64,000 nt of DNA, from contig NZ_MQWC01000004.1 of the NCBI RefSeq assembly GCF_002954405.1, forward strand, positions 1-64,000. Direction: 5' to 3'. The stretch is from Salinibacter sp. 10B. Its GTDB lineage: Bacteria; Bacteroidota; Rhodothermia; Rhodothermales; Salinibacteraceae. Below, piece after piece: positions 1 to 64,000 of the stretch (position 1 is its first letter; each line of letters begins with the position of its first letter). The notes below the pieces were generated by a model that saw only the letters and a list, made by a program, of their open reading frames with translations, was not told the DNA's origin and made no database searches. The translations under genes were made by a program, and so were the position numbers.

Positions 1-1206
1 AAGGCGGCTGGGCGGAAGGGGAAGTCGTCGCGTTTGGGATTCAAGGTAGTGGCAGAGAGGGAGGGGACGCAGTTGATGCAGGACGAGGCGGCGACCGTGC
101 TGGTCAGGTCAGGGGCGTCGGAGGGGTGGGACCGGTACGACGCGACGAAGTTGACGCCGCCGACAAACAAGTACGCGGTGATTGGGCCAGTGGGGAGAGG
201 GCGAGACGGGAGCGCGACGATGAAGGCGCAGGAGTCTATTGCGGAGATATCGGGGAAGGAGCAGACGGTGCCCTTGGGATTGAAGGTAAAGAAGTACGCG
301 GGGCCGCTGAGGGTCACGTTGAACGAGACCGTGAACGTTCCGGAGGAGTGGACGGTGAGGCTGGTAGACACGAAGGGGACGCCCGACCCGACCGACGACG
401 AGAAGCGACTGCTGGAGGAAGGGGGAGAGGGATACGAGTTTGTGTACGGGGGAGGGAAGGCGGGAGGAGGAAAGAAGGCCGGAGGAGGAGAAGCGGTGAG
501 GCAGGTTCGTCCGCCGGTACCGGAGCCGATTGACTGGAGTCCGCCGGGAGGGGAGGCAAAGAAGGCGTCCGGTGGATTGGAGGGGCGCTTTCGGATTGAG
601 ATTTCGAGGGGGGAGACGCTGCCGGTAGAGTTGGCGGGGATGGACGCGACGGTTCGGGGGCAGCAGGCCCGGTTGAAGTGGGAGACGGCGTCGGAGACGC
701 AGAATGCGGGGTTTCGGGTGCAGCACCAGCGGCTTGCGGAGGGAGACAGCATGCCGGGCCCGACGGGCTGGGAGTCGCTGGGATTTGTGGAGGGGGCAGG
801 GACGAGCAGTGAGGTGCAGCAGTACAGCTACGAGACCGAGCCGTTGGGATACGGGAGGCACGCGTTTCGGCTACGGCAGGTGGACGCAGACGGGGAGACG
901 ACGAGCAGTGAGCCGATCAGGGTAGAGGTAAGGCTGTCAGGGGCAGTAGCGATCGAGGGGCCAAGCCCGAACCCGGTACGGAGGGGAGCGGAGTTGGGCG
1001 TGACGGTAAGGTCGAGTCAGGAGGTAAGGATAGAGATGTACGACGTGCTGGGGCGGCAGGTACGAAGGGTGAAGGAGGAGAGGGTTCCGGGGGAGGAGCC
1101 TCAGAGGATTCGGATAGAGACGAGGGGACTTGCGAGCGGGACGTATTTTCTTCGGGTGAAGGGAGAGACGTTCCGGAAGACCCGTCGAATGACCGTCGTT
1201 CGGTAA
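1..1206 (+). CDS. T9SS-sorted surface protein, C-terminal part (5' end outside window)
   Basis: The first base of the window is already in an open frame that runs 401 codons to TAA. The translation equals residues 1109-1509 of the next gene (1844-6373). It holds a linker, an Ala/Gly/Lys-rich stretch and a C-terminal Por-secretion-type sorting domain (SPNPVRRG, MYDVLGRQV, GTYFLRVKGE, ending in VVR). In known T9SS substrates this domain directs transport across the outer membrane and is usually cleaved on anchoring. The N-terminal half, and so the passenger domain, is missing from the window. An internal ATG at 34 is an artefact of the cut and not a true start. The coding strand is very purine-rich. 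Confidence is high that this is the 3' end of a paralogue lying in tandem with the next gene. Confidence 0.9.
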   Translation, partial: KAAGRKGKSSRLGFKVVAEREGTQLMQDEAATVLVRSGASEGWDRYDATKLTPPTNKYAVIGPVGRGRDGSATMKAQESIAEISGKEQTVPLGLKVKKYAGPLRVTLNETVNVPEEWTVRLVDTKGTPDPTDDEKRLLEEGGEGYEFVYGGGKAGGGKKAGGGEAVRQVRPPVPEPIDWSPPGGEAKKASGGLEGRFRIEISRGETLPVELAGMDATVRGQQARLKWETASETQNAGFRVQHQRLAEGDSMPGPTGWESLGFVEGAGTSSEVQQYSYETEPLGYGRHAFRLRQVDADGETTSSEPIRVEVRLSGAVAIEGPSPNPVRRGAELGVTVRSSQEVRIEMYDVLGRQVRRVKEERVPGEEPQRIRIETRGLASGTYFLRVKGETFRKTRRMTVVR

Positions 1207-1207
1207 C
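1..1207. repeat. Perfect direct repeat, copy A (T9SS C-terminal cassette)
   Basis: Bases 1-1207 match 5168-6374 (offset 5167) without a difference that I could find. Shadow reading frames on both strands are also identical between the copies, which supports base-level identity. Similarity stops one base after the stop codon. The 5' limit of this copy lies outside the window. Confidence 0.93.
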
Positions 1208-1843
1208 AATCGGTCTGGCTCTTTAAATCGATCTGGAGGTCTTCGGATTTCGATATCGGGAATCCAGCAGGGGAGTGCTCGCAGTGTTCAACTCTCATGG
1301 TTTCCAGGGCAAATCGAAGCGTTGAAACTGACGTAATTTAGTCAGCAGATTTTTAAATAATCATGTTCTTATTTGGGGTTAGTGTCTGGTTTATGCTTTC
1401 GCATCCTGTCATAGCTTAGGTTTTCCAGTTAGGAGCGAGATCGGTGCAGGTCGGGATTTGATACTTCATAACGGATCCGGACGTGAGCGCCCTCAAACCC
1501 GTTGTTGAGGAGAAAGAGGCATCAATAGCACAAAATATTGAAGGGGGAAAAACATAATAGGGCGCGGCAGTTTTGAGTGACAATTTCGAATAAGAGGGTA
1601 GAAAAGAAATACGGAAGATTTTGCGGAAATTGAGAGAGGGAGGAAACTCCCATCTATCCACCTCTATACGCAACTATACGTAACTTCCATCCAACGGGTG
1701 CGTGGAAGTACGTAGTCTGGTATCGTCTTTGTCGAGCTTTCTGGTGAGGATTGATCAGAGAACGTCTCGGACTCTAAGAGGCACGTTTCGGAAGAGAGAC
1801 TCCAGACAAAGTCGAAACCTTCACATCCAGAAAGAACCACACC
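1208..1843. other. Intergenic region, no gene seen
   Basis: This 636-bp stretch is clearly more A+T-rich than its flanks (for example around 1321-1400 and 1541-1630). No reading frame here looks real. It should hold the promoter and 5' leader of the 1844 gene, but I could not fix a promoter with confidence. Confidence 0.6.
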
Positions 1844-4800
1844 ATGCAGACGTACTCAGGTCTAGTACGACTCCTTTCAGTAATGGGGCTTTTTGTGAGT
1901 CTGATGGTGTTCCTAGGAGGATCTCCAGCGTACGCTCAGTGCGACATTTATGTTGACACGAATGCCTCTGGGAACGGGAATGGGACTCAAGCGAGTCCCT
2001 ACACGAATTTACAAGATGGGTTGGATGAGGCGGTGAGTGGTGAAGTCGTCTGTGTGGCAGAGGGAACGTATAATCCGCCGAAAAAGAACACGGCCTTTTC
2101 CATAACTGGCGGGTCGACTCTTAGAGGAGGGTATCCAGCTGGGTTCGCTTCGACGACGCAAGATGTCGAGGGCAACCCCACGATTCTGGACGGCGCGAAT
2201 GTACAGCGTGGGTCATCGGCGAAACGGGTGTTAACACTTGGTAGTTTTTCGGGAACGACCGTTGTTGATGGCGTCACGATTGAGAATGGGAATGGGGGAG
2301 CTGGTGCTGGTTTCTCTATCGGAGGAGGAGGGTTTAGCGATACCGTAACGTTTCGGGACGTGATCTTTGCGAGCAATGACGCAAAGAATAATGATGGTGG
2401 TGCGGTTGAGCTTCGCGGAAGCGGGACGGCGAATTTTGAGGGTGTGTTGTTTCGGAGCAACACTGCTGGAAATGGAGGAGCGCTCTATGCCGGAACGAGC
2501 TTTACGCTTAATCTCGAAAATACAGCCTTCAGGGGGAATGAGTCCGGAGGAAGAGGAGGAGCTGTATATACAGAAGGCGGGAGAGTGAATATGGAGAATG
2601 TCTTGGCGGCCGGTAATTTGTCTCAGGGTGATGGTGGGGCATTCTACTTTAACTACAATGGCGGCCTGGGATTTGTGAATGTCACTGTCGCGGGGAATCG
2701 GGCGCAAGGAGGAGGGGGAGGCGTCTTCCTTGACTCGGACAATACGTCGACGATCGAGAACTCGATCATATGGGGAAATGCAGGAGATTCGGGTGCCGAT
2801 CAGGTTGCCTTGGCGAATGGGGGAACGGATCCCGTATACCGATACAGTGATATTCAGGGGTCAGGCGGATCCGGGGCTTGGGACTCGTCTTATGGAGATG
2901 ATAAGGGTGAGAACATTGCGCTCAACCCTATATTCTTGTCGCCGAAACAGCCATCGGCTGCTCCTACGACTGGTGGAGATTATCGGCTTGGAGCGCGCTC
3001 GCCTGCAGTCGATGCTGGAGATGATGGAGCGATTACCCTTTCGACTGATCTTGATGGGGAAAATCGAATACAAGAAGAGGCTGTTGACATGGGAGCGTAT
3101 GAGGGAAGTGCTCAGCTTCCCGACCCCGAGATTTTGTATGTAGATCAGTCTTCGGGCAGTGATGGGAATGGGGGAACCTCCTGGTCTGACGCCGTCGCGA
3201 CGCTGCAGGCTGCTTTGAGCCAAGCCTCCACTAACACAGAGATCTGGGTAGCAGATGGGGTTTATTATCCGGATGAGGGGCCCAACGTCTCGGACGGCGA
3301 GGTGGGAACCTCTTTTACGCTCAAGGATCGGGTGAGCATCTATGGGGGATTTGCCGGTAACGAGTCTAGTCGTTCGGAGCGAGACCCAGACGCAAATCTA
3401 GTTGTTTTAAGTGGGGATCTCGATCAGGACGACAATACCAACAAGTATGGGGTTGTGACGTCCCCGAGCGATCAGAATAGTGGGTCGAAAAATAACCCGA
3501 CGAACGCCTACCACGTCCTTGATGCAAGTGACGTCTCTGCACAGACGGTCGTTGATGGAGTTACGATCACAGCCGGCTCGGCAGACGACCGGAAGAAAAA
3601 GGACGGGCGCCCGGAAGAGGTGGGAGGAGGAGTTTTTATTGACAACGGAAGTCCGACCCTTTCAAACGTTCGAATTATTGGAAACCGGGCAAAGCTCGAT
3701 GGAGGAGGGATTGCCAGCTATGGAGGTGGAGGGCCGGTTCTTAGCGAAACGGTGATCGAGTCGAACCGATCTCAGCGAAACGGGGGCGGGATTTACAACG
3801 CTGACGGGAGCAGTCTTCGGGCTCGATTCGTAGTACTTCGGAGGAACACGGCTTCCAATGCAGGGGGCGGAATTTACAATACGCAATCGAACATTCGGTT
3901 TACGAATGTCACTATTGAGGGGAATGTGGCTTCTTCAAATTATGGGGGAGGAATCTATACGTCCTACTCGAATGGATCGATTTTGACAAACCTGCGGCTG
4001 GTGGGGAATCGGGCAGCCGCGGGAGGTGGATTCTATAACACGGGAGGAGGAGGCACCAAGACAACAATTGGGACCTCCTCATTTAGTGGGAATTACGCTA
4101 CAAATTCCAGCAATCCCCGGGGTGGGGCTATCTTCACTGCGAATGAGACTCTGGAACTGAACAATTCAATTGTATGGGGAAACGGCCCGAATCAGATTGT
4201 TGACCGGAATACCTTTTCTCAACAGTCTTCTCTGATTGAAGGAGGCCTGGGCGGGGCATTGAATCAGGATCCACTCTTTATCAGTGATCCAACCCTCGCG
4301 AGTAACGGGCCGACCACGGATGGGGATCTCCAACTCCAGCCGACTTCTCCCGCTGGAGATGCGGGAGCCAATACGCTTTTGCCCGCGGATGTTAGTGACC
4401 TCGATGACGATGGAGAAACTAGTGAACAACTACCTCTTGACTTGGCGGGGAGTCAACGGGTGAAGGACGGTGATGTCGATATGGGAGCGTACGAGGGCAC
4501 GAGTGCTAGTCTGACGGTGCAAGGCAGCTACGGAGCTGATGGCTCGGATGCGGGCTGGAGAGACATGGGAGTGCCGGTTACGGGATCGAGCGGGGCTATT
4601 ACCGTTGCCGACGTGGAGCGAGGGACAGGGACGGGCCTGGAGAATCTTTCGAAGTGGGGAGTGTGGCGAGACGTGAACGATTCCTGGAAGCGTCTTGACA
4701 AGGACAGTCCGCTTCCGGCGGGGCGCGGATTTACGGTGTACCTTTTCGACAAGCGGGAGTCGACGATTGACCCGAGCATCACGTTTGAGACGACCCAGGG

Positions 4801-6373
4801 ATCCATCATTGGGGATCAGGACGTGACGGTGGGAGACGGGAGCCCGACGGGGGATGGGGAGCTTGCGCAGGATGCTCAGTTCCACTTTCTCGCAAACCCC
4901 TACGCTGTCCCTTATGATTTAGCCGAGTTAAATAGCCAGGCCCCAAACTTTTCGGATTTCCAGACGACAGTTCAGGTTTGGAATGTAGATAACCGCAGTT
5001 ACCACACGATAGATGTAAGTCGCTTTAGCTCGGATAGGACAGGGATTTCGTCGTGGCAGGCGTTTTACGTTGAGCGATTTAACGTGGGGTCGGGGGCGAC
5101 GCAGTTGACGTTTCCGAGCAGTGGTCGTTTGCCGGCGGCGTCGAACACGAACTCATTTTTTGGGGAGAAGGCGGCTGGGCGGAAGGGGAAGTCGTCGCGT
5201 TTGGGATTCAAGGTAGTGGCAGAGAGGGAGGGGACGCAGTTGATGCAGGACGAGGCGGCGACCGTGCTGGTCAGGTCAGGGGCGTCGGAGGGGTGGGACC
5301 GGTACGACGCGACGAAGTTGACGCCGCCGACAAACAAGTACGCGGTGATTGGGCCAGTGGGGAGAGGGCGAGACGGGAGCGCGACGATGAAGGCGCAGGA
5401 GTCTATTGCGGAGATATCGGGGAAGGAGCAGACGGTGCCCTTGGGATTGAAGGTAAAGAAGTACGCGGGGCCGCTGAGGGTCACGTTGAACGAGACCGTG
5501 AACGTTCCGGAGGAGTGGACGGTGAGGCTGGTAGACACGAAGGGGACGCCCGACCCGACCGACGACGAGAAGCGACTGCTGGAGGAAGGGGGAGAGGGAT
5601 ACGAGTTTGTGTACGGGGGAGGGAAGGCGGGAGGAGGAAAGAAGGCCGGAGGAGGAGAAGCGGTGAGGCAGGTTCGTCCGCCGGTACCGGAGCCGATTGA
5701 CTGGAGTCCGCCGGGAGGGGAGGCAAAGAAGGCGTCCGGTGGATTGGAGGGGCGCTTTCGGATTGAGATTTCGAGGGGGGAGACGCTGCCGGTAGAGTTG
5801 GCGGGGATGGACGCGACGGTTCGGGGGCAGCAGGCCCGGTTGAAGTGGGAGACGGCGTCGGAGACGCAGAATGCGGGGTTTCGGGTGCAGCACCAGCGGC
5901 TTGCGGAGGGAGACAGCATGCCGGGCCCGACGGGCTGGGAGTCGCTGGGATTTGTGGAGGGGGCAGGGACGAGCAGTGAGGTGCAGCAGTACAGCTACGA
6001 GACCGAGCCGTTGGGATACGGGAGGCACGCGTTTCGGCTACGGCAGGTGGACGCAGACGGGGAGACGACGAGCAGTGAGCCGATCAGGGTAGAGGTAAGG
6101 CTGTCAGGGGCAGTAGCGATCGAGGGGCCAAGCCCGAACCCGGTACGGAGGGGAGCGGAGTTGGGCGTGACGGTAAGGTCGAGTCAGGAGGTAAGGATAG
6201 AGATGTACGACGTGCTGGGGCGGCAGGTACGAAGGGTGAAGGAGGAGAGGGTTCCGGGGGAGGAGCCTCAGAGGATTCGGATAGAGACGAGGGGACTTGC
6301 GAGCGGGACGTATTTTCTTCGGGTGAAGGGAGAGACGTTCCGGAAGACCCGTCGAATGACCGTCGTTCGGTAA
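1844..6373 (+). CDS. Large secreted beta-helix protein with T9SS C-terminal sorting domain
   Basis: This 1509-residue protein starts with a signal peptide (about residues 1-31, ending SPAYAQ). Two right-handed beta-helix blocks follow, at about 32-420 and 430-890. Each opens with a 'YVD..SG..GNG' segment, carries repeated Asn/Gly-rich rungs (GNGG, NSIIWGN, NSIVWGN) and closes with 'DMGAYEG', a layout known from 'choice-of-anchor Q' proteins. Residues about 890-1110 form a linker domain with repeated 'NPYAVPYD'-like and 'WQAFYVERF' segments. Residues 1109-1509 are the cassette shared with the gene at the window start and end in a T9SS sorting domain. The expected location is the cell surface or outside, and the likely role is adhesion or glycan binding; the ligand is unknown. 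G-ending, purine-rich codons become dominant toward the C-terminus, consistent with a mosaic gene. Confidence 0.9.
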   Translation: MQTYSGLVRLLSVMGLFVSLMVFLGGSPAYAQCDIYVDTNASGNGNGTQASPYTNLQDGLDEAVSGEVVCVAEGTYNPPKKNTAFSITGGSTLRGGYPAGFASTTQDVEGNPTILDGANVQRGSSAKRVLTLGSFSGTTVVDGVTIENGNGGAGAGFSIGGGGFSDTVTFRDVIFASNDAKNNDGGAVELRGSGTANFEGVLFRSNTAGNGGALYAGTSFTLNLENTAFRGNESGGRGGAVYTEGGRVNMENVLAAGNLSQGDGGAFYFNYNGGLGFVNVTVAGNRAQGGGGGVFLDSDNTSTIENSIIWGNAGDSGADQVALANGGTDPVYRYSDIQGSGGSGAWDSSYGDDKGENIALNPIFLSPKQPSAAPTTGGDYRLGARSPAVDAGDDGAITLSTDLDGENRIQEEAVDMGAYEGSAQLPDPEILYVDQSSGSDGNGGTSWSDAVATLQAALSQASTNTEIWVADGVYYPDEGPNVSDGEVGTSFTLKDRVSIYGGFAGNESSRSERDPDANLVVLSGDLDQDDNTNKYGVVTSPSDQNSGSKNNPTNAYHVLDASDVSAQTVVDGVTITAGSADDRKKKDGRPEEVGGGVFIDNGSPTLSNVRIIGNRAKLDGGGIASYGGGGPVLSETVIESNRSQRNGGGIYNADGSSLRARFVVLRRNTASNAGGGIYNTQSNIRFTNVTIEGNVASSNYGGGIYTSYSNGSILTNLRLVGNRAAAGGGFYNTGGGGTKTTIGTSSFSGNYATNSSNPRGGAIFTANETLELNNSIVWGNGPNQIVDRNTFSQQSSLIEGGLGGALNQDPLFISDPTLASNGPTTDGDLQLQPTSPAGDAGANTLLPADVSDLDDDGETSEQLPLDLAGSQRVKDGDVDMGAYEGTSASLTVQGSYGADGSDAGWRDMGVPVTGSSGAITVADVERGTGTGLENLSKWGVWRDVNDSWKRLDKDSPLPAGRGFTVYLFDKRESTIDPSITFETTQGSIIGDQDVTVGDGSPTGDGELAQDAQFHFLANPYAVPYDLAELNSQAPNFSDFQTTVQVWNVDNRSYHTIDVSRFSSDRTGISSWQAFYVERFNVGSGATQLTFPSSGRLPAASNTNSFFGEKAAGRKGKSSRLGFKVVAEREGTQLMQDEAATVLVRSGASEGWDRYDATKLTPPTNKYAVIGPVGRGRDGSATMKAQESIAEISGKEQTVPLGLKVKKYAGPLRVTLNETVNVPEEWTVRLVDTKGTPDPTDDEKRLLEEGGEGYEFVYGGGKAGGGKKAGGGEAVRQVRPPVPEPIDWSPPGGEAKKASGGLEGRFRIEISRGETLPVELAGMDATVRGQQARLKWETASETQNAGFRVQHQRLAEGDSMPGPTGWESLGFVEGAGTSSEVQQYSYETEPLGYGRHAFRLRQVDADGETTSSEPIRVEVRLSGAVAIEGPSPNPVRRGAELGVTVRSSQEVRIEMYDVLGRQVRRVKEERVPGEEPQRIRIETRGLASGTYFLRVKGETFRKTRRMTVVR

Positions 6374-6374
6374 C
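5168..6374. repeat. Perfect direct repeat, copy B (T9SS C-terminal cassette)
   Basis: Second copy of the 1.2-kb sequence at 1-1207. It begins exactly at codon 1109 of the 1844-6373 gene and ends one base past the TAA stop. It contains long purine-only stretches (for example within 5620-5665). Confidence 0.93.
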
Positions 6375-6480
6375 GCATTGAAGTATCCTATTCGGTTTAA
6401 GCTTGATTCCTGCTTCTATGCATGCCTGGGACAGGAAATATTTAAAAACTAAACTTTTTATCAGTTAGTATTGTCTCATC

Positions 6481-6933
6481 ATGACCGAATATAGACGACG
6501 GGATCGATCGACTCTGTTAAGGGGAGCACGGGTTCTGGGAGTTCTCAGTGTCTGTCTTCTAGCACTTCCAATTGCATTCGGTAGTGGGGGAGGAACCCTA
6601 TTCCAGGCAAAAGCACAGTACTCGGAAACCCGATCCGATGACCGGTCCATATACAACTCGCCGTCGGATCGTCTACGCTCGCGAGACGACCAGCGAAACA
6701 GAGAAGATCATTCCGATTTGGGGACCCTTCCGGATTGGGCAAGAAGTAGGGCGCACGGTAACCGAACGAAAACAGAGGAGTACGCAAGTGGGCCGTCATC
6801 GGGAGTGCAGACGAAGGATGGAAGGCCGGGAGTGCCAGTGGATGGAGGGCTCTTGTGGCTTCTTGTTGCCGGGTTCGGTTACGGCGTCTTTCGCCTTCGA
6901 GGAACGGGAAGCAGGAAGGCCGCAGCTCGCTAA
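6481..6933 (+). CDS. Small envelope protein with C-terminal PVDGGL-plus-helix anchor
   Basis: 150 residues. An N-terminal hydrophobic segment (about residues 14-45, ending KAQ) looks like a signal peptide. A polar, Arg/Asp/Ser-rich middle follows. The C-terminus has GVPVDGGL, then a hydrophobic helix (LLWLLVAGFGYGVFRL) and a basic tail. This tripartite end resembles the short 'PID-CTERM' sorting tails described in Bacteroidota, where a P-[IV]-D-G-G motif precedes one membrane helix; I make that link from memory. The gene sits 107 bp downstream of the 1844 gene and overlaps the end of the convergent 6930 gene by 4 bp. Function is unknown; an envelope protein tied to the neighbouring T9SS substrates is a guess from position. 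Confidence 0.7.
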   Translation: MTEYRRRDRSTLLRGARVLGVLSVCLLALPIAFGSGGGTLFQAKAQYSETRSDDRSIYNSPSDRLRSRDDQRNREDHSDLGTLPDWARSRAHGNRTKTEEYASGPSSGVQTKDGRPGVPVDGGLLWLLVAGFGYGVFRLRGTGSRKAAAR

Positions 6934-8159
6934 CGCATTCGTACCACCCGTTCCGTCTCCGTAAATGTTTCTCCATCTACTCTGAGCAAATAGCTGCCCG
7001 AGGAGAGACGATTTCCGGCCATTCGCATCTGAGTCTGAGCACCAGCCGATACGTCTACCGGACCTATCTCTTTCACCACACGTCCAAGCATATCTACGAG
7101 TTGAATCGTCACGCTCTGTGCGGCGCGAGGGGTCAGAGTAATGGTCATTTGTTCGGCAAATGGATTCGGGGCAGTGGTCAGATCAACCGGTCCCGATGGC
7201 TTTCGAACGAGCCGGACCGGTTCAGAATAGTGTGTCGCTCCGTCCTGGTCGATTTGCTTTAAGCGAAAGATGTGAGTTCCTGAATTGAGGGAAGAGGTCA
7301 TAAATCGGTAGGTTTGGGGCTCGTTGGTTGTGCCCTTCCCATTCACGAAACCGATTTTTGACCACTGATCTTTCGCGTCTGCATTATGCACCTCTTGATG
7401 CTGAATGGCAAACCCGCTGTTATTCGTCTCAGACATCGTTCGCCATCTGAGTACAGCCTGATCTCGGGTGGAGTTTACAGAGAACGAGGAGAGTTCTACA
7501 GGAAGGGAAGAGTCAGCAGGTCCGACTTCTCCGGCTAAGGCAATGTGTGTTGTATCCGATGTGGTTTTTTGAGCGGAAGGTGCCGATTTGGACGCTTCTT
7601 CTTCAGATGAGGAAGATGCCTCCAACTCGAACGAGATCGTATCGCTGGGGTCATCGATAACAAAAGTCTTACCTAGGGCCTCGCTCCGCAGTCGAAGCGA
7701 CCAGTTCGAGGGCACGGAGTACCACGTCTCGACACTGATCGTGTACGTCGCAGCCGGCATGTTTTTCTTGATCAGTTTAACGTCCACAACCTGCAAGCTG
7801 TCACTGTATGGTCGACTCTCTTGGGCTTTCAGAACTTCCTCACCATCTTTCACTCCTTCGAACGCAATGGCTGCCCAGCGGTCACCGCGGGGAAGAAGCT
7901 TAGAGGCGTCGTAGCGGTCCCATCCCATCGTGCCTTCGGACAGAAAGTAGAGACTGAAGGCCTTATCAACGGAAACTTCACCGCCAGCCGAATCCGTGGT
8001 TCTAAGGGTAAGGTCCATATATGCTACCTCCGAGGCGGAGGACAGGGTGGGTTGTTGGGAAGGAGCATCCGGAGTATCCCAATTGGCCTGCGCCGGCGTG
8101 CAGAGACCAAGAAAAAGAAAAAAGAGGGCTGTTATAAGCTCAGTAGATGTGAATCGCAT
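6930..8159 (-). CDS. T9SS-sorted secreted protein, diverged relative of the 1.2-kb cassette
   Basis: 409 residues from ATG 8159, chosen because a signal peptide starts there (MRFTSTELIT..., ending TPAQA); the frame stays open upstream to 8234. Residues about 40-200 match the cassette of the 1844 protein: 'GWDRYDASKL' against 'GWDRYDATKL', 'KAQES' in both, and 'VPSNWSLRL' against 'VPEEWTVRL'. An 'LPVELSSF...W.T.SETNN.GF.IQH' beta-sandwich segment follows, and then a T9SS sorting domain (APNPFAEQ, LVDMLGRVV, GSYLLRVDGE). In effect it is the C-terminal module of the large protein with no beta-helix in front. It is probably secreted through T9SS and may act as a stand-alone surface protein. It overlaps the end of the small envelope protein gene by 4 bp. 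Confidence 0.88.
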   Translation of the reverse strand: MRFTSTELITALFFLFLGLCTPAQANWDTPDAPSQQPTLSSASEVAYMDLTLRTTDSAGGEVSVDKAFSLYFLSEGTMGWDRYDASKLLPRGDRWAAIAFEGVKDGEEVLKAQESRPYSDSLQVVDVKLIKKNMPAATYTISVETWYSVPSNWSLRLRSEALGKTFVIDDPSDTISFELEASSSSEEEASKSAPSAQKTTSDTTHIALAGEVGPADSSLPVELSSFSVNSTRDQAVLRWRTMSETNNSGFAIQHQEVHNADAKDQWSKIGFVNGKGTTNEPQTYRFMTSSLNSGTHIFRLKQIDQDGATHYSEPVRLVRKPSGPVDLTTAPNPFAEQMTITLTPRAAQSVTIQLVDMLGRVVKEIGPVDVSAGAQTQMRMAGNRLSSGSYLLRVDGETFTETERVVRMR

Positions 8160-8861
8160 GGCGATCAAGGGGGCTTTTCCGAGGTGATCGTGAGTCCTCA
8201 GCATCAGCGGATTGCTCCGTGTGTCCCCAGCCACTGTTGTGTGTAGAAGCTAGGCAGGTCCTTGAATGCTATCCACAATGTGCAAAATGGGGGAGGAGAC
8301 GTCTATACGCATCTTCTCGTAATTATTGAGATACTTCCCCCGATTCCTGCTATCAATTCGGTCTTGAACCGTCAGATGTGCCGATCGCTTGACCGATGGG
8401 GGGGGGGCAACGTCTAAATTTCAGGTGAGCCGATGCTGGGCGTGGGGAGGGAGTGCCTTTGGAGAGCATTCCGTTCTCATCTCTTTCGCTTGGTTGCAAT
8501 CCCGCCGTCTGCGAAGTGGGTATAGGCGAACGGAAAACGACGAAAGGGGACGTCCGCTTCGATCAGCCGAGAGGCAAGAGGGAGGGCTGACCCTGGGCTC
8601 GTGCGGGACGCCGATCGAGACGGGGGCAAAGGGGGCTGCGGGATCCTGCGTCGGATGGTCCTAGTGGACTGTTACACCTCATGTGTGGAGGGCACGGAGT
8701 CCATCCGACATTCGCCGAGAAGAGGCAATGCCGAGGGGCGCCTGTATGACCGCTCTACGGAAGGCGAACGGCTCTGGATGATGAGGGTGAATCCCGAATC
8801 GTGACCCGTCAATCCATTCGTAACAGTCCACTAGACCCGGAGGATGAGCACGAAGGGGATT
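8160..8861. other. Intergenic region with a G10 run and a MITE-like insertion
   Basis: This 702-bp stretch has no convincing gene. It holds the upstream region of the minus-strand 6930-8159 gene, a run of ten G at 8398-8407, and the inverted-repeat element at 8661-8834. Short open frames here have no recognisable features. Confidence 0.6.
8661..8834. mobile_element. MITE-like element with 15-bp perfect terminal inverted repeats
   Basis: CTAGTGGACTGTTAC at 8661-8675 is the exact reverse complement of GTAACAGTCCACTAG at 8820-8834. The element is 174 bp and too short for a transposase. If the outer CTAG (or TA) is the duplicated target, the inverted repeats proper are GTGGACTGTTAC. Such ends fit a non-autonomous derivative of a DDE insertion sequence (IS5- or IS630-like). 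No parent element is present in the window. Confidence 0.65.
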
Positions 8862-9458
8862 CTACTTCCCCCGGTGCCGCAAATCTGCAATGAGGTCTAC
8901 ACTCCCTTTTCGGTAGCGGGGGCGGACCATAATTTCATTCCCCAACACGCTGGGCCACAGTCGAGTGGGGTCTACTGCGGCGGGCGTTGAAACGGGAGGA
9001 GAGGGCTTGGGCGGCTGCTTTCCCGACTGTTTGTGGGAAGAGGGAGGGGAGGCCTCCTGGTTGAGAGCGGATTGTGTACCATGAGGAGCCGTTCCGTCCG
9101 GTTGCTTCGCTTCTGCCTCTGCAATCAAATCGCGCATTACCACGTTGCGGACGACTTGCACCGTGCCGCTGGGCTGGTGAAACTTGGTCCACCGCAGGGG
9201 AACGCGGATGGACTGGGCGCCCCCGCCGAAATGAAAGGTCCATTCGAGGCGCGTCCGTTGGGCATGGTAGGTAGACAATACCTCCAACGCCGAGGAGTCT
9301 TGAATCTTGAGGGTTGTACGCACGCCGGTGGCGGTGTCGTGTCCCGATACGCTCATGAGTTGAACCATGCTAAACCCGAGGGACTCGACCGTCACCGGGG
9401 CCTCGCGGGTCGATGCGGGGCGAAACTGCAGACGGGATACGACAAACGTCCGATGCAT
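8862..9458 (-). CDS. Hypothetical protein, 198 aa
   Basis: I do not recognise this protein. Residues 1-110 look like a compact beta-rich domain with a PilZ-like feel (RFRPASTREAPVTVESL..., then GVRTTLKI and VPLRW), but the RxxxR and (D/N)xSxxG PilZ signatures are not clearly there. Residues about 115-160 are a Pro/Ser/Gln-rich linker. The C-terminus is short and basic. There is no signal peptide or membrane segment, so it is probably cytoplasmic. The gene is isolated, with 287 bp to the response regulator downstream of its 5' side and a MITE just past its 3' end. Confidence 0.55.
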   Translation of the reverse strand: MHRTFVVSRLQFRPASTREAPVTVESLGFSMVQLMSVSGHDTATGVRTTLKIQDSSALEVLSTYHAQRTRLEWTFHFGGGAQSIRVPLRWTKFHQPSGTVQVVRNVVMRDLIAEAEAKQPDGTAPHGTQSALNQEASPPSSHKQSGKQPPKPSPPVSTPAAVDPTRLWPSVLGNEIMVRPRYRKGSVDLIADLRHRGK

Positions 9459-9745
9459 AAGGGGGAAGTGAGCGATAGAGAAAACAAAAACCGGTACTGC
9501 AGGCGGACACCAATCCTCCTGGTTCCATTACCACCTGCCTTCAAGGTCCGTAATGCTGACCATGAAGGCCATACGTAACACTCCGTATTCTAAAACGCCC
9601 TCTACGCCGATGGGGGCAGATGCTGTTGCGTGCCGATCTCATTCCGGCCGTGGGCGTCCGCCGGACGATGTTATGAGGACTGGTTCGAGGTGGAAGAGTC
9701 GAGTCTGCAGGGGCGGATAGAGAGTTGAGGCCGTAGAACGGCTCC

Positions 9746-10441
9746 TCAAGAATCGTCTTTCTCTTCGTCCACGGTTAAGTCCGGACGAGAGACCGGGGTA
9801 TCCAAAATGAGGTCGTGCTGGTGGGCATAGGCGGTCATTTCCACCGCATTTCGGAGCTCGAGTTTGGATTGAATGTTCTCCCGGTGCTTTTCGACGGTTC
9901 GGTGGCTGATGCCGAGTTTCTCTCCAATTTCGCGACTGGTATCTCCTCGGGCGGTGAGTTGGAGCACCTCACGTTCCCGGTCCGTGAGGGTCTGGTATCG
10001 ATCAAAGGGTTGATTCTGGGCATGTTTGACGGGGTCAATGAGGTCATCGGAGAGCTCCTCACTGAGATATTTTTCGCCCTGCATGACGGCCTGGATCGCG
10101 TCCATAAGTTCCTCTAGGGGCGATCCTTTCAGGACGTATGCGGACGCTCCGAAGGCAAAGGCCTCACTTACGTAGGAGTCCTCCCCGTGCATCGACAGCA
10201 CAACCACTTTCGTCGTCAGGTCAAGCCGTTCGATTCGGGAGAGAATGTCGAGCCCGTTCAGGCTGGGAAGCCCGAGGTCGAGAATGAGCAGATTGGGCTC
10301 ATGCTCCTTCAGGAGGGGAATGGCCTCCAGTCCGTCCCCGGTCGTGCCCACGACTCGGGCTTCGAGTTGCTCTTCCAGAAGGGAGCGTAGACCTTGCCGG
10401 GTAACGTCATGATCCTCAACTATGAGGGCCGATAGCATCAT
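9746..10441 (-). CDS. LuxR/NarL-family two-component response regulator
   Basis: 231 residues from ATG 10441; the frame stays open to 10483, but the receiver domain starts directly after this Met pair (MMLSALIVEDHD). An N-terminal receiver domain (about 1-120) has the acidic pocket ED and the phospho-acceptor Asp in LILDLGLPSLNG. A C-terminal LuxR-type HTH (about 150-210; LTDREREVL, SREIGEKLGISHRTVEKH) binds DNA. It lies 162 bp downstream of the large sensor kinase on the same strand and is its most likely partner. Targets are unknown. Confidence 0.93.
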   Translation of the reverse strand: MMLSALIVEDHDVTRQGLRSLLEEQLEARVVGTTGDGLEAIPLLKEHEPNLLILDLGLPSLNGLDILSRIERLDLTTKVVVLSMHGEDSYVSEAFAFGASAYVLKGSPLEELMDAIQAVMQGEKYLSEELSDDLIDPVKHAQNQPFDRYQTLTDREREVLQLTARGDTSREIGEKLGISHRTVEKHRENIQSKLELRNAVEMTAYAHQHDLILDTPVSRPDLTVDEEKDDS

Positions 10442-10603
10442 GGCAGCGGGAGGAGAGGTATCGTTACGCGCGTAGACCTTCAAGAAACACAGGGTACAAA
10501 GGAGCCTCGCAGAAGTCTCTACGCACTATCGCGTAATCTTCAGGCTGTTGTGGGGCAGCAACGAAAGGGATTGAGGGAGACAATCGGCTGTGGGGGGGGA
10601 GGC

Positions 10604-13600
10604 TTATGAGGAAAGAGAAGAGATGGAAAGGGGGAGTGTAGCGGAGAGGTGTGTGCCGCCTTCCTCTTTGGACTCGAAGTAGAGGGTGCCATTGAGGCGT
10701 TCGACTCGTTCCCGAACCCCGTGCAGGCCGTAGGCATCGTCCTTGGGATGCGTCGACGGATCGAAGCCGGTACCGTTGTCCGCCACGTCGAGGCGAAGGC
10801 CGTTTTCCTCCGTCCGCAGGGTTACCTTTGCGTCTTCACTGTCGGCGTGGCGAATGATATTGATGAGGGCCTCCTGCACGACCCGGAAAGCCGTCATTTC
10901 GACGAGGGACGGAAAGCGCTCCTCTTCTTCGACCTCGTTGTAAAGGTCAATCTCAAGATCGTGCTGCTCCTGGAGGTCGTTGACCAACGTGGAAAGGGCC
11001 CCCGAGAGGCCGTGCGCATCAAGATTCTTTGGATGCAGGCGTCGCGAGATGGTCCGGGTGACGGACGATACCTGAGCCACGAGGTCTTCCAGCTGGTCAA
11101 ATCGCTGAGTGGGGGCCGCGTGCTTCTTTGCTTCGATGCGGCCGAGTTCGATGGTCATTTGAATCGTTGTGAGCAGCCCGCCCATTTCGTCGTGCAATTC
11201 CTGGTCGATCCGCCGGCGCTCCTCATCCTGAACTTCTAAGAGACGCTTGTCCATCTGGCGTTGCTCGGTTACGTCGCGAAGCACGGCCACCCAGTGTGTA
11301 ATAGTTCCTTTTCCGTTGTGCACGGGGGCAATACTCCAGCGCGCGACAAAGGGGGTTCCATCCTTGCGGGACGTGAGAATTTCGCCTTCATGACGCTCCC
11401 CATTCTGTAGGGAGGTCCACAGGTCGGGGAGGACCCAGGCCTCCGTTTCTTTTCCGAAGAGCCACCGAAGCGACCGTCCCTGCACTTCGGAGGGGGGGTA
11501 CCCTGTCAGGGGGTGAATGCTCGGGTTTGCGTAGGTAATGGCGGGTCCCGGCTCCGATCGCGGCTCGGCCTCCAAGACCAACACCGTCTCGTGGGTGTTT
11601 TCAACCACCGTCTGGAATTTGCGGAGCTGCTTTCGCTGTCGCTTGCGGAGGTCGATGTTTTCGACCATCCCAATGGCCTGGACGGCGTCCGGTCCGTCTA
11701 GGCGGGAGACCGTAAGGTGTCCCCAGAACGACGAGCCGTCGGGGCGAACGTATCGCTTTTCCAGCTGGTACGAGGTCCGTTCGTCCTGAATGAGCTGCTC
11801 GTACAGCTCGTTGTCCGTGTCGAAGTCGTCCGGGTGTGTGATCATTTCGAAATGCTGTCCCCGGAGGGCGTCGGCCGGCCGGTCCATCATAGAGGCCAGT
11901 GCGGGGTTGACGTCAATGAAGCGTCCGTTGTCGTCGAGAAGAGTAATGCCCAGAGCAGCATTCTCAAAGACGCCGCGGAACCGCCGCTCACTTTCTACGA
12001 GGCTAAGCTGGGTTTGGCGTCGTTCGGTGATGTCGTCGAGGTGAAAAACGGCCCCCGCAAAAGAGTTGCTTTCGTCGTGAAGAGGAGCGCCACTCACCGA
12101 GAGGAGGCGACGGGTCCCATCCGGCCATTCAAGAAGGAGCTCCTTTCCAATGAGGGGCTCGTTGGTTTTCTTGACGCGGGCGAAGGGAAGCTCGTCGTCC
12201 GGAAGGGGATCTCCTGCAGGCGTCATGACCTGCCACTCCGGGTCGTTATATTTTCTTTGGGTAACCTCTTGCGTTTCCATGCCCAGAAATTCCTGAGCAC
12301 GATCGCTGGCCCGCACAAAGGCACCAGACTCGTCGAAAATGACGATGGCCGTCGGGCTGGTCTCGAAGACCCAATTGAGAAGGTCGCGCTCCTTGCGGAT
12401 CGTCCGCTCTCGTTCTTTCAGTTCGGTAATGTCGGTGTAGATGGCATACACCTCCGGGGGCGCATCGGTGCGGTCATACCCGGCCACCTGAAGCCGGAAG
12501 TCTCGGAGCCCCTCTGTGGTCTGGCGCTCAACTTCAATTTGAAGCATGCCTTCTTCCAGGGCACGCTTGGTGAGGTGCTGGGCTGTGGCCCGCTGGCCTT
12601 CGGGAGCGAGGTGCTTGTTGATGTCCGTACCTACGGCGGAAGGGCCGGAGACCCCAAAGACATCCTCAAAGGCATCATTGATTGCGGTAATTGGGGTCGT
12701 CTCCTCTTCCACCCGGCACCGGGCGACGGGGGTTGGGAGGCTCTGGAAGAGGGCTTCGAATCGGTCTCGCTCCTTTTGGAGTGCGTGCTTTGCCTCTCGT
12801 TCATCGGTAAGGTCTTGAATCGTCCCCGTAATGCGGTGCACAGTGCCCTCTGCGTCGTGGGGAACGCCCTGCACTCGCACCCAGCGGCGCACCCCGTCGG
12901 CGGTGAATAGGGGAAGCTCCAAGTCATACGGGCGACCCTCGGAGCAACAGCGGTCGAGCGCGGACCGGAGCGTGGCTTGGGCCTCTTCGCCGAAGAAACT
13001 GATGGCCGAGTCGAGGTCCGGCTCGTAGTCGGCCGGGAGGCCGTACAGATCGTAGGTGGTTTCTGTCCAGGAGAGGCGTTGTTCAGGAAGAGTGAGCTCC
13101 CAGCCGCCCACGTTCGAGAGGGCCTGGACACGTTGAAGAAGGTCGGGGCGCTGTACCGCTTCTTTCGGGCGGGGGGCAGAGTCGGGGGCATTGAGCCCGT
13201 CTCCCATCCGATGCGCAATCTCCCGAACGAGTGCGTGGTCGGCCCGAGCGAACGGGGCGGAATGGGGCTCTGGGTCCGCAAAGCACACCGTTCCGTAGAG
13301 CTGTTGGTTCACCACAATTTTGGCCCCCAGGTAGCAGTCGAAGCCAAAGCGCTGGTACGCCGGATCCTCGGCCCATCCGTCCCGAGACGCATGATGGAGC
13401 GAGATGAGGTCGTTGGCTGCGATGACGGATCGGCAGTAGGTCGTGCTCAGGTCGTGGGTCTGTCCTTCGTGGAGCGCCGAGCACGACCCCACGAGGGCCA
13501 TTACGGTGTGGCGCCCCAATCCGGGATTGATTCGGGAGAGATGTCCGTTTTGGACGTTCAGGGCGTCGCGCCCGATCTGCAAGAGGGATCGTACGAGGTC

Positions 13601-13744
13601 TTCCGGAGCGGTGGACGGGTCGGAGGAGACTGACGTTAGTCGCTCCTGGTCCTTGGGCCGGAGAGCAGAGGCCGTTTCCGGAGTCGAGAAGGATGCGTCA
13701 GACGAGCCGGACGGCGGAGGAGCGGGCGACGAAGCGAAATCCAT
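10604..13744 (-). CDS. GAF / five-PAS sensor histidine kinase of the NarX (HisKA_3) class
   Basis: 1046 residues from ATG 13744 (an upstream in-frame ATG at 13843 would add 33 residues with no domain). Domains in order: Ser/Pro-rich start; GAF (about 50-190); five PAS repeats (about 205-325, 330-445, 455-575, 585-700, 710-835), the last with NPSIHPLTGYPPSE; a HisKA_3 dimerisation helix with phospho-acceptor His in ERRRIDQELHDEMGG; and an HATPase with N-box EALINIIRHA, DNGTGFD and GLHGVRERV. No transmembrane segment is seen, so it is a cytoplasmic sensor. The many PAS domains and the GAF domain suggest sensing of redox, light or small ligands; the actual signal is not shown by the sequence. 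It forms an operon-like pair with the LuxR regulator downstream. Confidence 0.93.
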   Translation of the reverse strand: MDFASSPAPPPSGSSDASFSTPETASALRPKDQERLTSVSSDPSTAPEDLVRSLLQIGRDALNVQNGHLSRINPGLGRHTVMALVGSCSALHEGQTHDLSTTYCRSVIAANDLISLHHASRDGWAEDPAYQRFGFDCYLGAKIVVNQQLYGTVCFADPEPHSAPFARADHALVREIAHRMGDGLNAPDSAPRPKEAVQRPDLLQRVQALSNVGGWELTLPEQRLSWTETTYDLYGLPADYEPDLDSAISFFGEEAQATLRSALDRCCSEGRPYDLELPLFTADGVRRWVRVQGVPHDAEGTVHRITGTIQDLTDEREAKHALQKERDRFEALFQSLPTPVARCRVEEETTPITAINDAFEDVFGVSGPSAVGTDINKHLAPEGQRATAQHLTKRALEEGMLQIEVERQTTEGLRDFRLQVAGYDRTDAPPEVYAIYTDITELKERERTIRKERDLLNWVFETSPTAIVIFDESGAFVRASDRAQEFLGMETQEVTQRKYNDPEWQVMTPAGDPLPDDELPFARVKKTNEPLIGKELLLEWPDGTRRLLSVSGAPLHDESNSFAGAVFHLDDITERRQTQLSLVESERRFRGVFENAALGITLLDDNGRFIDVNPALASMMDRPADALRGQHFEMITHPDDFDTDNELYEQLIQDERTSYQLEKRYVRPDGSSFWGHLTVSRLDGPDAVQAIGMVENIDLRKRQRKQLRKFQTVVENTHETVLVLEAEPRSEPGPAITYANPSIHPLTGYPPSEVQGRSLRWLFGKETEAWVLPDLWTSLQNGERHEGEILTSRKDGTPFVARWSIAPVHNGKGTITHWVAVLRDVTEQRQMDKRLLEVQDEERRRIDQELHDEMGGLLTTIQMTIELGRIEAKKHAAPTQRFDQLEDLVAQVSSVTRTISRRLHPKNLDAHGLSGALSTLVNDLQEQHDLEIDLYNEVEEEERFPSLVEMTAFRVVQEALINIIRHADSEDAKVTLRTEENGLRLDVADNGTGFDPSTHPKDDAYGLHGVRERVERLNGTLYFESKEEGGTHLSATLPLSISSLSS

Positions 13745-14007
13745 GAATTGGATGCACAATCGGGCAGACGAGTGAAGGCTCCCAGAGAGGGCACGGGCCG
13801 TCTCCTGAACGACGAATGGTCGGGCAGACACCTCAGGAGACAAATCGAAATCGGTCTAGATGCCCGCTCTGTGGAGCGGGTTCGTCAGTGTGGGGGAATG
13901 TCTCCACCCAAAAGGAATGAAAACGTTTCATTGTGAGGAATATTGGTTTCAGAACCTGTTGTCTGCGCAGATACGAAACCATCTTGTCCGAAATCATTGA
14001 CGGCGTC

Positions 14008-14040
14008 AGCCGGAGTCCCTGCCGATCGGGGACTCCGGCT
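14008..14040. terminator. Strong inverted repeat, possible terminator or protein site
   Basis: AGCCGGAGTCCC (14008-14019) pairs perfectly with GGGACTCCGGCT (14029-14040) across a 9-base loop. It lies downstream of the minus-strand kinase-like gene ending at 14235. No U-tract follows on either strand, so intrinsic termination is plausible but not certain. Confidence 0.45.
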
Positions 14041-14062
14041 GTGGTGAAAAGGAGATTACGAA

Positions 14063-14225
14063 GAAGCTGTTTTCACTTCATGCGCTGTGAGTCTAGCGGG
14101 TCGCAGCGACTGCGGATCCGTCCCTTCCGGACCAGAAGGCAGACCCATACGCTCCGATTTGCTTTTTTCTCTGCGAAAATACCGGCATCGGATGAGGGGA
14201 CGGGCGCAAGAGAAACTGAATCTCA
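14063..14225. repeat. Diverged copy of a MITE-like dispersed repeat
   Basis: It starts GAAGCTGTTTTCA and runs through CTTCATGCGCTGTGAG and GCGACTGC to GGCATCGGATGAGGG. The same order of matching blocks occurs at 55438-55594 (CATTTCATACGCTGCGAG, ACGACTGC, GGCATCGGATGGGGG). The right end is worn (GAGAAACTGAATC against GTGAAAACAGGTTC) and no target duplication is clear. No coding capacity is evident. Confidence 0.6.
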
Positions 14226-14234
14226 GTCGGGAGG

Positions 14235-15374
14235 TTACGCGGGAGAAGGGGAGGGATGGGGGGACATCAAGACAAGCGGGAGCGTGGCCGTGAGACGGAT
14301 GCCGTTCTTCGGGGAAGCATCAATCGTGAGTGTGCCGTTGAGGCGGTCGATACGCTCCGCCATTGCGGAAAGGGTGGGGTGGTTTGTGTCCTGAACGGCG
14401 CCGGAGAGATCGAACCCTGTTTCGGGGCTGATGACGTGGAGGCGGAGTTTCTGTTCGGTTTTGTTGAGGAGAACTTGAGCCGCGTTCGTGTTGCCGCGCC
14501 GGACCAGGGTGGTCAGGGTATCCCGAAGCGTGCGGAAAACGACACGTTCGATCAGGGGCGAAAGTCGCTCCCCTGATGCAATTTCGTTGTGCAGGTCCAC
14601 GGTAAGTCCCTCTTCATCCTCAAGATTGGTTGTCAAATGGGTAATGGCCGCGGATAAGCCAAAATCGCTAAGGACGCGGGACGAGAACGCATCCGTCAGG
14701 CGACGCACAGTCGTCGACAAGGTGTCGATGTGGGCCTCCAGCTTATTGAGGGGCGGGGCGGTGGGCTGATCCGCGGGCGTTTGGTCTCGGACCTGCTCAA
14801 CGAGCATCTGAAGCGAGACCAACTCTCCCCCCAGTTCGTCGTGAAAGGTTCGGACCATACGGGCGCGCTCCCGTTCCTGTGCGTTCAGGAGCCGCTCGCT
14901 CGTGCGTCGGTATTCCGTCACGTCCCGTTGTACGGAGACCCAGTGGGTGATCTCGTCGTTCGCATTCCGAATGGGGGAGACGCTCCAGTGATTGACGTAT
15001 GGCGTTCCGTCCTTGCGGTAATTGATGGCCTCCCCCTCAAATGACAATCCCTGTTCGAGCCGTCGACGAAGCCGGGTCAGTACCCAGGATTCGGTGGCGG
15101 GGCCCTGGAGAAGACGCGGGCTTTTGCCGATCACCTCTCCGGGGGAATATCCGGTAATCTCCGTGAATGCTGGATTCGCGTAGATGATGCGTGGGCCCGG
15201 AGCGTTGAGGGGTGCTCCTTCTGTAATGAGGACGGCCTCGTTCATGTGCTCCACGGCCGATTTGAGAGACGGGGCCCGTCCGGGCTCGGTCTCGTGGGAC
15301 GGATTGGGGGGAGAAGCCATGTCGAGAGCGTGCAAGGCACGGAAGAGTGGTCGTGTAGACCCTTCGGTTTCCAA
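14235..15374 (-). CDS. PAS histidine-kinase-like protein with degenerate ATPase site
   Basis: 379 residues (ATG 15320 is an alternative start, 361 aa). It has a PAS domain (about 45-165; NPAFTEITGYSPGE), a HisKA_3 helix with retained His in ERARMVRTFHDELGGE, and an HATPase-like C-terminus (about 270-370). It is clearly a paralogue of the last PAS, HisKA_3 and ATPase part of the 10604-13744 kinase. The ATP site looks lost: the N-box is DTLTTLVRRGN with no Glu-x-x-x-Asn pattern, and the DNGTGFD box reads SPETGFD. The late segment (AERIDRLNGTL, RLTATLP) is kept. It therefore probably does not autophosphorylate and may act as a dimerising or phosphotransfer partner, phosphatase or sensor subunit of the nearby kinase. 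No TM segment is seen. Confidence 0.85.
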   Translation of the reverse strand: METEGSTRPLFRALHALDMASPPNPSHETEPGRAPSLKSAVEHMNEAVLITEGAPLNAPGPRIIYANPAFTEITGYSPGEVIGKSPRLLQGPATESWVLTRLRRRLEQGLSFEGEAINYRKDGTPYVNHWSVSPIRNANDEITHWVSVQRDVTEYRRTSERLLNAQERERARMVRTFHDELGGELVSLQMLVEQVRDQTPADQPTAPPLNKLEAHIDTLSTTVRRLTDAFSSRVLSDFGLSAAITHLTTNLEDEEGLTVDLHNEIASGERLSPLIERVVFRTLRDTLTTLVRRGNTNAAQVLLNKTEQKLRLHVISPETGFDLSGAVQDTNHPTLSAMAERIDRLNGTLTIDASPKNGIRLTATLPLVLMSPHPSPSPA

Positions 15375-15445
15375 GGTCTCTTTCAGTAAAAAAGTACTGA
15401 AGAGCGAAGCGGCTTGGAATACGAGAATACTCGAAGTTCTTTCAT

Positions 15446-15476
15446 CGGTCCCCCAGCCGCTGGGCCTGGGGGTCCA
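15446..15476. terminator. Weak candidate terminator hairpin
   Basis: CCCCCAG at 15450-15456 pairs with CTGGGGG at 15466-15472. It lies between the end of the minus-strand dehydratase (15576) and the start of the kinase-like gene. There is no U-tract, so this is tentative. Confidence 0.3.
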
Positions 15477-15575
15477 CGGCCGGTGTGATCATTCGCTACT
15501 GGGGCTCGACATGACGTGCCGTAATTTGGAAATTTTCAGATTGCTTGGGATAAGCAAATGGCCTGCAACTATCCA

Positions 15576-16559
15576 CTAGATGAGGCCGTGTTCTTCAAAC
15601 AAGGTGTTCGCCCGGCCCAGGTCGACGTTTCCTCCGCTAATGACGACCCCGATGCGCTGCCCGGGGAAGGAGACTGCCCCCTGTAGCAGCGCCGCGGTTC
15701 CGAGGGCGCCGGTCGGCTCCACCACGATTTTCATCCGCTCCCAGAGCACGTGCATGGCCTGAACGAGAGTGGCGTCGGAGACGGTGACCATGTCGTCCAC
15801 GTGCTCCAGCACCAGAGGAAAGGTGACGTCGCCGAGGTAGGGGGTGCGGGCTCCGTCGGCCACCGTGTCGGGATTTTCTACGGTTTGGAGGGTGCCGGAC
15901 TGAAACGAGCGCGTGGCATCGTCGCCTGCGTCGGGTTCGACCCCGACCACAGTACAGTTCGGGGCATGCTGGCGGGCGGCAATCGCGCAGCCGGAAAGCA
16001 ACCCGCCCCCTCCGCAGCAGACGAGCAGGGCATCTAGGTCCCCCACCTCGTCGAATAGTTCATCGCCCACGGTGCCCTGTCCGGCCACCACGTGCGGATG
16101 GTCGTAGGGAGGAATGAGCGTCAGCCCGCGGTCCTCAGCAATGTTCTGCCCCAGCGCCTCCCGTGTGGTTGTCTCCGGGTCATAGGGGATGATTTCTGCC
16201 CCATACCCACGAGTGGCGTCAAGTTTGACCTGGGGGGCATTTTCGGGCATCACAATCGTCGCGTCGACGCCGTGCAGGCGCCCGGCCAGGGCAATGGCCT
16301 GGGCGTGGTTGCCGGACGAGTAGGTGAGTACGCCCCGCTCTTTGGCGGCGGGAGACAGTTGTGCAATCGCGTTGTAGCCGCCTCGAAGCTTGAACGCCCC
16401 CGTTTTCTGGAAATTCTCGCATTTGAAGAACACCTCTGCGCCCACCCGGTCGTTAACGGTGCTGGAGGTCATGACGGGCGTGCGGTGAACCACGTCGTCC
16501 AGACGGGCGGCGGCGGCCTGGATGTCAGAGTAGGTGACCGATGAAGCATCGGAGGACAT
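15576..16559 (-). CDS. Threonine/serine dehydratase (PLP-dependent, fold-type II)
   Basis: 327 residues, the usual length of the short catabolic threonine dehydratase / serine racemase / hydroxyaspartate dehydratase family, with no regulatory ACT domain. Lys58 in TGAFKLRGG is the expected PLP Schiff-base lysine, SSGNHAQA binds substrate, and the Gly-rich CCGGGGLLSG loop binds the PLP phosphate. Family enzymes deaminate Thr or Ser to 2-oxo acids and ammonia; some racemise Ser or act on hydroxyaspartate, and the sequence alone does not decide which. Without an ACT domain, feedback control by isoleucine is not expected, so a catabolic role is more likely. It is divergent from the sugar isomerase-like gene (about 100 bp between starts). 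Confidence 0.92.
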   Translation of the reverse strand: MSSDASSVTYSDIQAAAARLDDVVHRTPVMTSSTVNDRVGAEVFFKCENFQKTGAFKLRGGYNAIAQLSPAAKERGVLTYSSGNHAQAIALAGRLHGVDATIVMPENAPQVKLDATRGYGAEIIPYDPETTTREALGQNIAEDRGLTLIPPYDHPHVVAGQGTVGDELFDEVGDLDALLVCCGGGGLLSGCAIAARQHAPNCTVVGVEPDAGDDATRSFQSGTLQTVENPDTVADGARTPYLGDVTFPLVLEHVDDMVTVSDATLVQAMHVLWERMKIVVEPTGALGTAALLQGAVSFPGQRIGVVISGGNVDLGRANTLFEEHGLI

Positions 16560-16658
16560 GAGGGCGAACGGGACTTTTGAGAAAGCGAACGCTTGTGCTG
16601 TACGGGGACGCCAGCGCCCCGGTCCGCGTTATCGATTCCATCATCTGTTTTTGTCGAT

Positions 16659-17462
16659 ATGATTCCGGTTTGGCTCACCGACACCGTGACCAGCGACCTC
16701 AATCGCGCCCTGCACTACACCCAACTCTGGGGACTGCACGGGATGGAATTGCGAACGGTCGGCGGTCCGGACGATCGCATCCCGAACGTAAACCAGCAGC
16801 AGATTCGTGGCCAGATGGAGGGCACGGATCTCTTGCTCGGCAGCGTGGTGCCGTCCATGTTCGAGGGACCCGTGAGCGACCGGGCCGCCTGGATGAACGA
16901 CTTGCTGCAGTTTGAGGATACGCTCAAGCTCTGCGCCCGCGTCGAGTGTCCTCGGGTCACGATCTCCCCCTTTGCGGCCGAGCCGGACGTTTCGCACGAG
17001 GCGGTCGTTGATGCGCTTCGGCGGGCCGGGGCGGCGGCGGAGGAGTACGGGGTGCTCGTGGCGGTGCGGAACGGCCCGGAGACAGCGTGTCCCACCGGGG
17101 CAACGCTCGCGGAGGTGCTCACGGAGGTGGGACACCCACACGTTCGGGCTGCCTGGAATCCGGCGGGCGCTCTTCGGTCGGGAGAGCACCCCATCGATGG
17201 GCTAACGGCCCTCTCCGGGCTTGTGACTCTGGTGCGTTGCAGCGACGGTGTGGTGACGGAGAACGGATACTGGGAGGATACGACGCTTGGAGAGGGAGAG
17301 GTCGGCTGGCGCGAGCAATTCGAGATGCTTCATGCGCGGGGTTTTCAGGGGCCCATCAGTCTGGAGGTGTACGTCGAGCCCCGACCCGAGGAGGGGCTCC
17401 GCTCCGCGACCACTCTCATTCGGATGCTTCGAGACATACGAGCACGGGGGCAGTCCGAGTAG
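16659..17462 (+). CDS. Sugar phosphate isomerase/epimerase-like TIM-barrel protein
   Basis: 267 residues from ATG 16659, chosen because the fold starts at IPVWLTDTVTSDLNRAL; the frame is open further upstream without domain content. The layout matches the AP-endonuclease-2/xylose-isomerase-like family: LHGMELR near the start, a middle strand CARVECPRVTISP, VLVAVRNGPE, VRAAWNPAGAL, and GPISLEVYVEPRPEEGL near the end. Several family metal-site positions (Glu/His/Asp) look altered, for example AAWNPAG where 'D..H' is usual, so catalysis is not assured. It may act on sugars or cyclitols, cytoplasmic. gatC follows 94 bp downstream on the same strand. Confidence 0.75.
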   Translation: MIPVWLTDTVTSDLNRALHYTQLWGLHGMELRTVGGPDDRIPNVNQQQIRGQMEGTDLLLGSVVPSMFEGPVSDRAAWMNDLLQFEDTLKLCARVECPRVTISPFAAEPDVSHEAVVDALRRAGAAAEEYGVLVAVRNGPETACPTGATLAEVLTEVGHPHVRAAWNPAGALRSGEHPIDGLTALSGLVTLVRCSDGVVTENGYWEDTTLGEGEVGWREQFEMLHARGFQGPISLEVYVEPRPEEGLRSATTLIRMLRDIRARGQSE

Positions 17463-17556
17463 CGCTCGCACGAAGAAACCCGGTTCCCGGCCATTCGTAG
17501 CCGGTTTTGCACTCCCGATCCGATTCTTTTCTCCATCAGTCGCTTTCCCTTCCCTT

Positions 17557-17844
17557 ATGGCTCTTTCGCGTGAAGACGTGCGCCATGTTGCCGAGCTCGC
17601 TCGCCTCCAGTTTTCGGACGAGGAAGAGGCCCGCATGGCCGAGGAGATGAGCCAAATCCTCGATTATGTGGAAAAGCTCGATGAGCTGGATACGTCTGGC
17701 GTTCCCCCCATGTCGCACGTACTCGACGTGACGAACGTCTTTCGGGAGGACGAAATTGAGGCGCGTATCGATCAGGAGCAGGCCCTGGAGCCGGCCCCCG
17801 AAGCGGACGGCGAGTATTTTCAGGTGCCGCAGGTCATTGATTAG
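17557..17844 (+). CDS. gatC: Aspartyl/glutamyl-tRNA(Asn/Gln) amidotransferase subunit C
   Basis: 95 residues, the normal length for GatC. It has the typical start ALSREDVRHVAELARLQF, the helix FSDEEEARMAEEMSQILDYVEKLDELDT, and the belt region GVPPMSHVLDVTNVFREDE, ending in FQVPQVID. GatC stabilises the GatAB complex that converts Glu-tRNA(Gln) and/or Asp-tRNA(Asn) to the cognate amidated forms. gatA and gatB are not in this window. The start was set at ATG 17557 because the family's conserved sequence begins there. Its 3' end overlaps the convergent sulfotransferase gene by 11 bp. Confidence 0.95.
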   Translation: MALSREDVRHVAELARLQFSDEEEARMAEEMSQILDYVEKLDELDTSGVPPMSHVLDVTNVFREDEIEARIDQEQALEPAPEADGEYFQVPQVID

Positions 17845-18688
17845 CCTCAGAAGACGGGGACGCGTAGCTCTCAAATCCGAGATTCTGCAAGTACGCATAG
17901 GTAGGCGCAAATTCGGTGCGGAGGCGAGTCTGCAGGGCCTCCGGAATTTCATCCGCCTCCGCCGTTCCCAACAGACGAATCAGGCCGAGCTTGGTCCACC
18001 GAACGAGCCGGCTCTGAAGCATCCACTTGTACAGGCCCGGAACGGTATTCTTGATGGGGCGAACCGTGTAGCGATAGACTCGTCGATATCCGGCACTTCC
18101 CGTTGGGTTTTCGGGGTTTGCATTCGGGTTGGGGCAGGGGACGGGGGGAAGATCGAGAACGGACAGCAGCGTTTCCCATAGCTCGTCTGGGGCGTTTTTC
18201 CCTTCCTCCAGGCTTACGACCGTGAATTGATCGTCGCCGAACCGCTTCGCAAATGCCGGCAACGTTTCCTCGTAGTGGCTGTCGCGGAGGAGCATGGAGT
18301 CAGGGTCGTTCAGCGCCTCCTGTAGGGAGGTCGTTTCGTCGATGAGGCCAAGCTGCTTATGGTACCGGTACTGCGATAGAAGCCGTTGAATCGGGTCGCG
18401 GACGATGGCCAAGATCTTCGCCTCCGGATTGTACGAGTATATCTGCTCGGCCGTCTGCGCGTCCCGGTAGTACATCACCGTTGCTTCCCCGAAATAACGG
18501 TAGTTCGCCTCAAAGGGAAAGTGGGAATGGTAGGCCTCCAGGGTCTCGGGACCGTCTTCGTGGTCGCCAAAGAAGTACAGTTCTTTCACCTCAGACATGA
18601 ACACGTCGGGGTGCTGACGAAGAAGGTAGTACAGCCAGCTTGTGCCTGCTTTGTTGATCCCGATGACGAACAGGTTGACCTGTGGCAT
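17834..18688 (-). CDS. Sulfotransferase 1
   Basis: 284 residues from ATG 18688, where the family fold begins (PQVNLFVIGINKAGTSWL); the open frame reaches 18841 but adds only low-complexity residues. The 5'-phosphosulfate loop is NKAGTSWLYYLL, and the 3'-phosphate site is IVRDPIQRLLSQYRYH. These are the PAPS-binding signatures of cytosolic-type carbohydrate/heparan-like sulfotransferases. It would move sulfate from PAPS to a hydroxyl of a glycan or other acceptor; the acceptor is not evident. It stands apart from the main operon, divergent from the YfhO-like gene (164 bp between starts), and its end overlaps gatC by 11 bp. Confidence 0.9.
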   Translation of the reverse strand: MPQVNLFVIGINKAGTSWLYYLLRQHPDVFMSEVKELYFFGDHEDGPETLEAYHSHFPFEANYRYFGEATVMYYRDAQTAEQIYSYNPEAKILAIVRDPIQRLLSQYRYHKQLGLIDETTSLQEALNDPDSMLLRDSHYEETLPAFAKRFGDDQFTVVSLEEGKNAPDELWETLLSVLDLPPVPCPNPNANPENPTGSAGYRRVYRYTVRPIKNTVPGLYKWMLQSRLVRWTKLGLIRLLGTAEADEIPEALQTRLRTEFAPTYAYLQNLGFESYASPSSEANQ

Positions 18689-18852
18689 GGGACGAGGGGA
18701 GGGAGGATTGACGAGAATGCATGCAGTCCATTTGAGAGAGGGGGCGCGGTGGAACAGGGAAAACCACCTGCCGTTTCGGGCGACCGGCAGGGCAGTATTG
18801 TCGACCGCTTCACTGTCCCCAGCGTCGTGACTGTCATCCAACGTCCATTCAC

Positions 18853-21378
18853 ATGCCGTCCCTTCCTCGCCAATCGTCTTCCCGGTTGCAGAATCGCGAT
18901 TCGTTTTGGGGACGCTTAACGCCCACCGCTCGCCACGGACTCTGTCTGACTCTTCTCCTCGTGGTGGCGTTGTCGTTCTACTCCCCCATGATTTTCGGGG
19001 GGAAGGACATCCACGGCATCGATAGCATTAGTTGGCGGGCCAATGCCGAGGCTCTCATTGAGTATGAGGAACAGACCGGGGAGCATGCTCTGTGGGCGCC
19101 GAACGTCTTCAGCGGCATGCCGGCGTTCATGATGAATTACAAGCTGGCGATTCCGCAGGTCGATGACATTGCCGATGCGGCACGCTCGTACGCTTGGCCG
19201 GTGTCTCACCTCTTCTTTCTGCTGCTCGGGGTGTACCTGCTGGTGTACTACCTGACCCGGAATCATATCTCCGGGCTTTTATCGGGGCTTGCCTTTGGGT
19301 TTACGACGTACCTCCCCATCATTTTGAGTGTGGGGCATAACACGAAATTTATTGCTCTGGCGTATGCCCCGTTTGTGCTCCTTACCTTCATCTATACGCT
19401 TCGAAATCCGTCGCTCCTTGGGGGACTTGCGTTTACGGCGGCATTGGGGATCGAGCTTCGGGCCAAGCATCCACAGATTACGTACTGTGTGCTCATGCTT
19501 GCGCTGGTGTGGTGGATCGTGGAGCTATGGCAGGCGTGGGAGGACGACGAGCTGGCGCCCTTCGCGAAGTCGACCGGCTGGCTGGCCCTGGGGACCGGCC
19601 TGGCCCTGTTGATGGTGGCACAGCCCTACCTTGCGATTTACCAATACAAGCAATATTCGGTACGGGGAGCCGAGGCCGCTGCGGGGGGTGGGGGCGGCGC
19701 CATGGGCTGGGAAAAGACCATGCGCTGGAGTCAGGGGCCGAAGGAGCTCTTGACGCTCGTGATGGCCAATGCCTTTGGGGGTGGGGGGCAGACGTACTGG
19801 GGGCCGAAGACCTTTACCGAGGGACCGCACTACGTGGGCGGAGTCGTGGCGGCGCTCTCGGGGCTCGCCGTATGGCGGGTCCGGAGTCGGTTGACGTGGG
19901 GGCTCGGCGCTGGGGTTCTCGTCACGATGCTGTTTTCTCTGGGGAAGTATGCCCCCTGGATTAACTGGCCGATGTTCAAGTTCTTTCCCTTTTTCGAGGC
20001 GTTTCGGGCCCCCGAGACGTGGCTGAGCATCAGTGCACTTGGTCTTGCCGTGCTTGCAGGCATCGGATTGGACTATGCTCTTCGATCGGAGGGGGACCGT
20101 CAGGCCGATGCGGACAAGACGCGGTCGCTTCTCTATGCGTTCGGGGCGGTCGGGGGATTGGCGTTGCTCGTCATGGTGGGAAAGGGGGCCTTCTTTGACT
20201 TTGAGAATCCCCGCGAGACGCAAATCGTGGAGCGAATTGAGCAACGTCCGAATCTGACCCGATCGAATCCGCAGGTTCAACGCTTCTACCAACAGTTGGA
20301 GCAGCGCAAAGACCAGCGACGAGAGGCCTTGCAGGCCGATGCCTTCCGTACGTTACTAGCGGTGGGCGTGGCCCTGCTGTTCCTCTGGCTGTACCGGCGC
20401 CAGACGCTTTCCGGCTGGTTGACCGGCGGGCTCGTTATTCTAATTGTGCTCGTAGACCTCTGGGGCGTGGACCGGCGGTATCTCGGGGAGGACCAGTTTA
20501 CACGGCAACCGGACCTGGCGTCCCAGATCCCGACCTATTCGTTCGATCGCTTCCTGACGGATCGCATGGAGAAGGCCGGGGGGCTAGGGCACTTTCGCGT
20601 CTATCCCCACCAGGCTCCCTACCAGAACGAGGCCATTGCCTCGTACCACTACGAATCGGCGGGCGGGTATCACGGAGCGAAGCTCCAGCGGTACCAGGAC
20701 TACCTCGATCACATTCTGCAGGCCGGGGGAGGGGGAGCCCCGAACGAGAATGCCCTCGACCTCATGAACGTCCGGTATATTCTTGCCCAGCAGAAGCTTC
20801 CGGGGACGCGGGTGGCGTATCGGGATAAGCAAACGAAGACCGTTGTGTTGGAAAACACCGACGCTCTTCCCCGAGCCTTCTTTGTGGGGCAAACCGAGGT
20901 GGTGGACAATGCGAAGCAGACGTGGCAGCGTCTCCGCAATCCGTCGTTCACTCCCCGGAAGACGGCCCTTCTGTCGGAGTCACTCGACGCCCCTGTCACT
21001 CCCATCGACAGTGGGAGCACGACGCAGGTCACCCTGGACTCGTATACGCCGCCGAAGGTGGAGTGGACCGTGCAGACGGATGCACCGCGCCTCTTCGTGG
21101 CCAGTGAGGTGTACTACCCGGCGGGCTGGAATGCGTACCTCGATGGAGAACAAGTGCCCATTCACCGGGTCGATTACCTCCTCCGCGGGGTCCATGTACC
21201 GGCAGGCGAGCACACGCTGGTGATGCGATTCGAGCCGGCCGCTGATCGGTACGGACGGTGGATTGCCGGCACAACGACAGCGGGCGTGTACGGCGGCATC
21301 CTGTTGATGCTCGGCTTGCGCTATCGCCGGCGGGGCTCTCTGTTGCCTGACGCCTCCGACGAGGATGAGGAGGAGTAA
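18853..21378 (+). CDS. YfhO-family large membrane protein
   Basis: 841 residues. The first TM segment (about 27-50) is followed by a periplasmic loop with IDSISWRANAEALIEYEEQTGEHALW...FSGMPAF, typical of the YfhO family (GT-C-like fold). Many TM helices follow at about 115-450 and 500-550. A soluble region at about 560-800 (including ALDLMNVRYILA and PRAFFVGQTEV) and a last TM near 805-828 complete it. The C-terminal tail is acidic. Family members work in glycosylation of cell-envelope polymers, as with YfhO and lipoteichoic acid in Bacillus. Here it probably moves or adds sugars to a surface polymer. The glycosyltransferase at 21580 follows on the same strand. Confidence 0.88.
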   Translation: MPSLPRQSSSRLQNRDSFWGRLTPTARHGLCLTLLLVVALSFYSPMIFGGKDIHGIDSISWRANAEALIEYEEQTGEHALWAPNVFSGMPAFMMNYKLAIPQVDDIADAARSYAWPVSHLFFLLLGVYLLVYYLTRNHISGLLSGLAFGFTTYLPIILSVGHNTKFIALAYAPFVLLTFIYTLRNPSLLGGLAFTAALGIELRAKHPQITYCVLMLALVWWIVELWQAWEDDELAPFAKSTGWLALGTGLALLMVAQPYLAIYQYKQYSVRGAEAAAGGGGGAMGWEKTMRWSQGPKELLTLVMANAFGGGGQTYWGPKTFTEGPHYVGGVVAALSGLAVWRVRSRLTWGLGAGVLVTMLFSLGKYAPWINWPMFKFFPFFEAFRAPETWLSISALGLAVLAGIGLDYALRSEGDRQADADKTRSLLYAFGAVGGLALLVMVGKGAFFDFENPRETQIVERIEQRPNLTRSNPQVQRFYQQLEQRKDQRREALQADAFRTLLAVGVALLFLWLYRRQTLSGWLTGGLVILIVLVDLWGVDRRYLGEDQFTRQPDLASQIPTYSFDRFLTDRMEKAGGLGHFRVYPHQAPYQNEAIASYHYESAGGYHGAKLQRYQDYLDHILQAGGGGAPNENALDLMNVRYILAQQKLPGTRVAYRDKQTKTVVLENTDALPRAFFVGQTEVVDNAKQTWQRLRNPSFTPRKTALLSESLDAPVTPIDSGSTTQVTLDSYTPPKVEWTVQTDAPRLFVASEVYYPAGWNAYLDGEQVPIHRVDYLLRGVHVPAGEHTLVMRFEPAADRYGRWIAGTTTAGVYGGILLMLGLRYRRRGSLLPDASDEDEEE

Positions 21379-21579
21379 AAGCCTTTCTTCCATCCTTGAG
21401 GAGCAGACGTATGCCGGGCCACAGGACCGGCTGCGATTCATGACGAGTGAGGCGGAACGAGCGAATCGAGAGAAGAGGAGCGCCGTCCTGCATTTCGCCT
21501 TCACGTGGTACGCCTCTGGTCCCGCGGGGCAGTTCAATTCGACGTATTCCGAGATTGATGTCTGACACGGCAATAGGCT

Positions 21580-22893
21580 ATGGCGCGTCGTGTACTCGTT
21601 CTTTCGTACTACTTTCCTCCGTCAGGAGGACCGGGCGTCCAGCGCGTCCTGAAGTTCGTAAAGTACCTGCCGTCATTCGACTGGACGCCGGTGGTGGTCT
21701 CGGTGGAGGAAGGGGCCTACCCGGCCCGTGACGCGTCGCTCGGTGCTGACATTCCCGGAGATACGCCGGTGCACCGCACGTCGTCGTGGGACCCGTATCA
21801 CCTCTACGCTCGTCTTACGGGGCGCTCCGACGAGGAAGCCGTCGTGCAGGGGTCGCTCGAAGGGCGTGAGCAGACCTGGAAAGAGCGGATTGCCCGCTGG
21901 GTTCGGGCCAATATTGTGCTGCCGGACGCCCGGGTGGGATGGGTGCCGTTTGCGATTGGGCAGGGGCGGCGTCTGCTAGCGGAGCAGTCCGTTGATGCAA
22001 TTCTTACGACGGGACCGCCGCACTCTACCCACCTCGCGGGGGCTGCTCTTCAGTGGATGACCGGTACGCCCTGGATGGCTGATTTTCGCGACCCATGGAC
22101 TGACATTAACTACTACCAGGAGCTTCCGCACACGGCCGCTGCGCGGAGGATCGACGCGGCGCTGGAGCGAATGGTGCTCCGGCGTGCCGATGCGGTTGCG
22201 ACGGTGAGCCCGAGCTGGCAGGCGTTGCTCCGGGCCAAGATGGGAACCGAGCCACGAACGCCGATACACGTGATCCAAAATGGATTTGACACGGAGGATG
22301 TGGGGCCGGCGGACGTGACCGTGAACGACGAGGCGTTTACCATTACGCACGTCGGATCGCTGTATGCCTCCCGCAACCCGACGGCGCTCTGGCGGGCTGT
22401 TCAGCAGCTTCGGGAGGCGGGGGACGTCCCGGATCTCCGCATTCGACTCGTGGGAATGGTGGACTCGAATGTGGAGGGCGCCCTCCACGATCATGGGCTG
22501 GCTGACATTACGGAGCTGGTGTCGTATGTGCCCCATCCCGAGGCGGTGGAGCACATGCAGCAGGCGGGGCTCTTGCTGTTGTCCATCGAGTCGTTTCCGG
22601 CAGACACGGGCATGCTGACGGGAAAGATCTACGAATATCTTGCCACTGGACGGCCCATTGTGGGCGTTGGACCGGCGGATGGAGATGCAGCCCGCCTTCT
22701 TGAACAGACCGACGGGGGGAGGCTCTACGGTCGACAGGACGTCCAGGGACTTGCGGGATACATCCGGTCACAGTACGAAGCCTGGGCAAATGGAGAGCCT
22801 GCGTCGGGAGCAACGCCGGATGCGTTGCAGCCATACCGACGCAAAGCAGAGACCGGAGCACTTGCCGAGGTTCTCAACGGGCTTGAAAGATGA
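21580..22893 (+). CDS. Glycosyltransferase, GT4-like (GT-B fold)
   Basis: 437 residues. The N-terminal domain begins ARRVLVLSYYFPPSGGPGVQRVLKF, the common opening of Bacteroidota GT4-type enzymes. A central switch TGPPHSTHLAG...WMADFRDPW precedes the C-terminal domain. The donor-binding end has GLLLLSIES...GKIYEYLATGRPIVGVGP, where the GKIYEYLA(T/S)GRP segment holds the usual acidic residue. The likely role is sugar transfer from a nucleotide-sugar to a polysaccharide precursor at the cytoplasmic face. It lies 201 bp after the YfhO-like gene and converges, with a 14-bp gap, on the glycosyltransferase that ends the minus-strand operon. Confidence 0.9.
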   Translation: MARRVLVLSYYFPPSGGPGVQRVLKFVKYLPSFDWTPVVVSVEEGAYPARDASLGADIPGDTPVHRTSSWDPYHLYARLTGRSDEEAVVQGSLEGREQTWKERIARWVRANIVLPDARVGWVPFAIGQGRRLLAEQSVDAILTTGPPHSTHLAGAALQWMTGTPWMADFRDPWTDINYYQELPHTAAARRIDAALERMVLRRADAVATVSPSWQALLRAKMGTEPRTPIHVIQNGFDTEDVGPADVTVNDEAFTITHVGSLYASRNPTALWRAVQQLREAGDVPDLRIRLVGMVDSNVEGALHDHGLADITELVSYVPHPEAVEHMQQAGLLLLSIESFPADTGMLTGKIYEYLATGRPIVGVGPADGDAARLLEQTDGGRLYGRQDVQGLAGYIRSQYEAWANGEPASGATPDALQPYRRKAETGALAEVLNGLER

Positions 22894-22907
22894 CGTTGCC
22901 CGAGAGG

Positions 22908-24146
22908 TCAGTCGGATCGAGGCTCGTCGTTCAAAATTGTCCGGTACAACTCCGCCAGGCGCCGGCCCTGGACGGGGGCATTGTATTCTGCCTCCACATG
23001 TTCGCGGCCGGCCTGGGCCATTTTGGGCCATTGGTCGGGCGATTCGACGAGCCGACGGAGGTGGTCGACGAGCATGTCGGGATCCCGCTCAGGGGCGAGC
23101 AGGCCGCTCTCCTCGTGCTTCACGATGGAGGGGATGTCGCAGTGACGGGTGCTCACGATCGGCATGCCGCTGGCCGCCATCTCGATGAGGGTGACGGGAG
23201 CGCCCCCTTCTCCGTCGCCATTGCGGGCTGTCACGCTGGGCTGGAGGAAGACGTGATGATTATACGCCTCCTCCATGAGCACCTCATGAGGCTGATAGCC
23301 TGGCAATCGCACCGAATCGCCCAGGTCCCATTCGTCGATCGCTGCGAGGATCCGCTCCTTCTCCGCCGCGCTTCCGGACACATCCTTGGAGAAGCCCAGC
23401 GGGAGCGGAACCGTCGCCACGCCCCCGATGATTGTGACCTCCAAGGGAATGTCCTCTTGGAGCCGACCCAAGGCCTCGATTGCATAGGGAATGCCCTTCT
23501 TTTCCCGAAAGGAGGCGGCCAGCAGCACGCGAAGCGGCTCGCCGGGGTCGTAGCTGCGAGGGCGGAACGGGATGTCCGAAATCGGCACCCCCAGGTGATG
23601 GACGTGGACCTTGGCCTCGGGGCAGCCCAGATCCACCACCGACTGTGCCATGTGCGGTCCTTCGCAGAGAATCCCTTCTACCTGCTCAAACAGTCGTCGG
23701 TATCGTCGCTTCCACTTCGGGTGCTGTTGCGGATAGGACGTGACGTCATTCCCGTAGAATGTCACGACCTGCGGGATGTCCGTGCGACGGGACACCTCCA
23801 GGTTTTGCCAGCTGTAGTCGCCGAAGTGGGTGTGGAAGAGGTCGGCCCCGCACTGGTGCACCTGCTCGATTGTATAGGGATAGTACGGGCGAAGGCCCAG
23901 GAAGCGCAGCCCGACGTCCCAATGGTGGCGCCACGGCGCATCGTCGGCGAAACAGTGGATATTGTCAACCGCAAACTGGTCGAGGTTGTCGGTCTGCTCG
24001 CAGATGACGTGGGGCTCGATCCTGTCCGGCAGAAAGCGGACCTGATTGTACAGCCAGGTCTGGGTTTGGGGAAGCCAGCTTCGGGTGTAGTGGGCGACCG
24101 TTAGCGGAGCGTCCTGTGGTTGCGACATGGAAGGACTTTGGGGCAT
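22908..24146 (-). CDS. Glycosyltransferase family 4-like
   Basis: 412 residues (ATG 24128 is an alternative start). The N-terminal domain contains VAHYTRSWLPQTQTWLYNQV, ADLFHTHFGDYSWQN and VVTFYGNDVTSYPQ, resembling colanic-acid or exopolysaccharide GT4 enzymes. The C-terminal domain has EPLRVLLAASFREKKGIPYAIEAL, the nucleotide-sugar hinge, and the E-x7-E-type motif region GEGGAPVTLIEMAASGMPIVSTRHCDIP. It is the last gene of the minus-strand operon that begins near 31667; the stop of the preceding sulfotransferase gene lies 34 bp upstream of its start. It probably extends the repeat unit of the sulfated polymer. Confidence 0.9.
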   Translation of the reverse strand: MPQSPSMSQPQDAPLTVAHYTRSWLPQTQTWLYNQVRFLPDRIEPHVICEQTDNLDQFAVDNIHCFADDAPWRHHWDVGLRFLGLRPYYPYTIEQVHQCGADLFHTHFGDYSWQNLEVSRRTDIPQVVTFYGNDVTSYPQQHPKWKRRYRRLFEQVEGILCEGPHMAQSVVDLGCPEAKVHVHHLGVPISDIPFRPRSYDPGEPLRVLLAASFREKKGIPYAIEALGRLQEDIPLEVTIIGGVATVPLPLGFSKDVSGSAAEKERILAAIDEWDLGDSVRLPGYQPHEVLMEEAYNHHVFLQPSVTARNGDGEGGAPVTLIEMAASGMPIVSTRHCDIPSIVKHEESGLLAPERDPDMLVDHLRRLVESPDQWPKMAQAGREHVEAEYNAPVQGRRLAELYRTILNDEPRSD

Positions 24147-24180
24147 GAGGGGACGAATCGAGAAGACCGTTCAGTAGAAC

Positions 24181-25026
24181 TCAGTAGGGACTGCGGCGGG
24201 ACCGGTCGTACCCTAGCCGCTCCATCTCTTCACCACACACAGTCGTAATGATCGACAGATTATCGGAGCCAAAGAACGTCTCCCAGTCTTTGTCCCGGTG
24301 ATCGCCGCGTGGCTGAAACGCTACGTCGAGCTTGTCTGCAATCGTGCCCCGCTTTGGAAGGTCGAGAGTCGTGGCGGTTCGGTGGATGCAGTCGTACTTT
24401 TCCGCCGTGAAGTCCTCATACCGGAGGAGGAGGCAGTCCGGTGTCTTTTGTTGGAGGATGCGCAGGCCCTCAATGGCACGGAGCCAGCGTTTGGCCAGAA
24501 GCTCGATGTAGCTATCGGCAGAGATCTGCCAGCCATCGGCGTCCAGAAGTGTGCGCGACGCTGAAAGGTGTTGACGATCCTCGTCACGAAGGGTCGTCCG
24601 ATGACCGGGAAGACCGCGGCTATCCAGCAAGCTTCGAATATTGGCACGAGGATCGCGGGCCACGAACACATACGTTGCGTTGGGGAATCGCTCTGCGACC
24701 TGTTCAGGGAAAAAGGTCATCATCGGCTCCTTGAACAGATCCGTAGAGAAGAAATAGGGATGGTCTGCGACAATACGAGCGAATGACGGATCCCTGCGCA
24801 TCACAGAAAGGCCGCGATATCCCCAAAGCGGGGGAATATCCACTGTTTTGGAAAGGGCTCCGTAATCGGCCAGGAGATGGGCAATGGCCGAAGTTCCGGA
24901 CTTCTGATTGCCCAGCACAATGATTGGCGTTTCGTTCACCGAGGCGGTAACGTGGCGCACACGCATGACCCCGCGTCTGAGGACAGAAAGGGCGGAATGG
25001 AGGAGGTCGGTTCCCGGAAAGGACAT
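24181..25026 (-). CDS. Sulfotransferase 2
   Basis: 281 residues from ATG 25026; a longer frame reaches 25101 but would overlap the flippase gene. The PAPS 5'-phosphosulfate loop is LGNQKSGTSAIAHLL and the 3'-phosphate site FVARDPRANIRSLL. The C-terminal part (LLRYEDFTAEKYDC) carries the usual 'RYEDF' segment before the substrate helix. It is the seventh gene of the minus-strand polysaccharide operon, lying between the Wzx-type flippase and a glycosyltransferase. The acceptor is unknown, most likely the glycan made by the cluster. Confidence 0.88.
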   Translation of the reverse strand: MSFPGTDLLHSALSVLRRGVMRVRHVTASVNETPIIVLGNQKSGTSAIAHLLADYGALSKTVDIPPLWGYRGLSVMRRDPSFARIVADHPYFFSTDLFKEPMMTFFPEQVAERFPNATYVFVARDPRANIRSLLDSRGLPGHRTTLRDEDRQHLSASRTLLDADGWQISADSYIELLAKRWLRAIEGLRILQQKTPDCLLLRYEDFTAEKYDCIHRTATTLDLPKRGTIADKLDVAFQPRGDHRDKDWETFFGSDNLSIITTVCGEEMERLGYDRSRRSPY

Positions 25027-25064
25027 GGCCGTACGGATGAATCGAGAGGGATCCTGAGCAGAGA

Positions 25065-26546
25065 CTACTCGGCAGTATCGGAGCGGACGCGCTTTTCCCA
25101 CTCCTCAAGGAGAAGGTCGAGCGCCTCGTGGTAGGCCTTCAGGCCAAAGCCGTGCGCAAGTCCCCAGTAGACAATCATCCCGAAAGGCACCTGTACAAAG
25201 AGGCGGGACCAGTGCCCCCAGGTCGGAGGCAGAATCACCCCAAATCCGAATACGAGTGCCATCATGATGAGGCTACACCCAGCGATGCCGGCCAGATTCC
25301 GATGAAACTCGCCAAACGACAGGTCGATGAGTCGTCCCGGAATCACGATGCCATGGTAGTGGAGGAGGTAGCCCCGAATGGTAAAGGCAATCGCGACCCC
25401 GAGCACCCCCCATTGGACCCCAATGACGAACGAGAGTACTGTTGCCGTACTTACGACAAGGTTCCAGTAGAACATAAGATCAGTACGGCCCTGGGACTTG
25501 AACAGCCACCCCGTCGTTGAACTCACCGGCTGTTTGATGCCAATCAGGCACAGGACCTGCAGGACCGGAATGACGGCTTCCCATTTTGGCCCGAAGAGCG
25601 CCAGCACAAAGGATTCGGCGATCACCATCAGCCCGCACATCATCGGGATCGAAATGAACCCAATGGTCCGGGTGGCCCGCAGGTACACGCGCCGCACGTG
25701 GTCGACATCGTCCTGCAGCCGGGAGAGGGTGGGAAACATGACCTCTCCAATGACGCCCCGAATGAGGTGGATGGGCAGCATCATCGTGTCGTAGGCGCGG
25801 TTGTAAATCCCCAGCCCGGACGACCCGACGTACCGGCCGATCAAGAGGTCGTCCGAATTGCGCGTCCAGTAGTTGATCGTGTTAAACCCGAGGAGGTTGG
25901 TACTGTACGAGGCTAATTCGCGAATGGCCTGCCACTGAAAGATAAAGCGGGGCGACCAGGTGCTAAGAATCCATACGGCCGTCACGTCGGCGGCAGTGTT
26001 CACGACGGTTTGCCAGACGAGGCTCCAGACGCCGTAGTCGAGGACCGCGAGAGTAATTGCAATGCCGCCGGACGTGACGGTAGCGACCAGTTTTACGATC
26101 GTAATCTTCCGGAAATCCATTTTCCGCCGGAAGAGAGCGGTTTGCACCGTGGCCATAGATTCGAAGGTAAACTGGATGGCCACGAACATGGTGAGCACCT
26201 CCAGCAGGGGCTCGCCGTAGAACTGCGCGATGAGCGGGGCTGCGCCGGCCAGTCCAAGGGTGAGAAGAATGCCCAGGCCGGCCTGGAGCCAAAAGACTGA
26301 AGATAGGTGCCGTTCTTCAATCTCTTCGCGCTGAACGAGGGCCGCCCCGAAGCCCGCATCTGCAAACAGGGAGGCAAAACCGGTGAAGACGACGATCATT
26401 CCGATCAGCCCGAAGGCTTCCGGCGTGAGCAGGCGGGCGAGCAGGACCGAAATGCCAAACTTCAGCCCCTGTTCGCTAATGCGGTTCAGGGTCGTCCACC
26501 CGATGCCCGAAATGACCTTTTGTCGAAGTGACTCCAGCGAGTCCAA
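25065..26546 (-). CDS. Polysaccharide flippase, Wzx/WzxC-like (MOP superfamily)
   Basis: 493 residues with about 12-14 hydrophobic segments over the whole length. It begins ISGIGWTTLNRISEQGLKFGISVLLARLLTPEAFGL, the typical WzxC/MOP opening, followed by FADAGFGAALVQREE. Members flip undecaprenyl-linked oligosaccharides from the cytoplasmic to the periplasmic leaflet. Its presence among glycosyltransferases and sulfotransferases suggests a Wzx/Wzy-type pathway. No Wzy polymerase or Wza/Wzc export gene is in the window. It is separated from its neighbours by 36-38 bp on the same strand. Confidence 0.92.
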   Translation of the reverse strand: MDSLESLRQKVISGIGWTTLNRISEQGLKFGISVLLARLLTPEAFGLIGMIVVFTGFASLFADAGFGAALVQREEIEERHLSSVFWLQAGLGILLTLGLAGAAPLIAQFYGEPLLEVLTMFVAIQFTFESMATVQTALFRRKMDFRKITIVKLVATVTSGGIAITLAVLDYGVWSLVWQTVVNTAADVTAVWILSTWSPRFIFQWQAIRELASYSTNLLGFNTINYWTRNSDDLLIGRYVGSSGLGIYNRAYDTMMLPIHLIRGVIGEVMFPTLSRLQDDVDHVRRVYLRATRTIGFISIPMMCGLMVIAESFVLALFGPKWEAVIPVLQVLCLIGIKQPVSSTTGWLFKSQGRTDLMFYWNLVVSTATVLSFVIGVQWGVLGVAIAFTIRGYLLHYHGIVIPGRLIDLSFGEFHRNLAGIAGCSLIMMALVFGFGVILPPTWGHWSRLFVQVPFGMIVYWGLAHGFGLKAYHEALDLLLEEWEKRVRSDTAE

Positions 26547-26582
26547 ACCAGTAGAGCGGCTATTTGCAATCGTGCGGCGCGG

Positions 26583-27623
26583 TTACTCGTAGGAAAACGG
26601 CGGAACGAAGGTTGAGTCTGGGTCGCTCCGCGTCCGGTTATGAATCCGGTCTAGGGTGGTTTTTCGTTTCTCCCGGCCCTCCCATTCAGAGAGCTCCTGC
26701 TGTTTCAGAAGGCTCTGAATCTCATTCCGGAGACGGTATAAGCCCCGTTGCCAAAGGGCCAACTGTCGCTCCTCGGGCTGCGTCGTTAGCGGATATCCGA
26801 GAAGATCGAGAAGCTCCCCGGCCACAGACTCAAAGATGCGAATCTCACGGGCGGAAAGTTGATCGCGAAACTTCGCTTTGTTGTCGGACATGACCGGCTT
26901 CGATAGATTTTCCCAGTACTCGGACTTCTGGGCCTGTTGTACCGCTTCCTCCGTCTCGTGAAAGTACAGCATTCGTTTCTCATACTCGAGCCCGGCAAAG
27001 TCGCAGATCTTCTGGATCGTGGACTCCGGGGACTCGATCAGGTCCTCGTACCGGACGATTGTAGATCCGTTCGTGTGCTGAATTTCCTGATGGACCCGCA
27101 AGCATTTCTTTTGCTGCTGCGCCCACTCCTCCGCAATCGCGTAGGCGTGCTGGTCGTGGGTGGGCATGTCCTTGATCGAGCACGCAACGTCGCGTCCGTC
27201 CCGGCAGAGGTAGATGAACTGAGCGTCAGGGAGGTGCTCACGGATCTGGTGGGCGTGGTCGAACAGTTGGTTTTCCTTGCAGACCCATCCGGCGGCGTTC
27301 TCTTCGCGGGCGTAGGCCTCATAGAGCGTGCTGATAACGCTCGTGAGAGTTGGGGCAGAGGATTCGGCGCGGATTTGCTCTGGAGAAAAGTGGTATTTCC
27401 ACGTGAGGTGAGCGTAGGACTGCTGGGTCATGGTCACCGCGTCCTCAACCAGACGCTGAAAGTTGGCGTCCCTGGTTAGGGGGCCGTACTGCGGAAGGGC
27501 CTCGGTCAGGTGGCGCCACATGTGCGGAGGGGGAGGCGCCGCGAGGCGGGAGTGGGCGCCCAGCATCATGCGAAGCAGGTTGCTCCCGCTTCGCTCCGAA
27601 GACATGATGAAAAGGGACGTCAT
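26583..27623 (-). CDS. Sulfotransferase 3
   Basis: 346 residues. The N-terminal phosphosulfate loop is MSSERSGSNLLRMML and the 3'-phosphate site is IYLCRDGRDVACSIKD, the 'CRDGRDV' form common in bacterial Sulfotransfer_3 proteins. A 'VRYEDLIESPE' segment follows at about residues 200-210. The C-terminal 60 residues are basic and coiled (LYRLRNEIQSLLKQQELSEWEGREK), longer than in its neighbours. The next gene upstream (27731-28672) is 107 bp away, the largest gap inside the operon, so an internal promoter is possible. It probably sulfates the glycan built by this locus. Confidence 0.9.
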   Translation of the reverse strand: MTSLFIMSSERSGSNLLRMMLGAHSRLAAPPPPHMWRHLTEALPQYGPLTRDANFQRLVEDAVTMTQQSYAHLTWKYHFSPEQIRAESSAPTLTSVISTLYEAYAREENAAGWVCKENQLFDHAHQIREHLPDAQFIYLCRDGRDVACSIKDMPTHDQHAYAIAEEWAQQQKKCLRVHQEIQHTNGSTIVRYEDLIESPESTIQKICDFAGLEYEKRMLYFHETEEAVQQAQKSEYWENLSKPVMSDNKAKFRDQLSAREIRIFESVAGELLDLLGYPLTTQPEERQLALWQRGLYRLRNEIQSLLKQQELSEWEGREKRKTTLDRIHNRTRSDPDSTFVPPFSYE

Positions 27624-27730
27624 GAGGACGAGAGAAACACAATACGAAAGACGAGGAGCGCTTCGTTGTCGGCGCGAAGTTCAATGAAGGCGGGAAGGCG
27701 TCGTTGATGTGCGCTCGACAACGGTCGACT

Positions 27731-28672
27731 TCACGACGGATCGAGCGTCTTGATCCGGCGGAGCAACCGTACTTCTTCTGGGGTTTGCGGACGATTTGTT
27801 GAAGGAGAAAACGCGTCCACACCCGCATTGCGAACGTCGAGGGGCTGAATCTGAGATCGAAGGGAGTGGACGAGGCGATCGGGGGATTCACAGAACGATT
27901 CGTAGTCGACGGAAAGAACCCGGTGGGCGGGAAGGGCCGACAGGTCGTCGTTCATCTTCTGGTGGAGGCCGTGCAATTGATGGGCGATTTGTTCATCGAC
28001 GGGACGAGAGGCGAGGCGTTGGTGGTTGGGGGGGCGAGCCGACCACCAGTTGGTCGGATCGTCGAGGTGTTCGTGTCGGGCGCGGAGCAGCGAAAGCGCC
28101 ACGTCTGACCAATCTCGATGTACCCGGAGAAACACTGCATTCGGAAAAATCGACGCGAGGGCCGGGATGCGGAGCAGGTGCTTGACGTTTTTGTTTACAA
28201 AGGGAAGAGTCCCAAAGACGTGTTGCACGAAGGCGACAGTGCGACGCATTGTGCGCCGATCACGGGTCGAAACGTCATCGGGGAGAATGTACTCGTCGAA
28301 TCCAAAGAAGCGTCCCCAGAAGCGCCCGGCCTCATGAGGAGCCATCGGCCCGGTGACGGACCCGTAGCGGCTCGCGAAATCCGATCGGTACTCGTCGTGA
28401 CAGGTATGCTGGACCCATGTGGCCAGACAGGGGGCTAGGTAATATCGGCCCACTCCGTTTGTAAAGTAGGCGACCGATAGGCGATGGACGACGTACTGGT
28501 AAATCAGCGTCGTCCCGGAGCGAGGAAGGCCGAGAATGAAGAGCACCGGTTGCGTTCGCGACCGGGTGCGGAGAAGGAGGACCCGCTCCAAAAGAGCGGC
28601 GAGGTATACGTCGGCCTCGCACAGGCGGGATATTCCTTTTCGACCCTTCTTCCGAATCAGATCCATCATCAT
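27731..28672 (-). CDS. Sulfotransferase 4
   Basis: 313 residues from ATG 28672, chosen because its ATG overlaps the TGA of the upstream gene (ATGA at 28672-28669), a coupling arrangement; the frame extends to 28726 without domain content. A phosphosulfate loop LPRSGTTLIYQYV and a 3'-phosphate site LRVHRDWSDVALSLLRA are visible. It also has the 'PFVNKNVKHLLRIPAL' segment of the Sulfotransfer_3/STF family and VDYESFCESPDRLV near the end. It belongs to the minus-strand polysaccharide operon; the acceptor is unknown. Confidence 0.88.
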   Translation of the reverse strand: MMMDLIRKKGRKGISRLCEADVYLAALLERVLLLRTRSRTQPVLFILGLPRSGTTLIYQYVVHRLSVAYFTNGVGRYYLAPCLATWVQHTCHDEYRSDFASRYGSVTGPMAPHEAGRFWGRFFGFDEYILPDDVSTRDRRTMRRTVAFVQHVFGTLPFVNKNVKHLLRIPALASIFPNAVFLRVHRDWSDVALSLLRARHEHLDDPTNWWSARPPNHQRLASRPVDEQIAHQLHGLHQKMNDDLSALPAHRVLSVDYESFCESPDRLVHSLRSQIQPLDVRNAGVDAFSPSTNRPQTPEEVRLLRRIKTLDPS

Positions 28673-29622
28673 CCGAACACCGTTTCCAGGAGGGAGCGCG
28701 TATAGGTGCGACGCTTCACCGGCCATTTTTTGGCTCCGAAGCGGGATTTAAACTGTGCAACGCCGTCGTGGCCTCCGCTCGGATTGAAGTCGTAGTACTG
28801 GTATCCCTCGTCCAACGCTGCCTCTATGATGTCGGTGTGCAAGACATTGTTTGGGCGGTAGTCGAAGTATTCCTCATGGGCGGCGCCGTGCCAGTACGAG
28901 ACGTGCTGATTCCAACTGAAGGTGAGGGCCCCGGAAGCGACTGCGTCGTCCACCCAGGCGAGCCACAGGGTGATTGTGTCCGGGTGAGACTGAGACAGAG
29001 AATGAGCTTCTTCGAAGAGGGGCCAGGGATAGCCACTGGAGGGGTCTTCGCCCCATCGCTCCAGGGACGCCTGATAGGCCTCGTAGTAGCGCCGGTACTC
29101 CTCCAGTGTGGTCGCCGGTTGAACCGAAACGCCCTCCCGGCGTCCTTTCTTTAAGCTGCTCCGGTGGCCGCGGGAGTATTCGGAAATAATCGTATCGAGG
29201 TCACGGTCGAGCTCAAGGATGTGGGTAAAGTCGTGCTCCACTTCCCCGTCCGAGAGGTTTGGAGTCGGTTCATCGTCAGCGATGGGGTTCGAGATGAACT
29301 TGAATTTCTTGCCGTTCTTCGAGAAGACCTCCTCGTACAGCGATTGCACCTCAGCGTCGGGAAGAGGGCCGTCGGCCACGATGCCTCCGTAGCAGCCTGC
29401 AAACGTTGACACGTATTTCTGCAGCATGCGACGTTCCCTGAGCAGCGGAAAGACCGCACGGGTTCCATTCTCGAACACGGCCCCAAGCGTGCAATCCGCT
29501 CGGGTAGAGTCGGCATGAACAGCCAGCCGATGCCAAAGGGGAGTGTGGTAGAAGGTCGCGTTCGGACAGTCCTGAACGATCTCCCACCAAAACGCGTCGT
29601 CGACGGACTCAAGGAGTTCCAT
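28669..29622 (-). CDS. FemAB/GNAT-like acyltransferase
   Basis: 317 residues with a GNAT (Acetyltransf_6 / FemAB-like) fold. The N-terminus has NATFYHTPLWHRLA, the middle SRGHRSSLKKGRREGVSV, and the C-terminal half GALTFSWNQHVSYWHGAAHEEYFDYRPNNVLHTDIIEAALDEGYQYYDFNPSGGHDGVAQFKSRFGAKKW; the closing G..FK..FG segment is diagnostic. Family members attach acyl groups or amino acids, in peptidoglycan bridges or in exopolysaccharide loci. Here it sits directly after the sugar aminotransferase, so N-acylation of the amino sugar that enzyme makes is a reasonable guess. Its stop codon overlaps the next sulfotransferase start. Confidence 0.87.
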   Translation of the reverse strand: MELLESVDDAFWWEIVQDCPNATFYHTPLWHRLAVHADSTRADCTLGAVFENGTRAVFPLLRERRMLQKYVSTFAGCYGGIVADGPLPDAEVQSLYEEVFSKNGKKFKFISNPIADDEPTPNLSDGEVEHDFTHILELDRDLDTIISEYSRGHRSSLKKGRREGVSVQPATTLEEYRRYYEAYQASLERWGEDPSSGYPWPLFEEAHSLSQSHPDTITLWLAWVDDAVASGALTFSWNQHVSYWHGAAHEEYFDYRPNNVLHTDIIEAALDEGYQYYDFNPSGGHDGVAQFKSRFGAKKWPVKRRTYTRSLLETVFG

Positions 29623-29642
29623 AAGGAAAAGCTATGGGGCCG

Positions 29643-30800
29643 TTATCGGAGTTGCGTTGCGATAAGGTCAGCGGTCCGCGCCGCGAGCTCGTCGGCGTCG
29701 TCCGCCAGCTGGGGATGGAGCGGCAGGCGAATGAGGGTCTCGCTGCACTGCTGGGTGGTGGGGAGCGTCACACTTTCATCCAAGTACTGCTGTGCAAAGG
29801 GGGAAGAATGAAGGGGAATGTAATGGAAGGAGGCGTCGATCCCATGGTCCTTGAGCACATCCAGAAGCGCATTGCGGCGCTGGGAGGTGTCGACTCGGAA
29901 GAAGAAGATGTGGTAGTTTGAGTCACATGCATCCGGGATGGGGGGGAGGTGGAGCGGTCCGTCTTGGGCCAGCGGGCGAAGGGCGTCGTAATAGGCATTC
30001 CAGACAGTCCTGCGCTGCTTTTTGATGTGTTCTCGTTTGGACAACTGCACCTGCAGGATGGCAGCGAGAATGTCCGACGGGATGTAGCTGCTGCCCTCGT
30101 GTACCCAGGTGTACCGGTCGACCTCGCCCCGGATAAAGGCGGATCGGTTGGTCCCCTTCTCACGAACGAGCTCAGCCTTGCGGGCAAGATCTTCGTCGTC
30201 GGTCAGAAAGGCCCCGCCTTCGCCGCAGGTGATGTTTTTGGTCTCATGAAAGCTGTAGCAGCCGATGTCGCCGATCGTGCCGAGGGGCGTGCCGTCGTAG
30301 TAGGCATCCACGCCCTGTGCGGCGTCCTCAATTAGGTAGAGGTCATGATCGTCGGCCAGGGCCGAGAGGGCCTCCATGTCACAGGACACCCCAGCATAGT
30401 GGACGGGGACGATCGCCTTGGTGCGCGGCGTGATCTTATCCGCGACATCGTCGACGTCGATGTTGAGGGTGTCCGGCCGGATGTCGGCAAACACGGGGGT
30501 TGCCCCACGGAGGACGACGGCATTGGCAGAGGAGACGAAGTTGAAGCTCGGCATGATCACCTCATCCCCCGGCCCCACGTCGATCACCATCATGGCCATC
30601 TCCAGCGCATGGGTGCACGAGGTGGTGAGGAAGACGTGGTCGATGTCCAGCCAGTCTTCCATCTGGGTCTCCACCTGTTGGGTCACGGGGCCATCGCCCC
30701 GGAGCGTGCCCGATTCGAGCACGTCCGCTACAGCGTCGGCTTCGGCTTTCCCCAAAAGGGGTTTGTTGAAGGCAATCGTGCGCGCGGTCTGTTCGCTCAT
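29643..30800 (-). CDS. DegT/DnrJ-family sugar aminotransferase, WecE/RffA-like
   Basis: 385 residues, PLP fold-type I. Lys188 in SFHETKNITCGEGG is the PLP lysine. LTTSCTHALEMAM and EDAAQGVDAYYDG frame the cofactor site. The late segment NRSAFIRGEVDRYTWVHEGSSY fits WecE (dTDP-4-dehydro-6-deoxy-glucose aminotransferase, forming dTDP-fucosamine) better than the generic DegT group. It would make a 4-amino-4,6-dideoxy sugar nucleotide for the surface polymer. It is the second gene of the operon, 12 bp after sulfotransferase 5 and 20 bp before the FemAB-like gene. The exact substrate is inferred from family resemblance. Confidence 0.93.
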   Translation of the reverse strand: MSEQTARTIAFNKPLLGKAEADAVADVLESGTLRGDGPVTQQVETQMEDWLDIDHVFLTTSCTHALEMAMMVIDVGPGDEVIMPSFNFVSSANAVVLRGATPVFADIRPDTLNIDVDDVADKITPRTKAIVPVHYAGVSCDMEALSALADDHDLYLIEDAAQGVDAYYDGTPLGTIGDIGCYSFHETKNITCGEGGAFLTDDEDLARKAELVREKGTNRSAFIRGEVDRYTWVHEGSSYIPSDILAAILQVQLSKREHIKKQRRTVWNAYYDALRPLAQDGPLHLPPIPDACDSNYHIFFFRVDTSQRRNALLDVLKDHGIDASFHYIPLHSSPFAQQYLDESVTLPTTQQCSETLIRLPLHPQLADDADELAARTADLIATQLR

Positions 30801-30812
30801 GATGCGGAGAGG

Positions 30813-31667
30813 TCAGGAGGGTTCGTCGTGCAGCGTCCAACTCGGAATACGCCGACCGAGAAATTGAAACAGGGCCTCATTTTCGGGCCGGTACATTTCG
30901 TAGAGGGTTCGAATTGCAGCCTCGGTGGGACGTTTCTTGTAATTCCGACGGAGAAGGTATTTGTCGATGGCTTTGACCAAGGGGCTCACCACCGGAAGGT
31001 AATATCGGAGGTACAAGCCGGTTTTCGACACGCCCGCTGGATTCTGTCGCTCCTTCACTTCAGTAAAGGAGAAGGACGGATCCACGCCGAGAAACTGAGT
31101 GACCTTCTCCAATCCGTGTTCGGGGTGAGCGAGAACATCTTCTTCAAAGACGAGGACAAGGAGTTGCTCGCGATCAAACAGCTCCAAATACGTCTGAATG
31201 TGCTGGTAATAGCGTCCATAGTCGAGGACGCCGTGGGGAGCAATCAGGTGATGCTTGTCGCCCGTGAGGAGCGCATCCATGCTGTACTTCGGGCAAAGGC
31301 GCCTGGTTCGGAACAGGTGATTGACCGCCGACACGGCTCGGTCCACAGGATTCCGAACCAGCATGATGAGCTTTGCGTCGGGAAGGGTATCATGGATGTT
31401 TCGATGTACGGAGGGGAGGTGCCCCTCGGCCCCTTCCTGGTTGGTCCAGCAATAGTCGGGGGTTTTTTCTCCGATGGCGGTTTCGTTCTGCACGTCCTCA
31501 AAGAACTGCCGATACCAGGAGAGCCCCTTCTCGAAGCGGTCTCGCTTGTCGAAAAAGTGGACCTCCTCCCGCGGCAGGTAGATGTCGGGGTGCTGCCGCA
31601 ACTGACGAAGCAGCCAGGTCGTCCCTGCCTTCTGGGCGCCGATGATAAGAAAATTGGGGAGCGGCAT
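30813..31667 (-). CDS. Sulfotransferase 5, first gene of the polysaccharide operon
   Basis: 284 residues from ATG 31667, where the fold begins (PLPNFLIIGAQKAGTTWL); the open frame reaches 31904 but would run through the terminator of the aldolase gene. The phosphosulfate loop is AQKAGTTWLLRQLRQHPDIY and the 3'-phosphate site MLVRNPVDRAVSAVNH. EEVHFFD and GEKTPDYCW are typical of the heparan-sulfate-like Sulfotransfer_1 group. It resembles sulfotransferase 1 (17834-18688) closely in these motifs, more than the other three. The promoter of the operon should lie between 31668 and the terminator at 31804. Confidence 0.9.
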   Translation of the reverse strand: MPLPNFLIIGAQKAGTTWLLRQLRQHPDIYLPREEVHFFDKRDRFEKGLSWYRQFFEDVQNETAIGEKTPDYCWTNQEGAEGHLPSVHRNIHDTLPDAKLIMLVRNPVDRAVSAVNHLFRTRRLCPKYSMDALLTGDKHHLIAPHGVLDYGRYYQHIQTYLELFDREQLLVLVFEEDVLAHPEHGLEKVTQFLGVDPSFSFTEVKERQNPAGVSKTGLYLRYYLPVVSPLVKAIDKYLLRRNYKKRPTEAAIRTLYEMYRPENEALFQFLGRRIPSWTLHDEPS

Positions 31668-31803
31668 CGGGCGACGGATCGGGCCCGGTGTGGGCCGGGG
31701 ATTCTGAACGAAATCGGAGAGGGGCTGCGGGAATAATTTTTCCAGTTGAAGACGAGGACGGACAGGACGTTTCTCATTGGCGTGGCCATCCCGTCCAATT
31801 CCC

Positions 31804-31842
31804 AAAGAAAAAAGGCGACCCCCCGTGCTGGGGGGGCCGCCT
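31804..31842 (-). terminator. Rho-independent terminator of the aldolase gene
   Basis: On the minus strand a G+C-rich stem (pairing within 31813-31842, with a C6/G6 core) is followed by TTTTTT C TTT. It lies 55 bp past the aldolase stop and before the polysaccharide operon on the same strand, so it should insulate the two units. Confidence 0.9.
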
Positions 31843-31896
31843 CTGTTGGGACAACTCGAAAGCGCCAAAGGGCGCGGTTCGAGGAAAGGAGGGCAC

Positions 31897-32979
31897 CTAG
31901 GCAATGGTGATGTCGTCGTTCAAATACACGTCCTGGATGGCGTTCAGAATCTCGACGCCGTCCGTCATTGGCTTCTGGAACGCCTTCCGCCCCGTGATGA
32001 GCCCCATGCCGCCGGCGCGCTTGTTGATCACGGCCGTGCGCACGACCTGCTGAAGGTCATTTTCGCCGCTGCTGCCGCCAGAGTTGATGAGTCCACACCG
32101 GCCCATGTAGCAGTTGGCCACCTGGTAGCGCGTCATATCGATCGGATGGTCCGTCAGCAGGTTCTCGTAGATGCCCGACGGATCTTTCGCATAGCCGCTA
32201 TCCTTGTGTTCACGCACCGCCTGGTAGCCGCCGTTCACCGTCGGCTGCTTGGCCTTGATGATGTCGGCCTCCAGGGTGGAGCCGAGGTGGTTGGCCTGGG
32301 CCGTGAGGTCGGACGACGCCTCGTAGTTAGTGCCGTCGATGACGAACTCTTTGTTGCGGACGTAGCACCAGAGGACGGTGGTCATGCCCAGCTCATGGGC
32401 GTGGGCGAACATCTTCGAGATTTCCTGCAGCTGGCGGTTTGACTCCTCGGAGCCCCAGTACACCGTTGCGCCGACGCCGAGGCACCCCATCTCGTGGGCG
32501 TCCTCAATCTGAGCGTACGGCACCTGGTCGTACCGGTTCGGATACGACAGGAGCTCGCTGTGGTTGAGCTTCAGGATGAAGGGGATCTTGTGGGCGTACT
32601 TGCGGGCCACGGAGCCGAGCACGCCGTACGTGGAGGCCACGGCGTTGCACCCGCCCTCAAGGGCCAGCTTCACGATGTTCTCCGGCTCAAAGTAGATGGG
32701 GTTGGGGGCAAAGCTGGTGCCGGCGGAGTGCTCGATGCCCTGGTCGACCGGCAGAATGGAGAGGTAGCCCGTGCCGCCGAGTCGTCCGTTGTCGAAGATC
32801 TCCTGCATGGACCGGAGGACGCGCGGGTTGCGATCGGAGTCGTACCACACGCGGTCGACGAAGTCGCCGCCGGGAAGGTGAAGGTCCTCCTTTGGAATGG
32901 TATCGCATTCGTGTTCGAGCAGCTCCTCGGCCTCATCCCCGAGGAGATCAGCCGTGCGGGTGAGGGTTGCTTCGGCCAT
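31897..32979 (-). CDS. fbaB: Class I fructose-bisphosphate aldolase (FbaB/DhnA type)
   Basis: 360 residues from ATG 32979 ([19 protein letters not shown]); an upstream extension to 33099 lacks family sequence. It is the archaeal/bacterial DhnA-type class I aldolase, longer than the archaeal form and close to E. coli FbaB length. Visible family segments are [43 protein letters not shown] and [17 protein letters not shown]. It cleaves or forms fructose 1,6-bisphosphate through a Schiff base, with no metal needed, in glycolysis/gluconeogenesis in the cytoplasm. The gene is monocistronic by position and has its own strong terminator. Confidence 0.95.
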
Positions 32980-33250
32980 GGGGTCAGTCGGGTCTGGTGC
33001 AACAGATTGGGGAGAAGTGGAACGGCCGGTCGACGAGCGGCGAAGACCAGCACGTTTTCCTATCGAAGCAGCATACGAAATCGTAATGAATGAATCCAAA
33101 AGGAGGCGTGGGTTTTAGACCAATTGACTGGGAAAACACAAGAAATGTATGGAAGTGCTTCCGAGTGTGAGAAGTCTTTCGCCCGTCGCTTTGTCAGCTG
33201 GGTGCGTCGTCTCTTTCCAGATCTTGATGCCTCATGAATCCGCAGCACAC

Positions 33251-34432
33251 TCAAGAGGTCGGGGAAGCCGGGCTGTCGCCGTAGCCCGTCAATTCAACGT
33301 AGCCGCGACCCGAATGGGAGCCCGTTACGCGCACGGCGCCTTCCCAGTATCGTACCGAGACGTCCAGCTCTTGCCCTGGGAAGTACGGCGTGATGCGGAG
33401 ATCGATGTCCCGGCTCGGAATCCGAAGCGTCCAGTCGACCGGATAGGTATGTGTGCCGTCCGGGGAGGTCCAGGTGTCATGGATCTCCAGAGACACGTCC
33501 GCGGCCGTAACGCTTTCCGTTGAACCGTCCGGCCCCACGAGGGTGCCGTCGCTGAAGCGGCTGGCGGACCCGTCCGCGTTGCGGAGCTGGTAATACATGA
33601 GTTCGCGGCCGTCGTCGAGCTGGAGAGAGAACCAATCCCAGCCCACCTGATTGGGGCCGAGGGCAGAGGTGCTCCACTCTCGGTCCATCCAGCTCTCTCC
33701 CGTCACGGCGAGGGTGTCGCCGGACGTCATTAGGGTGCCCTTTGTGTCGAGGCGCGTGTAGGAATAATAGTAAGACGCATTGCCCTGACCCGGGCCTTTT
33801 TGGCTCAGCCCGCGATCCCCCTGGAGGACCATCGGCTTCTCGGGACGCAGCGTGAGGTTGACGCCGACCTCTGGGGTGCGGGCCTGAAGGCGAATGGGGA
33901 ACGTCGATCCCTCCTGCACACTCTGCATCGACCAGTCTTCCAGCCACACCCGAAACGGTTCGGCCTGCGCTCCAGCGATGCCGGCGCCCCCCCGGCCGAA
34001 GCGCTCAAATGCGTGGAACGTCTTGGCGTCGCCGTTGCTGAGCGCAAAATGAGCCATGTAGAACTGATTGGTGCGCCAGTCGGATCCCGCAGAGGCGAGG
34101 ACAGCCGTGTTGTGGTCCGGCGGAGTCAGGGCAAATCGGAAAATGGTGAGCTCGTAGCCGAACGGGGTGCCCGAGGGGCCGTCGATGTTGCCGGTCACGT
34201 ACCACCACTCATTTTTGAAGTCGCGGTGCGGCCCATGGTCGGCGGGAAACGAGAAGTCGCGGACAGTCGTGGCTCGCTGATAGCCTGTAGTATCGCTGCT
34301 CATCGCGTCGGCGACCGAAACCGACGTCTGCAGGGTATCGTCATCGGGCGCAGTCGTGAGCCAGTAGGTTCCAGCGCCCAGTGCAACGACGAAGAGGACA
34401 GCGGCAAGGACACCGGATCGGGAGCGACGCAT
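33251..34432 (-). CDS. AttH/CrtC-like lipocalin-domain protein, secreted or membrane-anchored
   Basis: 393 residues with an N-terminal hydrophobic segment (about 8-27) that serves as signal or anchor. The body follows the AttH / carotenoid 1,2-hydratase (CrtC) family: FPADHGPHRDFKNEWWYVTGNI, FGYELTIFRFAL, FYMAHFALS, GESWMDREWSTS, VGWDWFSLQLDDGRELMYYQLR, and a closing YVELTGY. In many bacteria such proteins accompany an ABC exporter (att/LolCDE-like) and have no proven carotenoid activity. Here the closest ABC gene is 4.5 kb away. Either an envelope lipid-binding role or carotenoid hydration is possible; the first is favoured by the export signal. It is divergent from the SDR gene. Confidence 0.85.
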   Translation of the reverse strand: MRRSRSGVLAAVLFVVALGAGTYWLTTAPDDDTLQTSVSVADAMSSDTTGYQRATTVRDFSFPADHGPHRDFKNEWWYVTGNIDGPSGTPFGYELTIFRFALTPPDHNTAVLASAGSDWRTNQFYMAHFALSNGDAKTFHAFERFGRGGAGIAGAQAEPFRVWLEDWSMQSVQEGSTFPIRLQARTPEVGVNLTLRPEKPMVLQGDRGLSQKGPGQGNASYYYSYTRLDTKGTLMTSGDTLAVTGESWMDREWSTSALGPNQVGWDWFSLQLDDGRELMYYQLRNADGSASRFSDGTLVGPDGSTESVTAADVSLEIHDTWTSPDGTHTYPVDWTLRIPSRDIDLRITPYFPGQELDVSVRYWEGAVRVTGSHSGRGYVELTGYGDSPASPTS

Positions 34433-34579
34433 TGTGTCAGGGAAACCTTCTAGAGAAGTCAGGACCCGATCGAACGAGCTCAGCAGTGCCCGGTTCGAGC
34501 GCCCGTGGCGGATCGGGGAAGGTATTACGAAAACGATTCGAGTAGGCGCACTTTGCTCTGTATAACACGAAGGCGAACG

Positions 34580-35374
34580 ATGGATTTACAGCTAGACGAT
34601 CAGGTTGCCGTAATCACCGGAGGGAGTGCTGGAATTGGCCGAGCTACTGCGGAGGGATTGGCCCGAGAGGGGGTACACGTGGCGCTATGTGCTCGAGACG
34701 AGGAGGCAACGAAAGACGCAGCCCGGGGGCTGAGAGCGGACCACGGCGTTGAGGCGCTCGGAGCGGCCGTGGACGTCACTGATCCGGACGACGTGGCGCG
34801 GTTTTCAGAGCGCGTTCTCAATACATTCGACGGAGTCGACATTCTCATCAACAATGCTGGCGTGGGGACGAACGAAACGATCCTGGGGGCCTCTGATGAG
34901 AAGTGGCAGTATCATTGGGACTTGCACGTCATGGCGGCGGTCCGGATGGCCCGGCAGTTCGTTCCGTCCATGCAAGCACGAGACGGAGGGGTCGTTCTCC
35001 ATAACGCCTCGATTTGTGCCCGCCAGCCGCTCGACCACGAGCCCATCTACAATGTTACCAAGGCGGCTCTGTCGATGCTCTCGAAGTGCCTGGCCAACGA
35101 GGTGGCCGACGACGACATCCGGGTCAACTGTGTCAATCCGGGGCTTGTACAGACGGAGCCCTGGGAGGAGGCAGCCCGCGAGGAAACGAGGGGAGAGGAG
35201 CGGGACTGGACCGACTTTCTCTCCGAGATTGCGGAAGAGAACACGCCGATTGGTCGGTTTGCCTCTCCGGACGAGCTGGCGGACTTCCTGGTTTTTCTCT
35301 GCTCGCCCCGTGCCAGCTACTGCCTCGGGTCTACGTACTACGTCGACGGCGGCTGGCTGAACGTTGTCAACTAG
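34580..35374 (+). CDS. SDR-family NAD(P)-dependent oxidoreductase
   Basis: 264 residues from ATG 34580, where the Rossmann fold begins. The cofactor motif is ITGGSAGIGRATAEGL, with NNAG at INNAGVGTNETI. The catalytic Ser is in VVLHNASICARQPL, and the YxxxK pair is in PIYNVTKAAL, so Tyr and Lys are present. The C-terminal end SPRASYCLGSTYYVDGGW is classical. It catalyses NAD(P)-linked oxidation or reduction of an alcohol/ketone, cytoplasmic; the substrate cannot be read from the sequence. It ends 241 bp before the sulfur trio on the same strand and is probably a separate unit. Confidence 0.92.
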   Translation: MDLQLDDQVAVITGGSAGIGRATAEGLAREGVHVALCARDEEATKDAARGLRADHGVEALGAAVDVTDPDDVARFSERVLNTFDGVDILINNAGVGTNETILGASDEKWQYHWDLHVMAAVRMARQFVPSMQARDGGVVLHNASICARQPLDHEPIYNVTKAALSMLSKCLANEVADDDIRVNCVNPGLVQTEPWEEAAREETRGEERDWTDFLSEIAEENTPIGRFASPDELADFLVFLCSPRASYCLGSTYYVDGGWLNVVN

Positions 35375-35483
35375 TGCGAGGATTGTGAAGCACGTCTGGC
35401 TCAGGGAGTAGGGTATGGAGGGAAATCCCCACTGGGCGGTAAGAAAATTCACCACAGCTGCATGGGAAGAATGTCCGTCATTG

Positions 35484-35501
35484 TGAGTGAGCGATCACTC
35501 A
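35484..35501. promoter_or_regulatory. TetR-operator-like palindrome upstream of the sulfur trio
   Basis: TGAGTGA-GCGA-TCACTCA: two perfect 7-bp arms around a 4-base centre, 115 bp before the SQR-like start codon and 110 bp after the SDR stop. Size and symmetry fit TetR-family operators. No TetR-type regulator gene is present in the window. Confidence 0.6.
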
Positions 35502-35615
35502 TACCTTAGTCATTGAACTGATTGCCGGTCGGTGAAGGGCCTCGGCAAGAGCAGCTGGGCCCTGCCGACCTGGGTATAACTTCAACGACATCTATCCTAC
35601 TCCGGACATGAGCCC

Positions 35616-36884
35616 ATGAACCACCTACTAATCCTTGGTGCTGGCACCGCCGGCACGATGATGGCAAACAAGCTGCGGGCGAAGCTCGACGAGGCCGAGT
35701 GGGAAATGACCATTGTCGACAAGGAAAAAGCCCACTACTACCAGCCCGGCTTTCTGTTCATCCCGTTTGGCATCTACGACCCCGAACGGGTGACCCGACC
35801 GAAGGCCGACTATCTGCCCGACGGGGTGCGTACCCTCTGGGCCGAGGTCGAAAAGGTCACACCGGAGGAGCGGACTGTGCGGCTGGCCGACGGGCGAGAG
35901 CTCTCGTACGACCTCCTCATCATCGCCACGGGGGTCACGCCGGATCCGGAGGAAACCCCGGGACTGCACGGGGCGCTCTGGTACGAGGACGCGTTCGACT
36001 TTTACACGTACGAGGGCGCAACGCGACTGGCCGACAAGCTAGACACTTGGAAAGGAGGGCGTCTCGTCATCAACATGTCCGAGCCGACCATCAAGTGTCC
36101 CGTGGCCCCGCTGGAGTTCGCCTTTCTTGCCGATACCTATTTCACAGAGAAGGGCATGCGCGACGACGTGGAGATCGTCTTCACGACGCCGCACGAAGGG
36201 GCCTTCACGAAGCCGATTGCCAGCAAGGCCCTCAGTAGCCTAATGGAGAAGAAGGGGATCGAGGTCGTGCCCGACTTTTACCTCATGGAGGTCGACGAGG
36301 ACGAGAAAGTCCTCCGCACCTATGATGGCAAGGAAGAGCCGTTTGATCTCCTCGTGTCCATTCCAACCAACAAGGGAGCGGACTACGTCGCCGAGAGTGA
36401 CATGGGAGACGTTGAGGATCTCAACTTCATTCCCACGGACAATCACACGCTCCAGGCTGAGCACTACGACGACATCTTCGTCATTGGCGACACCACGAAC
36501 GTGCCGACGTCGAAGGCAGGCTCGGTTGCCCACTTCGAGGCGGAGATTTTGGAGGAGAACGTTCTCAGCTACATCAACGGCGAGCCGCTGACGGCGTCCT
36601 TCGACGGACACGCCAACTGCTTCATCGAGACTGGCTTCGGGAAGGCGACGCTCATCGACTTCAACTACGACACGCAGCCCCTGCCGGGCAAATTCCCGAT
36701 TCCCGGCCTCGGTCCCATGAGTCTCCTCAAGGAGACGCGCCTGAACCATTACGGCAAGCTGGCCTTCGAGTGGGTCTACTGGCACATGCTGCTGCAGGGA
36801 CGGCACATTCCCGTCCCGACCCACATGTCGATGATGGGCAAGGTCCCCGAAGAGGAGGCGGATCCCGAGCTTGTCGCTGCGTAA
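35616..36884 (+). CDS. Sulfide:quinone oxidoreductase-like FAD flavoprotein
   Basis: 422 residues. The FAD dinucleotide motif is GAGTAG (residues 8-13). A second conserved block DLLIIATGVTPDPEETPGL follows, and the C-terminal FAD segment is HYDDIFVIGDTTNVPTSKAGSVAHFEA. Cys161 in TIKCPVAPLEF lies in the position of a redox-active Cys of SQR, and Cys335 in HANCFIETGFG is the only other Cys, matching the two-Cys active site of several SQR types. It would oxidise sulfide (or persulfide) and reduce membrane quinone at the cytoplasmic face of the membrane. The genes next to it encode DsrC- and DsrE-family sulfur carriers, which supports a sulfur role over a type-II NADH dehydrogenase. Confidence 0.87.
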   Translation: MNHLLILGAGTAGTMMANKLRAKLDEAEWEMTIVDKEKAHYYQPGFLFIPFGIYDPERVTRPKADYLPDGVRTLWAEVEKVTPEERTVRLADGRELSYDLLIIATGVTPDPEETPGLHGALWYEDAFDFYTYEGATRLADKLDTWKGGRLVINMSEPTIKCPVAPLEFAFLADTYFTEKGMRDDVEIVFTTPHEGAFTKPIASKALSSLMEKKGIEVVPDFYLMEVDEDEKVLRTYDGKEEPFDLLVSIPTNKGADYVAESDMGDVEDLNFIPTDNHTLQAEHYDDIFVIGDTTNVPTSKAGSVAHFEAEILEENVLSYINGEPLTASFDGHANCFIETGFGKATLIDFNYDTQPLPGKFPIPGLGPMSLLKETRLNHYGKLAFEWVYWHMLLQGRHIPVPTHMSMMGKVPEEEADPELVAA

Positions 36885-36924
36885 GTTCTGTTTTTCGGTT
36901 CACTCATTCAATCGCAATAAGACC

Positions 36925-37239
36925 ATGCCACAAGTTGGAATCGCTGGAGAAACCATTGACGTAAACGAGGAAGGCTATCTCACCAATTCGGAAGAATGGA
37001 CGCCCGACGTGGCTCGCGAGATTGCAAAGGTGGAAGGCATCGAGCTCACTGACAAGCACTGGGACGTCCTCGAGTACCTGCGGGAGCAGCACGCCGAGGG
37101 TGCCAAGCTAACCATTCGCCGGGTCGGGAAGTCCGATGTCGTGGACTCCGTCAAAGAATTCTACGACCTGTTTCCGGACGGCCCGCTGAAGAAGGCAAGC
37201 AAGATTGCCGGTATTCCGAAGCCGGCGAGCTGCGTCTAA
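36925..37239 (+). CDS. Single-cysteine DsrC/TusE-family sulfur carrier
   Basis: 104 residues from ATG 36925, placed where the family sequence starts. The HTH-like body (NSEEWTPDVAREIAKVEGIELTDKHWDVLEYLRE) and the C-terminal arm GIPKPASCV are diagnostic. Cys103, the penultimate residue, is the CysA of DsrC. The second DsrC cysteine (CysB), 11 residues before, is Ser92 here, so it is not a two-Cys DsrC of sulfite reducers and sits nearer TusE and related single-Cys proteins. It probably carries persulfide sulfur between partners. The SQR-like gene ends 40 bp upstream and the DsrE-family gene begins 163 bp downstream. Confidence 0.9.
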   Translation: MPQVGIAGETIDVNEEGYLTNSEEWTPDVAREIAKVEGIELTDKHWDVLEYLREQHAEGAKLTIRRVGKSDVVDSVKEFYDLFPDGPLKKASKIAGIPKPASCV

Positions 37240-37402
37240 TACAAAATCCGACGGTCGAGGGCGGCTGCAGCATGTCTGAATCCGGTGGTTTGCGTCACTC
37301 AGAGCCGACTGCAGTTTCCATTCCCCTGACATGTTCAGTCGGATTCCGTAAAAGGACGTTGCTCCCCGAGCTGTCCGTCACCTTTAAAACACGAGGTCCG
37401 CC

Positions 37403-37945
37403 ATGAGCGACACAAGCGAACTTGCGAGCTACGCCGAACAATTTGGCCAAGAGGCCACTAATGGAGAGGACGATCGTCTCGAGCGGCTCCTGGTCATTCT
37501 CTCAAAGGGATCAATGGAGGATGCCTATGCGGCCCTCATCATGGCCAACGGGGCCGTGATGGAGGGCATTGAAACCCACATGTTCTTCACTTTCTTCGGC
37601 CTGGACGCCATCACGAAGGACAAGCAGGACACGCTCCACATGCCGACCGTGGGCAACCCTGCGCTAATGCGCAACGTCCCCACGATGGTGGCAGGCCTGC
37701 CCGGCGTGGAAGCGCTGGCCACGAAGATGATGCGAGGCAAAATGGAGGAGCACGACATCCCCCCTGTATCCGAGTTTCTCGAGATGATCGTGGCGGGGGG
37801 CGGTACACTTCACGGATGCGACCTGGCAGTCGAGATGTTTGGATTAGGGCCTGAGGATCTGGTCGACGAGGTCGAGGACATCATTACCGTGGGGGAGATG
37901 CTTGAGCTGGCCGGGGGCGAGCGGTCGCAGGTGATTTTCGTATAG
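37403..37945 (+). CDS. DsrE/DsrF/DrsH-like (DsrE2-type) protein
   Basis: 180 residues. LLVILSKGSMEDAYAALIMANGAVMEGIETHMFFTFFGLDAI is the typical DsrE2 opening (Rossmann-like). The sole Cys is Cys139 in GGTLHGCDLAVEMFGL, the expected sulfur-binding position. Known DsrE2 proteins take part in sulfur trafficking with rhodanese, TusA and lipoate- or SQR-linked pathways. It is in the same direction as the SQR-like and DsrC/TusE-like genes, which supports a joint role in handling sulfane sulfur. The 163-bp gap could hold its own promoter. Confidence 0.88.
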   Translation: MSDTSELASYAEQFGQEATNGEDDRLERLLVILSKGSMEDAYAALIMANGAVMEGIETHMFFTFFGLDAITKDKQDTLHMPTVGNPALMRNVPTMVAGLPGVEALATKMMRGKMEEHDIPPVSEFLEMIVAGGGTLHGCDLAVEMFGLGPEDLVDEVEDIITVGEMLELAGGERSQVIFV

Positions 37946-37975
37946 ACGGTGCCCGATTGACGACTCAAATTTCAT

Positions 37976-38005
37976 GGGGGCGGATTCCGGACGGGATCCG
38001 CCCCC
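37976..38005. terminator. Hairpin between convergent genes, likely bidirectional terminator
   Basis: GGGGGCGGAT (37976-37985) pairs with ATCCGCCCCC (37996-38005). It lies between the end of the DsrE-family gene and the end of the SGNH esterase gene. There is no clear U-tract on either strand, so the call rests on stem strength and position. Confidence 0.55.
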
Positions 38006-38044
38006 TCTGGATTGGATAGGACGCGAAGCCGGATGACCCATTTC

Positions 38045-38803
38045 TCAGGCCGGAGCCTGGGAGCGCATCTCCTCCAGCAGGGGGCGGAGGTAGGACCACA
38101 CGCTTCGTGCCACGTGCCGGTGACCGGCCACGTTGGGGTGGATGCCGTCGTCCTGGACGAGCGAATCGACTCCCATCACCTCTTCAGAGATAAACGGGAC
38201 GAGAGTGACCTGCTCGTATTGCTTGGCCACCGCCGGGTAGACCTGTCGAAACTGCTCCGTGTAGTCCGGCCCGAGGTTCGGCGGAATGCGCATTCCGGCC
38301 AGCAGGACGTGGGCCTCCGGATAGGCGGCCAATGTGGTGTCAATAATGCCGTTCAGGTTCTGTTGGGTTGCGGACGGATCGACGCCGCGCAGGCCGTCGT
38401 TCCCGCCCAATTCGAGGATGAGTACGTCCACCCTCTCATTCAACAGCCAGTCGATGCGACGCAGGCCGCCCGCCGTCGTTTCTCCACTGACGCCTGCGTT
38501 TTGAATCGTCACGTTCCAGCCCAGCGAGTCGACGGTTTGCTGGAGACGCGACGGGAAGGAGGCCCCCGAGGGAACGCCAAGCCCGGCGGCGATACTGTTA
38601 CCGAGGACCAGCACTCGGAGGTCTGCGTTCTCCGTGGTGTCCGCCGCGGTCGCCGACGAGGCAGAAGACGAGGAAGCCGTGGCGCCGGCCGAGGTCGATG
38701 TGTCGGCGGGGCGAGCCGTGGGGGAATTGGAACGATTCTGACCACACCCGGCCACGCTTAGAACTCCTACGAGCGCAAACAGGTATAGGCGGGCGATCCA
38801 CAT
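38045..38803 (-). CDS. SGNH/GDSL-type esterase lipoprotein, TesA/arylesterase-like
   Basis: 252 residues. The signal LYLFALVGVLSVAGC is a lipobox with Cys20, followed by a Ser/Thr/Ala-rich linker to about residue 60. The catalytic domain resembles TesA/arylesterase: block I reads VLVLGNSIAAGLG, block III ELGGNDGLRG, block V DGIHPNVAGH. The usual GDS of block I is GNS, so the nucleophile Ser is kept but the preceding Asp is Asn. The Gly and Asn oxyanion residues and the Asp-His pair are present. It probably acts as an envelope-bound esterase or lysophospholipase. It is divergent from a LolD/YbbA-type ATPase gene, as tesA-ybbA in E. coli. Confidence 0.9.
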   Translation of the reverse strand: MWIARLYLFALVGVLSVAGCGQNRSNSPTARPADTSTSAGATASSSSASSATAADTTENADLRVLVLGNSIAAGLGVPSGASFPSRLQQTVDSLGWNVTIQNAGVSGETTAGGLRRIDWLLNERVDVLILELGGNDGLRGVDPSATQQNLNGIIDTTLAAYPEAHVLLAGMRIPPNLGPDYTEQFRQVYPAVAKQYEQVTLVPFISEEVMGVDSLVQDDGIHPNVAGHRHVARSVWSYLRPLLEEMRSQAPA

Positions 38804-38925
38804 GGAAAAAGCAACACTTTAGACGCACGAGCAACGGACCTGCCGAACCGGTGGCGGATTGATAGGGTTTCGGTGCGTCATTCCATCTGGCGCTCTATTC
38901 TGAAACCATCCATCCCTTTTACTTC

Positions 38926-39639
38926 ATGGACGATGCCTCTGTGCTTCGCGTCAATTCCCTCACGAAGACCTTCGACAGTGGCGGGCGTACCCTTACCGTC
39001 ATCGAGGACGTCAGCTTCTCCGTAGAGGAGGGAGAAACGTGTTCGATCGTGGGCCCTTCTGGCAGTGGTAAGACCACCCTGCTCGGCCTTAGTGCCGGCC
39101 TTGACCGGCCCACGAGTGGGACCGTCACCCTTTGTGGCATCGACTTGACCCCGCTGGACGAGGATGAGCGCGCTGAGGTCCGCAACCAACACGTCGGCTT
39201 TGTTTTTCAGACCTTTCGTTTGCTGCCCACACTCACGGCGCTGGAGAACGTGATGGTGCCCGCGGAGCTACGGGGCACCGCCGATCCCCACGACCGGGCC
39301 GCGGATCTTCTCGACCGGGTGGGACTCGGCGACCGGCTCGATCACTACCCCTCGCAGTTGTCGGGAGGAGAGCAACAGCGGGTGGCGATGGCCCGGGCCT
39401 TCATCAATGAGCCCCGGATCCTCTTCGCCGACGAGCCCACTGGCAATCTCGACGCCGAAACGGCCGAAAGCGTGGAAGACATCCTTTTCGGCCTCAACGA
39501 AACGGCGGACACGACCCTTGTGCTCGTGACGCACGACCAGGAGCTTGCCCACCGAACGCAGCGAGTGTTGAAGCTGCGTGGGGGCAAAGTGGTGGGAGAG
39601 GAGCGGCAACCGGTTGAGGATGCACAGGCCGTTGCGTGA
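38926..39639 (+). CDS. ABC transporter ATP-binding protein, LolD/YbbA type
   Basis: 237 residues. Walker A is GPSGSGKTTLL, the signature LSGGEQQRVAMARAF and Walker B RILFADEPTGNLD, and the H-loop is LVLVTHDQE. Sequence and size fit the MacB/LolD/YbbA family, whose members power mechanotransmission or lipoprotein and lipid release. In E. coli ybbA is divergent from tesA and followed by the ybbP permease. Here the divergent esterase is kept, but the next gene (39776-41200) is an opposite-strand phosphohexomutase, so no permease is adjacent. The permease must lie elsewhere or be absent. Confidence 0.92.
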   Translation: MDDASVLRVNSLTKTFDSGGRTLTVIEDVSFSVEEGETCSIVGPSGSGKTTLLGLSAGLDRPTSGTVTLCGIDLTPLDEDERAEVRNQHVGFVFQTFRLLPTLTALENVMVPAELRGTADPHDRAADLLDRVGLGDRLDHYPSQLSGGEQQRVAMARAFINEPRILFADEPTGNLDAETAESVEDILFGLNETADTTLVLVTHDQELAHRTQRVLKLRGGKVVGEERQPVEDAQAVA

Positions 39640-39775
39640 GGTTCCTGCCGTGGTACACGTTCTGTATCGCGTGTTTGTGCTGACACCGCTTGAGAGAAGG
39701 CCGTAATCCCAGATCGACGGAATACGAAATACGGAATCTAACACTGAGTGGATTGCTGGGAGCAGCCGGTTTTCC

Positions 39776-41200
39776 TCAGTCGTCCAATCCGAGCTGGGCG
39801 GACGCGTCTTTCACCAGTGCTTTGGCTGCTTCTGGCGACTCGGCCTCCGAATACACGCGCAGCACAGGTTCTGTGCCGGACGGCCGAATGAGGAGCCAGC
39901 CGTTGTCGGTGATGTGCTTAAAGCCATCAAGCGTATCCAGACGTTCGACCGGGTGCCCGTTAATCTCGTCCAGTCCGCCGCCCGCATCCAGCCGGTCCAG
40001 CACGTTTGCTTTTTGATCCTCGCGGATGTGAATGTCGTCGCGGTAGTTGTAGTGTGGGCCGAAGTCTTCCAGCAACTCGTCGACCAATGCGGAGAGGGTC
40101 TTTCCTCGCTCGACCATCATTTCCACGATGAGCAGGCCGATGTAGATGCCGTCGCGCTCGGGAATGTGGCCCGTGGCCCCAATGCCGCCCGACTCCTCAC
40201 CCCCCACCAGGATGTTGCCCTCGGCCATCTTTGCGGCAATGTGCTTGAAGCCAATCGGCGTCGTCTCGATCGGCAGGCCGTAGCGCTCGGCCATCTTGTC
40301 CAGCATGTGGGTGGTGGAGAACGTCTTCACGATGCTCCCGTTGAGGCCGCGCTCCTCGTGAAGGTACTTCGTTAAGAGGGAGAGAATGCGGTGTGAGCTT
40401 ACGTAGTCGCCATTCTCATCCACCATGCCGATGCGGTCGGCGTCCCCGTCATTGGCCAGGCCGGCGGCGCAGTCCGACTCGGCCACAGTTTCGGAGAGGT
40501 CATCCAACCGGTCCTCGATCGGCTCCGGGGCCACGCCATGGAAGCCGGGGTTGTGTTCATGGCGGAGCGGAACGACCTGCTCGTCTCCGAGCAATGATGT
40601 CACGAGGCCCTGTCCCGCACCGTACATTGCGTCGTGGGCAATCCGAAGCCCCGAGTCCTTGATGGCCTCAATGTCCAGGGCATTGTGCAGTGCGTTCAAA
40701 TAGCCGGACCGGATGTCGTGGAGGGAAATGTGCCCGTCCGAGGTAAGGGTGTCGAAATCCGGAAGCGCGTCTGGGAGATCTGCGGCCGGTCGGACGGCAT
40801 TTTCCACGGTGGCGACCATCTCTGGGGGAGCGGGGCCGCCGAAGTGGGCCTTCAGCTTGTAGCCGTTGTATTCGGGTGGGTTGTGGCTAGCGGTGATGAC
40901 GACGCCCGCATCGGCGCCCATCGCCTGCGTAGCCCAGCTTACCGCCGGAGTCGATACTGGTGTATCCGCCACAGTAACGTGCACACCTGCGTCGGCGAGG
41001 ATCTCTGCGGCCCGTTCGGCGAATTGGGGGCCGAGAAATCGCATGTCATGTCCCAGGACGACACTTGGAGAGTTGCTATAGTCGTCCAACAGCCACTCGG
41101 CAGTGGCCCGGGCGACGCGCTCAAGATTCACGAATGTGTAATCATCGGCGATGATTGCTCGCCAGCCGTCGGTGCCAAATTTGATGGGAGCGTCGGACAT
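39776..41200 (-). CDS. Phosphoglucomutase/phosphomannomutase family protein
   Basis: 474 residues, alpha-D-phosphohexomutase. It begins IKFGTDGWRAIIADD. The active-site phosphoserine loop is VITASHNPPEYNGYK. The metal loop is DGDADRIGMVDENG. The sugar-binding loop is GGEESGGIG, and the phosphate-binding end is LIRPSGTEPVLRVYSE. It interconverts hexose 1- and 6-phosphates and would feed nucleotide-sugar supply for the surface polysaccharide or central metabolism. The GEESGG loop fits glucose-type enzymes, but glucose against mannose preference is not certain. It converges on the ABC ATPase gene (136 bp). Confidence 0.93.
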   Translation of the reverse strand: MSDAPIKFGTDGWRAIIADDYTFVNLERVARATAEWLLDDYSNSPSVVLGHDMRFLGPQFAERAAEILADAGVHVTVADTPVSTPAVSWATQAMGADAGVVITASHNPPEYNGYKLKAHFGGPAPPEMVATVENAVRPAADLPDALPDFDTLTSDGHISLHDIRSGYLNALHNALDIEAIKDSGLRIAHDAMYGAGQGLVTSLLGDEQVVPLRHEHNPGFHGVAPEPIEDRLDDLSETVAESDCAAGLANDGDADRIGMVDENGDYVSSHRILSLLTKYLHEERGLNGSIVKTFSTTHMLDKMAERYGLPIETTPIGFKHIAAKMAEGNILVGGEESGGIGATGHIPERDGIYIGLLIVEMMVERGKTLSALVDELLEDFGPHYNYRDDIHIREDQKANVLDRLDAGGGLDEINGHPVERLDTLDGFKHITDNGWLLIRPSGTEPVLRVYSEAESPEAAKALVKDASAQLGLDD

Positions 41201-41414
41201 ACGTATGCGTTGAAGTCAGTCGAGATCAGCGTTGCGCGAAGGTGTGCAGGACACTCTCCAAGAAAGGGATTGCGGTTCCGAAAAGCCATTCCTGGAGATG
41301 CCCCTTATCGAGGGTTCATGGACGCGAACGAGCCGTGAGTTTGTGCGTTGGGGAGGTCGGGCTCGTATTAGTCTATCTATCGCATATTTTCTTGTCGATC
41401 CGCTCTCCCGACGC

Positions 41415-42125
41415 ATGTCTCGTCCAGCATTCGCACTGCTCGTGTTCGCTCCCCTCGCAGGTTTGCTGTTGGGGCTGGCGCCGGAGGCTCAGGCGCAGCA
41501 GGCCTCTGAGACATCATCCGAGGATCAGACTCGACGGGAGATCCGGGTGGACCTGGGGGGCGGTTGGGGCATTCCCATCCGCAATGTCGACTTGCAGGGA
41601 GAGACCGTTCAGAATGTCGAGCCCCTGGACGTCAACATGACTTCCGGGCCGCACGCGTACGTGGGGATGGGGTTCGTGCGGACCATCGCGGAGAATTTCG
41701 CGCTGGGTGCTCGAGTGCGAGGCCAGGCAACCCGGCTTCGGGCGAAGGTGGACGCCTGTAATGATGGGTTGTCGTGCCGGAAGCCGGATGGGCTGCAGTG
41801 GGCGGCCACTGTTGAAGGCCGCATCATCATCACGGCGCCCGACTGGGTGAACCCATATTTGCTTGTCGGGCTCGGGGTGGTGCAGACCACCGTGGACGCT
41901 GTGACGGTACAGGGAGTTCAGAATCCAAGACTTCCAGAGACCATTACGTTTGCGGGGGCCTCGGTCGTTGACGCGGGGGGAAACATTGGGATTGGGGCGT
42001 CACTTCCGCTCACCGACCGGCTCTACCTCGACACCGAATTTCGAGTGACGGGGGCGTTGCCGGGAGGGAAGGAGAATGCCGTATCGATCCTTCCATTTAC
42101 CGCCGGTCTGTCGTACGGATTCTAG
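41415..42125 (+). CDS. Outer-membrane beta-barrel protein
   Basis: 236 residues from ATG 41415, set by a clear signal peptide (SRPAFALLVFAPLAGLLLGLAPEAQAQ). The rest is made of alternating amphipathic strands (EIRVDLGGGWGIPI, HAYVGMGFVRTIAENFALGARVRG, NPYLLVGLGVVQTTV, NIGIGASLPLTDRLYLDTEFRVTG) and ends SYGF, an aromatic C-terminal residue as in many barrels. It looks like a small 8-strand OmpW/opacity-type barrel. Cys pairs (DACNDGLSCRKPDG) may form a disulfide in a loop. Function is unknown. The S8-like protease gene starts 85 bp downstream. Confidence 0.82.
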   Translation: MSRPAFALLVFAPLAGLLLGLAPEAQAQQASETSSEDQTRREIRVDLGGGWGIPIRNVDLQGETVQNVEPLDVNMTSGPHAYVGMGFVRTIAENFALGARVRGQATRLRAKVDACNDGLSCRKPDGLQWAATVEGRIIITAPDWVNPYLLVGLGVVQTTVDAVTVQGVQNPRLPETITFAGASVVDAGGNIGIGASLPLTDRLYLDTEFRVTGALPGGKENAVSILPFTAGLSYGF

Positions 42126-42210
42126 GACGAAAGCGTTGTCCAGCGTCCAAGGGAGCCGTCTAATGGATTACTCTGTCGCTCTTCATCTGTTTGAGGATCT
42201 TTCGGATCAC

Positions 42211-44823
42211 ATGATCTATCTACGGTCGTCCGTCGTCTTCGTCGCTTTGGCGGTTTTGCTCGGAGGAGGGGTCTCCAGTCTACATGCCCAAGAGCGCCCG
42301 AAAGCCATCGGGCAACTCCAGACGCGCTCACTTGCCCCTTCGGTGATTCAGACGGCAGAGAAGTCGGTGTGGGGGAGTCGGCAGAAGGACGGGGAGCAAG
42401 GGCCAATGGCAAAGATTGGGTTGGAGCTGGCGCTTTTGTACCACCAGTACCAGGCGGAAGGGCCCAGTGGAATTCGGCGTCTGCGGGAATCGCGGGAGCG
42501 GTCCAAGCGCGCCTCCGATCCGCGGTCCGTCCGAAGTCGGGTCCGGTCTCCGATCGCCGCCAGCGGGCGCACCGTGATCGTAGAGGCCCTATCGAACGGA
42601 GAGGGCACAACGCTACTCAGCGATCTCCGACGGCTTGGGCTGGAACGCGGGGCGGCGATGGGGAGACTCGTATCAGGACGGCTGCCCATCTCTGCTCTTC
42701 GGGAGGCGGCGGGGCTCTCTACACTGCGAGGCATGGTGCCATCGTACGCTCGGAGCCACGCGGGCAGCGTAGGGTCGGAGGCCGACACCGCCCATGCGGC
42801 CTATCGCGTCCGATCGACCTTCAATCTAGATGGTAGCGGCCAAAAGGTATGTGCTCTTTCCGATAGCTACAATCAGAGCAGCTCGGCTGCCACGACGGCA
42901 GAGGACGACATCCAGTCGGGGGATTTGCCCGGCGAGGGAAATCCGCAGGGCAACACGCAAGCCGTTGACGTGCTGGACGACGATTATGGGGGATCTCCTG
43001 CTCCCACGGATGAGGGCCGTGCTATGCTCCAGCTCATTCACGACATTGCGCCCGGGGCCACGCTGGGCTTCCATACTGCGTTTGGGGGACTTGCCGATTT
43101 TGCGAATGGGATCCTGGAGCTTGCGAACCCCAATAAAGGGGATTGCGACGTGATTGTGGACGATGTGGGGTATGCGGTAGAGCCGTTTTATCAAGACGGT
43201 ATTCTTGCCAATGCTGTAGATGAAGCCGTCCAGACGTACGACGCTGCCTACTTCTCCTCGGCGGGAAATGACGGTCGGAATGCCTATCAGGCCCCCTTTC
43301 GCGACTCTGGAAACCCGGGTGTTCTCAGCGACGATGCCGTGGCCCACGACTTTGCCGAGGGGGCCGCGGTGGACACGCTCCAGCAGGTGACGGTGGCGCC
43401 GGGCGGGACGTTCCGGATCTTTACGCTGCAATGGACGGATCCGTCCGGGGTCGTGGAGGGCTCGGCGGGCCCGGACACCGATCTCGATGTCGCCATCCTA
43501 GACGATACGTTGGGCGTGGTGGCAAAGTCCGAAAATCAAAACATCGATTCCGGCTTTCCGGTGGAGAGTCTGGAGTTTTCGAACGCGGGCGAGATTGATA
43601 CCGATGAGGATGGTGTGGCGGATTCGACCTTTCATCTGGTCATTGAGAAAGCCGCCGGCCCCGATCCCGATGAGGTCCGGTACATCTATTCGGGGAGTCA
43701 GTACAGCATTGATCAGTACGATACGTTAGGGGCGACGATCTACGGGCATCCGAAGGCAGAGGGGGCTATGGCCGTGGCGGCGGCTCCGTTTTTCTATACG
43801 CCGGCCTACGTTAGCGTCGACGCCCCGTTTCTGGAATCCTTCTCGTCGAAGGGGGGCATTCCGATTCTTTTTGATCAGACCGGAAACCGGATTTCTCCTG
43901 TGGATCGGGAAAAGCCGGACGTGACGGGAGCTGATGCCATCGACAACACCTTCTTCGGCAACGACCTACAATTTCCCTCTGACTCGCCGATTGGGGGCGT
44001 CGATTCGGATCCGCACCCCAATTTCTTCGGCACGTCGGCGGCCGCGCCGAACATCGCAGCGATCGCGGCTCTCATCCGACAGTCGCGTCCGTCTCTTTCG
44101 TACCAGGAGGTCTACAATTCCCTGCGGTCCGGGACGCAGGACATTACGCAGCGGATCACCCGGGAGGGAGAGCTCCAGGACATCGGAGAAGGGAGAGATC
44201 CCTGGAGCGGGACCGGGTTTGTGCTGGCGGAAGAAGCAGTGCCGCCTCCCCGCACGCTGCAAATTGTGAATCTTGCGGCGGACGGAACCCTTTCGTCTCG
44301 GAACGAGGCCACGTTGGAGCTCAGCTGGAGCCTGGTTGGAGAGGGGCAGGTGGACGCATTTCTGATCGAGCGTCAATTTTTCGATGGCCCCTTTACGGAG
44401 CAGACAACCGTCACGCCGGACGGGGAGAGGCAGTTTTCCAATAGCATCGAGAATTTGCCGCCCGGCAAGCACACGTTTCGAATCACAGCGGTGCGGAACG
44501 ACAGCGTCATCACGACCAGCACCACGGAGAGAATTTTGCAGGCGGGAGGCCCGAATGTGATGCTTTACCCCAATCCGTTTCGGGAGCGGACGAATGTGTC
44601 CGTCACGCTTCCCTCGAACGGAGGGCCGGAAGAGGTGCGCGTTAGTGTCTATGACGCCCTGGGGCGGCGGGTGGCCACCCCCGTTGAGGCACGGTCTGTG
44701 GACGCGACGCAGTCGATTACGCTTACCCCCTCAGAGCTTGGCATTTCCGGGGCCGGAATGTACTTCTTCCGAGTGAAAGGAGAGTCATTCACTCGAACGG
44801 TTCAAGGCGTGTACAGTCCCTGA
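42211..44823 (+). CDS. Secreted S8/sedolisin-like peptidase with T9SS sorting domain
   Basis: 870 residues from ATG 42211, set by the signal peptide (IYLRSSVVFVALAVLLGGG..., ending LHAQ). The subtilisin-like fold runs from about residue 205 to 650. Asp218 is in VCALSDSYN; the usual HGT His position holds Glu268 in DEGRAMLQLIHDIAPG; the oxyanion Asn is in FSSAGNDGRNAY; and Ser609 is in GTSAAAPNIAA. This gives an Asp-Glu-Ser set, as in sedolisins (S53) or related S8 outliers, instead of Asp-His-Ser. A fibronectin-like stretch and a T9SS sorting domain (LYPNPFRERTN, VYDALGRRV, GMYFFRVKGES) follow. It should be exported through T9SS and act outside the cell, probably in degrading protein. Confidence 0.88.
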   Translation: MIYLRSSVVFVALAVLLGGGVSSLHAQERPKAIGQLQTRSLAPSVIQTAEKSVWGSRQKDGEQGPMAKIGLELALLYHQYQAEGPSGIRRLRESRERSKRASDPRSVRSRVRSPIAASGRTVIVEALSNGEGTTLLSDLRRLGLERGAAMGRLVSGRLPISALREAAGLSTLRGMVPSYARSHAGSVGSEADTAHAAYRVRSTFNLDGSGQKVCALSDSYNQSSSAATTAEDDIQSGDLPGEGNPQGNTQAVDVLDDDYGGSPAPTDEGRAMLQLIHDIAPGATLGFHTAFGGLADFANGILELANPNKGDCDVIVDDVGYAVEPFYQDGILANAVDEAVQTYDAAYFSSAGNDGRNAYQAPFRDSGNPGVLSDDAVAHDFAEGAAVDTLQQVTVAPGGTFRIFTLQWTDPSGVVEGSAGPDTDLDVAILDDTLGVVAKSENQNIDSGFPVESLEFSNAGEIDTDEDGVADSTFHLVIEKAAGPDPDEVRYIYSGSQYSIDQYDTLGATIYGHPKAEGAMAVAAAPFFYTPAYVSVDAPFLESFSSKGGIPILFDQTGNRISPVDREKPDVTGADAIDNTFFGNDLQFPSDSPIGGVDSDPHPNFFGTSAAAPNIAAIAALIRQSRPSLSYQEVYNSLRSGTQDITQRITREGELQDIGEGRDPWSGTGFVLAEEAVPPPRTLQIVNLAADGTLSSRNEATLELSWSLVGEGQVDAFLIERQFFDGPFTEQTTVTPDGERQFSNSIENLPPGKHTFRITAVRNDSVITTSTTERILQAGGPNVMLYPNPFRERTNVSVTLPSNGGPEEVRVSVYDALGRRVATPVEARSVDATQSITLTPSELGISGAGMYFFRVKGESFTRTVQGVYSP

Positions 44824-44863
44824 CCGGAGGGGCTGACATGTGAGGAGCCGGGGGGAAGAGGCG

Positions 44864-47575
44864 TTATTCCACTTCATCCACCGCGTCGCTGGCGGCGTCC
44901 TCGTCCATCTCGCCGTTTTGGGCAGAGGCGTCGTCCTCCGATGCGGCCTCCTCGGTGTTCTCTGCCTCCTCAGTGTCTCGGACCCGGGTCACGTCGGCGA
45001 TGCGGTCGCCATCCTTGAGGTTGATCACGCGCACGCCCTGCGTGTTGCGGCCCATGGTGCTGATCTCTTCGACCCGTGTACGGATCATGATGCCGTTCAC
45101 GGTGATGATCATCAGATCTTCGCTGCCGTAGACGCCCTTGATGGCCACGAGGTTGCCTGTACGCTCGGTGCGGTTAAGGGTGATGAGACCCTTTCCACCT
45201 CGTCCTTGCACCCGATACTCGCTCAGGGACGTCCGTTTGCCGTATCCATTTTCGGCGACGGCCAATACATCCATTTCCTCGCTGGCATCCGGGGGAACCG
45301 AGATCATGCCCACCATCTCCTGGTCGCCGGGCAGCTTCATGCCGCGGACGCCGCGGGTGTTGCGGCCCATGGGACGCGCGTCGTTCTCATCGAAGTGGAC
45401 AGCCCGTCCGCCCGATGAGGCCACGACCACGGTGTGGTCGCCCCCGGTGAGGGAGGCCTCAATCAGCTCGTCGCCCTCATCAATCTTAATGCCGATGATG
45501 CCGTTGGAGCGGGGGCGGCTGTAGGCTTCCAGGGCCGTCTTCTTGACCATGCCTTGTCGCGTGGCGGCCAGCACGTAGTGGCTGTTGAGGAAGTCCTCGT
45601 CTTCAAAGTCGTCCTTGCTCACGCTAATGACGGTTCGAACGCGGTCGTCGGCGTCAATGTCGATGAGTTGACGAATGGACCGCCCTTTGGCCGTGCGGCT
45701 ACCCTCCGGGATTTCAAAGGGCCGCAACCAGAAGCATTGTCCCTTGTCGGTAAAGAGGAGGAGGACGTCGTGGGAGTGACAGACGTACAGGTGCTCGATG
45801 AAGTCGTCCTCACGCTTGCCGGTGCCCCGCATACCGACCCCACCGCGGCCTTGTGTGCGGTAAGTGTCGATGGGCGTGCGCTTGGTGAGGCCCTGGTGCG
45901 TGATGGTGACAACGACGTGCTCGCGTTCAATCAAGTCCTCGATGATGATGTCGTCGCCGCCGGTGTAATCGATCTCCGTGCGGCGCTCGTCGTCGAATCG
46001 CTCCTTGACCTTTAGCAACTCCTCTTTGATGAGCTCCATCCGGCGCTCCTTGCTATCGAGCAGATGCTGGAGCTCTTTGATCTTGTCGATGATGTCCTCG
46101 TATTCGCCGATGATCTTTTCCCGCTCCATCCCCGTCAGGCGGCTCAGGCGGAGGCGAAGGATGGCATTGGCCTGATCCTCCGTGAGCCAGTGGCCTTCCT
46201 CCGGCTGCTGAACGAGTTTCTCGTACTCGTCGCCGAGAAGCTTCTGGACCGTATCCTGCGTGCGGTCGGCCTCCACAGGCGGCTCAAGAGGAACATTGAG
46301 CTCGCGGAGGTCCGGTTTGGAGAGCGTCTCCGGGTAGCGGCCCCGGCGAAGGTTTTGGCGGGCCGCGTCGGTGTCGGGCGAATGGCGGATGATGGCAATG
46401 ACGGCGTCGAGGTGGTCGAGCGCGAGGGTCAGGCCCTCCAAGATGTGCGCCCGGTCCTGGGCCTGCTTCAGATCGTACTCCGTGCGACGCACCACAATCT
46501 CGTGCCGGTGGTCCACGTAGTGCCGGATGGCGTCTTTGAGGTCGACCACCTTCGGTCGCCCGTTCACCAGCGCCACCATATTGACGCCGAACGTGTCCTG
46601 CAGGCGGGAATGCTTATAGACCTGATTCTTGACGATCTCCGCGTTGGCGTCGCGCTTCAGCTCAATGACGATGCGCAGGCCGTCGCGGTCGCTCTCGTCG
46701 CGCAGGTCGGCGATGCCCTCGATGCGGTCTGCCCGGACCCGGTCGGCGATGCGTTCAACTTCCCGACTCTTGTTGACCTGGTACGGCATCTCCGTCACCA
46801 CCAACGCGCGCCGGCCGCTGCGCACCTCTTCTTCATGCATCTTCGCACGCATCACAACCCGTCCCCGGCCCGAGTGGTAGGCGTTGTAAACGCCCTGATA
46901 GCCGTAGATAATGCCCCCGGTCGGAAAGTCCGGCGCCGGGAGGTGCTCCATCAAATCGTCGATCTCGATTTCCGGATCGTCGATGTAGGCCACCGTGGCG
47001 TCGATCGTCTCGCCCAAGTTGTGGGGGGGGATCTTGGTGGCCATCCCCACAGCGATGCCGTCCGCTCCGTTCACCAGCATGTTGGGGAACGCCGCCGGCA
47101 ACACAACGGGCTCCTCCATCGTCCCGTCGAAGTTTTCCTGCGTGTCGACGGTCTCCTTGCCGATGTCGTGCAGCATCTGCTCGGCGATGCGCGTCATGCG
47201 GGCCTCGGTGTAACGCATGGCTGCTGCCGAGTCGCCATCGATCGAGCCGAAGTTGCCCTGCCCGTCGGCCAGGGGATAGCGCATGGAAAATTCCTGAGCC
47301 ATCCGCACAAGCGTGTCGTACACCGACGAATCTCCGTGCGGATGGTACTTTCCGAGTACCTCCCCGACGATACGAGCACTTTTCTTGTAGTTGGCCCCCT
47401 GTGTGAGGCCGAGTTCGTGCATGCCGTAGAGCACGCGACGGTGTACTGGCTTGAGCCCGTCGCGCACGTCAGGCAGCGCGCGGCTCACGATGACGGACAT
47501 CGAGTAGTCGATGTAGGAGGACTTCATCTCCTCCTCGATGTTAATGGGGATAACGCGGCTGTCGTCCGCTTCCAT
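44864..47575 (-). CDS. gyrA: DNA gyrase subunit A
   Basis: 903 residues from ATG 47575 ([35 protein letters not shown]); an upstream extension to 47641 lacks family sequence. The quinolone-pocket segment is [15 protein letters not shown], with Ser at the E. coli 83 position and Asp at the 87 position, so no known resistance change is seen. The catalytic Tyr is in [10 protein letters not shown]. The C-terminal beta-pinwheel carries QGRGGKG as its GyrA box. An acidic tail follows ([14 protein letters not shown]...), unusually rich in Asp/Glu, as expected in a halophile. With GyrB it introduces negative supercoils. It converges on the S8-like gene with a 40-bp gap. Confidence 0.97.
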
Positions 47576-47930
47576 GCTCCGAAGGGGGCTTCGTGAAAGA
47601 GCGTGAACAGAGGGGGGTGGCGTGCTGCGCATGGCGCACACACATCCCTACCAAGGTAGGGGTCGGGTGGCAGAAGTGCCACCGCCAGGGTGGGGGGAAG
47701 GGAGGCCTCTGCTTTGAAAAATACGGGAGGAGATCTTTGAGGAAGCGTGGGCCCGAAGCGTACCGGCAAAGAGAGGGGGGACTCATCCAAATACTCATGG
47801 CGGCGGCGCAATGCGATCGTAGATTCGTCGGGCGAAAGAGCGCACGTGTACGGGTCCCTTGGGGGAGAGGCTCGATTGGATCCGAGGCGTATACGACCGT
47901 TCCCCTGCCTACCAAAGTAATTTTGGGCTC
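47576..47930. promoter_or_regulatory. gyrA leader region with two palindromes
   Basis: Two symmetric sequences lie between gyrA (minus) and the small + gene. CCCTACC-AA-GGTAGGG is at 47646-47661, and the GGTGGCA/TGCCACC hairpin spans 47666-47683. They are about 70-110 bp before the gyrA start on its strand. They could be a protein-binding site, a transcript hairpin or both. Confidence 0.45.
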
Positions 47931-48179
47931 ATGGTCCTAACGATCGCATTTCGCGCGCCCTCTCGCACGGAGCTCTCCGCGGAACTGAATCTCCACGAGC
48001 GGTGCTTCGGGACTGTCCCATCCGCGGTGGTAGAAGCCATCATTCGAGACTTTGCGGCGTACCACAGCAACCTGCCTACTTGCGACCAGCGAGAGCTGTA
48101 TCGCTATGAGGCGAGCGGGGAGGAGAGAGTCCTGGCCGTGGATTTTGAGGAGGTGATCGCCATCATCACCGAAGATTGA
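47931..48179 (+). CDS. Hypothetical protein, 82 aa
   Basis: A small acidic protein from ATG 47931; the frame is open further upstream to 47859, but that part overlaps a low-complexity leader. The body is predicted helical (SRTELSAELNLHERCFGTVPSAVVEAIIRDFAAYHS) and ends AVDFEEVIAIITED. I do not recognise a family. It has no signal peptide or TM segment. A TAATTTTG sequence (matching the Bacteroidota -7 box TAnnTTTG) lies at 47918-47925, only 5 bases before the ATG, so a leaderless or very short-leader transcript is possible. It is a weak gene call. Confidence 0.5.
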   Translation: MVLTIAFRAPSRTELSAELNLHERCFGTVPSAVVEAIIRDFAAYHSNLPTCDQRELYRYEASGEERVLAVDFEEVIAIITED

Positions 48180-48488
48180 ACGGTGGTATTCATGGCATGA
48201 AGGTGATATCCATCTCAAGAATGGAATCTTTGCACGTCCTCAACGCGTGAAGCGCATTCCGCTTCCGTAGTCGTGTAACAAGACCCCCATCTCAGGAGTC
48301 TAAAAGTTCAGCGGGGCATCCAGGGTCCGATGCGGACGTGCGGTCTAGTCCTGCTCACCTGATCGACGGGGAAACCTGAGTCGGTGCCGATCGTCATGGC
48401 ACCGATCCATCCGTCCGACATTTTGCTTCCGAGCACGGCATTGCTCTGCTCGGGCGCTCGGCTTTCTTGGCAACGACTTTTTCCTGCT
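48180..48488. other. Intergenic region, nothing recognised
   Basis: This 309-bp stretch precedes the DsbD-like gene on the + strand. A reading frame crosses it, but it continues the downstream gene upstream of its signal peptide and is unlikely to be translated. No repeat or terminator is evident. Confidence 0.5.
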
Positions 48489-50681
48489 ATGGTCCCTCGT
48501 CGTCTCTCGATGTCCATGTTGTTCGCCGCGCTCATGCTGTTGGGAGCGGCAGGCGTCCCTGTGGATGCAGATGCGCAGTCGTCTGACGACCCCAGTCCAC
48601 ACAGCGAGGCCGCGCTCGTGAGCGATGTGTCGGCGATTGCGCCCGGAGAGCCCTTTACCGTGGCCCTGCGGCTCCGGATGGAGAAGGGCTGGCATAGCTA
48701 CTGGAAAAATCCCGGGGATTCGGGGGAGCCCACCTCCGTCGATTGGGCAGTGCCGGAGGGCTTCGCGGTGGGGGACATTCAGTGGCCGTATCCGCACCGC
48801 GTCCCGTTCGGCCCGATGACAAGCTACGGCTATTCCGATGAGGTAGTGTTGCCATTCACCGTAACGCCGCCGGAGACGCTTGCCCCCGGCTCCCGCGTGA
48901 CCCTGAAAGGCGAAGCCAACTGGCTGATTTGTGCGGACATTTGTCTGCCCGCCAAGGCGGATGTGCAGACGACGCTCTCCGTAGCGGAGGCTCCGAGGCC
49001 GAGCCCAGAGGCGTCGGTCATTGCGAAGGCCGAGTCGAAGCAGCCCCGATCCGTGGATGGATGGACGGTGCAGGCGGCGCGAAGCAGTGGAAGCTACACG
49101 CTGGCCCTAACGTCGCCTGCCGGTCATGAGCCCAGTCTGAAGGGAGCCTATTTCTTTCCCGCGCAGGAAGAGGTGCTTGACCACGCGGCCCCTCAGCCGG
49201 TATCTCGGGCCGACGATACGCATCTCATTACCCTTCAGCAGTCGTCCTATGCAGAAGAGCCCTCCGACAGCCTTCGGGGGGTGGTGGTTGCGCCAGATGG
49301 GGAAACCTGGGACGCAGCCGGCGAGGTCCGCGCCCTGCGTGTGAACGTCCCCGTCGATTCGACACTCTCTGGCATTGACGTCGCATCGATGACGGCGGCG
49401 TCGACCGGGGGGAATGGGCTTTCGCTCCCATGGGCCCTGGCCTTTGCGTTTGCGGGCGGGCTTTTGCTCAATCTCATGCCCTGCGTTTTTCCAGTGATCT
49501 CAGTCAAAATTCTCGGCTTTGCCGAGCAGGCAGAGGAAGAGGAGCGCACAATCCGAACGCACGGAACCCTTTTCGGCGTCGGGGTTCTCGTGTCGATGTG
49601 GGTTCTGGCGGGGATTCTTCTCGCTGTGCGGGCGGCCGGAAGCCAGGTGGGGTGGGGATTTCAGCTCCAGTCGCCCACGTTCATAGCACTGATGGCTTTG
49701 CTCTTTTTCGGCATCGGGCTGAATCTGCTCGGCTTGTTTGAGGTCGGCACTCGGCTGATGAGTTGGGGGGGGCGGCTTCAGACCCAAACGTCGAGCGATG
49801 GGCGTCTGGGAGCCTTCCTGACCGGCGTTCTCGCGACCGTGGTGGCCACGCCCTGCACGGCGCCCTTCATGGGAGCCGCGCTCGGGGTGGCACTGACCCT
49901 TTCCACAACGGGGGCGCTTCTCATCTTTACGAGTCTGGGAGTGGGCATGGCGGCGCCGTACGTAGGTCTGTCGATGGCCCCCCGGCTCCTGAAGGCGCTG
50001 CCGAAGCCAGGGGCCTGGATGGAGTCGCTGAAGCAATTCTTTGCCTTTCCGATGTTCGCGACGGCCATCTGGCTCGTGTGGGTCTTTGGTCAACAGACGG
50101 GGAATGGCGGCGTCGCGCTGCTGCTTTTTGGGCTTCTCCTGCTCGGCATGGCCGGATGGGTGGTGCACCGGTGGTCCGCATCGACGCTCTCTCAGCCCCT
50201 CACGGTCGTTACCCGCGGGCTCGTGACCTTGATGGTTGTTGGGGCCGTGGCGGCTGGCGTCATTGGCGCCGGCTACGACCGACCGGCAACCGCCTCGTCG
50301 TCGGATTCTTCGTCTGCCGCGTCGTCGGAGCAGTGGACGCCCTTTTCTCCGCAAACGGTACAGGAGTTTCGTGCGGAGGGACGACCGGTGTTCGTTGACT
50401 TCACGGCGGCGTGGTGTCTTACGTGTCAGGTGAACGAGCGCACCGTGCTGAACACCGACGCGGTGCAATCGGCATTCCGGAAACGGAATGTGGCCCTCGT
50501 AAAAGCGGACTGGACGAATCGCGATCCCCAGATCACGAAGGCCCTGGAGTCGCATGGCCGAAGTGGTGTGCCGGTGTATGTGCTGTATCCTGGAGACGGC
50601 TCCGGTCCCACGCTCCTCCCTGAGGTCCTGACACAGGACATCGTCCTGAACGCACTTGAAAAACTTCCGTCCTCCTCCTAG
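48489..50681 (+). CDS. Thiol:disulfide interchange protein, DsbD/ScsB-like
   Basis: 730 residues from ATG 48489, set by the signal peptide (VPRRLSMSMLFAALMLLGAAG..., ending DADAQ). The N-terminal domain (about 40-270) has WHSYWKNPGDSGEP and LICADICLP, as in periplasmic DsbD-like reductase domains. About eight TM helices (about 320-610) carry paired Cys in LMPCVFPVISVKILGF and VVATPCTAPFMGAALG. The C-terminal thioredoxin domain has WCLTC in FVDFTAAWCLTCQVNE. Electrons pass from cytoplasmic thioredoxin through the membrane Cys pair to periplasmic thiols, for disulfide repair, cytochrome maturation or peroxide and copper resistance. A thioredoxin-fold protein gene follows 88 bp later on the same strand and may be a partner. 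Confidence 0.92.
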   Translation: MVPRRLSMSMLFAALMLLGAAGVPVDADAQSSDDPSPHSEAALVSDVSAIAPGEPFTVALRLRMEKGWHSYWKNPGDSGEPTSVDWAVPEGFAVGDIQWPYPHRVPFGPMTSYGYSDEVVLPFTVTPPETLAPGSRVTLKGEANWLICADICLPAKADVQTTLSVAEAPRPSPEASVIAKAESKQPRSVDGWTVQAARSSGSYTLALTSPAGHEPSLKGAYFFPAQEEVLDHAAPQPVSRADDTHLITLQQSSYAEEPSDSLRGVVVAPDGETWDAAGEVRALRVNVPVDSTLSGIDVASMTAASTGGNGLSLPWALAFAFAGGLLLNLMPCVFPVISVKILGFAEQAEEEERTIRTHGTLFGVGVLVSMWVLAGILLAVRAAGSQVGWGFQLQSPTFIALMALLFFGIGLNLLGLFEVGTRLMSWGGRLQTQTSSDGRLGAFLTGVLATVVATPCTAPFMGAALGVALTLSTTGALLIFTSLGVGMAAPYVGLSMAPRLLKALPKPGAWMESLKQFFAFPMFATAIWLVWVFGQQTGNGGVALLLFGLLLLGMAGWVVHRWSASTLSQPLTVVTRGLVTLMVVGAVAAGVIGAGYDRPATASSSDSSSAASSEQWTPFSPQTVQEFRAEGRPVFVDFTAAWCLTCQVNERTVLNTDAVQSAFRKRNVALVKADWTNRDPQITKALESHGRSGVPVYVLYPGDGSGPTLLPEVLTQDIVLNALEKLPSSS

Positions 50682-50769
50682 GGACTGGGGGCCACGACAG
50701 ATTCCGCACGAATCGGCATTCTTTCATCGAGTTGCGCACCCTTTTTCTGACATACACCCCAGTATTTCC

Positions 50770-51405
50770 ATGAACACCTTTTGTCGTACGAGTCTTACGT
50801 TCGCTTTTGCCCTCCTTCTTCTGACGGTTGCCCCGTTGACCGTCTCGGCCCAGAAGGCCGAGGTTGGGGAGCAGGCGCCCAACTTTACGCTTCCGGACAC
50901 TGAAGGGGAGAAGCACAGTCTTGCTCAGTACGAGGGCAAGTATGTAGTGCTGGAGTGGTTGAATTTCGGGTGTCCGTTTGTTGGCAAGCACTACGGCAGT
51001 GGCAATATGCAGAAGCTGCAGGAGACCTACACCGACAAGGGTGTTGTGTGGCTTTCAATTGTATCGTCGGCTGAGGGCAAGCAGGGATACTATCCGCCCA
51101 AAGAGATGAAGGCCCAAAAGAAAAAGCACAACGGGAACATGACGGCCATTCTTATGGACCCGGCCGGAGAGGTCGGTCGCACGTACGGCGCGAAGGTCAC
51201 GCCGCACATGTACGTCATCAGTCCGGAGGGCGAGTTGCTGTACAAAGGGGGCATCGACGATAAGCCCACCACGGACGAAGCGGACATCAAGGGGGCAAAG
51301 AATTACGTCAGAAATGCTCTGAATCAGGCCATGAATGGAAAGGAGGTGGATCCGAACACGGCCCAGCCCTACGGCTGCACGGTGAAGTATGCGTCGTCCA
51401 TGTAA
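50770..51405 (+). CDS. Exported redoxin/AhpC-TSA-like thioredoxin-fold protein
   Basis: 211 residues from ATG 50770, set by the signal peptide (FCRTSLTFAFALLLLTVAPLTVSAQ). The thioredoxin-like domain starts VGEQAPNFTLPDTEGEKHSL. The active-site region is VLEWLNFGCPFVGKHYGSGN, with a single Cys in the peroxiredoxin-like position, and KVTPHMYVISPEGEL holds the cis-Pro. A second Cys lies near the C-terminus (QPYGCTVKY), possibly a resolving Cys. Proteins of this type are common in Bacteroidota and planctomycetes. It is periplasmic, and its electrons could come from the DsbD-like protein encoded 88 bp upstream. A strong terminator follows. Confidence 0.88.
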   Translation: MNTFCRTSLTFAFALLLLTVAPLTVSAQKAEVGEQAPNFTLPDTEGEKHSLAQYEGKYVVLEWLNFGCPFVGKHYGSGNMQKLQETYTDKGVVWLSIVSSAEGKQGYYPPKEMKAQKKKHNGNMTAILMDPAGEVGRTYGAKVTPHMYVISPEGELLYKGGIDDKPTTDEADIKGAKNYVRNALNQAMNGKEVDPNTAQPYGCTVKYASSM

Positions 51406-51432
51406 GGAGACACCCTCCTCGAACATACAAAA

Positions 51433-51468
51433 CCGCCCGTCCGGCACAGTCCGGCGGGCGGTTTTTTT
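51433..51468 (+). terminator. Rho-independent terminator after the redoxin gene
   Basis: CCGCCCGTCCGG (51433-51444) pairs with TCCGGCGGGCGG across a short loop to 51461 and is followed by seven T at 51462-51468. It is 28 bp past the stop codon. Confidence 0.93.
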
Positions 51469-51597
51469 GGTATGGTGTCCGACGGTCGAGGACGGAGCCA
51501 ACTCCAAAACGGCAGTACACGTCTCTCTGAGGCGAATCCCGTTCCGGGGATCCCGACATCGGGAGTTGGGGTGTGCATTATCCGATTGCCTGCGGTC

Positions 51598-52260
51598 TCA
51601 CTCCTCAAGGTTTACAAAATCCGGCGTCTCTTCCGGAATCGTCCAGCGAAAGATGGTTTCGCCTCCGGACTCCCAAGTCGTGTCCGGTTCCCATTCGTTC
51701 ATGTCGAAGTCGTGGGACACCACTCGCGTGCCCGGCTCCAGTTCGCGAAAGAGCTTGGGGCGCAGCTTCATATTGACGGTGGGGAGGAGGTAAATGGTGA
51801 CCACCGTCGCCTCACTGAGGTCCGCTTTGAAAAGGTCTCCTTGTCGAAATTCTACGAGGTCACTCACGCCGTTTTCTTTGGCGTTCTCACGGGCCTTCTT
51901 CACGAGATGCGGTTTGATCTCAATCCCCACCCCTCGGGCCCCGTACGTCCGAGCAGCCGTAATAGGGATGCGGCCGTCGCCGCTTCCAAGATCGTAGACG
52001 ACATCGTTTTTGGTTACGTTGGCGACTTCAAGCATTTTGTTGACGACCGACTGCGGGCTTTCAACGAAGGGCACGTCGGAGTCAATCGTATCGGTCGTGC
52101 CGCCGGTGATCGGGGACGGGGCAGACAGGTCGACGGTGGCAGTGTCGGCGGTGTCGGTCGAGGTGGTGCTTCCCTCTTCCTGGGCGCAGCCGGGGAGGCT
52201 TAGCAGGGCAATTCCAAGGAGGGGGAGAAGCGCAGAGCGCAAGGTGGAGGAAGAAAACAT
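51598..52260 (-). CDS. Lipoprotein-signal SAM-dependent methyltransferase
   Basis: 220 residues from ATG 52260, chosen because the signal starts there (FSSSTLRSALLPLLGIALLSLPGC; lipobox Cys25). A linker rich in Thr/Ser/Asp precedes a class I methyltransferase domain (about 70-205). Motif I is VVYDLGSGDGRIPITAA, the acidic residue after strand 2 lies in GVGIEIKP, and VEFRQGDLF follows. ATVVTIYLLPTVNMKLRPKLFRELEPGTRVVSHDF is the motif-IV region. The domain looks complete. A lipid-anchored, apparently exported SAM enzyme is odd because SAM is cytoplasmic. Either the signal keeps it at the inner membrane facing in, or the protein binds another ligand. It is divergent from the TonB receptor. Confidence 0.85.
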   Translation of the reverse strand: MFSSSTLRSALLPLLGIALLSLPGCAQEEGSTTSTDTADTATVDLSAPSPITGGTTDTIDSDVPFVESPQSVVNKMLEVANVTKNDVVYDLGSGDGRIPITAARTYGARGVGIEIKPHLVKKARENAKENGVSDLVEFRQGDLFKADLSEATVVTIYLLPTVNMKLRPKLFRELEPGTRVVSHDFDMNEWEPDTTWESGGETIFRWTIPEETPDFVNLEE

Positions 52261-52700
52261 GGGCGTTGGGTCGGTTGCGAAGAAGACTGTGAGTGGAAGG
52301 CGCGGAGGCCAATCGTGTTCAAGAGAGTACGACGACGCTGAAGGGGGCTCGCACGTCATTGTGGTAGGGATCGGCTGGGCGGAGAGGCCCGACACGGAGG
52401 ACCGAGAGAATCTAGGACGCTCGAGTCTGTTGCTGGGCTAGAGGGTGGGCAGTTGGGGCTTCTCAACCGATCGTGCAGGATGTCTCCGCTACACAAAAGC
52501 TATAAACGAAAAAGGAGAGGTGCGACCATCGCCGCATCGTGCTGTGACATTCATGAGGCGGATTGTGCGATTCGTAGAGAAAACAGCGAAGGGGATGAGA
52601 GACACGGCGTGTGGGTGCAGTTCGTGGCAGAAGTAGAATCTTGTAGCGAGTCTGCGCATGGGAGGCCCCGCGTTGGCGATTCACTGAGTACAGCCTCGTC
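52261..52700. promoter_or_regulatory. Divergent promoter region, no gene
   Basis: This 440-bp region lies between the lipoprotein methyltransferase start (minus) and the TonB receptor start (plus). It should hold both promoters. Open frames crossing it have no family features, and no operator could be defined. Confidence 0.5.
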
Positions 52701-55199
52701 ATGGATTTCGTCTCCCACGTCCTTCGATGTTCTGTTCGCGGCCTCTTCGCTCTGGTCGTTTGCGGCCTTCTCTTCGGCACAGGTCGAGCCTATGCGCAGG
52801 AACAGGAGGGTCCCACCGGATCTCTGTCCGGACAAGTTATTGATGAGGGGTCCGGTAATCCACTCGAAGGGGCGACCGTAGCGCTTTGGAACGAAACGCC
52901 GTCGGACTCGACCCTGATTACCGGGACTGTGACAGGGCCCGACGGCCGATTTGCGTTCAGCGAGGTGCCCATTCAGGCCTACACGCTCCGCATTAGCTTT
53001 GTGGGATATCAGGATCGGCGATTCCCGGACACGCGCCCGCGCCGGGATGAGGAGGCCGGGGCCATGGGGGCGATTCGCCTGGCCCGTGAAACGGAGCGGG
53101 CGGGGGAGGTGGAGGTGACGGCCGATCGACCGGCAGCACAGATTCAGACCGACCGGACGGTGTACAACACGTCCGAGCGAGCCGTAAGTGCGGGCGGGAC
53201 GGCCCGAAAGGTGCTGGAGACACTTCCATCGGTGCAGATTGATACAGATGGAAGCATCAGTTATCGGGGGAATGAGAGTGTGGCGCTTCACATTAATGGC
53301 GAGCCGGCCTCCCTACAGGGCCAGAGCCTTGTGAGCTACCTTCAGAGTCTGCCGGCAGGGGCGGTGCAGCGGGTCGAAATTATTCCTAATCCCTCTGCAC
53401 AGTATGAGCCGGAGGGGATGGCCGGCATCATCAACATCGTGCTCCAGCGCGACATTGAATCTGGCTGGGGCGGCGGTGCAACGGCCAGTGGACGGGCCGA
53501 CGCCAACGGGCGATACGGCGGCAACGGCTCCGTGAATCTTGGGTACCAGTCGGAAGGATTGCGTTTTGTGACCACGTATTCCCACCGGCGAGGCAGCGAG
53601 GAGGATAGCGACTCTCGGTTTGTGGAGCAATTTGCAACGGAGGGGCGCAACACGCTGGTCGACCAGACGGGCGCCGAGGAGGAAGTGGAGCGGTCCCACT
53701 CCGTAACCTCACGTCTCAATTATACCCTTACGGAGGCGACCAGCTTCAGCTTCGAGGGGACGTTCAGCGTGCGACGGGACGAATCGGACGGGCGCAACGT
53801 GGAGCGTCGATTTCTCAGCGACATGACCGGAGTGCCGGACTCCACCAACGCCCGGATCGTTCAGGAAACTTCTGGTGACGAGACGGTGGATGGGCGTCTT
53901 TCATTCGACCACACGTTCGTAGAGGATGAGCACACCCTCGAAGCGCAGGTGCAGTACGATCGAGACTTTGAGGAGGGAGACAATAACTACACGAACTACG
54001 CCCTTCAGCCATCGGGAGCACTAGGCCTCCAGCGAAGCACCGAGAGTGATGAGGTGAACGAGGACGAGCAGGATGGAACCCTGGAGGTAGATTACCTGCG
54101 TCCCCTTGGAGGATTTGAGTTGGAGGCGGGGTATAAGGGCAGCTATCGGCGCCTTGAGAGTGACCGGACGTTTGGTCGGTTTGCAGGGGGACAGACCATA
54201 GACCAGAGTCAAAGTGACTTCATCTTTGACGAGCAGATTCACGCTGCTTATGGCATCCTGAGCCGCGAGTTGGGCGACTTCGGCGTGGAGGCGGGCCTTC
54301 GGGCCGAGGGCGTGCAAACCACGATCGACGTGATTGAGGACGACAAGGTGAACAACGACTACGTGAGTTTTTACCCAAGTGCATTCCTAACGTACGAACC
54401 GAGCGAGCGACGTCAGGCACGCCTTTCGTACAGCAAACGCGTGGATCGGCCCAGCCTTTGGGACATCAACCCCATCGACGACAACGAAAATCCGACCTTC
54501 CTGGACCAGGGCAATCCCACTCTGGATCCGGAATACATTCACTCCTTCGAGCTAACGGGGACCCAGCGGTGGGCCGGGGCCTCGGTGACCGTCACTCCGT
54601 ATCTCCGACACACGGTCAACGAGATCGAAGAGATTGAGCAGGACACGACCATCAACGGACGTCAGGTAATTTTGCGCCGTGCCGAAAACTTTGCGTCCAG
54701 CACCTCCTACGGAGCGGAATTGGTGACCACCTTCAGCTGGAATGAGACCATTGAGGGCACCCTCAGTGGGAACGTCTACCGGTCGGTGACGGACGGGTCC
54801 AATCTGAGTACCGACCTCAGCAACGATGCCCTAACCTACTCTGCTCGGGCCAACGTGCGTGGGCAGTTGACGGAAAGTCTGCAGCTGGAGTTCAATCAGT
54901 TCTACCGGCCCGCCACGGACATTCCAGGAGGACGTATGGACCGCATAACCAGCACGGAGCTGGCGCTCCAGCAGCAACTCTTCGGAGGAGATGGCAGCCT
55001 GACCTTCCGCGTCGACGACCTGTTCAATGCCAATCAGTTCAACGTGTATCGTCGAACCGACAACTTCTATCAAGAGTCCACCTTTCAGTGGGGCGCTCGC
55101 GAATACTCGCTGACGTTTCAGTATACGTTTGGGGCGGATCCGAATGAGGGACGTGGCCGGGGAGGAGACTACGACGGGGGCGGAGGGCCTCAGGGCTGA
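52701..55199 (+). CDS. TonB-dependent receptor, OMP_b-brl_3 type
   Basis: 832 residues. The signal peptide (about 1-33) ends in RAYAQ. A CarboxypepD_reg-like beta-sandwich follows (GSLSGQVIDEGSGNPLEGATVALW, about 38-125). A plug domain (about 125-255) carries VLETLPSVQIDTDGSISYRG and VEIIPNPSAQYEPEGMAGIINIVLQR. The barrel runs to a Gly-rich tail (GRGGDYDGGGGPQG). No SusD partner is adjacent, so it belongs to the stand-alone outer-membrane-receptor group, which may import siderophores, peptides or oligosaccharides. The next gene on the strand is a GH3 glycosidase, 597 bp downstream, so a glycan substrate is possible but not shown. Confidence 0.92.
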   Translation: MDFVSHVLRCSVRGLFALVVCGLLFGTGRAYAQEQEGPTGSLSGQVIDEGSGNPLEGATVALWNETPSDSTLITGTVTGPDGRFAFSEVPIQAYTLRISFVGYQDRRFPDTRPRRDEEAGAMGAIRLARETERAGEVEVTADRPAAQIQTDRTVYNTSERAVSAGGTARKVLETLPSVQIDTDGSISYRGNESVALHINGEPASLQGQSLVSYLQSLPAGAVQRVEIIPNPSAQYEPEGMAGIINIVLQRDIESGWGGGATASGRADANGRYGGNGSVNLGYQSEGLRFVTTYSHRRGSEEDSDSRFVEQFATEGRNTLVDQTGAEEEVERSHSVTSRLNYTLTEATSFSFEGTFSVRRDESDGRNVERRFLSDMTGVPDSTNARIVQETSGDETVDGRLSFDHTFVEDEHTLEAQVQYDRDFEEGDNNYTNYALQPSGALGLQRSTESDEVNEDEQDGTLEVDYLRPLGGFELEAGYKGSYRRLESDRTFGRFAGGQTIDQSQSDFIFDEQIHAAYGILSRELGDFGVEAGLRAEGVQTTIDVIEDDKVNNDYVSFYPSAFLTYEPSERRQARLSYSKRVDRPSLWDINPIDDNENPTFLDQGNPTLDPEYIHSFELTGTQRWAGASVTVTPYLRHTVNEIEEIEQDTTINGRQVILRRAENFASSTSYGAELVTTFSWNETIEGTLSGNVYRSVTDGSNLSTDLSNDALTYSARANVRGQLTESLQLEFNQFYRPATDIPGGRMDRITSTELALQQQLFGGDGSLTFRVDDLFNANQFNVYRRTDNFYQESTFQWGAREYSLTFQYTFGADPNEGRGRGGDYDGGGGPQG

Positions 55200-55795
55200 T
55201 GAGGTACTGGTGTCTTGATGGGGGATTCCTCTCCTGTGTCGATCCTCGCAGTGCTGCTTTCGTAGGAATGTTACAGTGGCAAGAAGGGGAGAGTGGGAAA
55301 GATGATGGCTCTAATCTTGTATAGACGTGAGGGCCATTTTACGAAAAAACACGGAAACTAGGTGCTGTTGTTGGGACTGTTGCCCTACTGCCACAGACCG
55401 TCCATCATTGGGGAGCGGGGCGACGGGGCAATCTTGAGAAGCTGTTTTCATTTCATACGCTGCGAGCCTGGTGGGACGCAACGACTGCAAAACGGGTCCT
55501 CCCCGCTGGAGAGACAGACGCGCACGCTCTGATCTGCGTTCTGTCTCCGAAACGCGGCATCGGATGGGGGATGAGCGCACGTGAAAACAGGTTCTGAGTA
55601 AAGCGTGTCCGGTGGCAAGCGGCAGTATGAGCAGCATACTCCGCGTGTCGGCTTGGGACTAGACGTTTGAAGAACTCGGGAGAGGGCTGCCGTGCTGAGC
55701 GGGGTCGTGCTCATGGTTTTGAGTCCGTTTGCAGGGGGCATGGGCCGGGCATGCCTAAGAAGAACCGCCGATGACATCATTATCGTGAGCATCTT
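55200..55795. other. Intergenic region with a MITE-like element
   Basis: This 596-bp stretch between the TonB receptor and the GH3 gene has no supported gene. It contains the inverted-repeat element at 55438-55594 with its TGA target duplications. The remainder shows no other recognisable structure. Confidence 0.6.
55438..55594. mobile_element. MITE-like element with TGA target-site duplication
   Basis: 157 bp. The left end GAAGCTGTTTTCAT is an imperfect inverted match of the right end GTGAAAACAGGTTC. TGA flanks both ends (55435-55437 and 55595-55597), as in IS5-group elements with TNA targets. It has no coding capacity and is related to the sequence at 14063-14225. Confidence 0.7.
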
Positions 55796-58339
55796 ATGCA
55801 TTCTCTTCTGTATTTCGTGGACCCGCTGACTGTCCTATTTGGGATACTGAACTTCCTGATGGTCGGAGTTGTGACCACCTCTCGACCGCAGTCTGGGCAG
55901 GATCGTATCGAGTCGCTTCTGGAGGCGATGACCCTCTCGGAAAAATTGACGCTGCTTCACGGCACGGAGGATCCTTCGGGGGCGGTTGGGGCCGGGTACA
56001 TTCCCGGCATTCCGCGCCTCGACATTCCGCCGCTTCGTTTCACAGACGGACCGGCTGGCATTCGCACCAGCGAGCCGGCCACTGCCCTTCCGGTCCCGCT
56101 TCTGCGCGGTGCGACCTTTTCTCCTGATCTTGCCCGTCGGTGTGGCCAGGTGCTTGCTCGGGAGGGGCGGGCTCGGGGGCGAGATGTGCTGCTTGCCCCT
56201 ATGGTGAACATCATCCGCGTGCCGGAGGCGGGTCGCAACTTTGAGTCATTCAGTGAGGATCCGTACGTGACGAGTCGGCTGGCGGCGCAGGAGGTGCGGG
56301 GCATTGAGGAGGAGGGAATGATCGCAACCACGAAGCACTTTCTGGCCAACAACTTCGAGACGGATCGGGACCACGTGAGTGTTGAGGTGGATGAGCGAAC
56401 CCTCCGGGAAATTTATTTGCCGGCCTTTCGGAGTGCCGTGGCGGCGGGGACGGGCAGCGTAATGGGGGCCTACAATCGGGTCAATGGCACGTATGCCTGC
56501 GATCACGAACGACTGCTCTCGGATCTTCTGAAACGAGAGATGGGCTTTGAGGGGTGGGTCATGAGCGATTGGTATGCGCGCCATTCGTTGGGGGCCATTC
56601 GGGCGGGACTCGACATGGAACGGCCCGGGCTGGACATTCCAGAGGCCCCGCAGGCGGTGTATTTTGGAGAGCCGCTGCGGGCCGCCGTGAAGGCGGGGTG
56701 CATTGACGAGCGCGAAGTGGACGAGTCGGTGGGTCGAATTCTCCGGCAGATGAAGCGTATGGATCTGTTGGGAACTCCGCCAGCCCGTCCGGCCATGCGC
56801 CCAGAGCAAGGCGCTGCACTGGCACGCGAAGTAGCAGTGGCGGGGGCAGTGCTTTTGAAGAACGAGGACGACACACTCCCCCTCGATCGAGACCATCTCT
56901 CGTCGGTCGTGGTCGTGGGGCCCCCGGCCAAGCGCCCGTTGTACGCGGGCGGCGGGAGCTCTCGGGTCCTTCCATTTGACGTGGAGGCGCCCCTGGAGGC
57001 CTTGCGTCGTCGACTCGGGGAGGGAGTGGATGTCCACTACGAGTCGGGACTCGACCTGGACGGGACGCCGGTGCCGGCCTCGGCCCTGAGCCCGTCGCGG
57101 CACATCAGCGTCGAGGGGCTCCGCCGTACCGGGGGGAACGACACGATGCAGATCGATTCGACGCTGGACTTTACCGGAGACGATGCTCTTCCGGCGGATT
57201 CGGCGTGGACCTGGTCGGGGCTTGTGACGGCGCCGGAAGAGGGGACATACGCCCTCAAGCTTCAAGCAACGGGAGGAATGGGCACGCTCTTTCTGGATGG
57301 GGAACGGCGGGCGGCGGTTGGGGACTTCTACGATCAGGCCGGCCTGATTCCGACACAGGAGGGCCTCAGCAGTGCCACGGTGATGCTCGATATGAAAGAG
57401 GGAGAGTCCCACGAGATTACGGTGACGGTCGAGGGGGGCGAAGAGGGGTTTGTGCAGACGGACGATGAGCCTCTGCAGGTTCGGTTGGCCTGGGTGCCCC
57501 CGAGCCGGCGTACGGCTGCGCGGGCACAGGCGGTCGAGGCGGCCCGGGCCGCCGACGCGACCGTGGTCTTCGGATACGATGAAGGGAAAGAGGGGGACGA
57601 CCGGGCCTCCCTTACGCTTCCGCATTCACAGGACAAACTCATCCAGTCTGTTGCGGACGTCGGTACGTCCACCACTGTGGTGCTGAATACAGGCGGGCCG
57701 GTGAGCATGCCTTGGCTCGACAGCGTCGCATCGGTGCTAGAGATGTGGTATCCTGGACAGGAAGGCGCCGATGCCACAGCTGCCATTCTCACCGGCGATG
57801 CCGCCCCTAGCGGTCGTTTGCCGGTGACCTTTCCACGCCGAATCGAAGAGACGCCCACTCATCCGGAGGAACGATATCCCGGTGTCAATGGCCGGGCGCA
57901 CTATAGCGAGGGAATTTTCGTCGGGTATCGGTGGTACGATCAGAACGACACCGAACCGCTCTTCCCCTTTGGACACGGACAGACGTACACCCAGTTTGCC
58001 TACACTGACCTTTCCGTTCGCGCCGTGGGCCGCCGGTACGAGGTCCGGTTTCGGATTGAGAACACGGGCGAGCGTACCGGCACGGCTGTACCGCAGGTCT
58101 ACGTGGGCCGCCCTTCGTCTCCGCCTGTTCCGATGGCCCCAAAAGAGCTTGCCGGTTTTACGCGGCGAACGCTTGCGCCTGGGGAGACGACCCTCGTATC
58201 GATTCCCATCAAGCCTGAGGCCTTTTCCTACTGGTCATCGGCGCACGACGAATGGCGCACTGCACGGGGACGTCGACCGATCTACGTGGGCCGGTCGGCT
58301 CGTCACCTTCCGCTGGAGGAGGAGATTCGCATAGAATGA
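55796..58339 (+). CDS. GH3-family beta-glycosidase with PA14 and fibronectin-III-like domains
   Basis: 847 residues. A hydrophobic N-terminus (about 5-32) is a likely signal or anchor. The GH3 TIM-barrel domain (about 35-330) has RFTDGPAGIR, LLAPMVNIIRVPEAGRNFESFSEDP and TTKHFLANN. The nucleophile Asp is in GWVMSDWYA. A PA14 domain is inserted at about 415-560 within the second domain. The alpha/beta sandwich continues (VVFGYDEGKEGDDRASL, VLNTGGPVSMPWL), and a fibronectin-III-like end (TDLSVRAVGRRYEV..., FTRRTLAPGETT) closes it. This order matches PA14-containing beta-glucosidases. The likely reaction is removal of beta-linked glucose or other sugars from oligosaccharides in the periplasm or outside. 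Confidence 0.93.
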   Translation: MHSLLYFVDPLTVLFGILNFLMVGVVTTSRPQSGQDRIESLLEAMTLSEKLTLLHGTEDPSGAVGAGYIPGIPRLDIPPLRFTDGPAGIRTSEPATALPVPLLRGATFSPDLARRCGQVLAREGRARGRDVLLAPMVNIIRVPEAGRNFESFSEDPYVTSRLAAQEVRGIEEEGMIATTKHFLANNFETDRDHVSVEVDERTLREIYLPAFRSAVAAGTGSVMGAYNRVNGTYACDHERLLSDLLKREMGFEGWVMSDWYARHSLGAIRAGLDMERPGLDIPEAPQAVYFGEPLRAAVKAGCIDEREVDESVGRILRQMKRMDLLGTPPARPAMRPEQGAALAREVAVAGAVLLKNEDDTLPLDRDHLSSVVVVGPPAKRPLYAGGGSSRVLPFDVEAPLEALRRRLGEGVDVHYESGLDLDGTPVPASALSPSRHISVEGLRRTGGNDTMQIDSTLDFTGDDALPADSAWTWSGLVTAPEEGTYALKLQATGGMGTLFLDGERRAAVGDFYDQAGLIPTQEGLSSATVMLDMKEGESHEITVTVEGGEEGFVQTDDEPLQVRLAWVPPSRRTAARAQAVEAARAADATVVFGYDEGKEGDDRASLTLPHSQDKLIQSVADVGTSTTVVLNTGGPVSMPWLDSVASVLEMWYPGQEGADATAAILTGDAAPSGRLPVTFPRRIEETPTHPEERYPGVNGRAHYSEGIFVGYRWYDQNDTEPLFPFGHGQTYTQFAYTDLSVRAVGRRYEVRFRIENTGERTGTAVPQVYVGRPSSPPVPMAPKELAGFTRRTLAPGETTLVSIPIKPEAFSYWSSAHDEWRTARGRRPIYVGRSARHLPLEEEIRIE

Positions 58340-58761
58340 GGATCGTCGGGTTGGGAGGACGTGGTTCGGCAGCACGCATGAGAAGAAGCAAATCCGGACA
58401 GAGGACGCGAACCCTCCGCTTCCTGTTTTTCCTACTGGAATTGTACCCCCTGCAGGGACATCGGGCGTGCCCCGGCAGAAGCCATAGCTGGCTCTCGTGG
58501 TCGGGAGGCTTGCCAATTCGGACGGCCGATGCGCCGGCGGTGGAGTTGGGAACGGTTCACCTCGTCCCGAACGGAGGTAGGGTCGCTCACGTATCCCTAC
58601 GAGCAGGCAGAACCAAGTGCGTGAGCGGTACAGGGAAGCGGTGACACGGAGGCGTTGCAGTAGGCTTCGGAGAGGGAGGCATCGAATCGTTCGGCCTTCT
58701 TTCGGGTTTGCCTCTTCAGAAAAGAGGTACACCGTTCTCCGTTCACCGATGCCCGTTCCCC
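58340..58761. other. Intergenic region, nothing recognised
   Basis: 422 bp between the GH3 gene and the small membrane protein. Overlapping short frames occur on both strands but show no domain, signal or start context. No inverted repeat was evident. Confidence 0.5.
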
Positions 58762-59061
58762 ATGAACTTGTTTCCTGATCATAAGGCTGAGACGTTCGAC
58801 ACCGGACCGCTGCTGTGGTGGGTGATGGGCCTGTTGGGGGCGGCTCTGCTGCTTGAGTTCTACGTCTCGATTCCGTGGACGAAGCCCTTCTCGGAGCCCA
58901 ACACATGGGTGCTTATCGGCGTCTTCCTGGGATTTGCCTTTCGAGTGGGGGGACGGTGGCTCAGCCAGAGGGGACGCCGAGGTGAGCAGGGACTTCGGTG
59001 GGCGAGCCTTGTGGTCTGGGGGGCGGCGGCAGGGGGCGGACTCCTCGCTTGGCTACTGTGA
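58762..59061 (+). CDS. Small three-helix membrane protein
   Basis: 99 residues from ATG 58762 (NLFPDHKAETFDTGPLLWW). Three hydrophobic segments lie at about 15-35, 46-62 and 79-99 (WASLVVWGAAAGGGLLAWLL), with a basic loop (RWLSQRGRRGEQGLR) between the second and third. It is an inner-membrane protein of unknown function. The frame is open 18 codons further upstream (to 58708), but the later start fits the domain better. A rho-independent terminator lies 177 bp downstream. Confidence 0.65.
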   Translation: MNLFPDHKAETFDTGPLLWWVMGLLGAALLLEFYVSIPWTKPFSEPNTWVLIGVFLGFAFRVGGRWLSQRGRRGEQGLRWASLVVWGAAAGGGLLAWLL

Positions 59062-59476
59062 CTGTCTATGTGTGCTTCGATGGCGGCTCCTGAACCTTTC
59101 GTTTGGCGATATGGTGAACAAAAGATGAATCAGGAAGGGCGACGTTATATCTGCGGAGCTAAAATTGTCTTTTGGGTGCACATCTTACGAGGGAGCACTT
59201 CTCAGACGGAACGTCATCTCCTTTCCGTTTCCCGATCGAGACCCGACCTCTTTGGTGGGAGAGGCCGGGTCTCTTTTTTTGTCTATACTGAATATTGTGG
59301 GGGGCGATCGCGACGGACGGGGTTTCCATTTTTGTGTTCACGTCCCCCTTCTTGTCTCTGGGAAGAAGCACACGATTGGGGGGATCGTTCTGCTGAGAAC
59401 GCCAACTTGTGAAGGTGCTCTCTATTTCTGATCATGGAGGAACGTTGAACTTCGGAAGTATCCCGTAACGTTTCTC
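59062..59476. other. Intergenic region with terminator
   Basis: 415 bp between the small membrane protein and the sulfatase. It holds the terminator at 59238-59280 and, downstream of that, presumably the sulfatase promoter. No gene is supported. Confidence 0.55.
59238..59280 (+). terminator. Rho-independent terminator
   Basis: GAGACCCG-A-CCTC (59238-59250) pairs with GAGG-CCGGGTCTC (59261-59273), one bulge, followed by a run of seven T at 59274-59280. It serves the + strand gene at 58762-59061. Confidence 0.9.
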
Positions 59477-60853
59477 GTGTTTTCGATGCCCAGCCGTCCG
59501 CGCCCGGTCGTTTTGCTCGTCAGGCTGTTCTTGCTCGCTTTCATGCTCTCTGGAAGTACGCGGGTTACCTCCCCCGATCCCCCTAACGTTCTGATTTTGT
59601 TTACCGATGACCAGGGATATGGGGATCTGAGTAGTTTTGGGCACCCGTCCATCGAGACGCCGAACATCGATCGGTTGGGGCAGGAGGGAATGCGCTTGAC
59701 GTCGTTCGTGACGGGGTCGTGGTGTGTCCCCTCCCGGACCCAACTCTTGACTGGGCGTTATATGCCACGGGTGGACTTTGGAGGGGGGACGGGGGCAGAT
59801 GGGACGGGTGGACTGCCCGCTTCGGAACTGACGCTGGCCGAGGCTCTGAACGAGGCGGGGTATCGTACCGGGATGGCCGGCAAGTGGCATTTGGGCTATA
59901 AGAAGGATCGATTTCTTCCTCCCAATCAGGGCTTCGACTCGTGGCTGGGATTGCCCTACTCCAACGACTACGTAAAGCCCTGGGTGCAAACCGAGGAGCC
60001 GCTGGGAATGTATCGGGGCACTGAAATGGTCGAGCACCCGATCAATCAGGATTCCCTGACCCTCCGCTACACGGCAGAGGCGCGGCGGTTTATTCGAGAG
60101 CATAGCGGGGGCGATCAGCCGTTTTTCTTTTATTTGGCCTACAATATGCCTCATCTCCCCATTCACACCGCTGAGCGTTTTCGGGGGCAGTCCTCAGCCG
60201 GCCGGTACGGGGACGTCATTGAGACCATCGACTGGAGTGTGGGGCAGATTCTCGATGTGTTGGAGCAGCAGGGCGTAGCGGAAAACACCATTGTCTTCTT
60301 TGCTTCCGATAACGGTCCCTGGCTCGACCTGCCGGCCCGAATGCTCCAGGCGGGGAATAAGCCCTGGCATCAGGGCACGACCGGTTCCCTGCGGGGCTCT
60401 AAAGCCACGACCTATGAGGGAGGCACGCGCGTCCCGGCCTTCGTGCGCTGGCCCGAACACATTGCCGCGGGGCAAACCTCCGACGAGCTGGTGGCCAGTC
60501 CCGACATCTACCGAACGTTGCTGGAAGCGGGTGCGGCCGAATTGCCGGATCACACGCTCGATGGACACAACCTTCTTCCGTGGCTACAAGGGGATCGTTC
60601 TACCTCTCCCCGCAATCAGTATGCGTACGTTCTGCGGAATACCCTCGAAGCGATGCGCATCGGTCCGTGGAAGCTGCGTGTGGCAGGCGACACGACCCAG
60701 CTGTTCAATCTTCAGTCTGACCCCGCCGAGCGATTCAACCGAGCCCCCAAGCACCCGGAGCGAGTCAGCCGAATGCGCCGAGCCATGCGCCGAATGGCCG
60801 ACAGTCTGGGCGTGCCGGTTGCAGGCACGCGGTCTACGAACGGGGGCTCGTAG
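59477..60853 (+). CDS. Arylsulfatase-family sulfatase
   Basis: 458 residues. The hydrophobic N-terminus (about 9-30) is a signal peptide. Sulfatase motifs: metal Asp pair in NVLILFTDDQGYGD (D44, D45); formylglycine site CVPSR with Cys83 in TGSWCVPSRTQLLTG (C-x-P-S-R form, so an anaerobic or aerobic maturase must modify it); GKWHLGYK; and VFFASDNGPW for the second Asp-Asn metal site. It removes sulfate esters from a carbohydrate or other substrate outside the cytoplasm. No formylglycine-generating enzyme is in the window. The next + gene, a kelch protein, begins 143 bp later. Confidence 0.93.
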   Translation: MFSMPSRPRPVVLLVRLFLLAFMLSGSTRVTSPDPPNVLILFTDDQGYGDLSSFGHPSIETPNIDRLGQEGMRLTSFVTGSWCVPSRTQLLTGRYMPRVDFGGGTGADGTGGLPASELTLAEALNEAGYRTGMAGKWHLGYKKDRFLPPNQGFDSWLGLPYSNDYVKPWVQTEEPLGMYRGTEMVEHPINQDSLTLRYTAEARRFIREHSGGDQPFFFYLAYNMPHLPIHTAERFRGQSSAGRYGDVIETIDWSVGQILDVLEQQGVAENTIVFFASDNGPWLDLPARMLQAGNKPWHQGTTGSLRGSKATTYEGGTRVPAFVRWPEHIAAGQTSDELVASPDIYRTLLEAGAAELPDHTLDGHNLLPWLQGDRSTSPRNQYAYVLRNTLEAMRIGPWKLRVAGDTTQLFNLQSDPAERFNRAPKHPERVSRMRRAMRRMADSLGVPVAGTRSTNGGS

Positions 60854-60996
60854 CCGGCTGGTCCGGATGCTGGATGCTGTTTGAAGTCAGACCTGGCAGA
60901 TGAACATCGCCGTCGCCGGCCGGTCAGCCAACTACGCACTGTACCGGATCGACAATATTCGTCCTTCTTTTTCTTATTTCAATTCGCTGATATCTC

Positions 60997-62046
60997 ATGC
61001 CACGCCCATTTTCTTATGGCGTCACTCGTGTGATGGGAGGCGGAGCCGTCGGCCTTCTACTTTGTGTCGGTCTCCTCGTTGGGAGTGAAGGAAGGGGACC
61101 TGAGGGGGAAAACGTCCGGCAGAGGGACGGGGGGAACTGGACCACAGTCGAGACTAAAAACGAGCCGACGGCTCGTCACGAGAATGCGTTCGTCGAGGTG
61201 GAGGGGCAGTTTTACCTTCTCGGAGGACGGGGCGAACGGCCCGTCAACATCTACGACCCAGAGACGCGGCAGTGGTCGGAGGGGGCATCCCCGCCCTTTC
61301 AGATGCATCACTTCCAGGCCGTATCCTATGACGGAGACATCTACGTGCTGGGAGCGTGGACCGACGACTATCCTCGTGAGAACGGGCTTTCCCACGTGTA
61401 CATTTACTATACCGACGAGGACCAATGGCGGAAAGGGGCGTCGATTCCTCCTGGGCGACGTCGCGGATCGGCTGGTGTCGTTGTGCGGAAGGACAAGATC
61501 TACGTGGTGGGGGGCATCGTAGGAGGACACGGCCCGCACGCGACCGCAGTCGACTGGTTTGACGTGTTTGATCCCGAGACGGGAGAGTGGACGGCCCTTC
61601 GCGATCGGCCGGCCCCGCATGCTCGGGACCACTTTCAGGCGGCCCTCGCGGACAATAAGCTCATTGCTGTGGGGGGGCGTGACAGTGGCGTTCAGGGCTT
61701 CATCGACAGCACTGTAGCCGCAGTCGATGTCTACGACTTCGAGACGGAAGAATGGAGCACCTGGGAAGAAGCGCCCATTCCTACCGAGCGGGCCGGTAGC
61801 ACCACCGCGGTACGGGGAAATGAGATCATCATTACTGGAGGAGAAGGTTTTGGCCGGACGTGGGGACAGACGGAGGCGCTCAATGTGGATACCCGAGAGT
61901 GGCGCTCAATTGGGATGCTCAACCAGCCTCGTCACGGCACGCAGATGTTCCTGTTTCAGGATCAGCTCTACATTGCCGCTGGGTCTGGAGATCAGGGGGG
62001 TGGACCGGAGCTCACAAGCATGGAAACCTACGATTTTCAAGAGTAG
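60997..62046 (+). CDS. Kelch-repeat protein
   Basis: 349 residues. A hydrophobic start (MGGGAVGLLLCVGLLVG) indicates export. Five to six kelch blades follow, each with the GG...W/Y pattern (FYLLGGRGERPVNIYDPETRQW, IYVVGGIVGG...FDVFDPETGEW, LIAVGGRDSG...VDVYDFETEEW, IIITGGEGFG...LNVDTREW, LYIAAGSGDQGG...METYDF). It forms a beta-propeller that binds proteins or sugars in the envelope. The preceding gene is a sulfatase on the same strand, so co-use on a glycan is possible. Confidence 0.9.
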   Translation: MPRPFSYGVTRVMGGGAVGLLLCVGLLVGSEGRGPEGENVRQRDGGNWTTVETKNEPTARHENAFVEVEGQFYLLGGRGERPVNIYDPETRQWSEGASPPFQMHHFQAVSYDGDIYVLGAWTDDYPRENGLSHVYIYYTDEDQWRKGASIPPGRRRGSAGVVVRKDKIYVVGGIVGGHGPHATAVDWFDVFDPETGEWTALRDRPAPHARDHFQAALADNKLIAVGGRDSGVQGFIDSTVAAVDVYDFETEEWSTWEEAPIPTERAGSTTAVRGNEIIITGGEGFGRTWGQTEALNVDTREWRSIGMLNQPRHGTQMFLFQDQLYIAAGSGDQGGGPELTSMETYDFQE

Positions 62047-62158
62047 AAAAATCGCGATGTGCGCGGCCCTCTATGGGGCAAGGGGAATGCTTCTTTGACT
62101 CCTCATGAGTAACACCCTTTACTGAAGATGAGGGTACATCTTGCAGCTCCGAGGCGGG

Positions 62159-62176
62159 ACCTCAACCGGTTGAGGT
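62159..62176. promoter_or_regulatory. Perfect 18-bp palindrome between convergent genes
   Basis: ACCTCAACC-GGTTGAGGT, with no spacer. It lies between the end of the kelch gene and the end of the DUF1080 gene, so it is more likely a transcription-end or protein-binding site than a promoter operator. Confidence 0.5.
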
Positions 62177-62292
62177 AGGCACCCGAAATCGATTCAGGGC
62201 GCTCGGTTGTGAGTGTAACTATCCACTGAGATTGAGATAAGGCCAGAGGACAGCGGTCCCTGGACCGTTCTGACGCATCACGCTCTGACGCA

Positions 62293-63183
62293 TCACTCGT
62301 ACGTGCAACGCTCGGGGGCTGAGGCTACGTAATACGATTTGTAGTTGGCGGCCTCGGGATCCATACATCCGCGAAGATTGAGTACCTCTACGGTTCGAAA
62401 CTGAACGGGATGGCTCTCGCTCTGTACGGCGATGTGGCCAGAGGTGAGGGGAGTTCCGTCTTGCTTGATCGAAGAGTCAGGATGGGCGACACTTCCCCCG
62501 CCGATTTGCGGATTCGTGTACTCCAGCACCTGTGTTCCATTTACACGGTGTTGGAGAAGAGAGTCGCCGAGCACAAGGGTTTCTACCCGGACCCACTCGC
62601 TTCCTGGATAGGTTTTGGAGTCGGAGTTGATGCAGTGCGTGGTCGTAAGGGTGTCGCTCATCAGAACGTGGGTGCCCGGAGTGCACAGATTTGCGGTGGA
62701 GCGTTGGGATTGTCCTGCACTTCCGAGAAGTTGTACCTCGATGGAGATCGGAAAGTCTTGATGTCGTGTCATCGTCTCAGCAGACTGAGAGTGAACCATC
62801 ACTCCACTATTCTCGGTTGCCCACCCTGGGCCGCCGGGGGCCTGTCCGTCCAGAAACCGATATTCTACTGCCACGACGTAATGCGAAAATGTCGTGTCAG
62901 AGACGAGGTGCCCAAATTGCCCGTCGAACTGGTCGTAGGCGTCATATCCCACCGTTAGTTTCCCGTCCTCGACTCGGAACGTGTTGCCTTTATTGATTCC
63001 AGCGGTCTGTCCCGTGATCTTGGGAGTCCAGCCGTTCAGGTTCTTTCCATTGAATAGGGGCGTCCATTCTTTTTGTCCGGCGGTCGGGGGTGGGGAGCTT
63101 TCCGAGGAGGTACAGGCCGAGAAAAGGACGAGGAGAGAGAGGAAGAAGCTGAGGAGGGAGCAACTCGCTCGAAAATGGGACAT
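62293..63183 (-). CDS. DUF1080 (3-keto-disaccharide hydrolase) domain lipoprotein
   Basis: 296 residues from ATG 63183, set by the lipoprotein signal (SHFRASCSLLSFFLSLLVLFSAC, then TSS). The DUF1080 jelly-roll domain (about 40-270) begins EWTPLFNGKNLNGWTPKITG and includes YVVAVEYRFLDG, GVMVHSQ, DFPISIEVQLLG, GEWVRVETLVLG-like WVRVETLVLG, and SGHIAVQSESHPVQFRTVEVLNL. Some members cleave 3-keto glycosides; most are undefined. A Cys-containing tail (CMDPEAANYKSYYV...RCTYE) closes it. It is anchored in the envelope and may act with the sulfatase, kelch and GH3 proteins on glycans. The frame continues 110 codons upstream without a signal. Confidence 0.9.
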   Translation of the reverse strand: MSHFRASCSLLSFFLSLLVLFSACTSSESSPPPTAGQKEWTPLFNGKNLNGWTPKITGQTAGINKGNTFRVEDGKLTVGYDAYDQFDGQFGHLVSDTTFSHYVVAVEYRFLDGQAPGGPGWATENSGVMVHSQSAETMTRHQDFPISIEVQLLGSAGQSQRSTANLCTPGTHVLMSDTLTTTHCINSDSKTYPGSEWVRVETLVLGDSLLQHRVNGTQVLEYTNPQIGGGSVAHPDSSIKQDGTPLTSGHIAVQSESHPVQFRTVEVLNLRGCMDPEAANYKSYYVASAPERCTYE

Positions 63184-63556
63184 AAAAAGGAGGGTCGTGA
63201 GGGCACAACGCTCTAGGGAAGGAGGTCCACGAAGGGGGAAACATCGTGGACCGGCGAGTACGCTTTCGAGATAGATCGTGGTCCCTGCGCTGCCGTGCGG
63301 GAACTGGGCGCTGTCCTCAGAAGGCGGTGTATCTCTCTGGGGGCATTCAGAACAGCAACCGGATGTCATTTCGGGCTCAGGAAGAAGCAGCCATTTTTCA
63401 GGAGCGGCGTGGAGCGAATTAGGGGCAAATGAAGAGATCACATCATCTGCCATGAACTTTTTTGAACTTCTATGAATGAATGTGCACGTTCGGCGAACCA
63501 TCTGCCCGTTCATTCTTTCTCTATCTCGGTTCTATCCCACCGAAACCAGTTTTCCT
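63184..63556. promoter_or_regulatory. Divergent promoter region, no gene
   Basis: 373 bp between the DUF1080 gene start (minus) and the truncated + gene start at 63557. It is expected to hold both promoters. A minus-strand open frame crosses it but is only the upstream extension of the DUF1080 frame. Confidence 0.5.
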
Positions 63557-64000
63557 ATGATGCGCCGACGCACGCTTCCCTTTCTCCTTTTCGTCTTGGC
63601 CGGACTGGGCCTTCTTTTTGTCCCACCGTCCCTGCAGGCACAGACCCCAAGCGGAGACGAGGTGGGGCCGCTGTTGCGAGACATTGTGAACCGGACAGAG
63701 GCGGCCCTTCAGGTCAGTAAGACAGCCGAGGAGGCGCAGTCGGTTGCGGACGTGAAGGCGGCGGCGGATTCGGTTTTCCGAGCCGTGTGGGGCATCTCCT
63801 CCGGCATTGCGCCAACAGAGGCGAAGGGGGGCGTGGCACACCATGGGTGGAAGGTCCGCTGGCAGACTACAGAGGCGGCCTTCGATTCTGCCTTTGCTGC
63901 TCGCATGGGGGCAGAAGCCCCAGAGATCAACGACCCCAAGAAGTTGGGCATCATGGGACGTGCGCGGCATCTGCGTTCCCAGTTTGCCGTGGCGCCCGAC
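63557..64000 (+). CDS. Secreted protein of unknown function (3' end outside window)
   Basis: An open frame from ATG 63557 (MMRRRTLPFLLFVLAGLGLLFVPPSLQAQ, a clear signal peptide) runs without stop to the last base of the window, 148 codons. The mature part is helical and rich in Ala, Glu and Asp (NRTEAALQVSKTAEEAQSVADVKAAADSVF) and has GISSGIAPTEAKGG and AFAARMGAEAPE segments. I do not recognise a family. It is presumably exported to the periplasm or outer membrane. It is divergent from the DUF1080 lipoprotein gene. Confidence 0.75.
   Translation, partial: MMRRRTLPFLLFVLAGLGLLFVPPSLQAQTPSGDEVGPLLRDIVNRTEAALQVSKTAEEAQSVADVKAAADSVFRAVWGISSGIAPTEAKGGVAHHGWKVRWQTTEAAFDSAFAARMGAEAPEINDPKKLGIMGRARHLRSQFAVAPD

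Follow-up and report, generated by a model that had tools for sequence, protein, structure and literature searches.

Identical C-terminal modules in a tandem pair of T9SS cargo genes of Salinibacter sp. 10B, probably the result of recent gene conversion

Organisation of the locus

The window (the whole stretch of DNA analysed, 64,000 nucleotides, from a probably salt-loving bacterium) begins with the first base of contig C4 (4,316,401 bp) and opens inside a gene, here called gene 1, which is followed by gene 2 in the same orientation. Gene 1 runs leftward over the contig junction: the end of C4 holds its front and encodes its first 1,035 residues, in frame with window positions 1-1206 once a one-base terminal overlap is removed, for a total of 1,436 amino acids, the most likely start being the ATG at C4:4313296. 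The 4.32-Mb contig appears to close on itself. An earlier reading made from the sequence only had described two tandem T9SS genes, which holds if the contig is closed in this way and the overlapping base is dropped, and not otherwise. The features, in window coordinates, are the following.

1..1207, plus strand: gene 1 tail (last 401 codons, stop codon and one base), the in-window part of block B copy 1
967-1191, plus strand: Por_Secre_tail of gene 1, placed by offset from gene 2
1208..1843, plus strand: spacer separating the two genes, different from the sequence downstream of gene 2
1844..6373, plus strand: gene 2, ORF of 1,509 amino acids with beta-helix/POMP repeats, choice-of-anchor Q and a C-terminal module with a T9SS type A sorting domain
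1844..4538, plus strand: gene 2 front part, outside the identical tracts; ortholog of the front part of G010:C140:338-4876
4539..4911, plus strand: block A, 373 bp, exact match to C4:4315784-4316156 in gene 1
4912..5037, plus strand: diverged island seen by alignment between blocks A and B, 126 bp long here and 114 bp in gene 1
5038..6374, plus strand: block B copy 2, 1,337 bp, exact match to the gene 1 end (C4:4316271-4316400 joined to window 1-1207)
6134..6358, plus strand: Por_Secre_tail (T9SS type A sorting domain) of gene 2, residues 1431-1505, 30.7 bits against a cut-off of 27

Gene 2 matches the Pfam families PF13229, PF02415 and PF18962 and the NCBIfam models NF041518, TIGR01376 and TIGR04183 (30.4 bits for the last, cut-off 23), and its N-terminus is hydrophobic in translation, which by eye indicates a putative signal peptide. 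Both components of the T9SS machinery that were searched for gave hits in the same genome, SprA with 1673 bits (cut-off 200) and the PorV family with 336 bits (cut-off 90). On the strength of a sorting domain above the curated cut-off and of this export machinery, gene 2 is predicted to be a secreted T9SS type A cargo. Four minus-strand ORFs, arranged in the same order in the congener G010, make up its right flank: the next T9SS gene, one more ORF, and two that by eye encode a response regulator and a sensor kinase. The segment 110-311 bp upstream of gene 2 resembles the upstream region of gene 1 (142 of 222 aligned columns), and the upstream region was therefore probably included in an old duplication.

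Identical tracts in the tails of genes 1 and 2

Bases 1-1207 equal bases 5168-6374, as the sequence-only reading had stated, with 0 mismatches in the assembly; the match ends at 1208/6375, one base past the TAA stop, and an exact match of 1.2 kb rules out chance. The left limit of the repeat had been expected outside the window, and upstream extension placed it beyond the contig junction, another 130 bp to the left. The full identical sequence is therefore longer than the 1.2 kb first noticed, comprising block B (1,337 bp) and block A (373 bp) with the diverged island between them. This identity is exact as assembled, from one genome per species, in an assembly that looks short-read and whose contig breaks within block B.

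The two genes form a mosaic in which identity changes abruptly between ~60% and 100% at the tract edges. Within the identical tracts, 568 codons (420 synonymous sites) contain 0 synonymous changes, giving a 95% upper bound on dS of ~0.007. Identical fourfold sites amount to 118/118 in block B and, with the edge codon included, 36/37 in block A, compared with 77/218 in the front part; synonymous sites are thus homogenised within the tracts only. The sequence-only reading had proposed looking for further exact copies of the repeat; a DNA search of the readable contigs of the genome (five short contigs are all N and lay outside the search) matched these two places only.

Comparison of the front parts with the congener G010

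The front parts of genes 1 and 2 are homologous, 417 of the 805 compared residues being identical, and gene 2 has 585 of 805 residues in common with the G010 gene. By these comparisons, gene 2 is the ortholog of the G010 gene and the front parts of genes 1 and 2 are paralogs that diverged long ago. Fourfold sites there look saturated, 80/218 being identical when gene 2 is compared with G010. A search of 27 genomes of the family, including the own, found a front-part homolog in only one other genome, G010. The G010 contig, C140, begins 337 bp upstream of its gene, so that an ortholog of gene 1 may merely be unassembled there.

The amino acid site patterns reverse at the tract edges. In the front part, 222 sites group gene 2 with G010, 54 group gene 1 with gene 2 and 38 group gene 1 with G010, whereas the corresponding counts are 1/61/0 in block A and 0/229/1 in block B (Fisher p 8e-104, adjacent sites not being independent). 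Genes 1 and 2 do not differ in the tail and have the same distance to the single outgroup gene, that of G010. The flanks, which could be compared on the right side only as the G010 contig ends on the left, were not exchanged: gene 2 retains the G010 gene order on its right, and the spacer that follows gene 1 is unlike what follows gene 2.

The island shows no clear preference (3/7/6 in the same order). There, gene 2 is not nearer to G010 than gene 1 is (3 versus 6 sites), which fits a simple single event poorly.

Other T9SS tails in the two genomes

The tails were compared for 25 of the 32 other own-genome matches together with genes 1 and 2, and for 30 of the 51 G010 matches; this sample excludes L025, L028, L029 and four matches without loci in the own genome, and 21 without loci in G010. 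Across the two genomes, eleven further reciprocal-best tail pairs have 45-87% amino acid identity, in agreement with the earlier statement that T9SS modules normally diverge, and the 771 non-neighbour tail pairs within the two genomes reach 62% at most. No near-identical tail was found elsewhere in the own genome among the 28 tail loci compared (L011 and L028 being one gene). When these 28 loci, the window and the contig end were searched all against all with blastn, the next-longest match was 331 bp at 78% and lay outside the tails.

A further tandem pair, present in both genomes, groups by species descent, with orthologs at 87% and 80% and tandem partners at 61% and 59%; its tails (61% amino acid identity in the own genome) are not homogenised. 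Concerted evolution across the whole set of T9SS tails was not seen in the own genome. Silent donor copies, as expected for cassette-based antigenic variation, were not found, with two DNA-level copies only in the readable genome and none among the 28 tail loci. A G010 pair, L114 and L117, has 84% DNA identity over 669 bp, its tails being 75.6% identical, or 15.4% out of register, as L114 contains a stop. L114 is an orphan tail fragment.

Origin of the identical tails

Three things are observed directly: tracts that match exactly in the assembly, mosaic edges that are sharp, and a phylogenetic signal that flips. They are most probably explained by recent patchy gene conversion, which made the tails of the two members of an old tandem pair identical; the flip of the signal at the tract edges supports the gene conversion already proposed in the sequence-only reading. 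Genes 1 and 2 would be an old pair of T9SS-secreted, beta-helix-type surface proteins whose fronts are by now only about half identical. The C-terminal modules of the two (~610 amino acids, comprising spacer domains and the type A sorting signal) would recently have been homogenised in two patches by homologous recombination without crossover, as expected from the right flank of gene 2 kept in G010 order. The right-hand patch would have extended to the natural end of homology, which is why identity would stop at the stop codon. This explanation has the difficulty that fronts so different could hardly recombine, so that repeated earlier conversions must be assumed. The sequence-only reading had also suggested that passengers are swapped onto a constant module. 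This is borne out in part, but the fronts are homologous (417/805), and the tract is much longer than the sorting signal (~75 of ~610 residues).

We infer a recombination event rather than another route, and likewise its direction, which perhaps ran from gene 1 to gene 2, gene 1 likely having overwritten gene 2. The ratio of tail to upstream identity was 0.89-1.17 for six reciprocal-best pairs with 56-80% upstream identity, the other five of the eleven having been left out (L013, L014, L017 and L019, with upstream identity of only 27-30%, and L006, whose partner L092 is almost without an upstream part). Against G010, gene 2 gave 0.75 (tail 55%, front 73%) and gene 1 gave 1.1 (55% and 50%), a test that is not like for like, since the converted blocks fall within the upstream 660 amino acids of gene 2, for which the value is 53%. 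A C-terminal module evolving faster could also affect this ratio.

An assembly effect, in which tails that are similar but not identical (or more than two copies) were collapsed into one repeat that a short-read assembler placed in both genes, is unlikely. C4 is indeed cut 130 bp inside block B, half of the 260 bases by which the own ends of contigs C1, C9 and C10 overlap, and a random cut in either copy has a chance of ~0.0006. C1, C9 and C10 each start with a run of A; overlap and run alike are features of circular de Bruijn contigs. C4 also contains a run of 48 N, an assembly gap or mask, and extra copies could sit unseen in the five short all-N contigs. However, a collapsed graph repeat itself needs near-identity, so that near-identity holds in any case; the unique front halves, the spacer and the right flank are each present in the assembly, and block A is a second identical stretch away from the cut.

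It is very unlikely that a recent tandem duplication was followed by replacement of the gene 1 front with a diverged allele of another strain, by an exchange anchored in the tail. Such an exchange would likewise yield the same tails with different fronts, and in Porphyromonas gingivalis T9SS proteins swap domains between strains (PMC5266723). It would nevertheless require that all sequence other than blocks A and B, down to the island and the dissimilar flank downstream, had been replaced, and the upstream regions of the two genes are homologous yet diverged (142/222 columns).

A recent duplication of the whole gene with one front diverging fast under selection is rejected as extremely improbable, and the very recent duplication first suggested found no support: the long amino acid branch of gene 1 (222 sites differing in gene 1 alone, against 38 in gene 2 and 54 in G010) would suit it, but the fronts are old (417/805 residues; fourfold sites apparently saturated at 77/218), the tails of genes 1 and 2 are equal while gene 2 groups with its G010 ortholog, and selection on the protein does not produce apparently saturated fronts beside 118/118 fourfold sites in block B. 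This holds unless the front had its origin elsewhere.

The benefit of gene conversion at this pair may be that an efficient common secretion module is kept while the exposed parts are free to differ. The pair would be a clear-cut instance of gene conversion that is both recent and partial, with an exported part free to diverge and a uniform secretion module.

Wider survey of related loci

Among 80 related loci, a second tail was found in 40, the second scan being made with a 12-sequence tail alignment, and in 8 of these 40 the tails were strongly similar. A contig end was reached by 5 of these 8 pairs versus 2 of the 32 other loci with a second tail. The median tail identity was 61.1% for neighbours (23 pairs) and 50.3% for distant tails (60 pairs), values that are biased because neighbours were picked by similarity to the query tail, come from pairs that are not independent and are not counted as evidence. 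A search for related loci with gene 2, which may omit the own genome, returned no relative.

Ongoing shuffling in other lineages is plausible from this survey. We tentatively suggest, as a possibility short of an expectation, that recombination between adjacent T9SS cargo genes recurrently exchanges or evens out their C-terminal modules in several lineages (by record titles Rhodothermota, Ignavibacteriota and Bacteroidota), keeping one working secretion address while passengers diverge or are exchanged, and that the resulting repeats break draft assemblies and hide how frequent this is. If the survey signal holds, T9SS tails would act as recombination anchors as surface proteins evolve in several bacterial lineages, and tail homogenisation would be under-counted in draft genomes because assemblers break at such repeats. 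Perfect repeats at contig ends are not to be taken at face value.

Comparison with known systems

Gene conversion is a known process, of which this pair would be a new example, acting on the secretion tail of T9SS cargo. The literature covered, in part, on Salinibacter T9SS, gene conversion and concerted evolution contained no report of the pair or of homogenised T9SS tails beyond P. gingivalis. As in the short-term concerted evolution of bacterial outer-membrane protein paralogs, paralogs of the same genome are closer than orthologs, but the present case is confined to the C-terminal secretion module of two T9SS cargo genes and leaves an island unconverted. Helicobacter outer-membrane adhesin paralogs and Chlamydia Pmp proteins have ends in common and a variable middle or front, and their secretion is not by T9SS. 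The likeness to Chlamydia Pmp extends to Pmp-type repeats, which are present in both gene 2 and gene 1.

A close parallel is in P. gingivalis, where adhesin repeats are the same within and between the T9SS cargo genes rgpA, kgp and hagA and could not be fully resolved by automated assembly, and where the gingipain and haemagglutinin genes undergo domain rearrangement and allelic exchange and gene conversion has been suggested (PMC5266723). As in rgpA, kgp and hagA, the proteins studied here are predicted T9SS-exported surface proteins with repeats identical between genes. The common parts named in that source are, in contrast, adhesin domains, compared across many pathogen strains, whereas the present case is one tandem pair in one genome, with a beta-helix-type passenger and a tract that takes in the sorting signal.

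Extent of the repeat and reconstruction of gene 1

The identity of window positions 1-1207 with 5168-6374 was borne out, and the two sequences diverge immediately past the stop codon. In the 4.75-Mb genome of Salinibacter sp. 10B (ten contigs), a search with the front of gene 2, the second of the two tandem genes, found a relative at the extreme end of C4, the 4,316,401-bp contig that the window opens. The first and last base of C4 are equal and, when one base is dropped, the frame of the contig end (L046:15803-19000) continues into window positions 1-1206. We infer that C4 closes across its ends, giving an intact gene 1 of 1,436 amino acids, counted from the most likely ATG (gene 2, 1,509 amino acids); gene 1 would be frameshifted if the extra terminal base were genuine. 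The left limit of the repeat, which the sequence-only reading had placed beyond the window, was thereby located, and the identical sequence extends to two blocks:

1844-6373 (+), gene 2
4539-4911, block A, 373 bp, identical between genes 1 and 2
4912-5037, diverged island separating blocks A and B
5038-6374, block B, 1,337 bp, identical between genes 1 and 2

The blocks span the C-terminal module, or tail, running from just beyond the final stretch of choice-of-anchor type (read by eye) as far as the stop codon, and the sorting signal proper makes up only ~75 of its ~610 residues. The search for further exact copies that had been proposed found none in the readable contigs of this genome, five short contigs being N only.

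The ends of contigs C1, C9 and C10 overlap themselves by exactly 260 bases with an A run at the start, presumably the mark of circular de Bruijn contigs, and these are probably circular replicons left untrimmed by such an assembler; C5 has no such overlap. The cut in C4 lies within block B at a depth of 130 bp, half the length of the 260-base overlaps, from which we infer a short-read assembly graph with block B as one collapsed repeat. Such a collapse supports near-identity of the copies and is compatible with a few smoothed differences or extra copies.

Protein anatomy and relatives

The front of gene 2 has matches to beta-helix, POMP-type and choice-of-anchor Q, and its end to the T9SS type A sorting domain; POMP-type repeats are present in the gene 1 front too. 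The two T9SS components searched, SprA and PorV, were each found above cut-off in the same genome.

Gene 2 matches seven of the 13 genus genomes (its own included) at E 1e-60 or better. Outside its own genome the match is full-length only in the congener G010 (C140:338-4876, 1,512 amino acids), the other five matching from about residue 800 onward. When the 27 genomes of the family were searched, the gene 1 front matched only its own genome and G010. Rightward of gene 2, gene order is conserved in G010. The G010 contig begins 337 bp upstream of the ortholog, so a gene 1 counterpart may lie in unassembled sequence; the left-hand neighbour is present in 12 of the 13 genus genomes and absent from the G010 assembly.

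Probable gene conversion of the C-terminal module

Of the 805 residues aligned in the front (codons 1-899), 585 are identical between gene 2 and G010, 417 between genes 1 and 2, and 401 between gene 1 and G010. The sites at which two sequences agree against the third follow different patterns in the front and in the blocks (Fisher p 8e-104, sites not being independent), and the exceptional sites of blocks A and B sit at the block edges.

Two-against-one site counts (gene 2 = G010; gene 1 = gene 2; gene 1 = G010)
Front: 222; 54; 38
Block A: 1; 61; 0
Island: 3; 7; 6
Block B: 0; 229; 1

Fourfold sites of the front appear saturated, with 77 (genes 1 and 2), 80 (gene 2 and G010) and 69 (remaining pair) of 218 identical. 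Block B shows no fourfold difference between genes 1 and 2 (118/118), whereas 39 of its 118 sites match G010, and the 420 synonymous sites of the identical tracts are without change (dS below ~0.007). The gene pair is therefore old and the identity of its tails new. Of the two origins first proposed, very recent duplication or gene conversion, a recent gene duplication is not upheld, the fronts being old; the best account of the data, and a probable one, is gene conversion acting on the C-terminal module. The island shows no clear preference, which requires at least two patches or patchy repair. The swapping of passengers onto a constant module is possible at this locus.

The identity of gene 2 with G010 is 73% in the front and 74% in the last 100 residues ahead of block A, and drops inside the blocks to 47-50%, the level of gene 1 with G010 throughout. 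No comparable drop was seen in six pairs of orthologous T9SS genes used as controls (tail/upstream ratio 0.89-1.17, versus 0.75 for gene 2 with the front part as denominator; by the measure applied to the controls its upstream identity is 53%, because converted blocks are included). These comparisons moderately favour gene 1 as the donor and gene 2 as the recipient, although tails may evolve faster than fronts, which would weaken the argument.

Other tails in this genome and in related genomes

No other near-identical pair was found among the tails compared within the genome, and the other tandem pair, L006/L007, tracks species descent. Further T9SS-related features of the window are:

6481-6933 (+), ORF of 150 amino acids, PID-CTERM sorting match slightly below cut-off (24.5 versus 26 bits)
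6930-8234 (-), T9SS gene of 434 amino acids, resembling a C-terminal module with almost no passenger; it matches the early (34%) and last (41%) parts of the cassette and keeps its position in G010
42076-44823 (+), T9SS-tailed protein of 915 amino acids with a subtilisin-like GTSAAAP stretch (by eye)
44864-47641, DNA gyrase A-like gene (by eye), facing the preceding gene

In G010, an orphan T9SS tail fragment that lacks a passenger ORF (locus L123 from contig C206, L123 positions 2235-2897) shares 84% identity over 667 bp with the tail belonging to the gene that follows (7104-7769), extending beyond its stop; it is a decayed tail copy. Four reciprocal-best tail pairs between the two genomes (L013/L097, L014/L098, L017/L108 and L019/L104) share 54-65% amino acid identity and only 27-30% upstream, and are either missed orthologs or exchanged passengers. 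A tandem T9SS pair in G007 (L084, C14; frames of 1,956 and 2,207 amino acids stop to stop) has its longest DNA similarity in the tail region (515 bp, 70%), with shorter matches of 145 and 63 bp elsewhere.

Survey of related tails

The best 80 of at least 566 confirmed related-tail loci from named genomes were surveyed, 79 of them titled MAG. Of these 80 loci, 40 also contain another tail-like stretch on the same strand, always (40/40) in a separate ORF; loci were chosen by likeness to the gene 1/2 tail and second tails by likeness to the first, so this frequency is not an estimate. In eight of the 40, all MAGs, the tails share at least 84% DNA identity over at least 200 bp, and in all six comparable loci the passenger is, wholly or partly, far less alike than the tail.

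Loci with strongly similar tails (amino acid identity)
L196: passenger 21-23%, tail 90%
L131: passenger 40%, tail 87%
L156: 22-29%, versus 63-64% over the last 200 residues; strong likeness in part of the tail only
L163: front 30-31%, tail 71-76%; one pair 70% across the 200 residues ahead of the tail
L176: front 31%, versus 79-87% over the last 400 residues
L141: middle 54%, tail 97%; front 76%
L137, L200: second gene truncated by the contig end

Two L163 genes, one matching an FG-GAP/DUF5122 propeller and the other with GLUG motifs, both terminate in a 356-bp stretch of 91.6% identity. The tandem genes of L131 and L141 resemble variable-middle cassettes, being similar towards the start and in the tail and diverged in between. 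Five of the eight loci (L131, L137, L141, L176 and L200) have one of their tails at the end of a contig, versus two of the 32 others (Fisher p 0.0015), as does the gene 1/gene 2 pair; chimeras are possible among these MAGs.

Comparison with known systems

Tandem surface-protein genes are already known to undergo gene conversion. Among T9SS cargo, the closest precedent found is rgpA/kgp/hagA of P. gingivalis, in which between-gene identical repeats defeated automated assembly and exchange was inferred across strains (PMC5266723). P. gingivalis was compared across strains whereas the gene 1/gene 2 pair is known from one genome; the pair also differs in its passenger, and its shared tract takes in the complete C-terminal module, sorting signal included.
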